A DNA stretch of 64,000 nucleotides from Thalassotalea sp. HSM 43. Lineage in GTDB: Bacteria > Pseudomonadota > Gammaproteobacteria > Enterobacterales > Alteromonadaceae. Below the pieces are notes generated by a model. The model made no database searches. It was not told where the DNA came from and saw only the letters and a program-made list of their open reading frames with translations. The stretch lies in assembly GCF_004752005.1 (NCBI RefSeq), contig NZ_CP038493.1, positions 2,690,302-2,754,301 on the forward strand, read 5' to 3'. This document shows positions 1 through 64,000 of this stretch, in pieces (position 1 is the first letter of the stretch; the number at the start of each line of letters is the position of its first letter). A program made the translations under genes and the position numbers.

Positions 1-5
1 TCTCC

Positions 6-1217
6 GTGAGATTTTTTAATAAACGCCTAATAAGTGTTGTTCTGTTATCAAGCGCGTTATTCGCTTGTTCATCAGACGACGAAGAAGAAGAAGATAAGGT
101 GGCAGAGCTTACCGAAATTGATGCATTGTTTGAGCCAGAAGTGGTTTGGGACGAAAGCATTGGTGACGGTGTGGCACATTACTTTTCTCGTCTAAAACCT
201 GCCATTGGTTACGATAAAGTATTCGCAGCGAGCCGTTTTGGTGAAGCCTACGCGCTTGACCAAAAAACCGGTGATGAAATTTGGTCTGTTGACCTTTTCG
301 ACATTAACGATGAACTAGGCTTTTTTGATGATCCTATTTCTGCTCGTATCGCAGGCGGCGCGACGCTAGGGTATGACAAGGTGGTATGGGGCAGTGAAAA
401 CGGTGACGTTTTTGCCTTAGACGCTAATACTGGTGAGCTTGTTTGGCACGCTAAAGTGTCAGGTGAAGTCATTTCAAAGCCAATTTTTGAAAGCAACTTG
501 CTGATTGCCAACACCGGCTCTGGTGCCTTGATTGCACTTGACGCAAATACCGGTGAACAAGTTTGGAAAGCCGAGCAATCGGTGCCGCCATTAACGTTAC
601 GCGGTGTTAGTGGTGTTGTTGCCAGTTCTGGTGGTATTTTCCTTGGTCTAGCATCTGGTGAAGTTGGTGTTTATATCATTGAAAGTGGTCAGCAAGGTTG
701 GGCAACCGAAATCGGTGAGCCAAGCGGTGCGACTGAATTACAACGTATTGTTGATGTTGACGTCACCCCGATCGTGGTGGGTGATAAAATTTACGCTATT
801 TCTACGAATGGTAATTTAGCGGCAATTGACTTACGCAGTGGTCGTGAACTTTGGAAACGTAAATACTCGTCTTATCGTCAATTGACCATCAGTGGCAACC
901 AAATTTTCGCAACCGATGTGCAAGGCCACGTTTATGCTATCGACCGCAATAGTGGTATGGAGCAATGGAGTAACCTGCTGTTGACCAATCGTCGTACAAC
1001 CGGTGCGGTAAGCGTTGGTAAATACGTTGTGGTTGGCGACTTTGAAGGTTATTTGCATTGGTTTGATAAAACCGATGGCAGCATAGTTGCACGCCACGAA
1101 GTTGATTCGAGCGGTATCTATGTCACACCAACGGTTGTTGACGGCTTGCTTTATGTAATGAGTCGCGATGGTGACTTAGAGGTGGTTAAAACACCTGAAC
1201 CAGCTGCAGCTGAATAA
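6..1217 (+). CDS. bamB: Outer membrane protein assembly factor BamB
   Basis: BamB is a lipoprotein of the BAM complex that helps BamA insert beta-barrel proteins into the outer membrane. The 403-residue product starts at a GTG and has a lipoprotein signal peptide ending in LFAC, so the lipidated cysteine is Cys21. An acidic stretch (DDEEEEDK) follows, and then PQQ-type propeller repeats recognisable as recurring G-x-x-x-W segments (GDEIWS, GELVWH, GEQVWK, GRELWK, GMEQWS). Length fits the family. The gene lies directly upstream of der, the usual gammaproteobacterial order (hisS-yfgM-bamB-der); the upstream partners are outside the window. The start lies 5 bases from the window edge, so its ribosome-binding site cannot be seen. 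Confidence 0.95.
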   Translation: MRFFNKRLISVVLLSSALFACSSDDEEEEDKVAELTEIDALFEPEVVWDESIGDGVAHYFSRLKPAIGYDKVFAASRFGEAYALDQKTGDEIWSVDLFDINDELGFFDDPISARIAGGATLGYDKVVWGSENGDVFALDANTGELVWHAKVSGEVISKPIFESNLLIANTGSGALIALDANTGEQVWKAEQSVPPLTLRGVSGVVASSGGIFLGLASGEVGVYIIESGQQGWATEIGEPSGATELQRIVDVDVTPIVVGDKIYAISTNGNLAAIDLRSGRELWKRKYSSYRQLTISGNQIFATDVQGHVYAIDRNSGMEQWSNLLLTNRRTTGAVSVGKYVVVGDFEGYLHWFDKTDGSIVARHEVDSSGIYVTPTVVDGLLYVMSRDGDLEVVKTPEPAAAE

Positions 1218-1226
1218 AACAATGTA

Positions 1227-1313
1227 AGGGCAATACGCCCTAAACTCGGCAAAAAATCGTCCGAGTTGCTAAAGTTATTAACGGTCCCATTATATAATGG
1301 GGCCGTTATTTGT
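1227..1313 (+). terminator. bamB terminator region with three consecutive hairpins
   Basis: Three stem-loops lie in a row between bamB and der. The first is AGGGC/GCCCT (1227-1241), the second AACTCGG/CCGAGTT (1243-1267), and the third ACGGTCCCATTAT/ATAATGGGGCCGT (1281-1306, one G-T pair). The third is followed by TATTTGTTT and looks like an intrinsic terminator. The first two lack T-tracts and may be processing or stabilising structures. der begins 50 bases later. Confidence 0.6.
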
Positions 1314-1356
1314 TTCATTTTCCTCGTTTTTTTAACGAAGTACTATTGAGGTGGCC

Positions 1357-2847
1357 ATGCTTCCTGTTGTTGCCCTAGTTGGGCGCCCTAATGTGGGTAA
1401 ATCAACTTTGTTTAATCGTCTAACCCGCACTCGAGATGCGTTGGTTGCTGACTTTCCTGGACTGACACGTGATAGACAATACGGTCAAGCCGAAGTGGAC
1501 GGTGAGCATTTTATTGTTATCGATACCGGTGGTATTGAGGGCAATGAGCAAGGTATTGATGCAAAAATGGCGGAGCAATCTCTGCTGGCGATAGAAGAAG
1601 CCGATGCGGTGCTGTTTATGGTGGACGCTCGTGCTGGCCTAACATCAGCCGATGAAGCGATTGCCAACCATTTACGCAAGCAAAGCAAAAAGGTGTTTTT
1701 GGTTGCCAATAAAATCGACGGTATCGATGCAGATTCTGCTATTGCTGAGTTTTACTCTCTTGGCCTTGGCGAGACGGTACATCAGATTGCCGCGGCACAT
1801 AACCGTGGTGTTACCCAACTTATGTATGTTGCACTCGCACCGCATGTTGAAGCGTTTGCTCGCAGTGTAAATGAGATTGATGAAGACGATAGCCTTTACG
1901 AAGGCGACGATGATGTTGTCGAGTTGGCTGAAGGTGAAGAATTTGATGACAGCGATGAAATCGCTGCCGATGATAATATCAAACTCGCCATCATTGGTAA
2001 GCCAAATGTTGGTAAGTCTACATTAACCAATCGTATTCTCGGTGAAGAACGCGTTGTGGTTTATGATATGCCAGGCACCACCCGTGACAGTGTGTACATC
2101 CCAATGGAGCGTAACGAGCGTGAATATACGCTTATCGATACCGCCGGTATTCGTCGTCGTAAAAATATGCATGAAGCGGTGGAAAAGTTTTCGGTAATTA
2201 AAACCTTAAAAGCCATTGAAGATGCCAACGTGGTGTTATTGGTTATGGATGCCCGTGAAGGCATTACTGATCAGGATTTGAGCTTACTGGGCTTCGTGTT
2301 AAATTCAGGTCGCTCTTTGGTGTTGGTTGTTAATAAGTGGGATGGCTTAGATAACGACGTTAAAGATCGTATTAAATCTGAAATTGACCGCCGTTTAGGC
2401 TTTATCGATTTTGCTCGATTGCATTTTATTTCTGCATTACATGGTACTGGTGTCGGTCATATCTTTGAGTCGGTTGAAGAAGCGTTCGATTCTGCAACCA
2501 GACGTACCTCGACGGCGATGCTGACCAAAGTTCTTGATATGGCCGTTTTTGATCATCAACCACCATTGGTGAACGGACGTCGCATTAAACTTAAATACGC
2601 GCACGCTGGTGGCTATAACCCACCATTGATTGTTATTCATGGTAATCAGGTCAATCAATTACCAGCGTCTTATAAACGTTATTTGATTAACTATTTCCGC
2701 AAGTCGTTGAAGATAATGGGTACGCCAATCAAAGTCGACTTTAGAGGCACCATGAACCCATTTGCTAACAAACGTAAGTTAACATACACAGAACAAAAGA
2801 AACGAGCCCGAGCGACTCAGGGTTGGAATCTAGATAAAGACAAGTAA
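1357..2847 (+). CDS. der: Ribosome biogenesis GTPase Der (EngA)
   Basis: Der is an essential GTPase with two tandem G domains that acts in 50S subunit maturation. The first G domain has the P-loop GRPNVGKS near residue 9, a DTGG switch and NKID. The second has GKPNVGKS near residue 213, DTAGIRRRK and NKWD. A strongly acidic linker (about residues 172-207) joins them, and a KH-like domain forms the C-terminus. A GTG six bases upstream (1351) is possible, but GAGG at 1349-1352 is spaced correctly for ATG 1357 and gives the family N-terminus [16 protein letters not shown]. The product is 496 residues, of normal length. Confidence 0.95.
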
Positions 2848-2873
2848 GCGTTCATCTAGACACATTAGGCAAT

Positions 2874-2905
2874 TAAAAAAGGCGACCTAAGGTCGCCTTT
2901 TTATT
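2874..2905. terminator. Bidirectional terminator between der and tolC
   Basis: Hairpin GGCGACC-taa-GGTCGCC at 2881-2897 is flanked by an A-run on the left and a T-run on the right. It can therefore terminate both convergent genes, der (plus) and tolC (minus). Confidence 0.85.
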
Positions 2906-2944
2906 TATCGTGTTCGCCTCAAATAGAGAGCCGCGATATCTAGC

Positions 2945-4285
2945 CTACGGAGTTTGTGGCTGTGTTGGTGCGGTCAAACCCTGATTGATGGCTGATATAT
3001 CGGCTTCGGATACCGTACCTGCAGCTTCTTTCAAACGCAGCATATTAACGATATATGCGTAACGTGTTGTTGAAAGCTGACGCTTGGCATTATACAAGTT
3101 ACGGGTACTTTCCAAGACATCAACGATGGTACGAGTACCAACTTCAAAACCTGCTTCGGTCGCTTTTAATGCACTCTCTGCAGAGATAACCGATTGCTCT
3201 AGGGCTTTAACACCTGAGATAGTGGCATTGATGGTGTTATAGGCATTTCGTGATTCACGAATAATCGAACGATAAATCAATTCCATATCTTGGCTAGCAA
3301 CAACGTAATTTTGTTGCGCTTCACGTACCTGTGAACTTGTGTTGCCACCAGAGTAAATCGGCACATTCAATTGCAAACCAATTATTTGCGTATCGTCTTC
3401 TTGGCCATCAATATCTAGGAAGTCATCATCGGTATCGGTGGCAGATAAGCTACCAAATAAGCTCAGCGTAGGTAAATGACCTGAGCTGGCTAAATCGATG
3501 CTTTCTTTAGCAATATCCAAGTTAACTTTTTGACCTAGCAATTGTAAGTTTTTCGCTTCAGCCAATTTTTGCCATTCGTCGGCGTTGCTCGGCGTCGGCG
3601 AGTAAGGGCTGAATCGCTCGGTATTTAAAACACTTAGATCGCGTGGGTAAACACCGGTAATTTCGCGCAGTAATTCTTCTGCAGTATAAACTTGGTTTTC
3701 TGCTGCAATTTCATCGGCTACTGCGGTATCAAATTGTGCTTGTGCTTCATGAACATCGGTAATCGCGGTCAAGCCAACGGAGAATCGTTGCTTGGTTTGC
3801 TCTAATTGACGTTCGATAGCGGCTTTTTCTGCACGAGCAAATTCTAGGCCATCATAAGCGGCTAGAACGTTAAAGTACGCTTCGGTGACACGGGTGATCA
3901 ATTGTTGTTTTACAAACTGATAATTAATGTCAAAACGATGCGCGTTCTTCTCGGCAATATCTAGACTCAACCAACTGTTGTGATGGTACAGCTGCATATT
4001 AAGTTGCAATGCAAGCTCAGTGGTTTCTGGTTCTAGGAAATCTTGGTCATCACGTTCTACTTCAGTTTGCGAGTAGGTGGCGGTGGCATTCAATTGAGGC
4101 AGCAAAACAGAGCGAGCCTGCTCAATAGTCTCTTGCGAGGCGTTAAATTGAGCTTGTGCACGAAGTACAGTTGGATCGTTATCTAGCGCTAATTGATAAA
4201 TTTGTTGTAGGTCTTGCGCGTTAGTAAGTGAGCTGAAACCAGCCAACACTAAACCCGCAACAACAGAATTTAATTTTTTTATCAT
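2945..4285 (-). CDS. tolC: TolC outer membrane efflux channel
   Basis: TolC is the trimeric outer-membrane/periplasmic duct used by tripartite efflux pumps and type I secretion. The 446-residue protein has a signal peptide (residues 1-23, cut after SLTNA) and starts its mature part with DLQQIYQLALDNDP. It shows the two internally related alpha-helical/beta halves of the family, including the repeat-defining segments AYFNVLAAYDGLEFARAE (about 142) and STRYAYIVNMLRLKEAAG near the end. Divergent location from nudF-yqiB-cpdA-yqiA-parE matches the conserved enterobacterial arrangement. Start ATG 4285 fits the signal peptide. A family-level OMF assignment is certain; TolC itself rests on context and length. 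Confidence 0.93.
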   Translation of the reverse strand: MIKKLNSVVAGLVLAGFSSLTNAQDLQQIYQLALDNDPTVLRAQAQFNASQETIEQARSVLLPQLNATATYSQTEVERDDQDFLEPETTELALQLNMQLYHHNSWLSLDIAEKNAHRFDINYQFVKQQLITRVTEAYFNVLAAYDGLEFARAEKAAIERQLEQTKQRFSVGLTAITDVHEAQAQFDTAVADEIAAENQVYTAEELLREITGVYPRDLSVLNTERFSPYSPTPSNADEWQKLAEAKNLQLLGQKVNLDIAKESIDLASSGHLPTLSLFGSLSATDTDDDFLDIDGQEDDTQIIGLQLNVPIYSGGNTSSQVREAQQNYVVASQDMELIYRSIIRESRNAYNTINATISGVKALEQSVISAESALKATEAGFEVGTRTIVDVLESTRNLYNAKRQLSTTRYAYIVNMLRLKEAAGTVSEADISAINQGLTAPTQPQTP

Positions 4286-4443
4286 GAGTTTACTTTCCCT
4301 TAATTTACCAATGCTGATATTTTATTTGGTAATTGTATCGGTATTTAATGCTATGCTGAACAAAAATAGGGGTATCCAGCCTAGTTAAAGTGTAACAGAA
4401 AATTTCTCTAACACATTGTATTCGCTCAAAAGAATTACACAAT

Positions 4444-5064
4444 ATGAACAAACTTTACAAAATCAAACAATTTAACTCTGACGATTATATTGTCGAAGGC
4501 CGCGATGTTAAGTACCAGGGCTTTTTTCGCATTGATCAATATCAACTTAAGCATAAGTTATTTGCAGGTGGTGAAAGTGCGTTAATACGCCGTGAAGTGT
4601 TTGAGCGTGGTGATGCGGTTGTGTTAATTATCTTTGATAAAAAACAACGACAAGTGTTAATGATTGAGCAATTTCGAGTCGGTGCGATCCGCAGTCAAGA
4701 TAATCCATGGTTGCTTGAATTTGTTGCTGGCATGTTTGATCAAGACGAACAGCCAATTGATGTCGCCATTCGCGAAGCCAAAGAAGAGGCCAATATTGAT
4801 ATTACGGCTGATGAGTGTCAGTTTGTTTGCGAATTTCTGCCGAGCCCAGGTGGTACCTCTGAAAAAATTTATATGTATGTTGCTTATACCGACTTATCAG
4901 CGTACCAAGATGGTCAAAATCATGGCCTTGCCGATGAACATGAAGATATTCTGGTGCATAAGCTACCCTTAACTGAGGCGTTGGCGTTGCAAGCACAAGG
5001 CAAAGTAAATAACGCCTCCAGCATTATTGGGTTACAATGGTTGGCTCTGCAGTTTGGTGGATAA
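4444..5064 (+). CDS. nudF: ADP-ribose pyrophosphatase NudF (Nudix hydrolase)
   Basis: NudF hydrolyses ADP-ribose to AMP and ribose 5-phosphate in the cytosol. The 206-residue protein carries a Nudix box at about residues 97-119 (G-x5-E-x7-REAKEEANI), in which the usual Gly before the last hydrophobic residue is Asn. This is a mild deviation from G-x5-E-x7-REUxEExGU. It opens the operon nudF-yqiB-cpdA-yqiA-parE, divergent from tolC as in enteric bacteria. The start ATG at 4444 directly follows an A-rich leader without a strong Shine-Dalgarno sequence. Confidence 0.92.
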   Translation: MNKLYKIKQFNSDDYIVEGRDVKYQGFFRIDQYQLKHKLFAGGESALIRREVFERGDAVVLIIFDKKQRQVLMIEQFRVGAIRSQDNPWLLEFVAGMFDQDEQPIDVAIREAKEEANIDITADECQFVCEFLPSPGGTSEKIYMYVAYTDLSAYQDGQNHGLADEHEDILVHKLPLTEALALQAQGKVNNASSIIGLQWLALQFGG

Positions 5065-5103
5065 CTTTAACTGTCGTATTTAAAATGAAAACACAGGCTG
5101 TTT

Positions 5104-5553
5104 ATGGCACGTTATCGTCCTGATATTAAAAACCTCATTAATTTAGCTGAAACCAGCTATATGATGCTTATTCGATTACTTGGTGGTATTGATGAGCAGG
5201 GGCAAGTGCGCGAATTTCATATAAGCGAGTCATTGTCTTATCGTATGTCGATATTGGAAAAAACTCGATATACGCAAATGGTACAGTTTCAACAATTAAT
5301 TAATGCCAAAGAATCCTTAGCAAGCAAGGTCTATTTGCCCAAGCCGGCAATGACAATCCGTGTTTATCACGATGCTCGTATTGTTGAAGTGGTCGAAAGT
5401 CAAAATATGCGACAAATTAAACCACGCTATGATTACCCCAATCAGCGCATGCACCAACCCGATGAAAAACGCCAGACATTGGTGTTTTTAGTTGAATGGC
5501 TACAGTTGTGTCTGCAACAAGGTAAAGCCAATGTCACTTTCACAACCAAGTAA
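5104..5553 (+). CDS. yqiB: DUF1249 family protein YqiB
   Basis: This 149-residue protein of unknown biochemical role matches the DUF1249/YqiB family by its N-terminal YRPDIKNLINLAETSYMMLI segment and its position between nudF and cpdA. It has no signal peptide and is probably cytosolic. The gene lies 39 bases after nudF and 15 bases before cpdA, so it is very likely co-transcribed. The basic segment MRQIKPRYDYPNQRMHQPDE is conserved-looking, but no catalytic motif is apparent. Confidence 0.85.
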   Translation: MARYRPDIKNLINLAETSYMMLIRLLGGIDEQGQVREFHISESLSYRMSILEKTRYTQMVQFQQLINAKESLASKVYLPKPAMTIRVYHDARIVEVVESQNMRQIKPRYDYPNQRMHQPDEKRQTLVFLVEWLQLCLQQGKANVTFTTK

Positions 5554-5568
5554 AAGGACGCTGTGTTA

Positions 5569-6315
5569 ATGCCAACAATGTCCGTCGCGCAAATCTCAGA
5601 TTGCCACCTCTATGAAGATAAAAGTGCATTGCATTATGGCGCCAATGTGTTTGACAATTTACAACGTATTCTCGATGAGCTTGGTAAATTAGCGCATTTA
5701 GATGCCATCGTCTTTACCGGTGATCTAACCCAAGATCATAGTCTTGGCTCGTATCAATTGTTTAACCAATTAATTATTGATGCCAAGCTCTCATGTCCAT
5801 TGTATGTATTGGCGGGTAATCATGATGACGAGCACGTCATGGCTACGACGTTAACGGCGTCAACGATAAATCATAAAAAACACATTGAGCGCGGCAACTG
5901 GCAGTTATTGCTAACGCGCAGCAAAAGCGAAACGCCGGCAGGTTTTGTCGATAGCCATCATTTACAGCAATTAGCACATGTTGCTGATAGGGTAGAGCAT
6001 ACGTTGTTATTTATGCATCATCACCCAGTTGATGTGGGGTATTTTATCGACCGTCATGGCCTTAATAATCAAGCTGACTTTTGGCAAGCCGTTGAGGCAA
6101 ACCAAAGCATAAGAGCTGTTGCTTGTGGTCATATTCATCGCGGCCAGACATACCAAGGCCCTAAAAACGTGCATGTGTATGCTTGCCCGGCAACCTCGAT
6201 TCAATTTGATCCAGACTTTGACGGCGTAAAGGCTTTACCGAAAGGCGCTGGCTATCGACAGTTTATGTTGCATCACGATGGCACTATTACCACGACACTG
6301 GTCTATCTGGATTGA
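5569..6315 (+). CDS. cpdA: 3',5'-cyclic AMP phosphodiesterase CpdA
   Basis: CpdA hydrolyses cAMP to AMP and so tunes CRP signalling. It is a class III metallophosphoesterase, and the ordered metal ligands are visible: D-C-H (SDCHLY), GDLTQD, GNHDDE, HHHPVD and GHIHRG. A GTG at 5563 and ATGs at 5569 and 5578 are in frame. AGGA at 5555-5558 is spaced 10 bases from ATG 5569, so I prefer that start (248 residues). The stop TGA (6313-6315) overlaps the first base of the next gene's ATG, indicating translational coupling with yqiA. Confidence 0.93.
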   Translation: MPTMSVAQISDCHLYEDKSALHYGANVFDNLQRILDELGKLAHLDAIVFTGDLTQDHSLGSYQLFNQLIIDAKLSCPLYVLAGNHDDEHVMATTLTASTINHKKHIERGNWQLLLTRSKSETPAGFVDSHHLQQLAHVADRVEHTLLFMHHHPVDVGYFIDRHGLNNQADFWQAVEANQSIRAVACGHIHRGQTYQGPKNVHVYACPATSIQFDPDFDGVKALPKGAGYRQFMLHHDGTITTTLVYLD

Positions 6316-6917
6316 TGCGCTTGCAACGATTGCTAATTATTCATGGTTTTAATAGCTCTCCCGGCTCGATGAAAGCGCAGTTAACTATGGCGTATTTCGA
6401 CAAACACTTTCCTCATATTAAAGTGCATGCGCCGCAATTAAAATCGTCGCCGTTACAAGCGTTACAGCAATTACAGGACATCATTGCATCCCAACCAAAT
6501 GCACACTGGTATATTACCGGTTCATCATTAGGTGGCTTTTTTGCCACCTACTTGAGTGAGCAATATGGCCACAAAGCGGTGTTAATAAACCCAGCGGTTA
6601 GGCCGTTTGAGCTGCTGCAAGATGTGATTGGTGAGCAAACCAATCCTTATACCAATGAAACCTATCATGTGTTGCCGCAGCATATGCAACAATTGCAAGA
6701 TATGTATCAAAATCGCATCGACGCTAACAATTATATGGTAATGGTACAAACTGGCGATGAGGTATTGGATTACCGTCAAGCCGTCGAAAAGTACCAGCAC
6801 AGCCACTTAATTGTGCAGCAAGGAGGCGACCATAGTTTTATCGACTTTGAAAAAATGCTGCCTGTTATTGTTAAATTCTTCCAATTAGAGAATAATGGGC
6901 ATAGCGAGAGGGCGTAA
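6315..6917 (+). CDS. yqiA: Esterase YqiA (alpha/beta hydrolase)
   Basis: A 200-residue alpha/beta hydrolase of the YqiA esterase family. The nucleophile elbow GSSLGG is at about residue 70, a Gly-Asp segment (QTGDEVLDYR) follows in the C-terminal half, and the catalytic histidine lies in GGDHSF. The oxyanion region near the N-terminus reads LLIIHGFNSSPGS. The start ATG 6315 overlaps the cpdA stop as TGATG. An upstream in-frame TTG (6312) is less plausible. The natural substrate is not known; E. coli YqiA hydrolyses short acyl esters. Confidence 0.9.
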   Translation: MRLQRLLIIHGFNSSPGSMKAQLTMAYFDKHFPHIKVHAPQLKSSPLQALQQLQDIIASQPNAHWYITGSSLGGFFATYLSEQYGHKAVLINPAVRPFELLQDVIGEQTNPYTNETYHVLPQHMQQLQDMYQNRIDANNYMVMVQTGDEVLDYRQAVEKYQHSHLIVQQGGDHSFIDFEKMLPVIVKFFQLENNGHSERA

Positions 6918-7005
6918 AACTGATTTATTTTCAGTGTTTAACAACACGCCCCCTGTCATCAAAACGATAAAAACAATAATTCAACTTCTTTCACGATAGA
7001 CGTTT

Positions 7006-8895
7006 ATGACTGATCAATATAATTCTGAAGCCATTGAAGTATTAAGTGGTCTCGATCCGGTACGCAGACGACCGGGTATGTACACTGACACCATTCGCCC
7101 AAACCATTTGGGGCAAGAGGTTATCGACAACTCTGTCGATGAGGCCCTGGCCGGTCATGCCAGTAATATCCAAGTTATTTTACATGAAGATCAGTCACTT
7201 GAGGTTATTGATGACGGTCGAGGCATGCCCACAGATATCCACCCTGAAGAAGGGGTGCCTGGGGTTGAACTGATTTTCACTCGATTGCACGCCGGTGGTA
7301 AATTCTCAAATAAAAACTATCAATTCTCTGGTGGTTTGCATGGTGTTGGTATTTCCGTTGTTAATGCCTTGTCCAAACGAGTAGAAGTCATTGTTCGTCG
7401 TAATCAACAAGTGTTTGAAATGGCATTTGAGAATGGTGAAAAAGTCTCTGATCTCACCGTCACCGGTAGCGTAGGTAAAAGAAATACAGGTTCACGAGTG
7501 CGATTTTGGCCCGATGGTGGCTATTTCGATTCACATAAGTTTTCAGTGGCTAAAATGGCACACATCCTTAAGGCCAAAGCGGTACTTTGCCCTGGTTTAT
7601 CGATTAAGTTTCACGATAAAGTTGGTAATGAAAAGTATCAGTGGTGCTATGAAAACGGCCTTGAAGACTATTTAAAAGAAGCAGTAAATAAATTTACCAA
7701 TCTTCCAGAAGAGCCATTTATTGGCAGTTTTTCATCACAGCATGAAGCCGTCGACTGGGCTGTAACTTGGTTACCAGATGGCGGTGATAATGTTGGTGAG
7801 AGCTATGTAAACCTTATCCCGACCATTCAAGGCGGTACCCATGTCAACGGTTTACGTCAGGGGTTATTGGATTCCATGCGTGAGTTTTGTGAATTTAGAA
7901 ACCTTATTCCGCGTGGCGTTAAACTGACGCCCGATGATGTTTGGGATAAGTGTTCTTATATCTTGTCGGTAAAAATTCAAGACCCACAATTTGCCGGACA
8001 GACCAAAGAGCGTTTGTCATCAAGGCAGTGTTCAGCGTTTGTGTCTGGTGTGGTCAAAGATTCATTCAGCTTATGGTTGAATGAGCATACTGAAATCGCC
8101 GAAGCCTTAGCTGAGTTTTGTATTTCCAATGCACAACGTCGCATGCGTGCCAGCAAAAAAGTGGTCCGTAAAAAGGTCACACAAGGTCCAGCCCTGCCAG
8201 GCAAGTTGACCGATTGTGGCTCACAAGAGCCAGAGCGCACCGAATTATTCTTAGTAGAGGGTGACTCTGCTGGTGGTAGTGCTAAACAGGCTCGAGACCG
8301 TGACTTTCAGGCGATCATGCCGCTGCGTGGTAAAATCCTAAACTCATGGGAAGTAGAATCAGGACAAATCCTTGCGTCACAGGAAATTCACGATATTTCC
8401 GTCGCCTTAGGAATCGATCCTGAGTCTGAAGATTTATCAAGCTTACGTTACGGTAAAATCTGTATCTTGGCGGATGCTGACTCTGATGGTTTGCATATCG
8501 CAACCTTACTTTGTGCATTGTTTATGCAGCACTTTTTGCCTTTAGTTCAAGCGGGTCATGTGCATGTAGCCATGCCACCGTTATATCGTATTGATGTCGG
8601 TAAAGAAGTATTTTACGCGCTTGATGAGCAGGAAAAAGACGGTGTGTTAGATCGCATTGAAGCGGAAAAACTGCGAGGCAAAGTCAACGTACAGCGCTTC
8701 AAAGGTCTGGGTGAAATGAACCCACTGCAACTTCGAGAGACCACCATGGATCCAAATACACGACGTTTGGTGCAGCTAACGGTAGATGAATTTGATACAA
8801 CGATGGAACTTATGGATATGTTGTTATCGAAAAAACGTGCAGGTGACCGTAAAGAATGGCTACAAGAAAAAGGTAATTTGGTTAACCTGACCTAA
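7006..8895 (+). CDS. parE: DNA topoisomerase IV subunit B (ParE)
   Basis: ParE is the ATPase subunit of topoisomerase IV, which decatenates daughter chromosomes. The 629-residue protein has the GHKL ATP-binding motifs: EVIDNSVDEA with the catalytic Glu/Asn, DDGRGMPTD and GGLHGVGISVVNALS. The transducer domain follows, then the TOPRIM domain with EGDSAGGSA and DADSDG. The C-terminal GLGEMNP motif is intact. It is shorter than GyrB because it lacks the GyrB insertion. It ends the nudF operon, 88 bases after yqiA, and may have its own promoter in that gap. parC lies about 2 kb downstream. Confidence 0.97.
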   Translation: MTDQYNSEAIEVLSGLDPVRRRPGMYTDTIRPNHLGQEVIDNSVDEALAGHASNIQVILHEDQSLEVIDDGRGMPTDIHPEEGVPGVELIFTRLHAGGKFSNKNYQFSGGLHGVGISVVNALSKRVEVIVRRNQQVFEMAFENGEKVSDLTVTGSVGKRNTGSRVRFWPDGGYFDSHKFSVAKMAHILKAKAVLCPGLSIKFHDKVGNEKYQWCYENGLEDYLKEAVNKFTNLPEEPFIGSFSSQHEAVDWAVTWLPDGGDNVGESYVNLIPTIQGGTHVNGLRQGLLDSMREFCEFRNLIPRGVKLTPDDVWDKCSYILSVKIQDPQFAGQTKERLSSRQCSAFVSGVVKDSFSLWLNEHTEIAEALAEFCISNAQRRMRASKKVVRKKVTQGPALPGKLTDCGSQEPERTELFLVEGDSAGGSAKQARDRDFQAIMPLRGKILNSWEVESGQILASQEIHDISVALGIDPESEDLSSLRYGKICILADADSDGLHIATLLCALFMQHFLPLVQAGHVHVAMPPLYRIDVGKEVFYALDEQEKDGVLDRIEAEKLRGKVNVQRFKGLGEMNPLQLRETTMDPNTRRLVQLTVDEFDTTMELMDMLLSKKRAGDRKEWLQEKGNLVNLT

Positions 8896-8924
8896 TTATT
8901 CTTAATAAACCTCTCATATTGACA

Positions 8925-8957
8925 TAAAAAACGCAGTCTTTACTGCGTTTTTTATTA
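8925..8957 (+). terminator. parE terminator
   Basis: Hairpin ACGCAGT-cttt-ACTGCGT (8931-8948) is followed by a T-run. It lies 36 bases after the parE stop. Confidence 0.85.
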
Positions 8958-9090
8958 CCTTTTGTCCGGGTAACTGGTTGAATTAATGCCTATTTTTTAT
9001 ATCAGACAAGAACTTCAAAATCTCCCTGCAAATAAAAAATATTAGCCTATACTTGAGATAATTCTGTGCAAAAAACTAGAGATAGGTGTC

Positions 9091-9642
9091 ATGAAAAAAC
9101 TACTGATTGCAATGCTAAGTGTTGTCTTGGTTGCTTGTTCTGCAAGTGGCGATACCCCTGCGCAGCAACGCGCAACGATTGACAATATAAACAATGAAGT
9201 TCTTGCCAAAGTCGATAAAGAAAGCCCTGGCGCTGCTGCCAAAGCAAAATCAGCCGCTGGTGGTTATGCGACATTCACAAATGGTCAGGTTAACTTGATA
9301 TTCTTCGCCGCAGGCAGTGGCTTTGGTGTTGCGACCAGTAGTGGTGGTAAGAAAACCTATATGGATATGTATGAAGGTGGCATAGGTTTAGGTTTAGGCG
9401 CAAAAGATTTTGATGTGTTATTTGTCTTTCACACGGCCGAAGCGTTCAATAACTTCGTTGAAAAAGGCTGGGCGTTCGGTGCTGAAGCCGATGCTGCGGC
9501 AAAAGCTAACGATAAAGGCGGTCAAGCAAGCGGTGGTGTGACCATCGGTGACATTACTGTCTATCAATTGACTGAAGCTGGTTTGGCTCTGCAAGCGACG
9601 TTGAAAGGTACTAAATACTCGAAGAATGATGAATTGAATTAA
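9091..9642 (+). CDS. YSC84-like domain lipoprotein
   Basis: A predicted 183-residue lipoprotein: signal peptide with the lipobox LVAC (Cys16), then a segment typical of YSC84/SYLF lipid-binding proteins (AGGYATF, GSGFGVATSS, GGIGLGLGAKDFDVLFVFHTAEAF). The SYLF domain binds phosphoinositides in eukaryotes. In bacteria the exported members are of unknown role, so a membrane-associated envelope function is inference. It stands between its own upstream region and a terminator, so it is probably monocistronic. A diverged possible paralogue follows at 9799. Confidence 0.75.
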   Translation: MKKLLIAMLSVVLVACSASGDTPAQQRATIDNINNEVLAKVDKESPGAAAKAKSAAGGYATFTNGQVNLIFFAAGSGFGVATSSGGKKTYMDMYEGGIGLGLGAKDFDVLFVFHTAEAFNNFVEKGWAFGAEADAAAKANDKGGQASGGVTIGDITVYQLTEAGLALQATLKGTKYSKNDELN

Positions 9643-9674
9643 TTTGATTTAAACATTCTATTAATTACTCCCGA

Positions 9675-9709
9675 AAAACACCCTGACTTGTCACTAGGGT
9701 GTTTTTTTA
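9675..9709 (+). terminator. Terminator after the YSC84-like gene
   Basis: Stem AACACCCT (9677-9684) pairs with AGGGTGTT (9696-9703). A T7 run follows. Confidence 0.85.
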
Positions 9710-9798
9710 TGCGTGCAGTTTATTGTTACGCTGAGCGATAAAATTTCTACTATGCTAAGTAAATACCTATAAACACCATGTAAACTAATGAGTTAGAC

Positions 9799-10332
9799 AT
9801 GAAAAATAGCCACATCTTTCGCAGTATCTCGGTCATTATTATAATGTGCTTGCTCAACGCGTGTAGCGCTAGCGTACCGGCGACTCATGTGCGCGCTGAA
9901 ATTCTAAGCTTGCGTGATCAAACCATTGCCGACATTAGCGAATACGATCATAGCTTTGCCGCATCCATCAAGCGTCAAGCTGGCTATGCAGTGTTTGGCC
10001 TTGCCGCAAACGACAAACTACCGTTTCCAAGCGATATGGCTGTTGGCGTATTACGAAATCAGCAAAACAGTGAAAATGTTTTTATGCTCGCGCAAACACC
10101 ATCATTAAATGATGTGAGCCAACGCTTACTGTTTGTTTTTGACAGTCACAGCAACATGATGGCGTTCATTAGCCAAGCGAAAACATTTGATGACATCGAT
10201 GATCTGCCAGAGCAGCAAAACTATCAGTTTCAACCTGGCAGCGTGAACGCTTATCTGGTTGCAGAAGATGGCAGTTATCAGCCTATTGCTATCCAGTCAG
10301 GTCGCTATTGGCAAAATAATAATTTACACTAG
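9799..10332 (+). CDS. Lipoprotein, diverged YSC84-like paralogue
   Basis: A 177-residue predicted lipoprotein (LLNAC lipobox, about Cys22). No family is recognised with certainty. The layout parallels the preceding gene: a short post-lipidation linker, an AGYAVFGLA segment corresponding to AGGYATF, then LLFVFDSHSNMMAFI corresponding to VLFVFHTAEAFNNFV. The glycine-rich central part of the YSC84 fold is replaced by a different sequence. I infer an old tandem duplication with strong divergence. It is separated from its neighbour by a terminator and so is likely transcribed independently. Confidence 0.6.
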   Translation: MKNSHIFRSISVIIIMCLLNACSASVPATHVRAEILSLRDQTIADISEYDHSFAASIKRQAGYAVFGLAANDKLPFPSDMAVGVLRNQQNSENVFMLAQTPSLNDVSQRLLFVFDSHSNMMAFISQAKTFDDIDDLPEQQNYQFQPGSVNAYLVAEDGSYQPIAIQSGRYWQNNNLH

Positions 10333-10373
10333 TTTTCTCAATCACCACTCTCGGCACGAGCAATAAACGAGTC

Positions 10374-10793
10374 ATGAATATCAGTGAATCTCAACAACAA
10401 GCGAAGACCCTGTGTCATATTTCTGTGGGTACCAATCAATTAACCAACGCCAGTGAATTTTACGATGCGGTTTTAGCAACATTAAATATTCATCGAGTGA
10501 CCGAGCATGAGCAATCTGTCGCCTATGGTAAAGGTTACCCTACCTTCTGGTTGCAAATCCCCTTTGATCAAGGCGTGGCAACGGTCGCTAATGGCTCACA
10601 TATTGGTTTTATGGCAACCAGTAAACAGCAAGTGGATGCCTTTTATCGTGTGGCGATAGCGCATGGTGCTAGATGCAATGGCAAACCAGGACCTCGCCCT
10701 GAATACGGTGATCCATATTATGGTTGCTTTGTTATCGATTTAGATGGGCATCGCATCGAAGCCAGCTTTTGGGACGTAAATTATTCAAAATAG
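10374..10793 (+). CDS. VOC family (glyoxalase-fold) protein
   Basis: A 139-residue single-module vicinal-oxygen-chelate protein. It begins the module with a metal-ligand-like His (LCHISVGT) and ends it with the Glu ligand in DLDGHRIEASFWD, both typical of the small glyoxalase/dioxygenase-like group. The YYGCFVIDLDGHRIE segment is the most family-like part. Substrate cannot be predicted. The gene starts 42 bases after the lipoprotein gene and is followed by a terminator. Confidence 0.8.
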   Translation: MNISESQQQAKTLCHISVGTNQLTNASEFYDAVLATLNIHRVTEHEQSVAYGKGYPTFWLQIPFDQGVATVANGSHIGFMATSKQQVDAFYRVAIAHGARCNGKPGPRPEYGDPYYGCFVIDLDGHRIEASFWDVNYSK

Positions 10794-10813
10794 TGGTTAA
10801 AATCTTGTAAACC

Positions 10814-10846
10814 AGAAAAAACAGTTTTTAACTTGCTGTTTTTTCG
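10814..10846 (+). terminator. Terminator after the VOC gene
   Basis: AAAAAACAG (10816-10824) pairs with CTGTTTTTT (10836-10844), giving an A/T-rich stem with its own T-tract. Confidence 0.65.
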
Positions 10847-10927
10847 ATATTCTAGAAATCATAATAATAATCATATTTATACAGATACTTTGACGAGTTT
10901 TCGTCAGGATTCGGGACCCCATGTATT

Positions 10928-13186
10928 ATGTCTGATGCAATCGAAATGAGTTTAGATGGCGTAGAGCAACTGCCATTAAGACGCTTTACCGAAGATGCTT
11001 ACCTGAATTATTCCATGTACGTCATTATGGATCGTGCTTTGCCACACATTGGTGATGGTTTGAAGCCGGTACAACGTCGTATTGTTTATGCGATGAGTGA
11101 GCTTGGCTTAAATGCTGCGGCGAAATATAAAAAATCAGCCCGTACCGTTGGTGATGTGTTGGGTAAATTTCACCCACATGGTGATTCTGCCTGTTATGAA
11201 GCCATGGTGTTAATGGCGCAACCGTTCTCTTATCGTTACCCTTTGGTTGATGGCCAAGGTAACTGGGGTGCGCCTGATGATCCTAAATCATTCGCAGCGA
11301 TGCGATATACCGAAGCCAAATTATCAAAATTTGCCGAAGTCTTATTATCTGAATTAGGTCAAGGCACAGTTGATTGGTCGCCAAACTTTGATGGCACCAT
11401 GAAGGAGCCTAAAACCCTTCCAGCGCGTTTACCTCATATTCTGTTAAACGGCATAACCGGTATCGCTGTTGGTATGGCGACAGATATTCCGCCACATAAT
11501 GTGCGTGAATTGGCCGATGCGTGTGTGCATTTAATTGAGCAACCTAAAGCCGAAATAAGCGATTTATTGCAATTCGTAAAGGCACCTGATTACCCAACTG
11601 ATGCGGAAATCATTACCCCAAGCGAAGAGATTGCTAAGATTTATCAAACCGGTCGCGGCAGCATTAAAATGCGTGCCGTGTTCGATATGGAGCAGGGCGA
11701 TATCGTTATTAGCGCGTTGCCACATCAAGCTTCTGGCGCCAAGATTCTTGAGCAAATCGCGCAGCAAATGCAAGCCAAAAAATTACCTATGGTTGTCGAT
11801 TTACGCGACGAGTCAGATCATGAAAATCCGACTCGTTTGGTTGTCGTACCGCGGTCAAACCGAGTTGATGTTGAGCAACTGATGGCGCATTTATTTGCCA
11901 CTACAGACTTGGAAAAGAACTATCGCGTTAACTTAAACATGCTAGGTTTGGATAACCGTCCTGCGGTTAAGAACTTAAAGCAAATCTTGTCAGAATGGTT
12001 GGAGTTTCGACGTGAAACCATTCGTCGTCGCTTGCAGTACCGATTAGACAAAGTATTAGCGCGTTTACATATCTTAGATGGCTTATTGATTGCTTATCTA
12101 AACATTGATGAAGTCATTGCCATTATACGTGAATACGATGATGCCAAGGGTGAGTTAATGTCGCGCTATGGTTTGAGTAAAATTCAAGCCGACGCCATTC
12201 TCGAAATCAAGTTACGTCAACTTGCCAAACTGGAAGAAATTAAGATTCGCAGTGAGCAAGATGAGCTTGCTAAAGAACGCGAACACCTTGAAAAAATTCT
12301 TGGTTCAAAAGCACGCCTTAATACGCTGATGAAAAAAGAGATCTTAAAGGCGGCTGAAGACTATGGTGATGACCGACGCTGTATGCTGGTTGAGCGCAGT
12401 GAAGCTAAAGCATTAAATGAAAAAGACTTGATGCCATCAGAGCCAGTGACGGTTGTGGTCTCAGAGAAAGGCTGGGCAAGGGCTGCAAAAGGCCATGATA
12501 TCGATGCAGCTGCGTTAAGTTATAAAGCGGGTGACACATACTTATGCAGTGCCAAAGGCCGCAGTAATAACCCGGCGGTGTTTATTGACTCATCTGGTCG
12601 AGCCTTTGCCACCGATGCGCATACTTTGCCATCGGCTCGCTCACAAGGCGAACCATTAACAGGCCGTTTTAATTTGAGCGCTGGTGAAACCTTTACTCAG
12701 GTGGTTATGGGTAACGATGAGCAAAAATTCTTGCTGTCCTCTGATAGTGGATATGGCTTTATCGGCTCGTTCGCCGATATGGTGTCGCGCAATAAAAACG
12801 GTAAAGCCTTATTGAGTTTGCCACAAGGTGCCAAAGTCATCCCACCTTCTGTGGTGGAAAACATTGATGAACAACTGTGTTTGTCGATCACCACTGAAGG
12901 GCGCATGCTATTGTTTCCGTTGGCGGATTTACCGCAGCTAAGTAAAGGTAAAGGTAATAAGATCATTAATATTCCGTCGGCTCGTGCTAAGAGTCGTGAA
13001 GAGTTTGTGACAATATTGGCCGTGGTCGATAATGAACAACCGGTGACCTTATTTGCGGGTAAGCGCAAGCTAACCTTAAAACCTGCCGATTTAGAGCATT
13101 ACCGTGGTGAAAGAGGTCGACGTGGTAACAAATTACCTCGTGGATTGCAGCGCGTTGAACGAATAATTGTCGGTGTCGAAGACTGA
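10928..13186 (+). CDS. parC: DNA topoisomerase IV subunit A (ParC)
   Basis: ParC is the DNA-cleaving subunit of topoisomerase IV and partners with ParE. The 752-residue protein begins with a ParC-type N-terminus ([22 protein letters not shown]). It has [14 protein letters not shown], then the quinolone-resistance region [12 protein letters not shown] with the wild-type Ser and Glu positions, and the catalytic tyrosine in [10 protein letters not shown]. The C-terminal beta-pinwheel follows. The upstream ATG at 10921 runs into a stop after four codons, so ATG 10928 is the start. Presence of Ser and Glu in the QRDR suggests no target-site fluoroquinolone resistance. Confidence 0.97.
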
Positions 13187-13205
13187 TATAACACGTCAAG
13201 TGAAT

Positions 13206-13232
13206 AAGGGCAGCGTCGCTGCCCTTTTTATT
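13206..13232 (+). terminator. parC terminator
   Basis: Hairpin GGGCAGC-gtc-GCTGCCC (13208-13224) followed by a T-tract, 22 bases after the parC stop. Confidence 0.9.
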
Positions 13233-13262
13233 TTGTGCAGCAATTAATCACTAATTGTTAAT

Positions 13263-13297
13263 AGGGTTTCGCAACGAACCCTAAATATGTGTATAAT
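13263..13297 (+). promoter_or_regulatory. Possible plsC promoter with overlapping hairpin
   Basis: A perfect TATAAT (13292-13297) lies 36 bases upstream of the plsC start. An inverted repeat AGGGTT/AACCCT (13263-13282) occupies the expected -35/spacer zone. No good -35 hexamer is seen 17 bases upstream, so this is a tentative call. Confidence 0.35.
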
Positions 13298-13332
13298 TCG
13301 CAACCTGAAATTTAGCTTTTGAGGTTTTTTCT

Positions 13333-14088
13333 GTGCTGGCTGTATTGCGCGTTATCTTTATTTGTATTGCTTTGGTGGTGATTTTTCTTACATCAATGGT
13401 GCTTTGTGTTGTTCGTCCTTTTCACCGAAATAACGTTCACGATACCGCATCATTTATCGGCAAAATTGCGATTATTCTTGGTATTAAAGTTGAGATAAGA
13501 CGACCTAAAAGTCTTGATAAAATCGGTCCGGTTGTTTACGTTGCCAACCATCAAAATTCCTACGATGTGTTTACCGTTAGTGCGTCATTGCCAAAAGGTA
13601 CGGTAAGCATTGGTAAGAAGAGCCTTAAGTGGATTCCATTATTCGGACAAATGTATTGGTTTACCGGTAACATCTTGATTGATCGTGGTAATCGCTCAAA
13701 AGCGCACGGTACGATTGCATCATCAGCAGAAAAAATTAAAGAACGAAATATCTCGGTATGGTTGTTTCCAGAAGGGACTCGCAGTTACGGTCGCGGTCTA
13801 CTACCATTTAAAGCGGGCGCATTCCACACAGCGGCTTTAGCGAACGTGCCTGTGGTGCCAGTATGTGTCAGTAACACCCATGATATGGTTAAACTTAATC
13901 GTTGGAATAACGGTAAGATGATCATTGAATTTCAAGAGCCAATCAATGTCGAAGGCAGCCAACGTGAATACATACGTCACTTTGCCAATGACACTCGTGT
14001 CTTGATGATGGAACGAATTAAAGAGCTGAGCGTCGAAGCCGGTAACCCATTTGAGAATCTACCCGTGGTAGAGAAAAAAGCAGGATAG
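13333..14088 (+). CDS. plsC: 1-acyl-sn-glycerol-3-phosphate acyltransferase PlsC
   Basis: PlsC acylates lysophosphatidic acid to phosphatidic acid in phospholipid synthesis at the inner membrane. The 251-residue protein has an N-terminal membrane segment (about 4-25), the acyltransferase catalytic motif NHQNSYD (H-x4-D, about residues 74-80) and the glycerophosphate-binding motif FPEGTRS (about 141-147). The start is a GTG, preceded by a weak GAGG at 13321-13324. rraB follows after only four bases, so the two are co-transcribed. Confidence 0.9.
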   Translation: MLAVLRVIFICIALVVIFLTSMVLCVVRPFHRNNVHDTASFIGKIAIILGIKVEIRRPKSLDKIGPVVYVANHQNSYDVFTVSASLPKGTVSIGKKSLKWIPLFGQMYWFTGNILIDRGNRSKAHGTIASSAEKIKERNISVWLFPEGTRSYGRGLLPFKAGAFHTAALANVPVVPVCVSNTHDMVKLNRWNNGKMIIEFQEPINVEGSQREYIRHFANDTRVLMMERIKELSVEAGNPFENLPVVEKKAG

Positions 14089-14092
14089 TGTA

Positions 14093-14473
14093 ATGAGCGA
14101 AACAAGCGTGGATTTAACCGACGAGCAAAAAGCTGAACTGCAAGAATGGTATGCCCATACCGATGCCTTGATTAATGAGCTGCTAGAAGATGGCACGAAT
14201 GATGATGCGGTGCATACCATAGAACATCACTTTTCCTGTTCAAACTTTGATACCTTAGAAGCAGCGGCTATCAGTGCCTTTAAAGAGGGCATGGAAGTTG
14301 AAGAGCCGGAAGAAGCGGAGCTTGAAAACGGCGCTCGTGTGTTTGCTTTCGACGTGATTACAGAACAATATCTTGATGATGACGTGCTGAAGAAAGAAAC
14401 ACTGCACATGTTTGAATTCGCCCAACGTTGTAATATTGATTACGATGGCTGGGGCACCTATTTCGAAGAATAA
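14093..14473 (+). CDS. rraB: Ribonuclease E inhibitor RraB
   Basis: RraB binds the C-terminal half of RNase E and modulates degradosome composition and mRNA decay. The 126-residue acidic protein ends with the RraB signature YDGWGTYFE and contains the family's acidic centre (MEVEEPEEAELENGARVF). It lies four bases after plsC and before a bidirectional terminator. A second, more divergent RraB-domain protein occurs at 46679. Confidence 0.9.
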   Translation: MSETSVDLTDEQKAELQEWYAHTDALINELLEDGTNDDAVHTIEHHFSCSNFDTLEAAAISAFKEGMEVEEPEEAELENGARVFAFDVITEQYLDDDVLKKETLHMFEFAQRCNIDYDGWGTYFEE

Positions 14474-14488
14474 TTGCAATCCTAGCAT

Positions 14489-14521
14489 CATAAAAAAGGC
14501 TGTTATTACAGCCTTTTTTAT
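14489..14521. terminator. Bidirectional terminator between rraB and the DUF481 gene
   Basis: GGCTGT-tatt-ACAGCC (14498-14513) with A6 before and T6 after. It serves both convergent genes. Confidence 0.85.
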
Positions 14522-14524
14522 TGC

Positions 14525-15661
14525 TTAAAAATCGTAACTCAAGCCGACAATAAACAGTATGTCAGTTTGCTCAGGTATATTGCCGTCTTCATCTGGTATC
14601 GGCTGGTCAACATGATCAACAATGGCCTTTAAATCAATGTCGAAATCGCTGAGTACTTCGATTTCGATGCCCGTTTCTAAATGATGTATAACTTTACCTG
14701 ACTCTTCAGAGACAAATTTGGCGCTGTAAATAAATACATATTCAATGTCATCGGTGAGGTCCCGCTCATACATGGTACCAAGCAAAATAACCGGTGAGGT
14801 ATCATCGTCTTTTTCGCCCTCATCAACTTTATTGAACCGAGTGTACTGGATACTTGGACCAGCATAGATATCCCATTTGAAATCCGCTTCATCATAGAGA
14901 ATATAACCAGCAGCGACACCGGTGGTTACTTGGTATTCAATGTTCTTAAATTCGTCGGTATAGTATTCAAAAGATGGTAAGCGAAAAAAGAATCGGCGCG
15001 AATAAAACCAGTCAAATGACGCATTAAAGCGATGATTTTCTTCGGTTTTTACATTGCTACCGGTGTCAGGATCTTCGACTTCTGAAAATATGCCGGTATA
15101 GGCTAGCAAGGTTCGGGTAATCGAGGTTAAACGAGTCGCACTGGCCTGCGCTGTGTAGTCAAAGCGCTCCGAGTTACCGCTTTTAAAGTTCATACCGATG
15201 CTGATATCACCATCCCACAAACTATCACCACTTTTCTCTGAAGGGGCTATCGACAGTAACATAATGCGTGGAAAGCTTACGTCAGGTTGATTGATGAATT
15301 TGATTTTATCTTCGGTGATCAATAATTGGCCGTGGGCGATAAGGCCATCGTCCATACGAATGCTCATCACTGAATTGGTTCGGATTTGCGCAATATCCTT
15401 CATCTTGATATTAACGAGACCAACTTCATCACTGTCAAATTCGACGGTGTCTTGATACATGGAAATCAGTTCGCCGCCTAATAGCTCGCCTTTTTTAAGC
15501 AGTATCCAGTCCCATTTTTGCGGAATAGCTGGCACGTCAATAGGCCAATCTGGTACAGCCGGTTTATTGTCGGTTGTCTGTTCTTGGAAAGCGTTTGATG
15601 ATGGCGAGTAAAGCGCAAATATGATCAGTAACGTACCTAGCAATGTAGCTAAAGCGTTCAT
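14525..15661 (-). CDS. DUF481 domain outer membrane protein
   Basis: A 378-residue exported protein (signal peptide about 1-24, ending SSNA). The N-terminal third contains a small beta domain with WDWILLKKGELLGGELIS and related turns. The remainder matches the DUF481 / YdiY-like salt-induced outer-membrane family, with alternating beta-strands (GMNFKSGNSERFDYTAQASATR, AGYILYDEADFKWDIYAGPS) and a C-terminal Phe (SYDF) typical of barrels recognised by BamA. Function in this organism is unknown. It is transcribed alone, facing rraB. Confidence 0.8.
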   Translation of the reverse strand: MNALATLLGTLLIIFALYSPSSNAFQEQTTDNKPAVPDWPIDVPAIPQKWDWILLKKGELLGGELISMYQDTVEFDSDEVGLVNIKMKDIAQIRTNSVMSIRMDDGLIAHGQLLITEDKIKFINQPDVSFPRIMLLSIAPSEKSGDSLWDGDISIGMNFKSGNSERFDYTAQASATRLTSITRTLLAYTGIFSEVEDPDTGSNVKTEENHRFNASFDWFYSRRFFFRLPSFEYYTDEFKNIEYQVTTGVAAGYILYDEADFKWDIYAGPSIQYTRFNKVDEGEKDDDTSPVILLGTMYERDLTDDIEYVFIYSAKFVSEESGKVIHHLETGIEIEVLSDFDIDLKAIVDHVDQPIPDEDGNIPEQTDILFIVGLSYDF

Positions 15662-15728
15662 ACGACAAACTCAGTTATTATATTTTATTATGGTCACTCA
15701 ATTTAATGTAGCACTTGCAATGGGCAAA

Positions 15729-15762
15729 AAAAAGTCAGCATATAAAATGCTGACTTTTCAAT
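15729..15762 (-). terminator. valS terminator
   Basis: AGTCAGCAT-ataaa-ATGCTGACT (15733-15755) has a T8 tail in the minus direction, just after the valS stop at 15782. Confidence 0.85.
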
Positions 15763-15781
15763 GGTTGCAATCGCGTTGATG

Positions 15782-18637
15782 TTACATGTTGGCGATAGAC
15801 AGCTTTTGTTCTTCAAGCTTGGCCAATGTCGCTTCCGCTTCAGCCAGTTTGTCGCGCTCTTTAGCAATTACCGCTTCAGGTGCTTTACTGACGAAGTTGT
15901 CATTGCTTAGTTTGCCGCGTGTGCGCTGAACGTCTTTTTCAATTTTCTCAATTGATTTATTAAGACGTGCAAGCTCGGCTTCGACATCAATTAAGCCTGC
16001 CATCGGAATAAGTACGCTCATCTCACCAACAACAGCCGTTGCAGATGCTGGGCCTTGCTCGTCATCGGCTAGAATATCAATGCTTTCTAGCTTGGCTAAG
16101 GCGCTTAAGAATTGGCTGTTTTGTTGCAAGCGGCGCTCATCGTCAGCGTTAACGTTTTTCACCAATACCGGTAATGGCTTGCTTGGCGCAATATCCATTT
16201 CACCGCGAATATTACGAATCGCTACGATAAACTGCTTAAGCCACTCAACATCGCTAATCGCTTGCTCATCAACCTGTGCTGCATCAAATTGCGGGTACGC
16301 TTGTACCATGATGCTGTCGTCGTTAACGTCAGCCTTGGTAAGCGGTGCAACACGTTGCCAAATGGTTTCGGTGATGTACGGCATGATTGGGTGCATAAGA
16401 CGCAATAACGCTTCTAACACGTTGACCATGGTATGGCGAGTACCACGTTGCTCGGCTTCACTGCCTTTGAAAATGACCGGCTTGGTTAATTCAAGATACC
16501 AATCACAGAACTGGTTCCAAGTGAATTCATATAATGCCTGGGCGGCAATATCAAAACGGAAGCTATCAAATGCTTGATGCACGGCTTTAACGGTATTTTC
16601 AAACTGGCCAATGATCCAGCGATCCGCGAGTGACAACACCATGTCTTTATTTTCAAGACCACAGTCATGCTCTTCAGTATTCATTAATACATAGCGACTG
16701 GCGTTCCACAGCTTGTTGGTAAAGTTACGGTAACCTTCCAAGCGTTTCATATCCCAGTTGATGTCACGTCCTGTAGACGCAACCGCAGCTAAGGTGAAAC
16801 GCAGGGCATCGGTACCATGGGCTTCAATACCAGCAGGGAACTCTTTTTTGGTCAGCTTAGTTATCTTTTCTTTTAACTTTGGCTGCATCATGTTGCCAGT
16901 GCGCTTTTCAAGTAGATCATCAAGCTCGATACCGTCAATCATATCCAGAGGATCGATGACATTACCTTTTGATTTACTCATCTTGTCGCCGTTCTCATCA
17001 CGAATAAGACCGGTTACATAGACTTTCTTAAATGGCACTTGCGGTGTACCTTCGTCGTCTTTAACAAAGTGCATGGTCATCATGATCATGCGGGCAACCC
17101 AGAAGAAAATAATATCGAAACCGGTTACCAGTACATCCGTTGAGTGGAATTGTTTTAGCGCATCGGTATCTTCTGGCCAACCTAAGGTTGAGAAGGTCCA
17201 AAGTGCTGACGAGAACCAGGTATCCAGTACATCGTCGTCTTGACGCAATACAGCATCAGCAGACAGGTTGTTTTGGCTGCGTACTTCGTCTTCGCTGCGA
17301 CCAACATAGACATTGCCTTGTTCGTCATACCAAGCCGGAATACGATGACCCCACCACAATTGACGTGAGATACACCAATCTTGAATATCGCGCATCCAAG
17401 CAAAATACATATTTTCATATTGCTTAGGTACAAATTCAATATCGCCTTTTTCAACGGCATCTATCGCAGGCTTGGCTAATACATCAGCTCGTACATACCA
17501 CTGATCAGTCAAAAATGGTTCAATCACAACACCACTGCGGTCACCGTATGGTACCGTCAGATCATGGTCTTTAATTTCATCAAGCAAGCCCAACTGTTCA
17601 AATTCGGCAACGATTTGCTTACGCGCTGCAAAGCGCTCAAGGCCAGCATAAGATTCTGGTAATGCATCGCTGCATGCGTCTGAGGCTTCACCGTTTACAT
17701 CAAATACTTCAGCTTTGCTCAATATGTTGGCATCAACATCAAAAATGTTGATCATTGGTAAGTTATGACGCTTACCGACTTCGTTATCGTTAAAGTCATG
17801 GGCAGGGGTGATTTTTACACAACCTGTGCCTTTGTCCATATCAGCGTGTTCATCACCAACAATTGGAATCAAACGATTAACGATAGGCAATAGGATATTC
17901 TTACCGATAAGATCTTGGTAACGCGGATCTTCTGGGTTTACCGCAACACCGGTGTCACCCAGCATGGTTTCTGGTCGCGTTGTTGCAACCACAATGTAGT
18001 CTTTGCCATCAGCAGTTTTTACGCCATCCGCAAGCGGGTAGCGGAAATGCCACATGTGGCCCTTCTTATCCTTGTTCTCAACTTCTAAATCAGAAATTGC
18101 GGTGTGCAATTTTGGATCCCAGTTGACCAGTCGCTTACCACGATAGATTAAATCGTCTTGATAAAGTCGAACAAACACCTCTTGTACAGCATTGCTCATG
18201 CCGTCGTCCATGGTAAAGCGTTCACGAGACCAATCGATAGAGTTACCTAAGCGACGCATCTGTTGACCAATGGTGCCACCTGAGTGCGCTTTCCAGTCCC
18301 AGATTTTATCGATAAAGGCGTCACGTCCATAGTCGTGGCGAGTTTTATTTTCTTCTGCCGCAATTTTGCGCTCAACCACCATTTGCGTGGCGATGCCGGC
18401 GTGATCGGTACCCGATTGCCACAAGGTGTTTTTACCTTGCATGCGCTGATAGCGAATCAATGAGTCCATAATGGTTTGTTGGAAGGCGTGGCCCATATGC
18501 AGGCTACCAGTAACATTTGGTGGTGGGATAGCAATACAGTAGCCATCACCTTTACCGGTTGGTGCAAAATAACCTTTTTCTTCCCAGGCTGTATACATAG
18601 CCTGTTCAATAGCCGAAGGATTAAACGTTTTTTCCAT
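15782..18637 (-). CDS. valS: Valyl-tRNA synthetase
   Basis: ValS charges tRNA-Val. The 951-residue class I synthetase has the HIGH motif as HMGH within [15 protein letters not shown] (about residue 43), the CP1 editing domain, and [12 protein letters not shown] (about residue 553). The anticodon-binding domain and a C-terminal coiled-coil arm ([20 protein letters not shown] onwards) complete it. Length is normal. It is the last gene of pepA-holC-valS, the conserved gammaproteobacterial order, lying 24 bases after holC. Confidence 0.97.
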
Positions 18638-18661
18638 GATTTTCTTACAATTCTTTGCTTG

Positions 18662-19084
18662 TTAGGCCGACTCAGTTGCCAATTGGCAACCCGCTTGTTG
18701 ATAGCTGCGATATCGCTGGCGAGCTTGTTGCTTTAAGCCATCGTCGGCAGGGACAAAATCTAAAATTTGTTTGAACTGGCCAGCAAACGCGGGAACGTTT
18801 GTGGCCAGGTTTACTAATACGTGTCTTTGATTGGTTGGCGCTTGCCAACTGATTTCGACGGGAGAACCAGACTCCAGCCCTTCGCCAGGCAGGTTGTGAG
18901 GAACAAAGCTGTCGCTATCAAACGACCACAACAGCTCGTCGATTTTGTGCGCATCACCTTGTGAGTCACAAAAAATAAACACTCGCTTATTTTGCCTGTA
19001 TAGGCTGGCGACTTTTTCACACGCCAGACGCAGGTGATCTTGGGCGCTTGCATCGAGTACGCTAAAGATTACCTGAGTCGTCAT
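18662..19084 (-). CDS. holC: DNA polymerase III subunit chi (HolC)
   Basis: HolC links the polymerase III clamp loader (through psi) to SSB at the replication fork. The 140-residue product begins MTTQVIFSVLDASAQDH and contains a Rossmann-like ACEKVASLYRQNKRVFIFC segment and the conserved SFVPHNLPGE motif. An in-frame GTG lies three codons upstream (19093) but would overlap the pepA stop. AAGGTGA is spaced for ATG 19084, two bases after the pepA stop, so I choose the ATG. Confidence 0.92.
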   Translation of the reverse strand: MTTQVIFSVLDASAQDHLRLACEKVASLYRQNKRVFIFCDSQGDAHKIDELLWSFDSDSFVPHNLPGEGLESGSPVEISWQAPTNQRHVLVNLATNVPAFAGQFKQILDFVPADDGLKQQARQRYRSYQQAGCQLATESA

Positions 19085-19085
19085 A

Positions 19086-20591
19086 TTACTCACCTTGTTC
19101 CTGACCGCTGCGGTTTAACAAGAATTGAGTCAACATGCTTACTGGACGACCGGTTGCACCTTTTTTCGCACCACCGCGCCATGCTGTACCTGCAATATCA
19201 AGATGGGCCCAGTTATATTTCTTGGTAAATCGAGCTAAGAAACAAGCGGCAGTAATGGTACCCGCTGCGCGTCCACCTAGGTTGGTGAAATCAGCAAATG
19301 GGCTTTCTAACTGCTCTTGGTATTCATCCCATAACGGTAAACGCCACGCGCGGTCGCCACTTTGATCCGATGCGTTAAGCAATTCGTGAGCAAGTGGGTT
19401 ATGTGAACTCAATAGACCGGTTGCATGAGCACCTAAGGCAATAACACAGGCGCCGGTTAGGGTAGCAACATCGATGACCGTGTCTGGCTCGAAGCGCTCA
19501 ACATAGGTTAATGCGTCACATAAAACCAAGCGACCTTCGGCATCAGTATTTAACACTTCAACCGTTTGACCAGACATGGTGGTTAAGATGTCACCTGGAC
19601 GATAGGCATTGCCACCAGGCATGTTTTCACAACCGGCCAAAACACCAATAACATTGATTGGCAGGTCAAGTTCGGCCAATGCGTGCATAGCACCTAATAC
19701 ACCGGCAGCACCGCCCATATCGTACTTCATCTCATCCATTGCCTCACCAGGCTTGATAGAGATACCGCCAGAATCAAAGGTTAGACCTTTACCGACCAGC
19801 ACAATTGGTTTGCTGTCATCGTTAGCGCCTTTGTAATTGATGATGGTCATCAAGGATTCATTGACACTGCCACGACCAACGGCTAGGTATGAACCCATAC
19901 CCAGTTTTTCCATTTGTTGTTCGCCGATAACATCAACGCTGATTTTGTCGTTGATCTCGGTTAACTGCTGACCACGTTCGGCAAGATACGCAGGGTTACA
20001 AATATTTGGTGGCATATTGGCAACATCTTTACACGATGTCATGCCGCTAGAGATAGCTAAGCCATGTGCGACTGCGCGTTCACCAATAGGCAATTCGCGA
20101 CGAGTCGGGACGTTAAATACGATTTTACGTAGAGGACGACGGGCTTCTTCTTTACGCGTTTTCAGCTGATTGAAGCTATACAGACAATCTTGTGTCGCTT
20201 CGACCGCTTGGCGTACTTTCCAATAAGTATCACGACCTTTAACGTGCAGCTCAGATAAGAAGCAAACCGCTTCCATTGAACCTGTTTCATTCAAGGTGTT
20301 GATGGTTTTGCTGATGATTTGGCGATACTGGCGCTCGTCCAATTCACGCTCTTTACCACAGCCAACCAAAAGAACTCGTTCAGACAGGACATTTGGTACT
20401 TGGTGTAATAACAACATTTGCCCTGGTTTACCTTCCAGGTCACCGCGGCGTAACAAATTAGAAATGTAGCCACCGCTAATGTCATCTAGTTGCTCAGCAA
20501 CCGCACTTAGGCGACGTGGCTCGTATACACCGACGACAATACAGGCACTACGCTGCTTTTCCGGGCTGCCACTTTTTACACTGAACTCCAT
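19086..20591 (-). CDS. pepA: Leucyl aminopeptidase A (PepA)
   Basis: PepA is a hexameric M17 metallo-aminopeptidase; in E. coli it is also a DNA-binding accessory factor for Xer recombination and a carAB regulator. The 501-residue protein starts [20 protein letters not shown], very close to the E. coli sequence. An upstream in-frame ATG gives two extra residues, but AGGAG sits five bases before ATG 20591. Metal/active-site motifs [15 protein letters not shown] and [10 protein letters not shown] are intact. First gene of pepA-holC-valS. Confidence 0.96.
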
Positions 20592-20856
20592 GAACACTCC
20601 TATTTAATGCTTAATTGTTGGTTTTTGACCACTTTTTTGTTTATCAACTTGCTAAAAACAACGTGGAAACGATAGACTATTTAGCGTCATTTTAAATTCT
20701 TTGCGCTATTATTAGATCTAGTAATTATAGCTAGATATTACGCGTCTTTAGGAATTATTGAGACAACGGCCAAAAACGAATGACTTATAAAAATGAGTAG
20801 TTTACTCAAAATTTGAGCGGTTGTCAGAAAAAAACAAAGTTTTTTGGGTTAATTTT
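20592..20856. promoter_or_regulatory. Divergent control region between pepA and lptF
   Basis: This 265-base gap separates divergent pepA and lptF. It contains an imperfect inverted repeat around 20703-20744 (GCGCTATTATTAGATCTAG facing CTAGATATTACGCG) that could be an operator or overlapping promoters. No clear -35/-10 pair or terminator was identified. Confidence 0.35.
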
Positions 20857-21966
20857 GTGATTATTTTTCGATATTTATTAAATGAAGTTGGTCGCACTCA
20901 ATTGGGTGTATTTTTTGTATTAATGACCATCTTTATCAGTCAAAAATTTGTACGTATTCTCGACGATGCCTCTGATGGGGATTTTCCTGCAGAGATGATT
21001 TTGACTTTCATGGGGCTGACAATTCCGCACTTAATGGGTGTGATGCTGCCTCTTAGTCTGTTTCTTGGTATTTTACTCGCTTATGGGCGTATTTATGCCG
21101 AAAACGAAATGACGGTTTTACATGCCTGCGGGGTCAGTGAATGGTATGTGGTTCGCATCACCTTAGTGTTGGCGGTGGTGACAAGTTTGGTCACTGGGCT
21201 ATTTACCTTGTACTTGTCGCCATTAGCGCAAGAAAAGGAATACCAAGTCAAAGAACAGCTGTCTAAAGATATCGGTTTGACCGCGTTGACCGCAGGTCGG
21301 TTCCAAAAAACCAGCAACGATGAAGCCGTTGTTTTTATTGAAGATATTAACGATAAAAATGAACTGCGAAATGTATTTGTCGCGCAATTGCCAAAAGACG
21401 AAAGCGGCAGACAAGACATGATTAACGTTATCTTTGCCAAAACCGGTAAAGTAACCGAAGACGAAACCGGCGCGCAAAAGCTGATCATGAGCGAAGGTAA
21501 TCGCTACCAGAAAAATAATCTGACCACAGAATTCGAAAGTATGGAATTTGCCGGTTATCAGATGAAAATACAAGACCAAAAAGTCGAAGAAAAACGGCGA
21601 AAACTCAGTGCCATACCAACCTCGGATCTAATCGGTCGCGATGATTTTGAAGCCCAAGCTGAATTGCAATGGCGGATGTCATTTCCAATTACGGTACTTA
21701 TCTTAACCCTAATAGCGGTGCCTTTGAGTGTGGTCAATCCACGGCAGGGTAAGTTCGCCAAAATGTTCCCCGCTTTGATGCTGTTTTTGATTTACTATTT
21801 GCTGCTTACCAGTGCCCGCTCGGCAATGGATGATGGCAAAATTGCCCCGGCAGTTGGCTTGTGGCCCATTCATCTAACGGCGTTGTTTGTTGGTTGGATG
21901 TTGTTACTGAAAAGTCGAGGTAGCGGTAAAAAATTAAAAGCTCGATTGAAACGAGGCAACGCATAA
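20857..21966 (+). CDS. lptF: LPS export ABC transporter permease LptF
   Basis: LptF is one of two inner-membrane permeases of the LptB2FG machine that extracts lipopolysaccharide from the inner membrane. The protein has N-terminal membrane helices (IIFRYLLNEVGRTQLGVFF onwards), a periplasmic beta-jellyroll in the middle, and three C-terminal helices. A TTG at 20821 would give a 381-residue product. Alignment with the family N-terminus (VIIFRYLLxE) favours GTG 20857 (369 residues), though the ribosome-binding site there is weak. Its TAA overlaps the lptG ATG by one base. Confidence 0.92.
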   Translation: MIIFRYLLNEVGRTQLGVFFVLMTIFISQKFVRILDDASDGDFPAEMILTFMGLTIPHLMGVMLPLSLFLGILLAYGRIYAENEMTVLHACGVSEWYVVRITLVLAVVTSLVTGLFTLYLSPLAQEKEYQVKEQLSKDIGLTALTAGRFQKTSNDEAVVFIEDINDKNELRNVFVAQLPKDESGRQDMINVIFAKTGKVTEDETGAQKLIMSEGNRYQKNNLTTEFESMEFAGYQMKIQDQKVEEKRRKLSAIPTSDLIGRDDFEAQAELQWRMSFPITVLILTLIAVPLSVVNPRQGKFAKMFPALMLFLIYYLLLTSARSAMDDGKIAPAVGLWPIHLTALFVGWMLLLKSRGSGKKLKARLKRGNA

Positions 21967-23030
21967 TGAAGATCCTAGATTTATACATAGGTCGCGTCAT
22001 TGCCATGACCACGTTTTTAACCTTATCAGTATTGGTCAGCATCAGTGGCATCATCAAGTTTGTTGAACAAATGCGTGCCGTTGGTCGTGGTAATTATGAC
22101 TTGCTTGATGCGGCATTATTTGCCTTTTATTCAGTCCCTCGTGATGTGGAAATTTTCTTTCCAATGGCGGCACTCGTGGGTGGTCTTATCGGTCTTGGTA
22201 TGATGGCCAGCAATTCAGAGTTGGTGGTTATGCAAGCCGCTGGTTTATCGAAGCTACAAATCATTAAATCGGTGATGAAAAGTGCGGCGGTATTGATTGT
22301 ATTAAGTATGGCTATTGGTGAGTTTTTAGCGCCGCAGGGTGAAGCCAAAGCTCGTGAAATACGTGCCCAAGCGATATCGGAGGGCAGCCTGATATCGGCG
22401 AAAAATGGCGTATGGGCCAAAGATGGCGAGTTAATCGTGCATATTACTGAAGTCGCAGATACCGGCACTTTAAAAAACTTGTCGATGTACAAGTTCAGTG
22501 ATGAGCGCAAGATGGAGCGTTGGTTGAGTGCGAAAAGTGCCAGTTGGCTCAATGAACAATGGCAACTTAATGAGATCGAAGTTTCCACCTTTGGCGAGGA
22601 AAAAATTGATACCGAACATATAGACTCTCAAATGTGGCAGTCTAGTTTGACGCCAGAAAAGTTAGGTGTGGTGACGGTAAAACCTGAAGCGTTATCGTTA
22701 CAAGGCTTGGTTAGCTACCTAGATTATCTAGAAGAAAACAAACAAGATACCAGTCGTTATATGTTGGCATTTTGGCGCAAGTTAATGCAGCCATTTACCG
22801 TGGCGGTGATGTTATTGGTTGCCTTGTCGTATATTTTCGGACCGTTGCGAAGTGTGTCTATGGGGGCACGTATCATGATGGGTATTGGTACCGGCATCGC
22901 ATATGATTTTATTAATCGTATGTTTGGCTCGTTTAGCCAAACCTTCAATATGCCACCATTTTTGGGAGCGGTATTACCCAGCTTACTGTTTGTGGTTATT
23001 GCCGTATATTTACTGAGGCGAAAAGTGTAG
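21966..23030 (+). CDS. lptG: LPS export ABC transporter permease LptG
   Basis: LptG pairs with LptF and the ATPase LptB to drive LPS transport. The 354-residue protein has the same layout: N-terminal helices, a periplasmic domain (about 130-260) and C-terminal helices. The start is distinctive (MKILDLYIGRVIAMTTFLTL). The first base of the ATG is the last base of the lptF stop (TAATG), indicating translational coupling and stoichiometric synthesis. Ends before a bidirectional terminator. Confidence 0.95.
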   Translation: MKILDLYIGRVIAMTTFLTLSVLVSISGIIKFVEQMRAVGRGNYDLLDAALFAFYSVPRDVEIFFPMAALVGGLIGLGMMASNSELVVMQAAGLSKLQIIKSVMKSAAVLIVLSMAIGEFLAPQGEAKAREIRAQAISEGSLISAKNGVWAKDGELIVHITEVADTGTLKNLSMYKFSDERKMERWLSAKSASWLNEQWQLNEIEVSTFGEEKIDTEHIDSQMWQSSLTPEKLGVVTVKPEALSLQGLVSYLDYLEENKQDTSRYMLAFWRKLMQPFTVAVMLLVALSYIFGPLRSVSMGARIMMGIGTGIAYDFINRMFGSFSQTFNMPPFLGAVLPSLLFVVIAVYLLRRKV

Positions 23031-23063
23031 CGTTAGCCGGCGTGAGTTAATTGCTTTAAGCGA

Positions 23064-23096
23064 CAAAAAAAGACGGCTAATGCCGTCTTTTTTATG
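23064..23096. terminator. Bidirectional terminator between lptG and the RDD gene
   Basis: AGACGGC-taat-GCCGTCT (23071-23088) is flanked by A7 on the left and T6 on the right. Confidence 0.85.
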
Positions 23097-23127
23097 TTCT
23101 AAACCAAACGTTTAGCACATCGTCTGA

Positions 23128-23619
23128 CTAGCCCATAGCCGCGCGATTCGCTTCGACGCTGAGCACGACAACTTCGGTGTCGGTCATTCGGTCTTGTAAA
23201 CTCAATTTGTTTTTACGATCAAATAACACCCAAAAGTTACCCAGCCCTAATAAGGTAAATAACAGGCGCTTGCAGCCAGTGGCTTTATTTATTGGCGAAC
23301 CATCTTGATGTTGTACCAGTAATCGCCATGCGCGCATCCCTATGGTTTGCCCCGCTTTGGCCCAAAAATAGACAAAAAAGAAGCCCACCCAAAACAACTT
23401 CCATGCTTCGTTTAAGGTAACGTAAAACCAATGCGAATTGAGCAAATCAATCGCATGTGCATAGCCTTGCGAGTCAATAATGCCTTGATCAAACAAATAC
23501 AGATAGGGGACAGAGACAATAAACCCTGCCAACATGTAGACGGCAACAGCCATTAAAAAATCATAAATGTAAGAGCCCAGTCGGCGTCTGAAACCTGCCC
23601 GTGGAAATGGTTTGCTCAT
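23128..23619 (-). CDS. RDD family membrane protein
   Basis: A 163-residue membrane protein whose N-terminus has the RDD-family pattern (FRRRLGSYIYDFLMAVAVYM: Arg in the first helix, Asp in YDF). Helices lie at about 17-39 and 76-96. The conserved cytosolic segment GQTIGMRAWRLLVQHQDG follows. A longer in-frame reading from 23721 exists, but the ATG at 23619 gives the family N-terminus and avoids running into the divergent neighbour. RDD proteins are of uncertain function; some are proposed cation antiporters. Confidence 0.8.
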   Translation of the reverse strand: MSKPFPRAGFRRRLGSYIYDFLMAVAVYMLAGFIVSVPYLYLFDQGIIDSQGYAHAIDLLNSHWFYVTLNEAWKLFWVGFFFVYFWAKAGQTIGMRAWRLLVQHQDGSPINKATGCKRLLFTLLGLGNFWVLFDRKNKLSLQDRMTDTEVVVLSVEANRAAMG

Positions 23620-23720
23620 ACTCAGTCCATCAATGCATTGTAAAATTGGCGAAAGTGTATCATTGTCTGTAGCAAAGCGAAATATGTGTCCATATCTCGA
23701 CAATAACAAAGGAGTCGACA

Positions 23721-24191
23721 TTGCTAAAACAATTGGAATTAAAAATACCGCCGTTGCTGGTCTTAATTATCGCTATGATCGTCTTATACATATTGCCTGA
23801 TATCTCGATATTAGCGGCCTCAACGACTGCGCTACATTACTTACATGTTGCGGCCATTGTGTTGTCGGTGTTAGCACTAACGATTGTCTTGTTAGCGGTA
23901 CTCGGCTTTAGGCAACAACACACGACAGTCGACCCTACACAGCCAAATAAAACCGAGGCCTTGGTGGTCAATGGTATTTATCGTTTGAGTCGCAACCCGA
24001 TGTATCTGGCGTTTTTGTTGCTGCTTATTGCTTTTGGCTTGTGGCTTAATACGCTGGGCATAATCCCCATAGCGATTGCTTTTATCGTTTACCTGACGCG
24101 TTGGCAGATCATGCCTGAAGAAAGCTTTTTGCGGCAAAAATTTGGCGCCGATTACGAGCAATATTGTCGGCAGGTAAGGCGTTGGCTGTAA
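23721..24191 (+). CDS. Isoprenylcysteine carboxylmethyltransferase (ICMT)-like membrane protein
   Basis: A 156-residue integral membrane protein with about four helices. The C-terminal half has the ICMT/PEMT-like motif YRLSRNPMYLAFLLLL followed by a PEESFLRQKFGADYEQYC segment that ends the SAM-binding region. These bacterial members are annotated as isoprenylcysteine methyltransferase-like; their substrate is unknown since bacteria lack prenylated CaaX proteins. The start is TTG, supported by AAAGGAG at 23708-23714 seven bases upstream. Confidence 0.8.
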   Translation: MLKQLELKIPPLLVLIIAMIVLYILPDISILAASTTALHYLHVAAIVLSVLALTIVLLAVLGFRQQHTTVDPTQPNKTEALVVNGIYRLSRNPMYLAFLLLLIAFGLWLNTLGIIPIAIAFIVYLTRWQIMPEESFLRQKFGADYEQYCRQVRRWL

Positions 24192-24279
24192 AGGGGGCAA
24201 GTCAACAAATCTCAGCAAGCTAAGCGAAGGCGTATTACACTTAACTACTGACAAGGTGGTTATCTAACAGGGCTTGTTT

Positions 24280-24888
24280 GTGCTGAAATTCAATGGCTTA
24301 CAATTAAATCTAGTATTGTTATTGGTGATTTTTATGGCTGCCAATAGCAAAGTCAGTCATGGCACTGAGGTGGCAATTGGTTTGCAGCGTTACGTGCCGC
24401 TTAATCAACATGTCGAATTTGATGGTTTACTGTTTGCCGCAAAATACGACATCAAACAGCACTGGCAATTGTTTGCCGACTTTGAATTCTTGCAAGAGGA
24501 AGTCGACAATAACGATTTCACACTGTCACGGCAGTTATGGGGTGTTAGCTATCATTTTAATTGGCCCATTGCGCTGCAGTGGACGCTGAGCCTCGGCGGT
24601 CATCATCAACAACTCGACTTTGACGGTGTAGAATTTGATAGTGAAGAAAACGACTCCTCATTTTTAGCGCAATTAGAAAGCGAATACGCGATTAGCGACA
24701 ATCACTATGCAGGCCTGCGCTTTCGTTATTATCAAATTTTTGACAATGACCGATACGATATTGGCTTGTCTTATCAATATCAATTAAACCATCATTGGCG
24801 CTTACGTTTGTTAACCGAACTTGGCTATGACAATAAATTCAACCATGATACCAATCGCTATAATATCGAAGCGCATTTTCGCTTTTAG
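24280..24888 (+). CDS. Predicted outer membrane beta-barrel protein
   Basis: A 202-residue exported protein, family not recognised. After a signal peptide (about 1-28) the sequence alternates polar and aromatic residues in short strands (QLFADFEFLQ, YHFNWPIALQWTLSLGGHHQ, YAGLRFRYYQIFD, YDIGLSYQYQL) and ends with an aromatic terminal residue (HFRF), as expected for a small barrel. The GTG at 24280 has CAGGG seven bases upstream, so I prefer it over the TTG at 24274. No enzymatic motif is seen. Confidence 0.6.
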   Translation: MLKFNGLQLNLVLLLVIFMAANSKVSHGTEVAIGLQRYVPLNQHVEFDGLLFAAKYDIKQHWQLFADFEFLQEEVDNNDFTLSRQLWGVSYHFNWPIALQWTLSLGGHHQQLDFDGVEFDSEENDSSFLAQLESEYAISDNHYAGLRFRYYQIFDNDRYDIGLSYQYQLNHHWRLRLLTELGYDNKFNHDTNRYNIEAHFRF

Positions 24889-24906
24889 CTAGTGTTGCTA
24901 GGACAT

Positions 24907-24951
24907 TTATTTATATAGCATTTGTTTATGTAGCCCTTGTCTATGTAGCTT
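24907..24951. repeat. Three-copy 15-bp tandem repeat
   Basis: Three consecutive imperfect 15-base units (TTATTTATATAGCAT, TTGTTTATGTAGCCC, TTGTCTATGTAGCTT) fill most of the gap between two convergent genes. No hairpin terminator is visible in this gap, so the repeat may be a simple slippage product. Confidence 0.7.
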
Positions 24952-24958
24952 TGGTTAA

Positions 24959-25972
24959 TTAAAGAGCCAGCTTAAACATGATCTGTTCAGAGCTGCTGGT
25001 CAAAGGAATGATCCAAATTTGTGCTCGCTGTACATAGAGCGCAAATCCTCCGGCTTTAGATGCGGCATAATAGCTATGCTTACCACAGTCAATATCGCGC
25101 AATGTTTTACCCGCGGCGCCACTGATAACAAACTGCGGCACATTGTCTTTCACTAAATATTCCAAATTATGGTCATGGCCTGCCAAATAAAGCGCTGTTT
25201 GATATTGCTTTAACATGTCGTAAAAAATCCCCGTTAATGCATCGTTATTGCCATGTGAGCCATTAGAGAAAATAGGATGGTGACCAAAGGCAATGATCAC
25301 CGATTGTTGTTTACTCACTGTAGCAAAGGTATCCGCTAACCAGCTTATTTGCTCTGCTTGGACTGCGCCTTTGATAACCGGATCGGTATCCAGAGCAAGC
25401 AAATCAATGACTACACCGTCTTGTGTTAAGCGCTGATGATAATAATTATTGGCAAAGTTTAAGTTGTCGTGTTGTGCAAAGAAGCCTTTTAGCGCCCCTA
25501 TGCTGCCATCGTAATCATGATTACCGGCAACAAGGTACCAAGGTAAACCACCATAGGATTTGGTAAAGTAAATATCTTTAAATCGACTGTCGGTATAAGG
25601 GTGGTCACTTGATGAGATGCCGGAAGGATAAAACACATCTCCAGTATGTATAATCGCATCGAAAGGGTAGTTTATATGGAAGTTTTCAAACAACTGCGCC
25701 GCTTGTTTTTGTTGTTCACCGCCAGTGCCTGTGTCGCCCATCACCAATAAGTGAATACCCGGCTGTGTATAAATCATCGGCTCAAAAGCGTAACTGGGGT
25801 CGACGCCAAGGTTGTCACACACGCCATCGCTAAGTTGTTTGGTGTTAATGTTATCCGCTTGGCTTGAGCCATCATCGGAACCACACGCTATCAGCAGCAA
25901 CACTAAGCCGATAACACATATCTTTTTTAGACAGTCGTGGAGTCGACTGTTAAGCCAACAATTAATTCGCAT
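24959..25972 (-). CDS. Lipoprotein metallophosphoesterase (purple acid phosphatase-like)
   Basis: A 337-residue lipoprotein (LLIAC lipobox) with a calcineurin-like phosphoesterase domain. The ordered metal ligands are clear: GDTGTGG (about residue 77), GDVFYPS, GNHDYDG, GHHPIFSNG and GHDHNLEY. The pattern resembles tartrate-resistant acid phosphatase/ACP5-type enzymes, so a periplasmic or outer-membrane-anchored phosphatase is likely. The start ATG has GAGG four bases upstream. It lies downstream of xseA on the same strand, 80 bases after the xseA-proximal gap, possibly with its own promoter. Substrate is unknown; phosphate scavenging is a guess. Confidence 0.8.
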   Translation of the reverse strand: MRINCWLNSRLHDCLKKICVIGLVLLLIACGSDDGSSQADNINTKQLSDGVCDNLGVDPSYAFEPMIYTQPGIHLLVMGDTGTGGEQQKQAAQLFENFHINYPFDAIIHTGDVFYPSGISSSDHPYTDSRFKDIYFTKSYGGLPWYLVAGNHDYDGSIGALKGFFAQHDNLNFANNYYHQRLTQDGVVIDLLALDTDPVIKGAVQAEQISWLADTFATVSKQQSVIIAFGHHPIFSNGSHGNNDALTGIFYDMLKQYQTALYLAGHDHNLEYLVKDNVPQFVISGAAGKTLRDIDCGKHSYYAASKAGGFALYVQRAQIWIIPLTSSSEQIMFKLAL

Positions 25973-26052
25973 TTTACCTCACCTGTAACAAGTGTAGACC
26001 TTGTCACAGGTTTCTAAAATTTCAGATGGCTAAAGAGGGGGCTAAGTGAATA

Positions 26053-27399
26053 TTAATCGCTGATTTTGTTTTTAACTTCGGTAACGATGTGCCCATCTTC
26101 AACTTGTACATTGAGGATATCACCGGCATTGACTTGATCGGTGCGGCGAACAATCTGACCTTGCTGATCACGACTGATACTATAGCCTCGACCTATGGTG
26201 GCAAGTGGGCTCACTAAGTTTAGGTTTTGCGCCAACATCGACAAACGCATTTGCTTATTATCTTTGCTGTTGAACAAAGCACTTTTCAAACGCGCGCTAA
26301 GATCGTCAAGGTGATTGGCATGCAGCGCGAAATGTCTCGCTGGCGTTGCAAAAAGTAATCGCTGCGCTAACATCTGCTGAGTATTGGCTCGTTGTTGTTG
26401 GCGATCTTTAATTAAATTAACCAAGCGGATATGTAGGTCGTCAGACTTTTGCTGTTGCAGTCTTAATTGCGCGATAGGGCTTAATAAAGACAGTCGCTGC
26501 AATAATTGTTGCTGGCGATGGCGGTAACGGTGCACTACCGATTGCGCGGTCAGTTGCAAGCGTTGTTGCATGGTTTGAATTTGTCGGCGTTGAACACTGG
26601 TATCCTTAGACAACAGCTCAGCGGCTGCCGAAGGGGTTGGCGCACGCATGTCAGCGACGTAATCCGACAAGCTGGTATCGACCTCATGACCGACCGCACT
26701 GATGATTGGAATATCACAGTCAAAGATCGCTCTGACCACCACTTCTTCATTAAACGACCATAAGTCTTCTAACGAGCCACCGCCTCGACCGACAATAAGC
26801 GCGTCAACTTCGTCTCGCTCGTAAGCGGTATAGATCGCATCGGCAATTTGCTCGCTGCTGCCTTCACCTTGTACCAAGGTTGGGTAGATGATGACTTTGA
26901 TGCCAGGGTTGCGACGTTTTAATACCTGCAAAATATCATGAACCGCGGCGCCGGTTGGCGAGGTGACCACACCTATGGTTTGCACATACTCTGGAATCGG
27001 TTGTTTGTAGCGTTGCTCAAATAAGCCTTCGGCTTGCAGTTGTGCTTTAAGTTGCTCGTATTTTTGTTGCAGTACGCCTTCACCCGCGTCTTGCATTTGC
27101 TCAATAATCAGTTGAAAGTCGCCGCGAGGTTCATACAGTGACACCCGCGCTTTCACCAGCACTTGTTTACCGTTTGCAGGCTTAATGCGCACGCTGCGGT
27201 TATTGCCTTTAAACATTGCACAGCGGACTTGAGATTTTGCATCTTTTAGCGATAAATACCAGTGACCGGAGCTTGCGGCGATAAAATTCGATATTTCACC
27301 ACATAACCATACGACAGAGAGCTCAGATTCGAGAATATAACGTACTTTTTTAGTAAGCTCGCTGACCTGTAATATATGCTGTTTGGGGTTATTAAACAT
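26053..27399 (-). CDS. xseA: Exodeoxyribonuclease VII large subunit
   Basis: XseA is the catalytic subunit of exonuclease VII, which degrades single-stranded DNA and works with multiple XseB subunits. The 448-residue protein has the N-terminal OB-fold (LSVVWLCGEISNFIAASSGHWY), the core motif GRGGGSLEDLWSFNEE (about 190-205), then DTSLSDYVADMRAPTPSAAAE. The long C-terminal coiled coil is rich in Gln (LQQQKSDDLHIRL). It is divergent from guaB, as often in gammaproteobacteria. Confidence 0.95.
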   Translation of the reverse strand: MFNNPKQHILQVSELTKKVRYILESELSVVWLCGEISNFIAASSGHWYLSLKDAKSQVRCAMFKGNNRSVRIKPANGKQVLVKARVSLYEPRGDFQLIIEQMQDAGEGVLQQKYEQLKAQLQAEGLFEQRYKQPIPEYVQTIGVVTSPTGAAVHDILQVLKRRNPGIKVIIYPTLVQGEGSSEQIADAIYTAYERDEVDALIVGRGGGSLEDLWSFNEEVVVRAIFDCDIPIISAVGHEVDTSLSDYVADMRAPTPSAAAELLSKDTSVQRRQIQTMQQRLQLTAQSVVHRYRHRQQQLLQRLSLLSPIAQLRLQQQKSDDLHIRLVNLIKDRQQQRANTQQMLAQRLLFATPARHFALHANHLDDLSARLKSALFNSKDNKQMRLSMLAQNLNLVSPLATIGRGYSISRDQQGQIVRRTDQVNAGDILNVQVEDGHIVTEVKNKISD

Positions 27400-27459
27400 G
27401 TTTATTCTTTCGCTGATGTTAATTTTTCATAAAAAACGCAAGTTTTTCGCAAATTTCGG

Positions 27460-27488
27460 TTTACCTTAGATAACAAAGGCGATAAAAT
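27460..27488 (+). promoter_or_regulatory. Predicted guaBA promoter
   Basis: TTTACC (27460-27465), a 17-base spacer and TAAAAT (27483-27488) form a good sigma-70-type promoter 45 bases upstream of the guaB start. It lies in the divergent xseA/guaB gap. Confidence 0.5.
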
Positions 27489-27532
27489 CCGACCGCAATA
27501 TTTACTACTCCCACATAAGCGAGAATGTTGCC

Positions 27533-29005
27533 ATGTTAAGAATAGCTCAAGAAGCCTTAACCTTTGATGATGTACTACTAGTACCTGCCCACTCGACAGT
27601 GTTACCTCACACTGCAGATATAAAAACCCAACTGACTAGCAAAATTCAATTGAATGTGCCAATTCTGTCTGCCTCTATGGATACCGTGACAGAAGCGCGC
27701 CTTGCTATTGCTCTTGCGCAAGAAGGTGGCCTTGGTTTTATTCACAAAAATATGACCGCTGCAGAGCAAGCGGCAAATGTACGTCAAGTTAAGAAATTTG
27801 AGTCTGGCATTGTGACAGATCCAGTAACTGTTCGTCCAGACGTTAGTATTCTAGAAGTATTGAAACTAGCTGACGAACTTAAGTTTTCAGGCTTCCCTGT
27901 TGTTGATGATAGCGACAGTTTAGTTGGCATTATCACCTCTCGTGACCTGCGCTTTGAAACAGACTTAAATAAGAAAGTATCTGAGTTGATGACTGGCAAA
28001 GACAAGCTAGTAACCGTGACGCAAGGTACCAGTCGTGAAGATATTCTCAACCTAATGCATGAAAACCGCATTGAGAAAATCCTACAGGTTGATGAACATT
28101 TTGCCTTGCAAGGTATGATCACCGTAAAAGATTTCCAAAAAGCTGAAAGCAAACCAAATGCGTGTAAAGACGAGTTCGGTCGTTTACGCGTTGGTGCGGC
28201 AGTAGGTGTTGGTGCCGGTACCGATGAGCGTATTGATGCTCTGGTTGCAGCTGGCGTTGATATTCTCCTTATCGATACCTCTCACGGTCACTCTCAAGGT
28301 GTACTTGATCGCGTTAAAGAAACTCGCACTAAGTACCCAGAGTTGCAAATTGTTGCCGGTAATATCGCGACTGCTGAAGGTGCAAAAGCACTAGCAGAAG
28401 CAGGTGCTAACGCGGTTAAAGTTGGTATCGGCCCAGGCTCAATCTGTACCACGCGTATCGTAACCGGTTGTGGTGTTCCACAAATTACCGCTATCTCTGA
28501 AGCAGTAAAAGGCACACAAGGTATGGACGTCACCATCATTGCCGATGGTGGTATTCGTTTCTCTGGTGATATCGTTAAAGCCCTAGTCGCAGGCGCTCAC
28601 TGTGTCATGGTGGGTTCAATGCTTGCTGGTACTGAAGAAGCACCAGGTGAAGTTGAACTGTACCAAGGTCGTTACTACAAATCATACCGTGGTATGGGTA
28701 GCTTAGGTGCGATGAGCCAAAAAGAAGGTTCATCAGATCGCTACTTCCAGAAAAGTGATGGCGAAGCCGACAAATTGGTACCAGAAGGTATCGAAGGTCG
28801 CGTTGCCTATAAAGGTCCAATCTCAAATATTATCCATCAGCAACTAGGTGGTATTCGCAGTGCTATGGGTTTAACCGGTTCTGCTGACATTGAGACATTG
28901 CGTACTAAGCCACAGTTTGTTCGCGTAACCAGTGCTGGTATGGGTGAGTCTCACGTACATGATGTGACCATCACCAAAGAAGCGCCAAACTATCGTTTAG
29001 GTTAA
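27533..29005 (+). CDS. guaB: Inosine-5'-monophosphate dehydrogenase
   Basis: GuaB oxidises IMP to XMP with NAD+, the first committed step of GMP synthesis. The 490-residue protein starts [21 protein letters not shown], has paired CBS domains (about 95-205), the catalytic cysteine loop [13 protein letters not shown] (Cys about 305), and the mobile flap with [10 protein letters not shown]. Normal length. guaA follows 82 bases downstream, giving the standard guaBA operon. Confidence 0.97.
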
Positions 29006-29087
29006 CCTGTCGTTAGTTTTTATTGGTTTAAAAATATATAAGCATGGCCTATATGAGGGCGGTGCTTCTTAGCAAAGAGAAAAGATA

Positions 29088-30665
29088 ATGAGCAGAGACA
29101 TTCATGACAGTCGAATTCTAATTTTAGATTTCGGTTCTCAATACACCCAACTTATCGCCCGTCGCGTTCGTGAAATAGGTGTTTACTGTGAACTGTGGGC
29201 ATGGGACGTAACCGAAGAGCAAATCAAAGAATTTGCTCCGAGCGGTATTATCCTTGCTGGTGGTCCAGAATCTGTAACCGAAGACAACTCGCCTCGTGCA
29301 CCACAATATGTATTTGATGCTGGTGTACCGGTATTAGGTGTTTGTTACGGTATGCAAACCATGGCCGAGCAACTTGGCGGCAGTGTACAAAGCTCTGAGC
29401 ATAAAGAGTTTGGTTATGCCGCGGTTGAAGTGATTAAAAAATCAGAATTATTTAAAAACATCGAAGATGCGATTGCCGCTAACGGTAACGCAACGTTAGA
29501 TGTTTGGATGAGTCACGGTGATAAAGTTGCGACGATTCCAGCTGGTTTTAGCACCATCGCACAAACGTCAAGCTGTGCACATGCGGCAATGGCCAATGAA
29601 GAAAAGCAATTCTACGGTGTTCAGTTCCACCCTGAAGTAACCCATACCAAACAAGGTATGCGTATGCTTGAGCATTTTGTTATTGATATTTGTCAGTGTG
29701 AAAAACTTTGGACATCAGCATCAATTATTGAAGATGCCATTGCCAAAATGAAACAGCAAGTAGGCGACGATGAAGTTGTGCTTGGTCTATCTGGTGGTGT
29801 TGACTCGTCTGTTGTTGCCATGCTTTTACACCGCGCAATTGGTGACAAGCTTACTTGTGTATTCGTCGATAACGGTTTATTGCGTTTAGACGAAGGTAAG
29901 CAAGTAATGGAAATGTTTGGTGATCATTTCGGTCTAAATATTATCCACGTTAATGCTGAAGATCGTTTCTTAGATCGCCTTAAGGGTGAAAATGATCCTG
30001 AAGCGAAACGTAAAATCATTGGTAATGTGTTCGTTGAAATCTTTGACGAAGAAGCGAGCAAACTAACCAATGCTAAGTGGTTAGCACAAGGTACCATTTA
30101 CCCAGATGTTATCGAATCTGCGGCATCTGCTACAGGTAAAGCCCACGTTATTAAATCACACCATAACGTTGGTGGTCTGCCTGAAGATATGGAGCTTGGT
30201 CTTGTTGAACCGCTTCGTGAATTATTTAAAGATGAAGTACGTAAGATTGGTTTAGAGCTAGGCTTGCCTTACAACATGCTATACCGTCACCCGTTCCCGG
30301 GTCCTGGTTTAGGTGTTCGTATTTTAGGTGAGGTGAAGAAAGAGTACGCCGATCTACTGCGTCGCGCCGACGCTATCTTTATCGAAGAGCTGCACAACCA
30401 CGACTTGTACAACAAAACCAGCCAAGCATTTACCGTATTCTTACCGGTACGTTCAGTAGGTGTTATGGGTGACGGTCGTAAATACGACTGGGTTGTATCA
30501 CTTCGTGCCGTTGAAACCATTGACTTTATGACCGCTCACTGGGCACATTTACCGTACGACTTCTTAGGTCTGGTTTCTAACCGAATCATCAATGAAATCG
30601 ACGGTATCTCACGTGTTGTTTACGATATCTCTGGTAAGCCACCAGCGACTATCGAGTGGGAATAA
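29088..30665 (+). CDS. guaA: GMP synthase (glutamine-hydrolysing)
   Basis: GuaA aminates XMP to GMP using glutamine and ATP. The 525-residue protein has an N-terminal class I amidotransferase domain with the nucleophile in GVCYGMQT (about Cys 86) and the His/Glu pair in QFHPEVTHT, then the ATP-pyrophosphatase P-loop SGGVDSSV (about 236-243). The C-terminal dimerisation domain ends PPATIEWE. Downstream of guaB in the same transcription unit, closed by a strong terminator. Confidence 0.97.
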
Positions 30666-30686
30666 TCAGCTAGATTGATTCGCGAA

Positions 30687-30718
30687 TAAAAAAAGCCTGC
30701 ACTCGCAGGCTTTTTTGT
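30687..30718. terminator. Bidirectional guaA terminator
   Basis: AGCCTGC-actc-GCAGGCT (30694-30711) lies between A7 and T6. It can also end the convergent CHMI-like gene. Confidence 0.88.
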
Positions 30719-30780
30719 ATTCATAACACTTATTGATTTAACGCTGATATATTTTCAATCCGCTAATTGGCAGCCGTCGG

Positions 30781-31131
30781 TTATTTTATAAGCATTGCTT
30801 TATTGCAATACGTTGCTTTTTCAAAGTCGCTAATATTCATCGCAATATTGGCTATCTCAGGAAACAAGCTGACAAGCTTAGCCACCATGTTTTGTGATAA
30901 CGTGGCTTTTTGCTCCGTCGTGCGGCCTTGCATGATATGAGCAAATACATGAATAAAATCGTCTCGTTTATTACCTACCGAGTAGGTTTTAAACGTGGTT
31001 AGTCTTACTTTGATATCGCTCTCTTCAAATAAGCCGCTAGCGCTTGCGACTCGATGCAGTTGTTGCAGAATAAACTGTTCATCGTAAGATTTAAGGACGC
31101 TATCAGAGCAGTCCATAACAAAATGTGGCAT
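30781..31131 (-). CDS. 5-carboxymethyl-2-hydroxymuconate isomerase-like protein
   Basis: A 116-residue tautomerase-superfamily protein of the CHMI family. It begins MPHFVMDCSDS, placing the catalytic Pro directly after the initiator Met. It then has TFKTYSVGNKRDDFIHVFAHIMQGR, a segment typical of CHMI. In known organisms CHMI acts in homoprotocatechuate degradation (HpaF). No other catabolic genes are nearby, so its substrate here is open. It is the second gene after the SIMPL gene (39-base gap), likely one transcription unit. Confidence 0.8.
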   Translation of the reverse strand: MPHFVMDCSDSVLKSYDEQFILQQLHRVASASGLFEESDIKVRLTTFKTYSVGNKRDDFIHVFAHIMQGRTTEQKATLSQNMVAKLVSLFPEIANIAMNISDFEKATYCNKAMLIK

Positions 31132-31170
31132 TAATTTTCCATTCTAAGATGTTCAGGAACTAAGTTATCG

Positions 31171-31917
31171 TTATTGTACGACGAACGTCACGGTTACGTT
31201 CGCTGAGTAGGTGACCTTCTCAAAAGATGAGTCCGCAGATTGTTGCTGGTAAGAGTCGGATAAGCTCGCTTGTTTTATTCGGCTTCCGGTTATTTCTATT
31301 CTCTCAATATCATCTTCTTCAAAAGAGGAACGATCATTAAAAGATATCGCTTTTAAATCGATGCCCAATGATTGTGCGTAAAAATCTTTTTGCGCTAACA
31401 CTTTATTGAGGGCGCTTTGTTTAGCTTTTTGTATATAAGCGTCTTTTTCAGAGTGCTCAAAATCGGTATTTATTAACGTGACTTCATCGTGAGCGTCGAC
31501 TATTTTGGCAATACTTTGGAAGCCCAATTCATTGTCAATACGCACAGTGACGGTGTTCGCCACTTTATAGTTATCTGGCTTATCACCAAACCAGCCGTAA
31601 TCTGGAGACGTTGAAAACTTTGAGTTTTTAATCTGATCAGAATGAATACCATCAGCGGTTAAAGTGGCTGAAATGTCATTCCTTAGCTTGCTGTTTTTTT
31701 GTAAAGACATGGCTAATTTTTTATCTTCGGTTGTGATCAGCATGCTTATTACCGCCACATCTTTAAAAGCTATTTCTTCAGCACTTTGTGTAATTGAAAT
31801 GGTTTTAACGTCAGGATGAAAAAAACTCTTTAGCTCACTGGGGCTGCCTTTTAACTCTGGTTCCGCGAACGCAGAAAATGAACACAGTGCTGCTATCCCT
31901 ATCAGTTTTAGATTCAT
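31171..31917 (-). CDS. SIMPL (DUF541) domain exported protein
   Basis: A 248-residue exported protein: signal peptide (about 1-17, ending AFA), then a SIMPL/DUF541 fold. Family features include Y-K-V-A-N-T-V-T-V-R-I-D (about 119) and the C-terminal YSANVTVTFVV strand. SIMPL proteins are periplasmic or outer-membrane proteins of poorly known role; a few are linked to oxidative stress or signalling. An odd segment IERIEITGSRIKQ (about 206-218) resembles the start of mature Alteromonadales TonB-dependent receptors. Start ATG 31917 has AAGGAG upstream; a longer in-frame reading to 31998 lacks support. Confidence 0.8.
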   Translation of the reverse strand: MNLKLIGIAALCSFSAFAEPELKGSPSELKSFFHPDVKTISITQSAEEIAFKDVAVISMLITTEDKKLAMSLQKNSKLRNDISATLTADGIHSDQIKNSKFSTSPDYGWFGDKPDNYKVANTVTVRIDNELGFQSIAKIVDAHDEVTLINTDFEHSEKDAYIQKAKQSALNKVLAQKDFYAQSLGIDLKAISFNDRSSFEEDDIERIEITGSRIKQASLSDSYQQQSADSSFEKVTYSANVTVTFVVQ

Positions 31918-32209
31918 ATTAACTCTCCTTAGCCCAATTATTATTTGATAATGTCGTGCAGTATTATTTGGGTCGCAAGCTAAATAAGGCGCTAGCATGC
32001 AACGGTAAAACGTTATCGATTTGGCTGACCAATGAAATTATCCAACCCATATGCAATATAAGACCATAACGTTTTCAATAGGTTAACGTCAATCTATTAT
32101 CCATTACATACTGTGCTGTTGTCGTGCTTAAAAGGTAGAGTTGATATAGGTATCTAAACGAATGAAGTACATCAAGCCCTGTTGTGAACAGGGCCTGTAT
32201 TGAGGCGGG

Positions 32210-32638
32210 TTATAAGTTGGCTTCAGCGTAAATTTTGATGGCGTTAGCGAAATGTTCAGCGGTACCGGCACCATGCTGTTCAAACGCCGCTTTTTGGTGT
32301 TCGTCGTTGGCAATTGAGTCGGCCATTTTTAAGAAGCGCTCTTTGTTTATCAACACTGACTTTCCCTGCAACTTGGTCAATGCGAAGTTACTGTACATAA
32401 GGTACTCTCTAACAATTAATTGCATCTCTTCTGAGTCTATTGCAAGGGTCTGACAATCGCTGATTTTGCTCATCACTGATTCGGCTTTGTCCTTTAGAGC
32501 CATAGTATCTTCTATGCTCATATTCGCCAGTTGCTCCATGCGTTCGTCAACTTTGTCGTCACCAACACGCTCTCGTGCTAACTGTTCTTGTTTTTCTAAT
32601 TCTGGGTTTTCTTGAAACTCTTTTTCGTCAGTCATCAT
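32210..32638 (-). CDS. TipAS-like domain protein (putative)
   Basis: A 142-residue cytosolic protein, acidic at the N-terminus (DEKEFQENPELEKQ) and helical throughout. The C-terminal half (MADSIANDEHQKAAFEQHG followed by GTAEHFANAIKIYAEANL) resembles the TipAS ligand-binding domain that forms the C-terminus of some MerR regulators, but no DNA-binding helix-turn-helix is present. A stand-alone TipAS-type protein is my best guess. ATG 32635 (second codon) is an equally good start. A short hairpin (32176-32194) follows, without a T-tract. Confidence 0.5.
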   Translation of the reverse strand: MMTDEKEFQENPELEKQEQLARERVGDDKVDERMEQLANMSIEDTMALKDKAESVMSKISDCQTLAIDSEEMQLIVREYLMYSNFALTKLQGKSVLINKERFLKMADSIANDEHQKAAFEQHGAGTAEHFANAIKIYAEANL

Positions 32639-33130
32639 TGGTTCTCAGTTATTCAAGGTTTAAATCGGTCAGGCCAGCATTTTAGTCGTTAAAAAAATCA
32701 ATAAGTTGCATCTATTGCTGATTTGTTTGCTTACCAATTGAGCGATAATTTAATGGACATATGCAGGCTGACACAAAAAACGAATATTTGCTTATTATCT
32801 GCATCATTTGATAGCAAAAAATTGCCACAATTATGCTTAAATTTTCATTAAAGTATAGTGTTTTTTTTCATCTATACTACTTATAGTTATGGCAGCATAA
32901 GCGCCGTCAAATAAGCGTTTTCGACGAACCTAATAAAACGATAAAAAAACACTCATTAGCTACCGGCTTATATCAGTGCAGTGTTTTCAGTTAATGTGTT
33001 AGTTATTGGTTAGACTATTGTTTTTCTATCAGTTGAACGTAAAATATCGAACACTATTATTGCATGTATTATTCGTGATGTGGCCATATACCTTTGGCTT
33101 CGATCGGATAAAGTCTTTAAGGATTAACTA
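32639..33130. other. 491-bp intergenic region upstream of speD
   Basis: No open reading frame worth calling. It is AT-rich, especially 32800-32960. A long-range inverted repeat pairs AGTGTTTTTTTTCATC (32857-32872) with CGATAAAAAAACACT (32939-32953) across about 66 bases. The promoters for the divergent genes on either side must lie here, but I cannot place them with confidence. Confidence 0.4.
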
Positions 33131-34090
33131 TTGTTTTTCGAAGGTTCTGAAAAAAAAGCAGAAGTGATTGTGAGTGATCAGTTGTCACTGCTTGACGATG
33201 TAGATGATAACTTTTGGGCTGAAATGGTTGGTCGCTGTAATGCGCAAATATTGTCGAGTGTTAAAAACGCCGACTGCAAAGCCTATTTGTTGTCTGAATC
33301 GAGTCTCTTTGTTTGGAAGGATCGACTGATGATATTGACCTGTGGTGTTACCCGTTTGGTAAACTCTGTCGAGTACGTCATCCAACATTTCGGTATGGAC
33401 AATATTCAACACGTGTTTTATCAACGCAAAAACGAATATTTCGCGCAGGCGCAATTTAGCTCGTTTGGTGATGATATCAGCTTGTTGTCAGATTATATGC
33501 CAGGCAAAGCCTATCGTTTTGGTGAACTCGACGGCCATCATAATTATGTGTTTCATCAAATCAGTGATTATCAGGCTGATAGTGAAGACAAAACTTATGA
33601 ATTATTGGCTTATCAAATCAGTGACAAAGCCTCAACGATGTTGACCTTACCTGGCTTGCAACCTGAACAAATTCGCAGTTATTTGCAGTTAGAGCAATTA
33701 TTGCCCGGGTTTGAATTTGATGATTATGTGTTTGACCCATATGGCTACTCAGTCAATGCGATTAAGGGTAGCGATTACTTTACCATCCACATTACCCCGC
33801 AAGCAGGCATTAGCTACGTAAGTTTTGAGTCTAATTTAAACTTGATCCGTTTAGCACCAAGCATTTTAACCATATTAGAGCCAGCCTCGTTTGATTTGCT
33901 GACCTTTAATGAGCCTGACCTGCAACAACTGATTACCCAATACATTCCGCAACATTATGTCTGCCAATCGAAAGTGGCAGAAACCATGTCAAACGGTTAT
34001 CAGCTAAGCTTTGTAAACTATATTGCCCCAAAACAACAATTTGCCAAGCCTGCGGTGCTTGATGCAACAGGAGAAAACCATGCACTCTGA
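33131..34090 (+). CDS. speD: Eukaryotic-type S-adenosylmethionine decarboxylase proenzyme
   Basis: AdoMet decarboxylase supplies the aminopropyl donor for spermidine. This 319-residue protein belongs to the eukaryotic (human/plant) class rather than the E. coli or Thermotoga SpeD classes. It has FFEGSEK (Glu4 and Glu7, like human Glu8/Glu11) and the self-cleavage site LSESS with the predicted E56/S57 cut giving the pyruvoyl group. TCG has Cys71, at the same 14-residue distance as human Cys82 from Ser68. YGYSVN...TIHITP corresponds to human Ser229/His243. Human Glu247 is Gln here. Start TTG 33131 has AAGGA seven bases upstream. It overlaps speE by 11 bases. Confidence 0.9.
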   Translation: MFFEGSEKKAEVIVSDQLSLLDDVDDNFWAEMVGRCNAQILSSVKNADCKAYLLSESSLFVWKDRLMILTCGVTRLVNSVEYVIQHFGMDNIQHVFYQRKNEYFAQAQFSSFGDDISLLSDYMPGKAYRFGELDGHHNYVFHQISDYQADSEDKTYELLAYQISDKASTMLTLPGLQPEQIRSYLQLEQLLPGFEFDDYVFDPYGYSVNAIKGSDYFTIHITPQAGISYVSFESNLNLIRLAPSILTILEPASFDLLTFNEPDLQQLITQYIPQHYVCQSKVAETMSNGYQLSFVNYIAPKQQFAKPAVLDATGENHAL

Positions 34091-34940
34091 GTTATGGATA
34101 GAAGAGAAGTTTCAGGACTTTTTGAGCCTGAAAATCAAAGTCGAAAAAGTACTTTTTTCTGGTAAAAGTGACCACCAAACCGTGGATGTTGTGGAAACTC
34201 GAGGGCACGGCAAAATGTTACTGAACGATGGTTTGATTATGGTGACTGAACGTGATGAGTTCGCCTACCATGACATGATTGCTCACGTGCCGTTATTTGT
34301 GCACCCCAATCCTAAAAACGTATTAATCATTGGTGGCGGTGACGGCGGAACCGCGCGTGAAGTACTGCGTCATAGCGGTGTTGAGAAATGCACCATGGTT
34401 GAAATCGATGCTATGGTCGTTAAGGCGTGTCGAGAGCATATTCCACAAACATCATGTGAACTTGATAATCCTCGCCTTGATCTACTGATTGCCGATGGCG
34501 TTAAATTTGTCAAAGAAACCAACGAAAAGTTTGATGTCGTGATCATTGATAGCACCGACCCTATCGGCCCCGCAGCGCCGCTTTTTGGCCCAGAGTTTTA
34601 CCAAGATGTATTCAACTGTATGACGGATGATGGTGTGGTGGTATCACAAGGGGAGTCATCATGGTACGCAATGGATATTCAGCAATCATTATTACATGTC
34701 CTAAACAGTGTCTTTCCACAATGCTTTTTGTATAACTTTAGCAACCTCACTTACCCAGGCGGCTTGTGGAGTTTTACCTTTGCATCGAAAAAATATCACC
34801 CACTACAAGACTTTAATCTTTCTCGCGTGCACAATTCTGGCCTAGAGTTTGATTATTACAATTGTGCGGTACATAAAGCGGCGTTTAGCTTGCCAAACTT
34901 TGCTCGTAAAGGTCTGGAAGGCTTAATTGCCAATGGATAA
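34080..34940 (+). CDS. speE: Spermidine synthase SpeE
   Basis: SpeE transfers the aminopropyl group from decarboxylated AdoMet to putrescine. The 286-residue protein has the Rossmann motif GGGDGGTAREVLRH (about 83-96), the acidic SAM-binding MVEIDA, and the catalytic Asp in IIDSTDPIGPA, where T-D-P replaces the more usual S-D-P. ATG 34080 is preceded by AGGAG and lies inside the speD 3' end (11-base overlap), so the two are translationally coupled. A longer in-frame reading from 34023 is not supported. Confidence 0.95.
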   Translation: MHSELWIEEKFQDFLSLKIKVEKVLFSGKSDHQTVDVVETRGHGKMLLNDGLIMVTERDEFAYHDMIAHVPLFVHPNPKNVLIIGGGDGGTAREVLRHSGVEKCTMVEIDAMVVKACREHIPQTSCELDNPRLDLLIADGVKFVKETNEKFDVVIIDSTDPIGPAAPLFGPEFYQDVFNCMTDDGVVVSQGESSWYAMDIQQSLLHVLNSVFPQCFLYNFSNLTYPGGLWSFTFASKKYHPLQDFNLSRVHNSGLEFDYYNCAVHKAAFSLPNFARKGLEGLIANG

Positions 34941-34987
34941 CTAGAACACAAGAGACGACAGAACTTGTCTCATATTTGGATAAATCA

Positions 34988-35557
34988 ATGAAACTCTACG
35001 GTTCAACCACATCGCCTTATGCACGACGTATTCGTATTTTCGCCCATAGCATTCCTCTCGAGTTTATCGCGATGGATATTTTCAATGACGATGACCGCAA
35101 CCTGCTGATTGCTAAAAATCCAACCTTAAAGATTCCATTCTTAGTTGATGATGAACAGTGTATTTTCGACTCTCGCGTTATCTTCAGGTATTTAACGCAA
35201 AAGTTTGAACTTACACCGATTTCTTGGCCGCAAGAAAATTTACTGACCTTGGTTGATTCTATTAATGACTCGCTAGTCAGTATGTTTTTGTTAAGTCGCA
35301 GTGATATTGATAGCGACCAAGACGCGTTGTTTTTTAATTTGCAAAAACAACGCATAGATAAGGCGATGCACAGTTTAGAAGTGCATTGTAAGGCAGGGCA
35401 ATTTAATGACTGGCACTATCCAAGCATTTGTTTATTTTGCTTACTTGATTGGATGAGCTTTCGAGAGTTATATGATGTCAGCAAGTTTCACTCTTTATCA
35501 GCGTTTCATCAACAGCATCAACAGCGCGAAGATGTGATTACCACAGATCCAAGGTAA
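34988..35557 (+). CDS. Glutathione S-transferase-like protein
   Basis: A 189-residue protein with an N-terminal thioredoxin-fold GST domain: MKLYGSTTSPYARRIRIFAH, then a cis-Pro segment KIPFLVDDEQCIFDSRVIFRYL. The SPYAR motif matches stringent starvation protein A and zeta/phi-like GSTs, where Ser would bind glutathione. The C-terminal all-helical domain is divergent. It lies 47 bases after speE on the same strand and may be co-transcribed. The ATG is preferred over the in-frame TTG at 34976. Enzyme activity is not established. Confidence 0.75.
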   Translation: MKLYGSTTSPYARRIRIFAHSIPLEFIAMDIFNDDDRNLLIAKNPTLKIPFLVDDEQCIFDSRVIFRYLTQKFELTPISWPQENLLTLVDSINDSLVSMFLLSRSDIDSDQDALFFNLQKQRIDKAMHSLEVHCKAGQFNDWHYPSICLFCLLDWMSFRELYDVSKFHSLSAFHQQHQQREDVITTDPR

Positions 35558-35616
35558 TCGCTTTTGAGTTAAAAAGCTATTTGCTTATGCTGCAAGGGGT
35601 TCAACCTAAACAGACA

Positions 35617-35648
35617 TAAAAAAGGTCGGCGTTGAGCCGACCTTTTGT
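35617..35648. terminator. Bidirectional terminator between the GST and porin genes
   Basis: GGTCGGC-gttga-GCCGACC (35624-35642) with an A-run before and T4 after. It serves both convergent genes. Confidence 0.8.
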
Positions 35649-35683
35649 TGTACATTAACAATGAGTGTTGCCAACATTATCAC

Positions 35684-36865
35684 TTAGAGATTGACACGAA
35701 TGCCTACTGCAACATCGGTATTGTCATTACCGTCACTGCCATCGGCATTGACATTGTCATTCATTCTCACTTCAGCAAAAACAAAACCAATATCATCTAT
35801 AAATACGTAATCGGCACCAAGAAATGGATAGCTGATTTCAAAATCATTGTCATCTTCGTCAGATTCTAGATAGTTCATGCCACCATAAAAACCAAAACCA
35901 CTATTAAAGTTATATCGGATCATCGCTTCATAACCCATAGTATCTAAATAGTTGCCGGTGTCATCCAGTTCATGAAATTCTGACGTTGCAGCGCCAACTG
36001 CAATATATAATCCATCTAATAATGTACCGTAAGTTGCCGCTACCGCTGAGATGGTGTCATCTTCAGCGTTGCCTAATCCTATGGCATCCGCTGTACTGTT
36101 ACCTTCAATTTCGGTTACGTTGTGGGCAACACCCGCCCAAAATTTACCGAAACGATAGGACAGTGAAGCACCGTAACCGTCGCCAATGGTACCTAAACTA
36201 ACACCATTGAGAGATTCACATAAATCAAAGGCAGCCTGGGTATCGGTTATACCCGCACAATCGGGTAAATCTAATGTGATGTCCTCATCTTGCGCTTGGT
36301 ATTGTAAGCCGACATTTAAGTTGCCGAAGGATTTGCGCCATGTAATGGCTTGCTCCGCACGACCTGTACCAGACAAACCACCATCGCCACCAAGGTTATA
36401 GACACCTAATGCGCTACCACCATAGTAATCAAGTAAATCGGTAACGCCCGTGACATCATAGTAGACACTCCATTGCTTGCCGAAACCAAAGCTACCCCAC
36501 GTATCGTGGGTCATGTGTATATAGCCGAGACGCGAAGATAAAGTGTCGCCCGCATCACCTGTAGCAACGTTTGAATCATTACCACGAAAACTAACTGAGA
36601 AATCTTTATTGCTTTCAAAGTTCATCGCCCACTCGGTAGTGACACCAGCAGTCCAGCCTCCTTGAATCTTACGCGTAAAATCAAGACCCCAACGAGAACC
36701 ACCGTCAGTGAGTTCATCACTATTGTTATTGCTTTCAAAGGTTAATCGTAAGTAACCACGAGTTGCCACTGATGTTTTATCATCTTTATAAATTTCAATG
36801 GCTTGTGTTGTAGAAGAAAGGGCGCACGCGATCGCAGCAACCGCTAAGGACAGCTTTGTTTTCAT
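35684..36865 (-). CDS. Gram-negative general porin
   Basis: A 393-residue outer-membrane porin. Signal peptide about 1-22 (ends TTQA), then IEIYKDDKTSVATRGYLRL as first strand, repeated strands with aromatic girdles, and a PEFG-like loop region (GSFGFGKQWSVYYDVTG) typical of OmpC/OmpF-like trimeric porins. The acidic loops (DEDDND, DNVNADGSDGND) suggest cation preference, which is inference. The start ATG 36865 has AGGAG upstream, better than the longer reading from 36883. The upstream gap is shared with the divergent fusion gene. Confidence 0.85.
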   Translation of the reverse strand: MKTKLSLAVAAIACALSSTTQAIEIYKDDKTSVATRGYLRLTFESNNNSDELTDGGSRWGLDFTRKIQGGWTAGVTTEWAMNFESNKDFSVSFRGNDSNVATGDAGDTLSSRLGYIHMTHDTWGSFGFGKQWSVYYDVTGVTDLLDYYGGSALGVYNLGGDGGLSGTGRAEQAITWRKSFGNLNVGLQYQAQDEDITLDLPDCAGITDTQAAFDLCESLNGVSLGTIGDGYGASLSYRFGKFWAGVAHNVTEIEGNSTADAIGLGNAEDDTISAVAATYGTLLDGLYIAVGAATSEFHELDDTGNYLDTMGYEAMIRYNFNSGFGFYGGMNYLESDEDDNDFEISYPFLGADYVFIDDIGFVFAEVRMNDNVNADGSDGNDNTDVAVGIRVNL

Positions 36866-36940
36866 ACCTGAACTCCTCGTCAATGAGTCAATTTTTTATG
36901 GTTATTAATAATCAAGTATATGCAAAGATCTTAATTTTTC

Positions 36941-36954
36941 TTGTTAATTAACAA
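36941..36954. promoter_or_regulatory. Perfect 14-bp palindrome in porin/fusion-gene control region
   Basis: TTGTTAATTAACAA is a perfect palindrome about 76 bases upstream of the porin start and 170 upstream of the divergent cysteine-desulfurase fusion. It could be a dimeric regulator's operator. In this AT-rich gap chance occurrence is not excluded. Confidence 0.35.
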
Positions 36955-37123
36955 AATTTTAACTTAAATCAATGGCTAAGCAGGCTGCGTAAACATTTAT
37001 TGTCGAAAAAAAAACACTATTTTATGCAATTAACAAATTTTTACGCCCTTATAACCTAGAGCTACAAGATATAATTGGTTAGAATATAAAGCATATTCAG
37101 GGTCATCAGAGAAGAAGTCGAAT

Positions 37124-39436
37124 ATGTTGAACTTAACAGATATCCAGGTAACTCAAAATGAGATCTATCTAGATAACAACGCAACAACGCCAGTATTACC
37201 GCAAGCAGCCGAAGCTGCGATTCATACCATGAACATGTGTTACGGTAATCCGAGCTCATCGCATTCAACCGGGATCAAGGCAAAGTATATCCTTGAATCA
37301 ACCCGTACTTTGACTCGTCAGGTGACCGGTGCAACGGATGGTGAAATTATTTTTACCTCTGGGGCGACAGAAGGTATTCAAACATCAATTATTTCTGCGT
37401 TAAACGCGGTTAAAGAAAAGGGCATTCATTCGGCAAATCCGGTGTTGCTCTATGGCGCAACCGAACACAAAGCGGTACCCGAAACATTAAAACATTGGAA
37501 CAAAATGTTGGGGGTTGGCGCAGACGTTGTGGCGATTCCTGTTGATGAAAACGGTATTCTTGATTTTGAATTTATCGCCGAACATGCCAGCAATGCGCTA
37601 ATGATTTGTACCATGGCTGCGAATAACGAAACCGGTGTGTTTCAAAATTTAGCCGCGCTCGAAAAAGTTATCCGTGATAATAACCCTGATGTGTTGTGGA
37701 TGGTCGACTGTGTACAGGCGCTAGGTAAGATTGACTTAGAGCTGTCAAAAACAACCATTGATTACGCACCTTTTAGTGGTCATAAATTATATGGTCCTAA
37801 AGGTATCGGCGTTTTGTACGTCCGCCATGGTGCGCCTTACACACCATTTATTGCTGGCGGTGGTCAAGAAAGCGGCTTGCGTTCCGGTACCGAAAACCTA
37901 CCTGGCATTGCTGCTCTTAACGCGATTTTTAATCTATTGAGTGACGACAATGATGACACCTTTAAGTCACACCAAGTATTAGAGTCATACCGCGCACAAT
38001 TGGCGAGTACGTTAAAAATCGCATTCCCGGCAATCGTGTATAACCATGACTTTGATTATTCATTGCCAACCACGTTAAATTTCGCCGTTAAAGGCTTAAG
38101 CAGCAAAGACATCATGGATGTGTTTGATGCCGGTAAGATTCGCGTAAGTGCGGGTTCTGCTTGTAGCTCGAAAGTCACCGGTAGTTTTGTCCTTGATGCT
38201 ATGGGTAAACCAACTTGGCAAAGTGAAGGTGCGATTCGCATGTCATTTGGTCCGGCAACCACACAGCAAGAAATTGACAATGCTTGTGCCGCTATATTAA
38301 AAGCTGCGTCGGCGATGCGTAACAGTTGCTTAGTGATATCCGATACTCAGGAAGATATCGACAGTAAATTTGATGGCTTACAGCAATGGGTTTACGACTC
38401 ACAATGCACCTGGTGCTATGTTGATAAACAGGCCAAACAAGTGATTTTAATTGATCCAGTAGCAGAGCTATCGGAAAAGTTTGAAACATTTATTCGTTGC
38501 CGTGATTACGAAATACGTGCCATTTTGACCACTCATGATCACAGCGACAAAGAAAGCTGTGCCGGCATGTTGCGCGAAATTGTACGTGACAATATGGCAT
38601 CAACGGCCGTTGATGAAAATGGCTGGCCAACCGAGATTGCACAAACCGTTGAGCTAAACGACGAATCACTGGCTAGCTGTATTACCTTGGGTGACAAGGT
38701 ATTGGTCAAGGTTGCGACACCAGGGCATACCAATAATAGTGTGACCTATTTATTAGGTGACGCCAAAGCGGGTAAATTGGCAGCGGATGATATCGATTAC
38801 GTATTCGCAGGCGATACCATTCAAATTGGTGGTATTGGTCGTTCTGATTTCAATAACAGTAATGCTGAGAACTTATACGATTCTATTCAACACCTGTACG
38901 CTCTGGTCAATGAAGAGACCTTGCTGTGTCCGGCACATGACTACAAGCAGTTGTTCACAACCACCTTTGCTCTTGAACAAAGCAATAACACATTGTTGGC
39001 TGAGGTGTGCAAAAATGCAGTGACTAAAGCGGCGTTCGTTATAGCCAAAGCTGAACTTGATAACACCATTGGCGAGGACTGTGAGCCTAATTACTGTGGC
39101 AATATCAGACAAAATATTGAGCCAAGCATCGATGTACACCCAGAAAAGCTAAATGACTTTATCACCAAGCACCCAAATGTGATGGTGATTGATGTGCGTG
39201 AACCACAAGAATTTGAAGCGTTCCGTGAAGAGTACTTACGTCAACAAAAATTGGTCAATGTACCTCTAACACAGCTAACTAACTTTGTTCATAACCACGT
39301 CAAAGATAAAGAACAGCAAGCGTTTATTTGTGTTTGCCGTAGCGGAAATCGTTCGGATGCTGCAGCGAAAACGCTAAAACGTATGCACTTTGAAAATGTA
39401 TACCATGTACCAGGTGGCTTTGCCTTGATGAACTAG
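37124..39436 (+). CDS. Cysteine desulfurase / persulfide-dioxygenase-like MBL / rhodanese fusion
   Basis: A 770-residue three-domain protein. Residues 1-400 are a NifS/IscS-type PLP cysteine desulfurase, with the Schiff-base Lys220 in SGHKLYGPKG and the persulfide Cys347 in SAGSACSS. Residues about 410-650 are an ETHE1-like metallo-beta-lactamase domain whose iron ligands are kept: His471 (THDHSDK), His535 (TPGHTNN) and Asp564 (FAGDT), plus CPAHDY. The last His of HxHxDH is Lys476. Residues about 670-770 are a rhodanese with the active loop CRSGNR (Cys738). The order suggests that sulfur taken from cysteine is oxidised and transferred within one chain. Monocistronic, followed by a terminator. 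Confidence 0.88.
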   Translation: MLNLTDIQVTQNEIYLDNNATTPVLPQAAEAAIHTMNMCYGNPSSSHSTGIKAKYILESTRTLTRQVTGATDGEIIFTSGATEGIQTSIISALNAVKEKGIHSANPVLLYGATEHKAVPETLKHWNKMLGVGADVVAIPVDENGILDFEFIAEHASNALMICTMAANNETGVFQNLAALEKVIRDNNPDVLWMVDCVQALGKIDLELSKTTIDYAPFSGHKLYGPKGIGVLYVRHGAPYTPFIAGGGQESGLRSGTENLPGIAALNAIFNLLSDDNDDTFKSHQVLESYRAQLASTLKIAFPAIVYNHDFDYSLPTTLNFAVKGLSSKDIMDVFDAGKIRVSAGSACSSKVTGSFVLDAMGKPTWQSEGAIRMSFGPATTQQEIDNACAAILKAASAMRNSCLVISDTQEDIDSKFDGLQQWVYDSQCTWCYVDKQAKQVILIDPVAELSEKFETFIRCRDYEIRAILTTHDHSDKESCAGMLREIVRDNMASTAVDENGWPTEIAQTVELNDESLASCITLGDKVLVKVATPGHTNNSVTYLLGDAKAGKLAADDIDYVFAGDTIQIGGIGRSDFNNSNAENLYDSIQHLYALVNEETLLCPAHDYKQLFTTTFALEQSNNTLLAEVCKNAVTKAAFVIAKAELDNTIGEDCEPNYCGNIRQNIEPSIDVHPEKLNDFITKHPNVMVIDVREPQEFEAFREEYLRQQKLVNVPLTQLTNFVHNHVKDKEQQAFICVCRSGNRSDAAAKTLKRMHFENVYHVPGGFALMN

Positions 39437-39461
39437 TCATCGGTTACTATGGCATGATATC

Positions 39462-39497
39462 AAAGCCCTGTAGGCAGTGCCTGCAGGGCTTTTTTGT
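39462..39497 (+). terminator. Terminator after the fusion gene
   Basis: AGCCCTG...CAGGGCT (39464-39490, with an inner AGGCA/TGCCT pairing) followed by T6. Confidence 0.85.
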
Positions 39498-39580
39498 ATA
39501 TTAGCCTTTGCCATTTACCGCCGTAGTGGTTAAAAATCATCTATATTTAGCTGTACGTTAGGTTACTTGGGTATTGTTAC

Positions 39581-39781
39581 ATGTCATTGAAATGGACTGA
39601 TTCTTTGGAAATTGCATTGGATTTAATCGAGCAGCATCCTGATGTTGATCCCACCCAAATACGGTTTACCGATTTGATGCAGTGGGTTTTAGCACTTGAG
39701 CGATTTGATGATGATGCCGATCATTGCGGCGAGCGCATTCTTGAGGCGATTCAATTAGCTTGGATTGATGAGGCGGATTAA
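39581..39781 (+). CDS. iscX: Fe-S cluster assembly protein IscX
   Basis: IscX is a small acidic iron-binding partner and regulator of IscS. The 66-residue product closely follows the E. coli protein: LKWTDSLEIAL near the N-terminus, IRFTDLMQWVLALERFDDD in the middle, and ILEAIQLAWIDEAD at the end. In enteric bacteria it is the last gene of the isc operon, but here no iscS, iscU, hscAB or fdx is adjacent. The only neighbour connected with sulfur transfer is the upstream cysteine-desulfurase fusion, separated by a terminator. Confidence 0.92.
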   Translation: MSLKWTDSLEIALDLIEQHPDVDPTQIRFTDLMQWVLALERFDDDADHCGERILEAIQLAWIDEAD

Positions 39782-39891
39782 TTTCGCCCCCCGATTCTGA
39801 TCTATTTTGTCACCAGCTGTAACTGACATTAGCCAAGTGTCTAAAAAGACTATACAATACGCGCCATTTTACAATTTTCGGACAACAAAAA

Positions 39892-41586
39892 ATGAGCAAC
39901 GAAAGCAGAAAACGACCTTTATATATTCCCTATGCAGGGCCAATCTTATTGGAAACCCCTTTGCTGAATAAAGGCAGTGCTTTTAGTGCTCAAGAACGTG
40001 TTAATTTTAACTTAACCGGTTTGATCCCACCGCGTTTTGAAACCATTGAAGAACAAGTTGAGCGTGCCTACATGCAATACTCATGTTTTCGCAGTGGTCT
40101 GAACAAGCATATTTATTTACGCAATATTCAAGATAAAAATGAAACCTTGTTTCATGCCTTAGTACAGGCACATCTTGAAGAAATGATGCCGATTATTTAC
40201 ACCCCAACGGTCGGTGATGCCTGTGAAAAATTCTCTGACATTTATCGTTCAAATCGTGGTCTATTTATCTCTTACTCCGAGCGTCATCAGATCGACGACA
40301 TTCTGCAAAATGCCACCAAGCACAAAGTTAAAGTTATTGTTGTGACCGATGGTGAGCGTATTCTTGGCTTAGGTGACCAAGGTATCGGTGGTATGGGTAT
40401 TCCAATTGGTAAGCTATCGTTATACACCGCATGTGGTGGTATTAGTCCAGCTTACACTATGCCTATTATGCTTGATGTGGGTACCAATAACGAAGCGTTG
40501 TTAAACGATCCTATGTATATGGGCGCTCGTCATAAACGTATCAGCCAGGAAGAATATGACGAGTTTGTTGAATTGTTTATTCAAGCCGTAAACCGTCGTT
40601 GGCCAGGCGTTTTATTGCAATGGGAAGATTTTGCTCAACCAAACGCAATGCCGTTATTGGAGCGTTACCGTAATGAGATCTGTTGTTTTAATGATGATAT
40701 TCAAGGCACAGCATCGGTAACCGTCGGTACATTGTTGGCCGCATGTCGTATTAAAGGCAAGAAGCTATCAGAAATGAACGTCGCCTTTGTTGGTGCTGGT
40801 TCCGCCGGTTGTGGTATCGCCGAGCAAATCATCGCGCAAATGATCAGCGAAGGGTTAAGTGATGAACAAGCTCGCCAGCACGTTTATATGATTGACCGTT
40901 TCGGTTTATTGACTGAAGGTATGGAAGATCTGCGTGATTTCCAACAAAAGTTGGTACAACAAAAATCAGCACTTAAAGAGTGGACGTTCTCTGGTGAATT
41001 TGCCTCGTTACTTGACGTTATGCACTGTGCAAAACCTGATATTTTAATCGGTGTTTCTGGCCAAGCAGGGCTGTTTACTGAACAAGTCATTAAAGCCATG
41101 CACGCAGGGACAAAAACACCGATTGTTTTCCCACTATCAAACCCATCAAAACAGGTTGAGGCACACCCACAACAAGTTATTGAATGGACTGATGGTGACG
41201 TGGTGATCGCCACGGGTAGCCCATTTGACCCGATTGAATATAAAGACGAGTCTTATCACATAGCGCAGTGCAATAACTCGTATATCTTCCCAGGTATAGG
41301 CTTGGGTGTTGTTGCTGCGAACATCAAATTCATCAGTGATGAAATGCTAATGATCGCCAGTGAAACCTTAGCGGCTGAGTCACCATTGGCGAATACCGGT
41401 AAAGGTGGTTTGTTACCGCCATTGACGCAAATTTCAGATATCAGTAAAAAAATCGCCTTTAAAATTGGTAAATTGGCAATGCAACAAGGTTTGGCATTAG
41501 AGCTAAGCGATGAGCAATTGCTGGCTAATATCGAAAGTAATTTCTGGATGCCTGAGTATCGTCAATACAAACGCTCAACCATCTAA
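39892..41586 (+). CDS. maeA: NAD-dependent malic enzyme
   Basis: MaeA decarboxylates L-malate to pyruvate with NAD+. The 564-residue length and motifs match the bacterial SfcA/MaeA type: [13 protein letters not shown] (about 103), the Rossmann [13 protein letters not shown] (about 302), and the metal-binding [12 protein letters not shown] equivalent [12 protein letters not shown] (about 263). Stand-alone gene with its own terminator. This is the large-subunit type without a phosphotransacetylase domain. Confidence 0.95.
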
Positions 41587-41605
41587 ATTTGTTCGCATAT
41601 CTCGA

Positions 41606-41642
41606 TAAAAAACGCCTCGCTATTTAGTGAGGCGTTTTGTTT
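41606..41642 (+). terminator. maeA terminator
   Basis: AACGCCTC...GAGGCGTT (41611-41636, eight-base loop plus one flanking pair) followed by TTGTTTT. Confidence 0.85.
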
Positions 41643-41763
41643 TCTGCTGCGCAAATATCGCAACACCCCGCCTTTAAATACATATTTGCTAAAAATTTTT
41701 GTAAGAATTTCATCTCACCGCTGACTGACAAGTAACGCAACGACATTTTTATAGGAGACAACC

Positions 41764-43164
41764 ATGTCGAAATGGCGAATGATAACAACCTTAACGGTAT
41801 GCTTGCTTGGCAGTCCAATGTTGTGGGCAAAGAGCAGTTTATATAGCAATGCGACGGTGCTTGATGTCGACACAGGGCAGCAGCACGGCAAGCAATACAT
41901 CTTGGTTGAAGACCAACACATTGTCTATATTGGCTCGGGCAAGCCCGAGCAAAACCAAGACACACAAGTTATCGACCTAGAGCATCGTTTCGTTATGCCG
42001 GGGTTGATTGACAGTCATGCCCATATGTCATTAGGGGCAGTGAGCGCCACCGTTCGCGATAAACAAGTTCATTTAAGTGCTTATAACGGTGCCGACATTG
42101 CGGCCGTTAACGCCAATAGCATGTTGCGTTGGGGCATTACCACCATTCGCAATCCTGGCGGTGATAGTCAGGCTAATGTGAACTACAAGCAGAGTCAGGT
42201 ACAAGGTCAAGTCAAAGGGCCTAAAGCCTTTGTTGCGGGGCATTTACTCAATGATTTAGCCTTTGCCGGTTTGGTTACTGTGGTTGACGATGAGCTCTCT
42301 ATTGCCAATAGCATTGAACAGCAAAGCAAGTTAGGCGTTGATTACGTAAAGTTGTATACCGGCTTAACAGAGCAACAATTAAAAAGCGCAGTGCGCCATG
42401 CCGACAGTTACGATCTGCAGGTTATCGCTCACCTTGAAAAAGTAAATTGGCAAACCGGCGCACAATTAGGCATTGATCATATCGTCCATGCCATGCCTTT
42501 ATCAGCCGAACTGCTACCTGAACCACACAAGCAAAGCTTTGACAAAAGCGCTCGACCGGGCAGCTTTCGCTTTTTTGAATGGTACGAATTAGTTGATCTA
42601 AAAAGCGCGGAAGTTGCGCAAATGATCAACAGTTTACGCGAGCACAATGTCAGTGTAGATCCCACTTTGATTGTGTTTTATAACGCCTTTTTTGGCGATC
42701 AGGATGCGGTAACCAAGCACCCAGCCTTGAGTGAAGTTCACCCCAGTTTGTTAACCAACTGGCAAACGTTTTTCACTTTTAACCTAGGTTGGACGGATGC
42801 AGACTTTAAACGTGCTCAGGCGGTTTGGCCAAAGGTACTTGAGTTTGTCAAAATGCTTGATCAAGCAGGCGTGACATTAACAATAGGCACGGATGTGGGC
42901 AACCCATGGACTATTCCGGGCATTAGCTTACATCAAGAAATGGCACTTATGGTCGAGGCGGGCATTAGTGAGCAAAAGGTATTGCAAATGGCGACGCGCA
43001 ATGGCGCTTATGTGATAGATAAAGACGCGAAATTTGGTCTATTAAAAACCGGTTATATCGCTGATTTTATCGTTCTTGATAAAAACCCGTTGCTCGATAT
43101 TAAGCATACTCAATCGATTCATCGAGTGGTGCAAAATGGTACCACAGTCCATCTGCAGCAATAA
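41764..43164 (+). CDS. Exported amidohydrolase family protein
   Basis: A 466-residue amidohydrolase-superfamily protein with a signal peptide (about 1-22, ending LWA). It has the first metal motif MPGLIDSHAHM (H-x-H), a central VDYVKLYTGL with the bridging Lys position, His residues in VIAHLEKVN and DHIVHAM, and the last Asp in TIGTDVGNPW. The closest families are periplasmic imidazolonepropionase/Xaa-Pro dipeptidase-like amidohydrolases. Preceded by a strong AGGAGAC site at 41753-41759. Substrate unknown. Confidence 0.8.
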   Translation: MSKWRMITTLTVCLLGSPMLWAKSSLYSNATVLDVDTGQQHGKQYILVEDQHIVYIGSGKPEQNQDTQVIDLEHRFVMPGLIDSHAHMSLGAVSATVRDKQVHLSAYNGADIAAVNANSMLRWGITTIRNPGGDSQANVNYKQSQVQGQVKGPKAFVAGHLLNDLAFAGLVTVVDDELSIANSIEQQSKLGVDYVKLYTGLTEQQLKSAVRHADSYDLQVIAHLEKVNWQTGAQLGIDHIVHAMPLSAELLPEPHKQSFDKSARPGSFRFFEWYELVDLKSAEVAQMINSLREHNVSVDPTLIVFYNAFFGDQDAVTKHPALSEVHPSLLTNWQTFFTFNLGWTDADFKRAQAVWPKVLEFVKMLDQAGVTLTIGTDVGNPWTIPGISLHQEMALMVEAGISEQKVLQMATRNGAYVIDKDAKFGLLKTGYIADFIVLDKNPLLDIKHTQSIHRVVQNGTTVHLQQ

Positions 43165-43182
43165 CTAAGCCGCAGCTTTAAA

Positions 43183-43215
43183 TAAAAAAAGCACGACCTT
43201 AGTCGTGCTTTTTGC
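43183..43215. terminator. Bidirectional terminator
   Basis: AGCACGAC-ctta-GTCGTGCT (43190-43209) flanked by A7 and T5, between the amidohydrolase and the convergent S9 peptidase. Confidence 0.88.
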
Positions 43216-43256
43216 TGGTTGAATAGGGCTTTTTATCGCGCTAATAATTCGACTAT

Positions 43257-46094
43257 TTAGTCTGCTTTTTTGTCGCGGTAGGCTTCGCCTTGCGTCATCC
43301 ACTCAGGTGCCGGTTTACCTTTTAGATAATGATCAAAGTATTGCATCATTTTAATGGTGTAATCGACCTTATTAGGGTATTTCTTCAAGTGATGCGGCTC
43401 ACCTTCGTATTGCAGTAAGATAACCTCTTTATCAAGACGACGCATCGCCAAGTACATTTCGACCCCTTGTTGCCACGGTACCGCATCATCAATATCACCA
43501 AACTGCATTAACAAAGGTGTGGTGATTCGGTCAGCAAAAAATACTGGTGAGTTCTCAATATACAAATCACGGCGCTCAAACATCGAGGCACCAATGCGGC
43601 TTTGGCCCATTTCATATTGGAATTGACGCGCTAAACCAGTGCCTAGACGAATACCTGAGTAAGCGCTGGTCATATTGGCAACGGGCGCACCTGAGACAGC
43701 AGCGGCGAACATATTGGTTTCGGTGATGGAATGCAGAGTTTGATAACCACTCCAGCTATGTCCATGCAAACCAATGGCGTTTGGATCGGCAACACCCATA
43801 TCAATGATCTTTTGCAAACCTGGTAAGATCGATTTGTTGGTTGAGTGACCCGGTGTGCCAACATCAAAGTGTACGTCAGGTAAGAATATGGCGTAACCAT
43901 TTGAGCTGTACAGAGGGAAGTTCGGTCTGTGGTTTACTTTCATTTGGTTGAACTCATACATACGTTGTGAGAACAAACGGTAATAGTAAACAACAACGGG
44001 GTATTGCACGCCTTCAACATAATTTGCTGGCTTGATCAGAATGCCTTGGTGTCTTTCACCATTGCTAGAGCGCCAATCAACCAGTTCAGGTTGGCCCCAT
44101 AAAAAGTCATCAACTTGTGGGTTTACATCGGTCAATTTCTTGCCATTGGCAGGGTTTAAATCCGACACCCATAAATCTGGAAACTCTTGGAAATCTTCAC
44201 GACTAAATAAAATCTTGTCAGCATCTTTAGCTTTGCCAATAAACTTATATTTTTTATTGTCTTCAACAAGTTTTACTGGTGCTTTGTCTTGACCAAGGGC
44301 AAGCTGATAAAAACCAAAGTTTTTCTTATCATCGTTATAGCTGGTCAGCAATAACGTCGCGTCTTCATCGATAATGTCATTATCTTTATCAAGATCATTT
44401 ATGCGAAATTGCAGGTTATTAGGACGACCAAGGCTACAGGTTAAACATTGGCTGTCCTCGCCATCGGTGGCTAATAACCAGATATCGAACTTGTCATATA
44501 CCAACACACCTTCATCGTCTGCTAACCAACCGGCAATGCCGTATCCTGGTGCTGCTGATGGGTAATCGTGATCTTCATTAGCAAAGCTGACATCAATGTT
44601 CTTTGTTAAGTTAACACGACGGTTTTTATCGCTGTCATAGGCCCAGTAATGACCGTCTTGATAATACGCTGCGTAACGACCAGATTCACTGAGTTTAACC
44701 GGTGTGTATGAGCTGAGTTTTTCGACAACAAGGTGCTTTTCACCATCATCAAGGTCAACAATGTAAAAGTCAGAGAAGAAACCTTCCCATGTGCGAATAC
44801 GGCGATAGTTTAAATCCGTTTGACCTAATACCGCGTTTTCATTATTGCTGGCGACAACATTAAAAATGTCTTTGTTTGCTAAGCGAACAAGCTCGTTGTC
44901 ATCAACATGGTAGACCGCGGTGTAAAACGCTTTTTTGTCACGGTTGTACTGGAATTTTTCATTGGTTTTGATCAGCGGATCGTTACCATGCCAGATTTGG
45001 AGATTGCGTTTTGCAACGATTTTGTCAACGTTATACAAGTCCGCTTGATCTTCTGGTTTGCTATCAATTTCTTCAGGTTTGGCGATAACCGGCTTGAATC
45101 CAAAGAATAAACGCTCATCATCCGCTGACCAAGTCAGTTTATTGGTACTGGAGATAAACCATTTTTGTTGTTGCTCAGTCGACGTTTTTACGGTTTTAAT
45201 CGAGTTCTTATCGCTGTTCCATATTTTTAATTTATGGCGACGAGAATCATCTTTTTTACTAAAGTCACCTTCAATAAATGCTAGCTTGTCGCCGTTGTGG
45301 CTCCAACTTAGATGATCAAAACTGCTGCTGCCTTGACTGACAATAGTGAATGCTTTATCGCCATTTAGATTGATCGCTTTAAGGCTATTATTGCTACCAT
45401 CTTCAACACTGACGCTGTATACCAAAACCGCACGTTTGCTTGAAAAGCTAAAATTGTCGACGTCTTCAATAACCTGGCTGCTGCTGTCTTGTAGGTTGAC
45501 TACCGTTAGGTTGTATTTGATGCGCTTTCTATTGTGCAAAGCGACGTCGTTCTCATCATCTTTGGCTTCAGCCTTGCTGTCATCCGCTTTGTCTTTTGCT
45601 GCGTCAGCATCTTCAGTTTTATCGTCTTGTATTTGACTGAATGCAACAAAACCGCCAGTATCACTCAGCTGGTAATCTTCGACAGCTTCAAATACTTGCT
45701 CGGCACCGGTACTGAGATTGATAACCTTAAGGTTGCTTTTAAGGTCCTTTTTCTCTTTTTTACTCGCTTTTTCATTACTCAGTAATGACGGCTTTATTAA
45801 TACCGCAGCGTATTTGCCATCAGCTGAAACTTGACCACCATTGCCTAGCTCGACATCAAAGCGGGTTTTACCATCGGTATTGATGACGTGAAAGCTGCTA
45901 TCGCCTCGATCCATTTGTGCGGTATAGGATAACCACTCACCATTGTCGGTTAGTGTTGGTTTTTTGATTTCTTTAAACTTCATCACATCCGTTACTTGTA
46001 ACGGACGTTGTTCAACAGCCAACGCTTGAGTGCTGAATGTCAGGGAAATGGCTAAAGCCATTTTTGACCATTTATTAAGGGGTAATGTTTTCAT
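43257..46094 (-). CDS. Exported S9 (prolyl oligopeptidase family) peptidase
   Basis: A 945-residue serine peptidase with a signal peptide (about 1-26, ending ALA). An N-terminal beta-propeller (about 30-690) is followed by an alpha/beta-hydrolase domain. The nucleophile elbow is GLHGHSWSGYQ, an S-W-S variant of the usual GxSxGG, the Asp lies in FGDIDDAVPW and the His in GEPHHLKK. A Lys/Asp/Glu-rich insertion at about 155-180 (DDKTEDADAAKDKADDSKAE) interrupts the propeller. Start ATG 46094 gives a clean signal peptide; the longer reading to 46223 does not. Likely periplasmic, feeding on peptides. Confidence 0.85.
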   Translation of the reverse strand: MKTLPLNKWSKMALAISLTFSTQALAVEQRPLQVTDVMKFKEIKKPTLTDNGEWLSYTAQMDRGDSSFHVINTDGKTRFDVELGNGGQVSADGKYAAVLIKPSLLSNEKASKKEKKDLKSNLKVINLSTGAEQVFEAVEDYQLSDTGGFVAFSQIQDDKTEDADAAKDKADDSKAEAKDDENDVALHNRKRIKYNLTVVNLQDSSSQVIEDVDNFSFSSKRAVLVYSVSVEDGSNNSLKAINLNGDKAFTIVSQGSSSFDHLSWSHNGDKLAFIEGDFSKKDDSRRHKLKIWNSDKNSIKTVKTSTEQQQKWFISSTNKLTWSADDERLFFGFKPVIAKPEEIDSKPEDQADLYNVDKIVAKRNLQIWHGNDPLIKTNEKFQYNRDKKAFYTAVYHVDDNELVRLANKDIFNVVASNNENAVLGQTDLNYRRIRTWEGFFSDFYIVDLDDGEKHLVVEKLSSYTPVKLSESGRYAAYYQDGHYWAYDSDKNRRVNLTKNIDVSFANEDHDYPSAAPGYGIAGWLADDEGVLVYDKFDIWLLATDGEDSQCLTCSLGRPNNLQFRINDLDKDNDIIDEDATLLLTSYNDDKKNFGFYQLALGQDKAPVKLVEDNKKYKFIGKAKDADKILFSREDFQEFPDLWVSDLNPANGKKLTDVNPQVDDFLWGQPELVDWRSSNGERHQGILIKPANYVEGVQYPVVVYYYRLFSQRMYEFNQMKVNHRPNFPLYSSNGYAIFLPDVHFDVGTPGHSTNKSILPGLQKIIDMGVADPNAIGLHGHSWSGYQTLHSITETNMFAAAVSGAPVANMTSAYSGIRLGTGLARQFQYEMGQSRIGASMFERRDLYIENSPVFFADRITTPLLMQFGDIDDAVPWQQGVEMYLAMRRLDKEVILLQYEGEPHHLKKYPNKVDYTIKMMQYFDHYLKGKPAPEWMTQGEAYRDKKAD

Positions 46095-46234
46095 AGTCTT
46101 TATTGTTTTCCTGATGTTGATATTGATTATCCCTGTCAGCACATCTAAATCAACTAATTTCAAGCTAAGTTGCAGAATTTTGGCGACAAATAGGTTATCG
46201 TAGCGGCAAATATCACTGTTCAACGGTTACTGAC

Positions 46235-46597
46235 ATGTTTCACCGACAACAACTTATCGGAAATTGGCATCGTAGCGATAAAGATAGCGACGAGAATTAC
46301 AGCGAGTTTGCACAAATGTTTGCTGACGGTAGCTTTTCTTTTACTTTCTATACATACAAAGCTGACGGCACGTTAATTGAAGAAATGACTGAGCGTGGCG
46401 ACTGGGGCGTGGTGGGTAATATCCATTTTACCATTACCAAAGCCGAAATTATTGGCAACAATGAATACCCTGCAAACCTTGAAGACGAAGACAATTACCA
46501 AGCGTATAAAATTATTAAATTAACGGATGATGAATTCACCTACCAGCATGTGATTACAGGCGAAAGCTATACCCTATCTAGGGTGCAGGGCGATTGA
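46235..46597 (+). CDS. Conserved hypothetical protein (small beta-rich)
   Basis: A 120-residue cytosolic protein with no recognised family. The pattern LIGNWHRSD...FADGSFSFTFYTYKADG...ERGDWGVVGNIHFTITKAE looks like a small lipocalin-type or META-like barrel describing a W-x-x-x-D-G-x repeat. It lies 82 bases before an RraB-domain gene and may share transcription with it. Confidence 0.6.
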   Translation: MFHRQQLIGNWHRSDKDSDENYSEFAQMFADGSFSFTFYTYKADGTLIEEMTERGDWGVVGNIHFTITKAEIIGNNEYPANLEDEDNYQAYKIIKLTDDEFTYQHVITGESYTLSRVQGD

Positions 46598-46678
46598 GTA
46601 GAATTTTAAATACATGCTAAACTTAACATTAATATCTTATTTGTTAATAACTTAAGGCCAATCAGTTAGGTGCCCCCA

Positions 46679-47050
46679 ATGGAACAAACGACAAAAATTT
46701 TCGAACAAAACAGAGATTTAGCCAAGTTTCCTAGCGATGCCAATGGTAATATGCTGTGGCATATGGCGCTAGAAGGGGACGACTTAAACAGACCGAGAGA
46801 AATTCAATTTTCGGTTATCTTCCCTTCACAAGAGCAAGCGATAAAATTTGGTAATGTGTTGCTAGCAAATAATCAAAAATTGTCATTTTGTCCTTATTTA
46901 GAAAACCCTGAACACCCTTGGGAAATAACAGCCTACCCAGAAATGGCCGCCAGTTATGACAATGTTGTTGCTTATCAAACATTGTTAGAAACACATGCCA
47001 GAAAGTTTGATGGCATTTACGATGGTTGGTATTGTCCACCGCAAGGTTAA
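46679..47050 (+). CDS. RraB-domain protein (second copy)
   Basis: A 123-residue protein with the RraB (PF06877-type) fold, more divergent than the rraB product at 14093. It has FPSDANGNMLWHMALEGDD and ends HARKFDGIYDGWYCPP, keeping the YDGW signature but with Cys instead of Gly-Thr. The GTG at 46670 is in frame, but TAGG before ATG 46679 fits better. Whether it binds RNase E cannot be told from sequence. Likely co-expressed with the next small gene (27-base gap). Confidence 0.75.
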   Translation: MEQTTKIFEQNRDLAKFPSDANGNMLWHMALEGDDLNRPREIQFSVIFPSQEQAIKFGNVLLANNQKLSFCPYLENPEHPWEITAYPEMAASYDNVVAYQTLLETHARKFDGIYDGWYCPPQG

Positions 47051-47077
47051 CTTTAATTTTTCTATCGGGAAAGTAGT

Positions 47078-47296
47078 ATGTCCGATATCGATACATCTAG
47101 GCTGAAAAGCTTTAGCAAGCTCACGGCCAAATCTTATAATGACCAAAAAGCACTGATTAAAAAGGTGCTTCTTGGTCGTCCTATGCAATGCAAATCCTGT
47201 CGAAAAGAGATTCAGTTTGTGGCGAAAACCACAAATTCTGCCGCTCGTGTTCGCTGTAAAGCGGGCTGTACTGATATTGAGCTTGATATAGGCTGA
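47078..47296 (+). CDS. Small zinc-ribbon-like hypothetical protein
   Basis: A 72-residue basic protein with CKSC at about residues 38-41 and a second pair C-x3-C (RCKAGCTD) near the C-terminus, which could bind zinc. N-terminal half is helical and Lys-rich (RLKSFSKLTAKSYNDQKALIKKVL). No family name is known to me. It sits between the RraB-domain gene and acpH in what looks like one transcription unit. A nucleic-acid or rRNA partner is only a guess. Confidence 0.65.
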   Translation: MSDIDTSRLKSFSKLTAKSYNDQKALIKKVLLGRPMQCKSCRKEIQFVAKTTNSAARVRCKAGCTDIELDIG

Positions 47297-47313
47297 CGGT
47301 TAATCGGTACGCG

Positions 47314-47898
47314 ATGAATTATCTTGCCCATTTATATTTTGCCAAAGATAACAGCCACTCTGTGGTTGGCAATTTAATGGGCGATTTTATGAAAGGGGTC
47401 AATATTGTCAGCCTGCCAGAGGCCACTGCCAATGGTATTCACACCCACCGTATGATTGATAAGTTCACCGATAACCATCACTTAGTCAGACAGTTAAAAC
47501 CTTTACTTAGTGACAAACGACGCCGTTTTGCCGGCCTTATCAGTGATGTGGCGTTCGATCATTTTCTTGCCAAGCATTGGCAACGATTTCATCATTTGAG
47601 CTTAGAGCAGTTTTGTCAGCAAGTGTATTTGCATCTGCAGAATTATCCGCACCCGTTGCCGGGACGTATGCCGCACGTGGTCAGGTCAATGATCAATGAT
47701 GATTGGCTTGGTGGTTATCATGATATGGCGCTTACCGGCAGGGCGATTGATTCAATGTCAAAACGCATCCGCTTTAAAAACACCTTGGCTGGCGCAATTG
47801 AAGAAGTTGAACTGCACTATCAACAGTTCGAACATAACTTTTTGGCATTTTTCCCCGAGCTATGTCGCCATGTTAATCAGAAAAATAAAGAACAGTAG
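47314..47898 (+). CDS. acpH: ACP phosphodiesterase AcpH
   Basis: AcpH removes the 4'-phosphopantetheine arm from acyl carrier protein. The 194-residue HD-like protein starts MNYLAHLYFAKDNSHSVVGN and has GIHTHRMIDKFTDNH, FAGLISDVAFDHFLAKHW and the conserved helices following. Length is normal. It is 17 bases after the preceding small gene, suggesting co-transcription. The biological role of ACP turnover is unclear even in E. coli. Confidence 0.9.
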   Translation: MNYLAHLYFAKDNSHSVVGNLMGDFMKGVNIVSLPEATANGIHTHRMIDKFTDNHHLVRQLKPLLSDKRRRFAGLISDVAFDHFLAKHWQRFHHLSLEQFCQQVYLHLQNYPHPLPGRMPHVVRSMINDDWLGGYHDMALTGRAIDSMSKRIRFKNTLAGAIEEVELHYQQFEHNFLAFFPELCRHVNQKNKEQ

Positions 47899-48037
47899 AA
47901 AGATGATGCAATTATATGGCAAGTTTTTGATTTGCAATAAGCTAGCATGATTGTGGTGCTTTTTACTATTCTATATACTGGCGCGCATATACGTTAAAAA
48001 TCAGAACATATTCTGGCGCCAATCATAGGAAGAATGA

Positions 48038-48703
48038 ATGAATTCTTTTATCAAGAAAATTATCACTGTATACGTTGTCTGCATTACCGCATTGATTATT
48101 GGCTTTCTCGCCGATGACGATCCAGCGTTGCATCATGTCGAGCGCTTTATCGCTGAACAAAAAATAGATAAAAGCGATGCCGACTGGAAACAAAAATTAC
48201 CTAAACCAACGCAAGCGCCTTTTGCCGAAAGCAAACAATACATCTGGGAAATGGTGACCACTAAAGGTCCTATCAGCATTGAGTTGTGGCCACAATACGC
48301 ACCGATGCATGTCTCAAGCACTATGTATTTAACTAAGCTAGGTTTTTATGATGGTTTGACATTTCACCGTGTCATTCCTGGCTTTATGGCTCAAGGTGGC
48401 GATCCGACCGGCACCGGACGTGGCAACCCTGGGTATCGCTATGACGGTGAATACCATAAAGATGCCAGCCATGATCAAGCCGGTATTTTATCGATGGCAA
48501 ATGCTGGCCCTGGCACCGACGGCGCGCAATTTTTTATCACCTTTAAAGAAACGCGATTTTTAGATGGTCGTCATACTGTATTTGGAAAAGTGATCAGCGG
48601 TTTGGAAACATTAAGCGCACTTGAACAAAGTGGTTCTGCTCGAGGACAAACTGCCGAGAAGCTGGAAATATTAACGGCAACCATCGTAGTCAAAAACAAA
48701 TAG
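48038..48703 (+). CDS. Membrane-anchored cyclophilin peptidyl-prolyl isomerase
   Basis: A 221-residue protein: an N-terminal membrane anchor or uncleaved signal (about 8-24), a linker, then a cyclophilin domain. Diagnostic motifs are GLTFHRVIPGFMAQGGDPTG (catalytic Arg), ILSMANAGPGTDGAQFFITF and LDGRHTVFGKV. It probably catalyses proline isomerisation in the periplasm. Start ATG 48038 is preceded by AGGAAG; the ATG four bases upstream is out of frame. Confidence 0.9.
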   Translation: MNSFIKKIITVYVVCITALIIGFLADDDPALHHVERFIAEQKIDKSDADWKQKLPKPTQAPFAESKQYIWEMVTTKGPISIELWPQYAPMHVSSTMYLTKLGFYDGLTFHRVIPGFMAQGGDPTGTGRGNPGYRYDGEYHKDASHDQAGILSMANAGPGTDGAQFFITFKETRFLDGRHTVFGKVISGLETLSALEQSGSARGQTAEKLEILTATIVVKNK

Positions 48704-48731
48704 CGTTAACAATACATAGCTTTCAATAGCG

Positions 48732-48764
48732 ACAAAAAAGGCGGGTTATCCCGCCTTTTTCTTG
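48732..48764. terminator. Bidirectional terminator
   Basis: AAGGCGGG-ttat-CCCGCCTT (48739-48758) flanked by A6 and T5, between the cyclophilin and the convergent nitroreductase. Confidence 0.88.
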
Positions 48765-48784
48765 CCTGAATTTCTCATCGTGAC

Positions 48785-49459
48785 CTATAAGAACGTAGCG
48801 ATATCATCTATGTTCTTTTTGGTTTGCGCATGTGCAGGAATTGTGGCGTCATCGGCAGGATAACCGGCAATCAACAACATATAAGCCCGGTCATTGTCAC
48901 CTCGGTTGCAGACCTTGTTTAAGAACGACATAGGTTTTGGCGTATGCGTTAAGGTTGCCAACCCCGCGTTGTGCAGTGCGGTGATTAAAAAGCCTGTGGC
49001 AATGCCGACAGACTCATGCACGTAATAATTGGTATTGCGATCTTCAACATCTAAACCGCCTTTCTTCTGACTGAAAATGGCAATTAACCATGGCGCAGTC
49101 TCTAGGTAAGGTTTATCTGCATCGGTGCCTAATGGTTTTAATGCATCAAGCCATTCGTCACCGGCACGGCCATCATAAAAACCGCGTTCGTGCAGCTCCG
49201 CTTGTTCTCGAATTTGTTTTTTCACATCACTTGAGTGAATCGCGACAAAATGCCAAGGCTGATGGTTTGCGCCACTTGGCGCTCGACCTGCGGCTTTAAT
49301 GCAGTTTTCAATGATTTCTCTTTCGACTTCGCGATCGCTGAATTTGCGAATCGAATGACGGCGTTTGATATCGGCTAAGAACTGTCTTGAACGCTGCAGC
49401 ATTTCTTCTGGTGGGTATTCGATAAAATCGTCTAAAGGGGAACAATCATGTTGTTGCAT
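48785..49459 (-). CDS. Nitroreductase-fold halotyrosine dehalogenase (iodotyrosine deiodinase-like)
   Basis: A 224-residue FMN-dependent protein of the nitroreductase fold, closest to iodotyrosine deiodinase (IYD). It has the FMN motifs RHSIRKFSD and APSGANHQPWHF, then the substrate-lid triad Glu91, Tyr95 and Lys116. The spacing (4 and 21 residues) exactly matches human IYD Glu157, Tyr161 and Lys182. The segment NYYVHESVGIATGF with GLATLTHTP is the IYD-type C-terminal half. Bacterial IYD homologues remove iodine or bromine from tyrosine, so I predict reductive dehalogenation. It is monocistronic and divergent from the MFS gene. Confidence 0.85.
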   Translation of the reverse strand: MQQHDCSPLDDFIEYPPEEMLQRSRQFLADIKRRHSIRKFSDREVEREIIENCIKAAGRAPSGANHQPWHFVAIHSSDVKKQIREQAELHERGFYDGRAGDEWLDALKPLGTDADKPYLETAPWLIAIFSQKKGGLDVEDRNTNYYVHESVGIATGFLITALHNAGLATLTHTPKPMSFLNKVCNRGDNDRAYMLLIAGYPADDATIPAHAQTKKNIDDIATFL

Positions 49460-49577
49460 TTTTCTGTCTCGTTGTAATTCTAATATTTCGAATATTAGCC
49501 ATACTAAACTCTAATATCGCTCAAGTAAAAATTTTGTTAATCTTAAAGGTATCTATCTTTGCTGTATTAAATTCCTT

Positions 49578-50747
49578 ATGTCTGCGCCTACGAGTTCGTT
49601 TAAATCCCCATTTGTTTTTCTAGCCATGTCTTCGGTTGTGATGACCTTGGCGTTTTCTGGGTGGATGGCGCTATTGAATAATTTCACCATTGAAGCGGCT
49701 AATTTTACTGGGCGCGAAATAGGCATTTTGCAGTCATTACGTGAAGTGCCTGGCTTTTTGGCGTTTACCGCGGTGTTTGTGCTTCTGGTGTTAAAAGAGC
49801 AGACCTTTGCTTTGGTGTCATTATGTTTATTGACCATTGGCGTCACTCTTACCGGCTTGTTTCCATTCGAGTTGGGCTTGTATGCAACCACAGTCTTGAT
49901 GTCGACAGGTTTTCACTATTTTGAAACGGTCAATCAATCGTTATCGCTGCAATGGTTTTCCAAAGATGAAGCACCAAAACAATTAGGTCGATTATTATCA
50001 ATAAAGTCCATCGCTGCATTGGTTGTTTATGGTTTTATTTGGTTAGCGTTTAGTGTTTATTCGATGCAGTTTTCCACAGCCTACCTGATTCTAGGTGGGC
50101 TTGGCTTTATGATCACCGTGTGGATGTGGCTAGTGATGCCGCAGTTTGAACAAAAGGTGGTTCAGCATAAAAATCTGATATTGCGTAAACGCTATTGGCT
50201 CTATTACCTATTGACCTTTTTAAGTGGCGCTCGACGACAGATTTTTGTGGTATTTGCTGGGTTTATGATGGTCGAAAAGTTCGGCTACTCGGTTGCTGAT
50301 ATCACCTTACTGTATATGGTTAATCACCTTTTAAATATATATCTGGCGCCAAAAATTGGTGAATGGATAGGGCACGTCGGCGAGCGTAAAGCACTTACTA
50401 TGGAGTACATAGGGCTTATTTTGGTGTTCAGTGGTTATGCTCTGGTTGACAACGGTTACTTTGCCGCCGCCTTGTATGTGATTGACCACGTATTTTTCGC
50501 CATGGCAATTGCCATTAAAACTTACTTCCAGAAAATTGCCGATCCGAAAGATATCGCATCAACAGCAGGGGTAAGCTTTACCATCAATCATATTGCTGCG
50601 GTGGTGATCCCAGCCTTATTTGGTTTGATTTGGTTATACAACCCATCGCTGGTGTTTTTCGCCGGTGCTGGCCTCGCCGCGTGCTCGCTTATTGCCAGCC
50701 AGTTTGTTGATAAAATTGGTTACCAATTACAAGCATCGGTTAGGTAG
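49578..50747 (+). CDS. MFS transporter
   Basis: A 389-residue protein with about 12 hydrophobic segments, of MFS length. The sequence GREIGILQSLREVPGF in the first loop and a short cytosolic loop KHKNLILRKRYWLYYLLTFL in the middle support the two-times-six layout. No strongly diagnostic family motif is present, so substrate is unknown. It is divergent from the IYD-like gene (118-base gap), so both could share control. Ends three bases from the convergent LysE gene. Confidence 0.75.
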   Translation: MSAPTSSFKSPFVFLAMSSVVMTLAFSGWMALLNNFTIEAANFTGREIGILQSLREVPGFLAFTAVFVLLVLKEQTFALVSLCLLTIGVTLTGLFPFELGLYATTVLMSTGFHYFETVNQSLSLQWFSKDEAPKQLGRLLSIKSIAALVVYGFIWLAFSVYSMQFSTAYLILGGLGFMITVWMWLVMPQFEQKVVQHKNLILRKRYWLYYLLTFLSGARRQIFVVFAGFMMVEKFGYSVADITLLYMVNHLLNIYLAPKIGEWIGHVGERKALTMEYIGLILVFSGYALVDNGYFAAALYVIDHVFFAMAIAIKTYFQKIADPKDIASTAGVSFTINHIAAVVIPALFGLIWLYNPSLVFFAGAGLAACSLIASQFVDKIGYQLQASVR

Positions 50748-50750
50748 CTG

Positions 50751-51371
50751 TTACGATATCAACAATGATATTGAAAAGATGATAAAACTCGCGCCAAACA
50801 GTCGTTTGATAAATTGTTTGTGACGTTCATTAAATGGCAGTTGAGTCGATTTCTTACCTATCAAGGCGTACAGCATTGGAAAAGTAAATGCAGAGCACAT
50901 ACTGATCATCATCAAAGGCAAAAACTGCTCACCAATGGGCTGATTAGCATCGACAAATTGTGGTAACAGCGCGCTAAAAAACAATAACGCTTTTGGGTTA
51001 GTAATGGCTACCGTAAAGTGTTTGCGCCACATATGGCGGCGACGAGCCGAGCGCGGTTGTATGTCACGACCTAGCGCATTTGTATTGGCTGAACGAATGA
51101 TGTTTATGCCCAAATAACAAAGATAGCCACAGCCCATCAATTTTACCGCATTAAACGCCAACGGTGAGGCAATCAGTAGACTGGTTAATCCCATCGCCGA
51201 CATTACCGCTAAAACCAATAGCGCCGTCAAGTGACCGGTTATGGCGACACCTGATTTACGTAAACCAGCCATTGCGCCATTTTCGGCGGCAATAAAATTT
51301 GAAGGGCCAGGCAGGGCGGCAACTAACGCTGACATGCTGGCGTAGGTAAGGTATTCGCTGATCACGTTCAT
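50751..51371 (-). CDS. LysE/RhtB family amino-acid exporter
   Basis: A 206-residue inner-membrane exporter with six hydrophobic segments. The N-terminal loop ALPGPSNFIAAENGAMAG is the family's P-G-P motif followed by the conserved Gly-rich stretch, and NPKALLFFSALLPQF in the middle is typical. Related RhtB/LeuE exporters release homoserine, threonine or branched-chain amino acids. The substrate cannot be told. It ends three bases from the convergent MFS gene with no terminator between. Confidence 0.85.
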   Translation of the reverse strand: MNVISEYLTYASMSALVAALPGPSNFIAAENGAMAGLRKSGVAITGHLTALLVLAVMSAMGLTSLLIASPLAFNAVKLMGCGYLCYLGINIIRSANTNALGRDIQPRSARRRHMWRKHFTVAITNPKALLFFSALLPQFVDANQPIGEQFLPLMMISMCSAFTFPMLYALIGKKSTQLPFNERHKQFIKRLFGASFIIFSISLLIS

Positions 51372-51759
51372 ACATCTAAAGGGAAAATCAGCCGCGCATT
51401 ATACGTACTTTCGAGTCAATGTCTTGTCATCGGCCATTTATTTTCCCATCTTAGCTGTCAACTTTGCTGGCCACCATAATTTGCGATTAACGTCGGCCGA
51501 TTTGCTGCGCTAGGTATTGCTTATAAAGGTCAAAACAAAGCGTTAGCAGGACAACCTTGAACCGAGGCATTAGTGCGCTTGCTTAGAGCAATTTCGACTA
51601 CCATAAAACGTATCAATTGCTGTTGCCTAATTGCGCTTGTCAGACCTGTTTTTATGCAACATTCGTTTACTTAAGTTATTGGCTTGTTTATACTTTTTCG
51701 CCAATGGAGTAATGGCGAAGGAGTGACGATTTTAATAGTTGTACGGAAGTAAAATAATA
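51372..51759. other. 388-bp intergenic region upstream of kelch lipoprotein
   Basis: No coding sequence, hairpin terminator or repeat is apparent. It must contain the promoters of both the divergent LysE gene (minus) and the kelch lipoprotein (plus), but I could not place either confidently. Confidence 0.4.
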
Positions 51760-54504
51760 ATGAATAAGCTTTTAAGTATCCTTTTGATGTCATTGCTTGT
51801 GGTTAGTTGCGGTGGTGGCAGTTCTAAAGCTTCTGTACCAGCGGTAAGTGATGGTTCTGGCTCAACCGACAATGATTCGGGCGCTGACGATAGTAGCGAT
51901 GACAGTTCTGACGACCAAGGTTCAGACTCTGATGATGCGGGCTCGGATGACGATGATGCCGGCTCAGATGATGATACCGATGACACACCTCCCAAACACT
52001 TTGAAAACAGTAAACGCATTGTTGGCGAAACCTACAACATCAATGCACAATTCTCCTTAAATGCCGACACATTTAGTTCTAGCGATGAGACCATTGCAAC
52101 GGTTGATGAACAAGGCCAAGTTAGTGTTCACAAAGCAGGCTTTGCTGAACTGACTGCCGAAGACTCGAATAACGCCGAAGTTACTAATATTGCCTTATAC
52201 GCCAAAGATGCGGATTTTCATTTCACCTCTTGGGTTGGCGCAGACGATAGCCTAATTGATGTCAACGACTCACTCACCGGGTTGTCCTTTATTCGCTCAA
52301 CAGAAGAAAACTGCCAGCCAATACCACTAATAGATTGTGGTATGTATGAAACCGATGTCCTTGAAGGTGATGCCATAACCGACGCCATTACGACTCTTGA
52401 TTCGCCAGGCTTTTATCACTTTACGTTTGGCCAAAATACGGCGGCCACATCCATGTTAAGTGCCGAAAAATTTGAAGTTCGCTCCGGTGAAGCAACCATA
52501 GTATTTAACAACAACCTGTACCTTATAGGTGGTTACACAAGCGGTGATGTAAACAACCCTCGTGAATATAAAAACGATGTATGGATAAGTAAAGACGGCG
52601 ACGAATGGCTTGAAATTAACGAAGCCGCTAACTTTTCACCGCGCTCTGGGCATCAATTAATTGTTCGTGACAACAAGCTTTGGTTATTAGGAGGCGCTAA
52701 TGGAGCGACTCAACACAACTATGTTTGGGTATCTGAAGATGGCAAAAATTGGACTCAGCTAGAGCAAGAACAGCGTTTTAGCACGCGCAGCCATTTTGAG
52801 GTATTTACGTTAAATAATGAATTTTTTATCGCCGGTGGCTATACCACACATGGTGAAAAGCTTAATGATTTGTGGCGTTCTACGGACGGTAAAAATTGGT
52901 CAGCGGTTACCGATTTTTCATTCGCTCAAGCGAGTAACTCGCCGGTGGTGGTGCTTGGTGATGCAGCAGCACAAACCGCCTACTTATTAGGCGATAAAAT
53001 TTATAGTTCGACCGATGGCTCGGTTTGGACAGAAATTGATGATGCCCCGATTATTGCCGGCTTTGACAACCGAGAAGCTGCCGTTATAGATGGTGAAATT
53101 TGGCTGTTTACCTACAGCTTTGAGTATTTTGGTAGTCGCGGATACAAAAACATATCTCGTATATTCAAAAGTAACGATGCCTTAAATTGGCAAACGATAA
53201 AAGGTGGCATTTATCTTGGTAACCTCGTTGCCCGTGAGGCCAAGCCTATTGCCTTTAAAGATCGGATTTTTATTGTCGGTGGGCGTGCCGAAATTCTCGA
53301 ATATACCAATGAGGTGTGGTCAACAATCGATGGTGTATTGTGGGTTGAGCACACATTAGGTGGGTTATACGGCCCTCGTCACTCTCATGCCATGGTCAGT
53401 CATGATGGTTTACTTGTGTCGACCGGAGGCGTTGCCAGTGACAACATCAGCACCGCCGCGCCGTATCAAGCGGATGTGTGGAGCTCAGCCGATGCTGTGA
53501 ATTGGAACCTAGTTGAAGACCAACATGCAACATTTAGAGCTAGAGCGGGGCATCAATTGGTTAGTATGGGTGACAAGCTTTGTTACCTTGGTGGCTATGG
53601 TCGAAAAATATTTGCTACCGCCAGTGGCTATAGAGACCCATATACGGTGCAAAATCCTGATCCGGCAGGTTCCGTTTTACACGTAATCTTATTTGAAGTT
53701 TATGGGGTATTTGACGATATTGCCTGTTCAACAGATGGTGGAATCGTATGGAGCGAAGTTGTTCCTAATACTGACGATTATTTCGATGCCAGAGAAGGCT
53801 TTGCCGCCATCAACTTCAACGGTGAATTGCTGATTATTGGTGGTAATTTTAACAGTCAATATTATGCCGATGTATGGTCTAGCGGTAACGCTGATACCTG
53901 GGACAGTCGCCCTGATTTGGGTACCTATGGAGCCTATCTTATGGGTTTCACTGAGCTGACAAGTGAGGCGCCTTTTGGCCCACGAACAGGTCATGCGATA
54001 ACCATTCACAATGATGAGCTATACCTCAGTGCGGGTAAAAACAAGGATGGCTTTTATCTTGATGACCTATGGAAATCCGCAGACGGGATTAATTGGACAT
54101 TGGTCAACAGCAACATGGGCGAGATGGATAAACGTGCCTATCATCAAATGGTCAGTTTCGATGATAAATTATGGATTATTGCCGGCCGCGCTAACTATCA
54201 TGAAACCCTTGTTTATGAAGACACCACGGTTTATGAGGCAAACGATATCTGGATGTCTGATGACAATGGCTTAACATGGACGCTAGTTACTGAGCACGCT
54301 CCATTTGAACAACGTCAAAACTTTCAAGCCGTGGTTCATGATGATGCGTTGTATATTACCGGCGGCACAGGTGGCGAAGGTTATGTGACCTTACAAGGCA
54401 AGGACAGCATTTTAAATGACGTTTGGCGTTCAGAGGACGGTATTAATTGGCGAGCCGGGTTTTATAAAGAAATGGCGTTAAGCCAAGCACAAAATAGCCA
54501 ATAG
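51760..54504 (+). CDS. Large kelch-repeat outer membrane lipoprotein
   Basis: A 914-residue lipoprotein: lipobox VVSC (Cys about 17), a Ser/Asp-rich low-complexity linker (about 35-85), a bacterial Ig-like (BIG2-type) domain (about 90-140), then roughly ten kelch/galactose-oxidase-like units. Each unit has a V/I-W-x-S-x-D-G-x-x-W turn and a GG strand (for example DVWISKDGDEW, YVWVSEDGKNW, DLWRSTDGKNW, DLWKSADGINW). It probably forms one or two beta-propellers on the cell surface. No catalytic residues are evident; binding or adhesion is inference. ATG 51760 gives a clean lipoprotein signal, preferred over the TTG at 51739. Confidence 0.8.
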   Translation: MNKLLSILLMSLLVVSCGGGSSKASVPAVSDGSGSTDNDSGADDSSDDSSDDQGSDSDDAGSDDDDAGSDDDTDDTPPKHFENSKRIVGETYNINAQFSLNADTFSSSDETIATVDEQGQVSVHKAGFAELTAEDSNNAEVTNIALYAKDADFHFTSWVGADDSLIDVNDSLTGLSFIRSTEENCQPIPLIDCGMYETDVLEGDAITDAITTLDSPGFYHFTFGQNTAATSMLSAEKFEVRSGEATIVFNNNLYLIGGYTSGDVNNPREYKNDVWISKDGDEWLEINEAANFSPRSGHQLIVRDNKLWLLGGANGATQHNYVWVSEDGKNWTQLEQEQRFSTRSHFEVFTLNNEFFIAGGYTTHGEKLNDLWRSTDGKNWSAVTDFSFAQASNSPVVVLGDAAAQTAYLLGDKIYSSTDGSVWTEIDDAPIIAGFDNREAAVIDGEIWLFTYSFEYFGSRGYKNISRIFKSNDALNWQTIKGGIYLGNLVAREAKPIAFKDRIFIVGGRAEILEYTNEVWSTIDGVLWVEHTLGGLYGPRHSHAMVSHDGLLVSTGGVASDNISTAAPYQADVWSSADAVNWNLVEDQHATFRARAGHQLVSMGDKLCYLGGYGRKIFATASGYRDPYTVQNPDPAGSVLHVILFEVYGVFDDIACSTDGGIVWSEVVPNTDDYFDAREGFAAINFNGELLIIGGNFNSQYYADVWSSGNADTWDSRPDLGTYGAYLMGFTELTSEAPFGPRTGHAITIHNDELYLSAGKNKDGFYLDDLWKSADGINWTLVNSNMGEMDKRAYHQMVSFDDKLWIIAGRANYHETLVYEDTTVYEANDIWMSDDNGLTWTLVTEHAPFEQRQNFQAVVHDDALYITGGTGGEGYVTLQGKDSILNDVWRSEDGINWRAGFYKEMALSQAQNSQ

Positions 54505-54540
54505 TTCTAGCAGCTACAGCGTAGCACTGGCGGGCAAATA

Positions 54541-54585
54541 AAACTTGGCTATATCGTCACCGCGTGACAACAGCCAAGTTTTATT
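54541..54585 (+). terminator. Terminator-like hairpin after the kelch gene
   Basis: AAACTTGGCT (54541-54550) pairs with AGCCAAGTTT (54572-54581), with a nested GTCAC/GTGAC stem. TTATT follows. It sits 36 bases after the kelch stop. Confidence 0.6.
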
Positions 54586-54616
54586 GGCACTGTTAGGTCA
54601 TTTTTTCATTCAAAAA

Positions 54617-54745
54617 TCATGAGCGTGCTGCTACAAGAGCCGCACCAGAGCCGTACCATTGCCCTGAGCTCAGCAAAACCAATGCGTCTTCTAAACCATT
54701 GCCATTTAAGTCAGCGTATTCAGCAGAATACACCGGCTCATTCTG
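54617..54745 (-). pseudogene. Relic C-terminal fragment with a D-L-N-G-N-G motif
   Basis: Reading minus from about 54745 the frame gives PVYSAEYADLNGNGLEDAL followed by VLLSSGQWYGSGAALVAARS and a TGA. This resembles the C-terminal part of lipoproteins carrying YADLNGDG..DALVLL..WCGSGGC, with the cysteines lost. The frame differs from the amidohydrolase gene directly upstream (54738) and overlaps its 3' end, and no plausible full gene precedes it. I treat it as a gene remnant; a very short real gene starting at 54805 is less likely. Confidence 0.35.
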
Positions 54746-56528
54746 TTGGCCTATTACTCGGTTCAATAGGGAAGTACTTGCCCTGAAAAAAGGTACCTTC
54801 GACATTAATGTCTTTGATCGTGCTTGGTTTCACCGTATAAGGGTTTTGATCAATTAACGTAAAATTGGCTATTTTTCCCGTTTTAATACTACCGAGCGTA
54901 TCTTCCATACCCCAGGAGAAAGCGGCCTCTATGGTAATTGCGCGTATTGCGGCATCAACGCTTAGGGCAAGTTCAGGTTGTATAGGATTAAAAGAAAGTG
55001 TTTGACGAGTAACCGCTGACCAAGCCAAATATAATGGGTCTGCAGGCGCCATGGGCAAGTCTGAATGTAAGGAAATTGATGTACCTTGGTCTTCTAGGGG
55101 GGCTAGACGAACCATGTGATAAGCACGCTCTTTACCAAGTCCAACTTGCGCAAATTTTTCAGCAAAACCGGTGACATAATAAGGGTTAGCAGAAACAATC
55201 AGGCCAAGTTGCTTGATACGTTTCACTTGCTCTGGCGTTGAATTGGCAAAGTGAATAATCACACCACGATGATCTTCACGAGGAAAGCTTTTCATGCGGC
55301 GCGCGAACATATCTAGCACTTCTTCTAAGCCTTCATCACCGTTGACATGAACGTGAATTTGATAGCCGGCTTCCCAAAACACTTTACTGATCGTTTCCAT
55401 TTCTTCAGGTGGTTGAATCCATTCACCTTTATGACCATCTAAGTAACCATCTTTCATTTTCATAAGCTGCGAAATAATGGCGCCATCGGCAAGGATTTTA
55501 ACTTGCTTATCGAGAAAGCGAACCTTTCCATCTTGGGGGAAAATCGATTTGATTTCTTCCATGCCAGCTAACATACCGTCAGCACCATATTGCAGTAATG
55601 GCGTTTTGGTTTCGGGGATAAAGAATGAGTAAAAAGGTGTCTGCTCTGAGCCTAAAATATCCATGTAAAGTTGTTCGGTACCCGGTGCGATAAAGGCGCC
55701 GGGTTCCATATAGGCGGTAATTCCGTTTTGATGTAGCATTTCACGCATTTGTAACAGGCCTGCTTTCATGCGTTCAGGCGTTGCCATTTTGGGAAAAACC
55801 CGCGGCAGTAAATAAACCATCGCACCGGCCTCATAGAAATGGCCTTTGTCTAGATCAGATTGCGCGGCGACGTCGGCACCACTGGCGTCAATATCGGCTT
55901 GCTTTAAGCCAAACAACTTAACTGCGGCACTATTAAAATAGAACTCATGACAGCTTCTATGCCAAACGACAATAGGGCGAGTAGAACTGATTTGATCTAG
56001 TTTTTCTCGCGACAGTTGGCCATGAAAAAAGTTATTAAAACCCCAACTCCATAATATCTGCGAAGGGTCTTTCAAGGCTTTCTCTGCAGCCTTTAGCTTA
56101 GTGATATAGTCTTTTTCATCCTTAGCGGCAGGCCAGGTTTTATCTGGAAGCTGCCATGGCTCGGGCGCAATGACCACCATTTGCAACGTCAATGCCCCTA
56201 AGAATGGGTGCATGTGCTGTTCAATAAAGCCTGGCATTAACACCTTACCTTTTAAATCAAACGAGCTAGCACTAGGGTGTTGTTTATTGGCGTCATTCAA
56301 GCTGCCAGCAAAGACAATTTTGCTTTCTGATACGACGACAGCTTCGACTGACGGTTGCTGTTTTTCCATGGTGATAATTTCACCGCCATAGATGATGGTG
56401 GATGTAGGTTGCTGTTTCGCTGTTTTTGTTTGCGCTTGTGTTTGCGCTTGGGCGTCAGTTGTTTTGCTCAAACCTGCAACCAAAAGCAAAGTTGTTAGAG
56501 CTAGAGAGACTGAGGATATAAGCTTCAT
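54738..56528 (-). CDS. YtcJ-type amidohydrolase, exported
   Basis: A 596-residue amidohydrolase (YtcJ-like family) with a signal peptide (about 1-26) followed by a Gln/Ala/Thr-rich stretch (QAQTQAQTKTAKQQPTST). It has GGEIITMEKQQP, the metal site MPGFIEQHMHPFLG (H-x-H), a carboxylated-Lys candidate in DKQVKILADGAIIS, His in IHVHVNGDEG, and the final Asp in SLHSDLPMAP. Such enzymes hydrolyse N-substituted amides; substrate unknown. ATG 56528 has AGGAGA upstream. Confidence 0.85.
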   Translation of the reverse strand: MKLISSVSLALTTLLLVAGLSKTTDAQAQTQAQTKTAKQQPTSTIIYGGEIITMEKQQPSVEAVVVSESKIVFAGSLNDANKQHPSASSFDLKGKVLMPGFIEQHMHPFLGALTLQMVVIAPEPWQLPDKTWPAAKDEKDYITKLKAAEKALKDPSQILWSWGFNNFFHGQLSREKLDQISSTRPIVVWHRSCHEFYFNSAAVKLFGLKQADIDASGADVAAQSDLDKGHFYEAGAMVYLLPRVFPKMATPERMKAGLLQMREMLHQNGITAYMEPGAFIAPGTEQLYMDILGSEQTPFYSFFIPETKTPLLQYGADGMLAGMEEIKSIFPQDGKVRFLDKQVKILADGAIISQLMKMKDGYLDGHKGEWIQPPEEMETISKVFWEAGYQIHVHVNGDEGLEEVLDMFARRMKSFPREDHRGVIIHFANSTPEQVKRIKQLGLIVSANPYYVTGFAEKFAQVGLGKERAYHMVRLAPLEDQGTSISLHSDLPMAPADPLYLAWSAVTRQTLSFNPIQPELALSVDAAIRAITIEAAFSWGMEDTLGSIKTGKIANFTLIDQNPYTVKPSTIKDINVEGTFFQGKYFPIEPSNRPTE

Positions 56529-56578
56529 ATTTTCTCCTACCTTGAATGTTTCGTCTTAACGCTTTACAAAGCGCAACT

Positions 56579-56623
56579 GCATTAGCCAATCGCATTAGGC
56601 AAACGCATTAGCCAACCGCATTG
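56579..56623. repeat. 13-bp tandem repeat, 3.4 copies
   Basis: GCATTAGCCAATC, GCATTAGGCAAAC and GCATTAGCCAACC follow head to tail, then GCATTG starts a fourth unit. It lies in the 201-bp gap upstream of the YtcJ-type gene and downstream of katG. Confidence 0.8.
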
Positions 56624-56683
56624 CAGGCTGACCCAAGTGACCACGATTTCCGCAGTCGAAGGGGCTTTGGTGATTTATTAGGA

Positions 56684-56717
56684 GCCCCCACACCGCATAA
56701 ATTTTTGCTGTGGGGGC
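56684..56717 (-). terminator. Hairpin downstream of katG
   Basis: GCCCCCAC (56684-56691) pairs with GTGGGGGC (56710-56717). It lies 12 bases past the katG stop in the minus direction but is followed by TCCTAATAAATC, not a T-run, so it is a weak terminator call. Confidence 0.45.
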
Positions 56718-56729
56718 GTGCTGCGGATA

Positions 56730-58898
<2,169 letters not shown>

Positions 58899-58977
58899 TT
58901 AAATCTTCAAGGTGGGGGATAGTAATCAGAACAACTCGATGCTGTGTTTAATTGTAGAGAGAATCTCTAGAAACACA

Positions 58978-59074
58978 TAAAAACTGCAGAGGGGAAGGAG
59001 TATGAGTAGCTTAAAATGTATGACGTAGCGAAAACAGCGAACTGTATATTGTCCCGCTTTAGCTACTTTTTATG
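58978..59074 (-). repeat. Decayed attC at the array's distal edge
   Basis: The stretch AGCTTAAAATGTATGACGTA and CCCGCTTTAGCTAC aligns with the intact site at 62085, but both cores are mutated: TAAC has become TAAA (58978-58981) and the right core TTTTTATG has lost GTTATATG. It marks the array boundary next to katG and should be inactive. Confidence 0.6.
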
Positions 59075-59167
59075 AGGCGATTGAACCGCAAACTTTTTAG
59101 CTTGCTGCAATGTCTTTGGATAAGGCATATTTTGCATTTATACCTTATTTAAATGAAGGTAGCTCGG

Positions 59168-59857
59168 CTACTTTCTGATACCGTAGGCAAAGCTACAATT
59201 TGGGAAAAACTTATATTTGTCTTCAGGGTGTAGCTCTACAATTTCTATATTGCTTACTTTATCAGTTTCTTGTTTTTTCTCGATATTAAAATAAAACCAC
59301 CATATTTGATTATCTGATGTTAATTCAATGTACGGGTAGCTTCTCATTTTCCATGTTCCGCTAAGATGATCAGTTTGTTCTTGATCTTTATTAGCAAACA
59401 CGAATTGGTAACTATGATCAGCTTTCAAATAAACTTTAACAGAAGTAGTGCAATTTCTACTTTCATATACATTTACTAGGTCTTGTTGCGCAACTTTATC
59501 ATTCTGTTTTACTCCCTCCGGAAGCAGAAATAAACCAACACTATCTTTTTTGTACCAATGATTACCTGAAACAAGCGATTGTACACTCGGCACAATCCAA
59601 CCGAGTTTAGTAAGCGTGTTGGTGATACTTTCCAAGCTATCCTCATCTTGAATAAATGGAGAATAAAGTAAGGTAGATTGATGAATTGTATCGGGGAATG
59701 TTAGGTTATTTGGAATGACTTCAAAATCAGCACTTTCTAATTCTTCACTGATTGTTTTAATTTCAGAGTCAGTTAAATAACGAGTGTACAGGTGAACCTT
59801 GGTAGAAGAACAAGCCGTCATAGTAAAACATAATAAAATACAGCTGATAAATTTCAT
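59168..59857 (-). CDS. Cassette-encoded lipoprotein (unknown family)
   Basis: A 229-residue predicted lipoprotein: signal peptide with TMTAC lipobox (Cys16), then a mixed alpha/beta sequence beginning YTRYLTDSEIKTISEELESA. No family is recognised. It contains two further cysteines (RNCTTSVKVY, FFPNCSFAYG) that could form a disulfide. Its cassette is about 906 bp. It is the outermost cassette gene, with the decayed attC on its 3' side and a well-formed attC on its 5' side. Confidence 0.6.
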   Translation of the reverse strand: MKFISCILLCFTMTACSSTKVHLYTRYLTDSEIKTISEELESADFEVIPNNLTFPDTIHQSTLLYSPFIQDEDSLESITNTLTKLGWIVPSVQSLVSGNHWYKKDSVGLFLLPEGVKQNDKVAQQDLVNVYESRNCTTSVKVYLKADHSYQFVFANKDQEQTDHLSGTWKMRSYPYIELTSDNQIWWFYFNIEKKQETDKVSNIEIVELHPEDKYKFFPNCSFAYGIRK

Positions 59858-59883
59858 CTAATCACAATCCTTTGTCGTATACC

Positions 59884-59981
59884 TAACGCCCACTAAAGGG
59901 CTGATCATTGCTTGCTAAAATGTGGTTCAAAGCGCAACCGATAAAACAGATACCAGTGTCGTCTTTATGCGCTTGTTATGT
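59884..59981 (-). repeat. attC recombination site
   Basis: Left core TAACGCC (59884-59890) and right core GTTATG (59975-59980) bound a 98-bp imperfect palindrome with AAAGGGCTGATC and TAAAATGTGG. It follows the DJ-1-like gene in the minus direction; the stop of that gene lies five bases from the core. Confidence 0.85.
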
Positions 59982-59985
59982 GCCT

Positions 59986-60735
59986 TTACAATCCATTTAA
60001 TATAATCATGTCTTTTGCGACTAGGGCAGCTGAAGGGAGAAACATTGTTGATACAATACGTTGATCTGTGACCACTTCGTGTTTATCTTTTAGTGTCTGT
60101 TTATTTTGAGCCAAAGCGCCATTCTTATTAAGTTGACTTTCAATAAAGAAAGGCAAAAGTGTGCCTTGTTTAGCCCAGGGCTTGGATATTTCAGTCGAAT
60201 TAGGAAATCCAGCTACTTTTTTCCCTTTAACCAAAAATTCCCCGGTAGATAATGTGACGTTGGTAATACCTGCAGCACCATGACCACCAACACCTACAAC
60301 ACCGCCTGACTCATACACACTACTGATAATAGAATGGATGTCTTTGTTATCTGCAACGTCGAACATTACACCGTAGCCACCACCAATAAATACGCCCCAG
60401 TAATCATTAGGGTCAATTTCATCCGGTGAGAATGAACTGTTAGCTTTTTCTAGGAAACCTTCATGTTTGATGGTGTAACTACTTATCCCTAGAGGTTCCA
60501 TCATAAATTCAACTTTGCCACCTTTGGGTGATACGAAGTCGACTTGAAATCCGTGACTAATAAAAATGTGATAAGGAGGCGCAAATTCCCATAAATTATT
60601 TCTCGCATCATGCTTTTCAGGATCACCCATATCTACTTTGTTCGATACGACGATTAGGACTTTCTTGGCAGGTTCAGCTATCGCATTTGTAGCAAGCAAT
60701 GCCGTTGCAAGTAAAATAGTGATTAAGATTTTCAT
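59986..60735 (-). CDS. DJ-1/PfpI-like exported protein lacking the catalytic Cys
   Basis: A 249-residue protein with a signal peptide (about 1-20, ending AIA) and a type 1 glutamine amidotransferase-like (Hsp31/DJ-1/PfpI) fold: AKKVLIVVSNK, then FEFAPPYHIFISHGFQVDFVS-like strand, GVFIGGGYGVMFDVADNKD, and the nucleophile elbow GVVGVGGHGAAGI. The position of the invariant nucleophilic Cys (C-H-G) is Gly151, so glyoxalase or protease chemistry is not expected. It is a cassette gene (876-bp cassette). A role in binding or a new activity is open. Confidence 0.85.
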   Translation of the reverse strand: MKILITILLATALLATNAIAEPAKKVLIVVSNKVDMGDPEKHDARNNLWEFAPPYHIFISHGFQVDFVSPKGGKVEFMMEPLGISSYTIKHEGFLEKANSSFSPDEIDPNDYWGVFIGGGYGVMFDVADNKDIHSIISSVYESGGVVGVGGHGAAGITNVTLSTGEFLVKGKKVAGFPNSTEISKPWAKQGTLLPFFIESQLNKNGALAQNKQTLKDKHEVVTDQRIVSTMFLPSAALVAKDMIILNGL

Positions 60736-60759
60736 TCTTTGCCTTTTTAATTAAAGTCA

Positions 60760-60845
60760 TTACATCGACTGATAAGAGTTAATAAAGGTGCAGGTGCTCA
60801 AACTACCTAGGCACTTAACGCTCTATTCTTAATGCGCTTGTTATG
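60760..60845 (-). repeat. attC site with mutated crossover core
   Basis: Right core GCGCTTGTTATG is intact, and an inverted repeat (AAGAGTTAATAAAGGTGC facing GCACTTAACGCTCTATTCTT) forms the stem. The left core is TTAC (60760-60763) instead of TAAC, which on the cassette strand changes the GTT crossover triplet to GTA. This would uncouple it from normal recombination. Confidence 0.65.
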
Positions 60846-60932
60846 TTGTTATTAACACTGGACCACGTTATTCAAAACCCAAACACATTACATAACGTAG
60901 TTACTTAGATATTAAGCTAAAGGTTAAAAAAT

Positions 60933-61112
60933 ATGTTTTCAATATTTAAGAAAGACCCAATTAAAAAACTAGACAAAGTATATGCAAGTAAACTTGAAGA
61001 AGCTATGCATGCCCAGCGTAATGGTGATATAAAATCATACGCAATGATCACTGCTGAAGCTGAAAAAATAAAAGTAAAAATTTTAGAGCTACAAGCTTCT
61101 GCAAAAACATAA
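60933..61112 (+). CDS. DUF6435-like small protein, reversed in its cassette
   Basis: A 59-residue basic protein, MFSIFKKDPIKKLDKVYASK then LEEAMHAQRNGDIKSYAMIT and a charged helix, matching the DUF6435 pattern of Alteromonadales and Vibrio as I remember it. It is on the plus strand while its neighbours are on the minus strand. AAAGG at 60920-60924 precedes the ATG by about eight bases. Its stop TAA (61110-61112) is formed by the attC core TAACGCC of the next site. A reverse gene usually needs its own promoter, which would lie in 60846-60932. Function unknown. Confidence 0.75.
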   Translation: MFSIFKKDPIKKLDKVYASKLEEAMHAQRNGDIKSYAMITAEAEKIKVKILELQASAKT

Positions 61113-61204
61113 CGCCTCATTAAGGGGCTGATAATTGTTGGTTAAAAATAAGCGACGCAGGAGCAAAAACCAACTGTTTTTTTTCTTTAGAGTGACTTGT
61201 TATG
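61110..61204 (-). repeat. attC recombination site
   Basis: TAACGCC (61110-61116) and GTTATG (61199-61204) with the motif AGGGGCTGATAATTGTTGGTTAAAAATA and its complement GCAAAAACCAAC. It follows the membrane-protein cassette gene, whose stop is inside the site. Confidence 0.88.
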
Positions 61205-61636
61205 TGGCTTTTTCTGATTTTCTGAGATTGGTGGTATCAAGTAATATAATAAAAATAGCATTACAATCTGTAATAAAAGACCTATCAATTTTGGATTAAT
61301 CTCTTGAAAGTTAATAAAGAGAGCAGCGTGCATTGCCAAATAAACACCAAGAGTATCGTATCCCCATTTCTTGCGAGCAATAGCTCCTGCTGCGCCAGTC
61401 GATAACAAAACGCCCATAGCAAATATATAACTAAAGTATCCATTTAAACTAAACGGGAGTATTTGATCATTTACTCGAGCGTCAATGAATACTTTAACCT
61501 CTGCAACTCCATCAGCTAAATCAGGAAAATTGACTACGTCTAAAGCTTGAGCTAACAAAGAAGCGCCTACGCCAATCCTCACTAGACCATATCCAAGTAA
61601 AAGTATTGCTATAAAAATTCCTATAATACGTTTCAT
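61187..61636 (-). CDS. Cassette-encoded small membrane protein (four helices)
   Basis: A 149-residue protein, no recognised family. It has four hydrophobic segments (about 4-28, 60-83, 93-110, 115-135), the last containing LIGLLLQIVMLFLLYYLIPP. The C-terminal KKPHNKSL runs into the attC core, so the final residues are set by the recombination site. The cassette is about 590 bp. It probably sits in the inner membrane; nothing indicates its role. Confidence 0.6.
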   Translation of the reverse strand: MKRIIGIFIAILLLGYGLVRIGVGASLLAQALDVVNFPDLADGVAEVKVFIDARVNDQILPFSLNGYFSYIFAMGVLLSTGAAGAIARKKWGYDTLGVYLAMHAALFINFQEINPKLIGLLLQIVMLFLLYYLIPPISENQKKPHNKSL

Positions 61637-61699
61637 GTGAAGACCATACTTGTTATTAATAAAATACAGTGATTCTGAATGCCAACCCTATGAACCACA

Positions 61700-61798
61700 T
61701 AACGCCCATTTAAGGGGCTGATAATAGCTTGCTAAAATGTGAAGCAAAGCGGAACCGAGCCAAACTTTAGCAGTCCCACACTTAAACAGCTTGTTATA
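61700..61798 (-). repeat. attC recombination site
   Basis: TAACGCCC (61700-61707) and GTTATATG (61793-61800) bound a 99-bp site with AAGGGGCTGATAATAGCTTGC and AAATGTGAAGCAAAGCGGAACCGAGCC. The stop codon of the next gene (61794) lies inside the right core. Confidence 0.88.
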
Positions 61799-62069
61799 TG
61801 CCTCTATTTCTAAAATAAAACTTACTAGCTTTGAAGTCATAAAATAACAAATAAAACAACGCAGCTATAAGCACTAAGGCAGTAAATAAAAAAGTAAGCC
61901 AAAAACCTACTGGATTCAGCTCTTTGGAAATAGATATAGCTCTTAAATAAATTTCACCACTAAAATATGCATCAAGAAGATAATCCGAACAAAAATACAA
62001 GCAAAGAACAATTACAGCATCAAACTGTGAAAAAGTCTTTTTTGATACCAAGTTCCATTTCAATTGCAT
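61794..62069 (-). CDS. Cassette-encoded small membrane protein (two helices)
   Basis: A 91-residue protein with two hydrophobic segments (about 18-40 and 52-74, LTFLFTALVLIAALFYLLFY) and a basic N-terminus. The last residues are YFRNRGI and the stop TAA is inside the attC core ATATAAC. No family recognised. The cassette is about 385 bp. Start ATG 62069 sits two bases after GGAG. Confidence 0.55.
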   Translation of the reverse strand: MQLKWNLVSKKTFSQFDAVIVLCLYFCSDYLLDAYFSGEIYLRAISISKELNPVGFWLTFLFTALVLIAALFYLLFYDFKASKFYFRNRGI

Positions 62070-62084
62070 GACTCCATGGGCATA

Positions 62085-62182
62085 TAACGCCCAAATAAGG
62101 GGCTGATTAACTGTTGGCTAAAATGTGTAGCGAAGCGAAACCGAGCCAACTGTAAAAATTCCCGCTTTAACTGCTTGTTATA
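62085..62182 (-). repeat. attC recombination site
   Basis: TAACGCCC (62085-62092) and GTTATATG (62177-62184). It contains the full central motif TTGGCTAAAATGTGTAGCGAAG paired with CGAAACCGAGCCAACTG, the best representative of the array's site family. Confidence 0.9.
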
Positions 62183-62513
62183 TGTACTTTACTACTGACA
62201 TTATTGTTTTAAAAGGCTCTAATGTCATACCTTTAAAATCACCCGCAAACATTGCAATGTGATATGCATCATAACCGAAATTATCTTTCAGTTTGAGATC
62301 AGCACCTTTTGATACAAGTAATTTGACAACTTCAATATGACCTGTACGACTAGCAACAATAAGAGCAGTAACCCCGTTTGCATCAGATACATTAATATCA
62401 CAACCTAAAGCTAAGGCTTCATTAACAAGAGCTCTATCACCATTAGCAGAAAAACGAATAATATCGATATTTTGCTCAGGTGATTTAGGTTTTAATAGTG
62501 GGAAATTGCGCAA
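62178..62513 (-). CDS. Short ankyrin-repeat cassette protein
   Basis: A 111-residue protein with about two ankyrin units: GCDINVSDANGVTALIVAS and TGHIEVVKLLVSKGADLKLK, with a partial third. Too short for a stable solenoid alone unless it pairs with another protein. It starts at TTG 62513 with AGGA six bases upstream. The final residues KYI and the stop are in the attC core (62177-62184). Likely a protein-binding module; partner unknown. Confidence 0.75.
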   Translation of the reverse strand: MRNFPLLKPKSPEQNIDIIRFSANGDRALVNEALALGCDINVSDANGVTALIVASRTGHIEVVKLLVSKGADLKLKDNFGYDAYHIAMFAGDFKGMTLEPFKTIMSVVKYI

Positions 62514-62530
62514 TTACTATCCTGTACATA

Positions 62531-62628
62531 TAACGCCCCGCTAAGGGGAAATTTATAAGTTGGCTAAAATAACGAACGGAGTGAGAAAAAGCCAACTGTA
62601 AATTTTCCCACTTGAGCGACTTGTTATA
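62531..62628 (-). repeat. attC recombination site
   Basis: TAACGCCCC (62531-62539) and GTTATATG (62623-62630), with a variant centre AGTTGGCTAAAATAACGAACG paired with GAGAAAAAGCCAACTG. The stop of the gene beginning at 63025 lies inside the right core. Confidence 0.88.
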
Positions 62629-63025
62629 TGCCTTTTTGCCAAACTTTTAACGTATACGGCTCCGCAACATCTGAAGTTTCAAAGTTAATATTTTTAATTA
62701 ACTCATTAAGTTTGACATCGTGAATGATGCAACCAAACGGAAGCTTTCCATGGGACTCACTTACCGCCGATATCCTAATCTGCCCAGCCATATCATCGAA
62801 CCACGAGTAAAAGATCATGGTTTTTTTCGTATTTTTTGAATTAAACAGTTCGGCACATTTACCAATGAAATCTTCAAGAGAGCCACGCCCCCATTCTTTA
62901 AGCAAGCTTTCGTTAATTCCAAAGGTTACTAAATTTGAATTAGCTTCTTCATTAATGTCAGTTGACTGGACTATTTCTGTTTCAACCTCTAGTTCATTGA
63001 GCCATTGATTTAGAGTGGTATGCAT
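62624..63025 (-). CDS. Cassette-encoded hypothetical cytosolic protein
   Basis: A 133-residue protein with no recognised family and no signal peptide. It is rich in acidic residues (NELEVETEIVQSTDINEEAN) and has a beta-type region MIFYSWFDDMAGQIRISAVS followed by FGCIIHDVKLNELI. The start ATG is 17 bases after the attC core of the upstream site with GAGGA upstream, so the whole gene fills its cassette (511 bp). Its stop TAA is supplied by the attC core. Confidence 0.6.
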   Translation of the reverse strand: MHTTLNQWLNELEVETEIVQSTDINEEANSNLVTFGINESLLKEWGRGSLEDFIGKCAELFNSKNTKKTMIFYSWFDDMAGQIRISAVSESHGKLPFGCIIHDVKLNELIKNINFETSDVAEPYTLKVWQKGI

Positions 63026-63041
63026 AATTCCTCAAGGCATA

Positions 63042-63143
63042 TAACGCCTCGATAAGAGGCAATAAAATAATTGGTTATACTTTAGCGAGGTACGAGCGCC
63101 AAGCCAATGATTTTATGTCCTTTTACTTCATCGACTTGTTAGG
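63042..63143 (-). repeat. attC recombination site (copy 1 of identical pair)
   Basis: TAACGCC (63042-63048) and GTTAGGG (63138-63144). The interior differs from other sites (AAATAATTGGTTATACTTTA facing GCGCCAAGCCAATG) but keeps the stem. Identical to the site at 63476. Confidence 0.88.
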
Positions 63144-63144
63144 G

Positions 63145-63465
63145 TTAATCTACCACCGCGGTATTGATTATGAAATTACAGAAACGCCGAATATTATGAT
63201 TACTGTTACTTTCTAATGCTTTAACCTTAAGTAAATACCCTTCAATATATGCCGATAAATTAGGGTATTCGTACCAATCTAATTTTGCTTTCCCCGCCAC
63301 CGAATCTGATAACCTTTTAATTGCTAACTCTGCGTTGTGTTTCGTAAAGTCACTTTCTTTCCACTGGTGATCAGGCTCAATCTTATTTTCGTATTTACCG
63401 CAAAGTTCTACCGTGTATCCGGGGAGAGATAGAAGAATGATAAAGGCAGTTATAAGCGATTTCAT
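63145..63465 (-). CDS. Cassette-encoded small secreted protein, copy 1
   Basis: A 106-residue protein with a signal peptide (about 1-19, SLPGYTV then ELCGKYENK) and no recognised domain. The mature part has two Cys (C22 and C96 region, RRFCNF) and conserved aromatics (DHQWKESDF, DWYEYPNL). The 3' end lies next to the attC core. The translation start is preceded by TTAGGG, the recombination-site core of the neighbouring attC, which may double as ribosome-binding site. Identical to the product at 63579. Function unknown. Confidence 0.65.
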   Translation of the reverse strand: MKSLITAFIILLSLPGYTVELCGKYENKIEPDHQWKESDFTKHNAELAIKRLSDSVAGKAKLDWYEYPNLSAYIEGYLLKVKALESNSNHNIRRFCNFIINTAVVD

Positions 63466-63475
63466 GAATTAACCC

Positions 63476-63577
63476 TAACGCCTCGATAAGAGGCAATAAA
63501 ATAATTGGTTATACTTTAGCGAGGTACGAGCGCCAAGCCAATGATTTTATGTCCTTTTACTTCATCGACTTGTTAGG
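63476..63577 (-). repeat. attC recombination site (copy 2 of identical pair)
   Basis: TAACGCC (63476-63482) and GTTAGGG (63572-63578); identical to the site at 63042. Confidence 0.88.
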
Positions 63578-63578
63578 G

Positions 63579-63899
63579 TTAATCTACCACCGCGGTATTG
63601 ATTATGAAATTACAGAAACGCCGAATATTATGATTACTGTTACTTTCTAATGCTTTAACCTTAAGTAAATACCCTTCAATATATGCCGATAAATTAGGGT
63701 ATTCGTACCAATCTAATTTTGCTTTCCCCGCCACCGAATCTGATAACCTTTTAATTGCTAACTCTGCGTTGTGTTTCGTAAAGTCACTTTCTTTCCACTG
63801 GTGATCAGGCTCAATCTTATTTTCGTATTTACCGCAAAGTTCTACCGTGTATCCGGGGAGAGATAGAAGAATGATAAAGGCAGTTATAAGCGATTTCAT
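63579..63899 (-). CDS. Cassette-encoded small secreted protein, copy 2
   Basis: Identical in sequence to the gene at 63145 (434 bases apart), same 106-residue secreted product. It is the array-proximal copy, so under a promoter near attI it would be transcribed first of the two. The duplication is so recent that no substitution separates the copies. Confidence 0.65.
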   Translation of the reverse strand: MKSLITAFIILLSLPGYTVELCGKYENKIEPDHQWKESDFTKHNAELAIKRLSDSVAGKAKLDWYEYPNLSAYIEGYLLKVKALESNSNHNIRRFCNFIINTAVVD

Positions 63900-63909
63900 G
63901 AATTAACCC

Positions 63910-64000
63910 TAACGCCGCAATAAGCGGAGAGTAATAGTTTGCTATAATGTGAAACGAAGTGGAACCGAGCAAACTGTTACGAATCCGACTTTATTGCCTT
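63910..64000 (-). repeat. attC recombination site, cut by the window end
   Basis: TAACGCC (63910-63916), the central motif TTTGCTATAATGTGAAACGAAG paired with GGAACCGAGCAAACTG, then the right arm GACTTTATTGCCTT. The right core is beyond 64000. It shows that the array continues. Confidence 0.8.

Follow-up and report, generated by a model that had tools for sequence, protein, structure and literature searches.

An integron of Thalassotalea sp. HSM 43 and integrase-less attI sites that may act as platforms in trans

The right end of the 64,000-nucleotide stretch of the Thalassotalea sp. HSM 43 chromosome analysed here (the window) carries small genes separated by attC-like sites, and this raises the question of whether positions 58978 to 64000 belong to an integron and, if so, of what kind. 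The first-pass annotation had read ten such sites of a host-type family, and had placed an integrase and an attI site shortly beyond the right edge.

The cassette array in the window

Sites were sought with R1, an attC covariance model whose training set was 15 sites of this genome; scores within the window are partly by construction, since seven of the 15 training rows come from it (one reaching 4 bases beyond the edge). R1 finds nine attC on the minus strand of the window at E<=2.7e-5, as had been expected of a covariance model, and it also recovers sites on which it was not trained, in array C (below) and in genomes of relatives. A chance origin of the window sites was rejected, the best match left of 58978 in the window having only E=1.6. 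Nine of the ten sites first proposed therefore stand; the tenth, at 60816-60843, scores at chance level (13 bits, E=2.1) and, read by eye, is a truncated attC-like remnant without a central stem, on the minus strand.

Compensatory changes on the attC arms, also proposed earlier, are real: the alignment has 22 pairs, ten of them with double changes, and 91.1% of its cells paired, and its covariation, 0.306, is reached by none of 500 shuffles (mean 0.123) and falls to 0.022-0.105 under sliding of the alignment. The sites thus have the conserved folded structure of a sedentary chromosomal integron, by covariation and by R1. Single-site folds with DNA parameters resemble shuffles for several of them (z of -0.7 at 59884, -0.5 at 61110, 0.1 at 61700 and +0.5 at 58980-59080), and an Rfam search returned no match at gathering scores. 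An attC family peculiar to the host had to be given up, given strong R1 matches at two Shewanella loci (107.8 and 105.1 bits) and in Pseudoalteromonas (101 bits) and Psychrosphaera (92 bits). A Vibrio-type family was also set aside: among four Vibrio loci, taken whatever their number of cassettes, R1 matches one, at 36.9 bits.

The array, here called array A, ends on the left beside a katG-like gene with a degenerate attC (58978-59072, minus strand as for all features that follow unless stated; R1 34.4 bits). Next come a 229-aa cassette gene with no Pfam match (59168-59857), an attC (59884-59978, 63.1 bits), a 249-aa DJ-1/PfpI gene (59986-60735; PF01965 at 26.9 bits, barely above the cut-off of 26.6) and the truncated remnant. 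The 59-aa DUF6435 gene beyond it (60933-61112, plus strand; PF20027, 96.9 bits) is reversed, and by eye its stop codon shares bases with the R' box of the adjacent attC (61110-61202, 70.8 bits). Genes of 149 aa (61187-61636) and 91 aa (61794-62069), both open reading frames with no Pfam match, flank an attC at 61700-61796 (86.3 bits); a further attC (62085-62180, 100.3 bits) precedes a 111-aa gene with ankyrin repeats (62178-62513; PF12796, 48.4 bits), and another (62531-62626, 91.5 bits) a 133-aa gene (62624-63025) whose cassette recurs in array C with 99.4% identity over 535 bp. A tandem cassette duplication follows (434-bp unit, 2.0 copies, 99% match), with an attC (63042-63141) and a 106-aa gene (63145-63465) in one copy and an attC (63476-63575) and a 106-aa gene (63579-63899) in the second, each attC at 68.8 bits. 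The last attC, cut by the window edge (63910-64000, complete to 64004; 87.1 bits), is the end of a cassette also found in a second integron. The expected orientation of the cassettes, away from the right edge, holds for every cassette gene in the window except 60933-61112. A PADLOC search of eight of the array A cassette proteins gave no defence matches.

Integrase and attI beyond the window edge

The sequence to the right was read in locus L008, to whose coordinates 56000 is added to obtain those of the window. Six further attC of array A lie there (L008 8418, 8955, 9454, 10013, 10496 and 10882), followed by the attI-A core (11268), its two palindromes (11396 and 11490), a LexA box (11546-11561) and intI-A (11573-12535, plus strand, 320 aa). 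The integrase and attI site anticipated beyond the edge are thus both present, intI-A lying 3.6 kb away. IntI-A is a tyrosine recombinase of the IntI type with the integron-specific region: it matches the integron integrase model TIGR02249 at 415.7 bits (cut-off 265), and its residues 4-318 align to the IntI4 structure 2a3v_A; its score against the equivalog NF011946 is 278 bits, below the cut-off of 435. On the strength of its sequence and position we assign attI-A as the putative attI; it lies between intI-A and the first cassette, with the same placement in relatives. No sigma-70-type match for a cassette promoter Pc was found in the attI-A region (L008 11260-11600), nor a sigma-70-type promoter match at the attI of array D (below).

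Positions 58978-64000 therefore form the half of integron A that is farther from attI. Integron A is a complete sedentary chromosomal integron, which runs from a purL-like to a katG-like gene (names that we take from reading the protein sequences) in a single contig of 4.01 Mb, and which comprises intI-A with its LexA box, attI-A and 16 attC, one degenerate and one truncated. It is of the ordinary sedentary kind: as in the IntIA superintegrons of Vibrio cholerae, integrase and cassettes diverge, a LexA box lies at intI, and a homogeneous attC family bounds small, mostly unknown genes. Unlike those superintegrons, it is small and shares its chromosome with another integron and with two integrase-less arrays that begin with an attI.

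Further arrays and attI cores across the family

Integron B has an intact intI-B frame and lies near a glmU-like gene. Array C, at a tRNA-Ser gene, starts with an attI-B-like sequence (90% over 58 bases) and has a second attI-B motif at +151; array D, beside a proS-like gene, starts with an attI-A core and one palindrome at +210. Their loci, L108 and L109, hold 12 attC of at least 57 bits and two attC, respectively, and none of the seven Phage_integrase matches in the genome falls within either, so that both are CALINs (at least two attC, no intI nearby), and, unlike CALINs as described, each is headed by an attI. A cassette identical at 512 of 512 positions is common to A and B, the identity ending at the recombination points, and four alignments of A with C (99.0-99.7% over 394-535 bp) span three places in C; homologous recombination could contribute to this sharing among A, B and C. 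Array D encodes PDC-M18A and PDC-M18B candidates (PADLOC). The second integron and the two attI-headed arrays without an integrase, on one chromosome, are what is new here.

A pattern search of 196 family genomes, including eight of the 15 genomes of the genus (two sites of genome G011 were drawn from the genus search), gave 62 attI-A cores in 39 genomes, against eight matches for the reversed pattern; some of the 62, perhaps about eight, are thus probably chance matches, as is also suggested by 13 sites that lack both an attC and any phased palindrome. Six cores adjoin an intact integrase and one an intI fragment (G021), while 55 show no intI trace (tblastn at 1e-3 with IntI-A and IntI-B as queries), two of these lying too close to a contig end to judge. 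Cassettes stand on the expected side at 31 of the 55, and no attC was detected at the other 24. Around the 56 sites lacking an intact intI, 56 attC within 2.4 kb are on the cassette side and correctly oriented and seven are not, a tally in which E limits were 0.1 or 0.01 by search, flank lengths vary and L171, with two cores in one locus, is counted twice; it leaves out L175 1537 (20.3 bits) and, at 28.3 bits, two rows of L116, as well as array A sites far from attI and rows outside the 62-site loci. A LexA box accompanies five of the six intact-intI sites and one of the 56 others.

The attI-A site is extended, with 20-bp palindromes near +117 and +210 from the core. Allowing up to three mismatches, a palindrome lies at +113 to +120 in 39 of the 62 sites and at +205 to +215 in 26; eight lie at other offsets up to +640 and two upstream, and one or both are missing at many of the 55 sites without an intI trace. 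The palindrome arm CTCAGTAA is repeated within the core at most sites. Because sites were chosen by pattern, conservation of core and palindrome sequence is partly by construction (the profiles omit three of the 55 sites for redundancy or shortness, and those of the palindromes draw only on the 30 and 18 sites at which one was found); this does not apply to the constancy of their spacing or to bases conserved outside the search patterns.

Dispersed platforms, remnants or operators

By analogy with known integron biology, SOS induction would lead IntI to excise cassettes through folded single-stranded attC and to insert them at attI. We suggest that IntI would also act in trans, on distant attI copies, the working unit then being one or two integrases and several attI platforms, and that the evenly spaced palindromes of the extended site would be binding sites for IntI or for a host factor, which would help to build or control the recombination complex. 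Taken jointly, integron A, an IntI acting on distant attI and protein-binding palindromes make up the best explanation and, in our judgement, a probable one.

In this view attI may serve as a dispersed platform for integrases acting in trans. The cassette at one integrase-less attI of G011 is 99.5% identical (406 columns) to a cassette of the genome's own intI-A array, and the identity stops at the attI junction. Against action in trans, 30 of the 55 integrase-less sites belong to 25 genomes with some other IntI match but no close IntI-A, and 13 are in five genomes without an IntI match at E<=1e-40, two of these assemblies being 84-85% complete and one (G089) being so classed from its absence among the IntI matches listed. 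We regard as evenly balanced the stronger claim that a module of about 235 bp, the core with its fixed-distance palindromes, is in this family a separable unit, copied to and retained at several places in the chromosome, where it captures cassettes in trans without an integrase of its own, the integron being distributed.

Another reading, which we think unlikely, is that each of these arrays originally included intI and that its deletion left only dead attI and cassettes behind, as CALINs are usually viewed. The intI fragment in G021 is expected of such decay, intI is truncated or interrupted in some relatives, and the 24 sites without a detected attC agree with it; array C fits as well, the match of its start to attI-B over 58 bases being significant and a MAFFT alignment revealing more matching stretches toward the expected position of intI-B. 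CALINs, of which a genome survey reports 2961 against 2760 complete integrons, are proposed to be decayed integrons in the available portion of that work (PMC9024848). The lack of any intI trace at 55 of 62 sites argues against decay, as do the near-identical cassette in G011 and an integrase-less attI in G115, which agrees with the intI-linked one between the TAAC junction and a point shortly beyond the second palindrome but breaks off before intI. So does the proS region, where four of 14 relatives have an LRAT-like gene in place of array D; its exact insertion boundary was not found by eye, the flanks being too diverged among relatives.

We also think it unlikely that the palindromes serve as repressor operators of an integrase or cassette promoter, or as short terminators, with no part in recombination. 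Many operators are palindromes of about 20 bp, and a terminator scan calls both attI-A palindromes; yet they keep their distances at sites without intI, and the core repeats their arm. That cassette insertion at secondary attG sites, an event already known according to the passages available of PMC12444791, produced arrays C and D and that their attI-like starts are a coincidence is very improbable and was already disfavoured, given the attI-A core and +210 palindrome of D, the attI-B start and +151 motif of C, and palindromes at +113 to +120 in 39 of 62 sites, which is beyond chance.

If the dispersed-platform reading is true, resident or visiting integrases would supply cassettes to integrase-less attI modules, and many CALINs would be living satellite platforms and not dead remnants, with the phased palindromes as a novel kind of recombination-site architecture. 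If only some integrase-less arrays carry an attI working in trans, integrons would shape genomes at several loci simultaneously, and surveys that ignore attI would miss the platform. As excerpted, the literature describes CALINs as mobilisable in trans (PMC12444791) and IntegronFinder as detecting attI for class 1 only (PMC9024848); because it misses attI outside class 1, attI at CALINs would be overlooked. Our literature search, with most subscription journals outside its scope and some sources available in part, found no report of attI-headed CALINs and no integron study of Thalassotalea. In Alteromonas genomes, attC occur at two further integrase-less regions, one missing from one strain, and these cassette regions are reported to be expressed in both strains with transcript data; attI and palindromes are not mentioned in the accessible part of that study (PMC4119200).

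The attI module raises a concrete question, namely what binds the +117 and +210 palindromes and whether this binder controls attI x attC recombination. V. cholerae attIA, by contrast, has no repeats, and the DR1 and DR2 repeats that accompany the core of class 1 attI1 favour attI x attC recombination, according to the portion available of PMC8946536; they bind IntI1, according to that of PMC12901181. Accessory repeats alongside a core are thus shared with attI1. Those of attI-A are not direct repeats adjoining the core, as the IntI-binding ones of attI1 are, but 20-bp palindromes at distances of about 117 and 210 bp. Two lone palindromes with a single mismatch, considered as possible neighbours of a gene for the binder, lie at gene ends (L118 5059 and L123 5137), and the gene at L118 may encode a GntR-type regulator, which the start of its protein resembles by eye.

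Array A and its integrase

The window spans G000:C1:2690302-2754301, G000 being the host genome. The first-pass annotation had counted ten attC-like sites in the integron array at the right end of the window (array A), and the covariance model, trained on 15 attC sites of this 4.01-Mb single-contig genome, supports nine of them, all on the minus strand between 58978 and 64000, whereas a truncated site at 60816 scores not above chance; with the degenerate site at 58978, it is one of the two weak members of the set. The next-best matches (E 0.042 and 0.26) fall on the reverse strand at two of the nine sites, and all others in the window have E≥1.6. The compensatory changes claimed for both stem arms were upheld, as helix pairs covary well above shuffled and slid controls. 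An integrase had been predicted beyond the right edge, and array A does continue through locus L008 to a 320-aa integron integrase (intI-A; L008 11573-12535, equivalent to window 67573-68535; TIGR02249, with an alignment to IntI4). Upstream of intI-A are a LexA box (CTGTN8ACAG), beginning 27 bases before the start codon, and the capture site attI-A, which abuts the first cassette; a purL-like gene lies downstream, and a katG-like gene at the end of the array. Among named genomes, the nearest IntI is that of Thalassotalea litorea (76% identity).

Within the array, a DUF6435 gene in reverse orientation (window 60933-61112) has a stop codon overlapping the R' box of the attC at 61110, and there are two tandem cassette duplications, one at window 63042-63924 (449 bp, 99.6% identity) and one at L008 10493-11271 (393 bp, 100% identity).

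Complete chromosomal integrons, several IntI matches per genome (two or more in 41 of 196 family genomes) and integrase-less arrays are known or common, the last being on record in PMC9229058 and PMC4119200. Array A itself is thus ordinary; what is new is the attI platform, taken as such since the literature searched gave no report of attC clusters lacking an integrase (CALINs) that are headed by attI, nor of phased palindromes at attI.

The attI-A module and its distribution

Two perfect 20-bp palindromes, TTACTGAGCCGGCTCAGTAA, are located between attI-A and intI-A. At related loci the first lies at +117/118, counted in bases from the attI core, and the following ones are spaced at 92-94 bases; the intI-A locus of the related genome G011 has up to four, and T. 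litorea has more, less regularly spaced. One palindrome arm (CTCAGTAA) is present within most attI cores. The palindromes are probably binding sites of a protein with a role in shaping or controlling the attI complex.

The attI-A core pattern was found at 62 sites in 39 of the 196 family genomes, representing 19 of 52 genera, against 8 matches for the reversed pattern. In an order-wide sample of 394 genomes, eight had a core match, six of them among the 35 family members; the other two, from 359 genomes outside the family, each carry one mismatch. An intact intI-A adjoins 6 of the 62 sites and a fragment 1, while 55 have none, two of these being no more than 1.3 kb from the end of a contig. 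The TAAC junction precedes the core at 52 sites, and a palindrome with at most 3 mismatches occurs at +113 to +120 in 39 and at +205 to +215 in 26. On the cassette side, correctly oriented attC accompany all six intact-intI sites, the fragment site and 31 of the 55 others; at the remaining 24 none was found by the model, which was trained on another genome. The LexA box is present at 5/6 intact-intI sites versus 1/56 others, so this regulatory box goes with the integrase and the palindromes with attI.

By genome, 10 of the 55 sites co-occur with an IntI-A elsewhere, 30 are in genomes that have an IntI match of another kind and lack a close IntI-A, and 13 are in genomes lacking any IntI match; 2 are at contig ends. 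Many have a single recognisable palindrome, and some of the 55 are probably chance matches or remnants. Conservation profiles from 52 non-redundant integrase-less sites, in which conservation of the core and palindrome letters is partly by construction because sites were selected with those patterns, also show conservation outside the search patterns: the TAAC junction, GTCTAC 3' of the core, two short motifs at about +42 to +75, and GGATA/TATCC flanking the first palindrome. The spacers are not conserved. The related genome G004, lacking an IntI match, has three loci with the exact core and a fourth with one mismatch. Another such genome, G069, has five attI-A cores, including two integrase-less modules 1.9 kb apart (L171 3352 and 5283), with attC between and beyond.

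Integron B and the integrase-less arrays

The second integron integrase of the chromosome, intI-B (G000:C1:1935503-1936519; 338-aa frame), is one gene away from a gene that we take to be glmU-like. No LexA box CTGTN8ACAG occurs in the 340 bp upstream (L104), so that integron A looks SOS-controlled and integron B does not. A second motif, CCATGTTTCACG-like, lies +148 from the attI-B core (L009 5330-5480).

Array C (L108; 12 attC of at least 57 bits) opens with 58 bases that share 90% identity with integron B's attI region, and MAFFT aligns more matching stretches beyond these, toward the expected intI position. The first feature detected in that direction is a tRNA-Ser. Two tRNA-Ser(TGA) genes (L108 5771-5861 and 17485-17575) bracket the array, with more 3'-end repeats up to 17922, and array C may thus lie in an integrative island. 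It also has an attI-B-type motif (CCATGTTTCACG-like) at +151, without intI (L108 5990-6196). A tyrosine integrase of 444 aa is matched at G000:C1:3930415.

Array D (L109) comprises two attC and an attI-A core with a palindrome at +210; a proS-like gene comes next. PDC-M18A and PDC-M18B, the two genes of the PADLOC candidate defence system PDC-M18, lie on its larger cassette (L109 2419-4072); no cassette was found in common with the other arrays of this genome. In 4 of 14 relatives an LRAT-like gene directly adjoins proS at the position of array D, which suggests gain of the array in this lineage; loss elsewhere is a possible alternative, and the other 10 relatives have different neighbours there.

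Possible cassette traffic and attI copying

In integrons, SOS induction makes IntI, and cassettes leave via folded attC and enter at attI. For array A, we infer that SOS-induced IntI would excise cassettes through folded attC and insert them at every attI that it recognises, distant copies included. The pattern TAACAG[C/T][T/A]TATTA fits the attI-A core as well as that of attI-B, so either integrase might use both sites. The first cassette of integron B is identical to one of array A (512/512), with identity starting and stopping at the recombination points, and four alignments between arrays C and A reach 99.0-99.7%. Of a 97-aa cassette, four copies were seen, two each in A and C.

In G011, the one attC-bearing cassette detected at the integrase-less attI shares 99.5% identity over 406 alignment columns with one within the intI-A array, the attI-side limit being the junction, CTAAC. 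Since the two attI regions are strongly diverged from each other, an old attI site seems to have taken up a recent cassette. In the related genome G115, an integrase-less attI matches the intI-linked one at 92.5% over 252 bp, and since this identity stops just beyond the second palindrome, this looks like an attI module that was duplicated apart from intI. In G004, an attI-adjacent segment of 372 bp is repeated, 100% identical, one cassette further (L116 7010-7381 and 7953-8324), each copy with a weak 28-bit attC.
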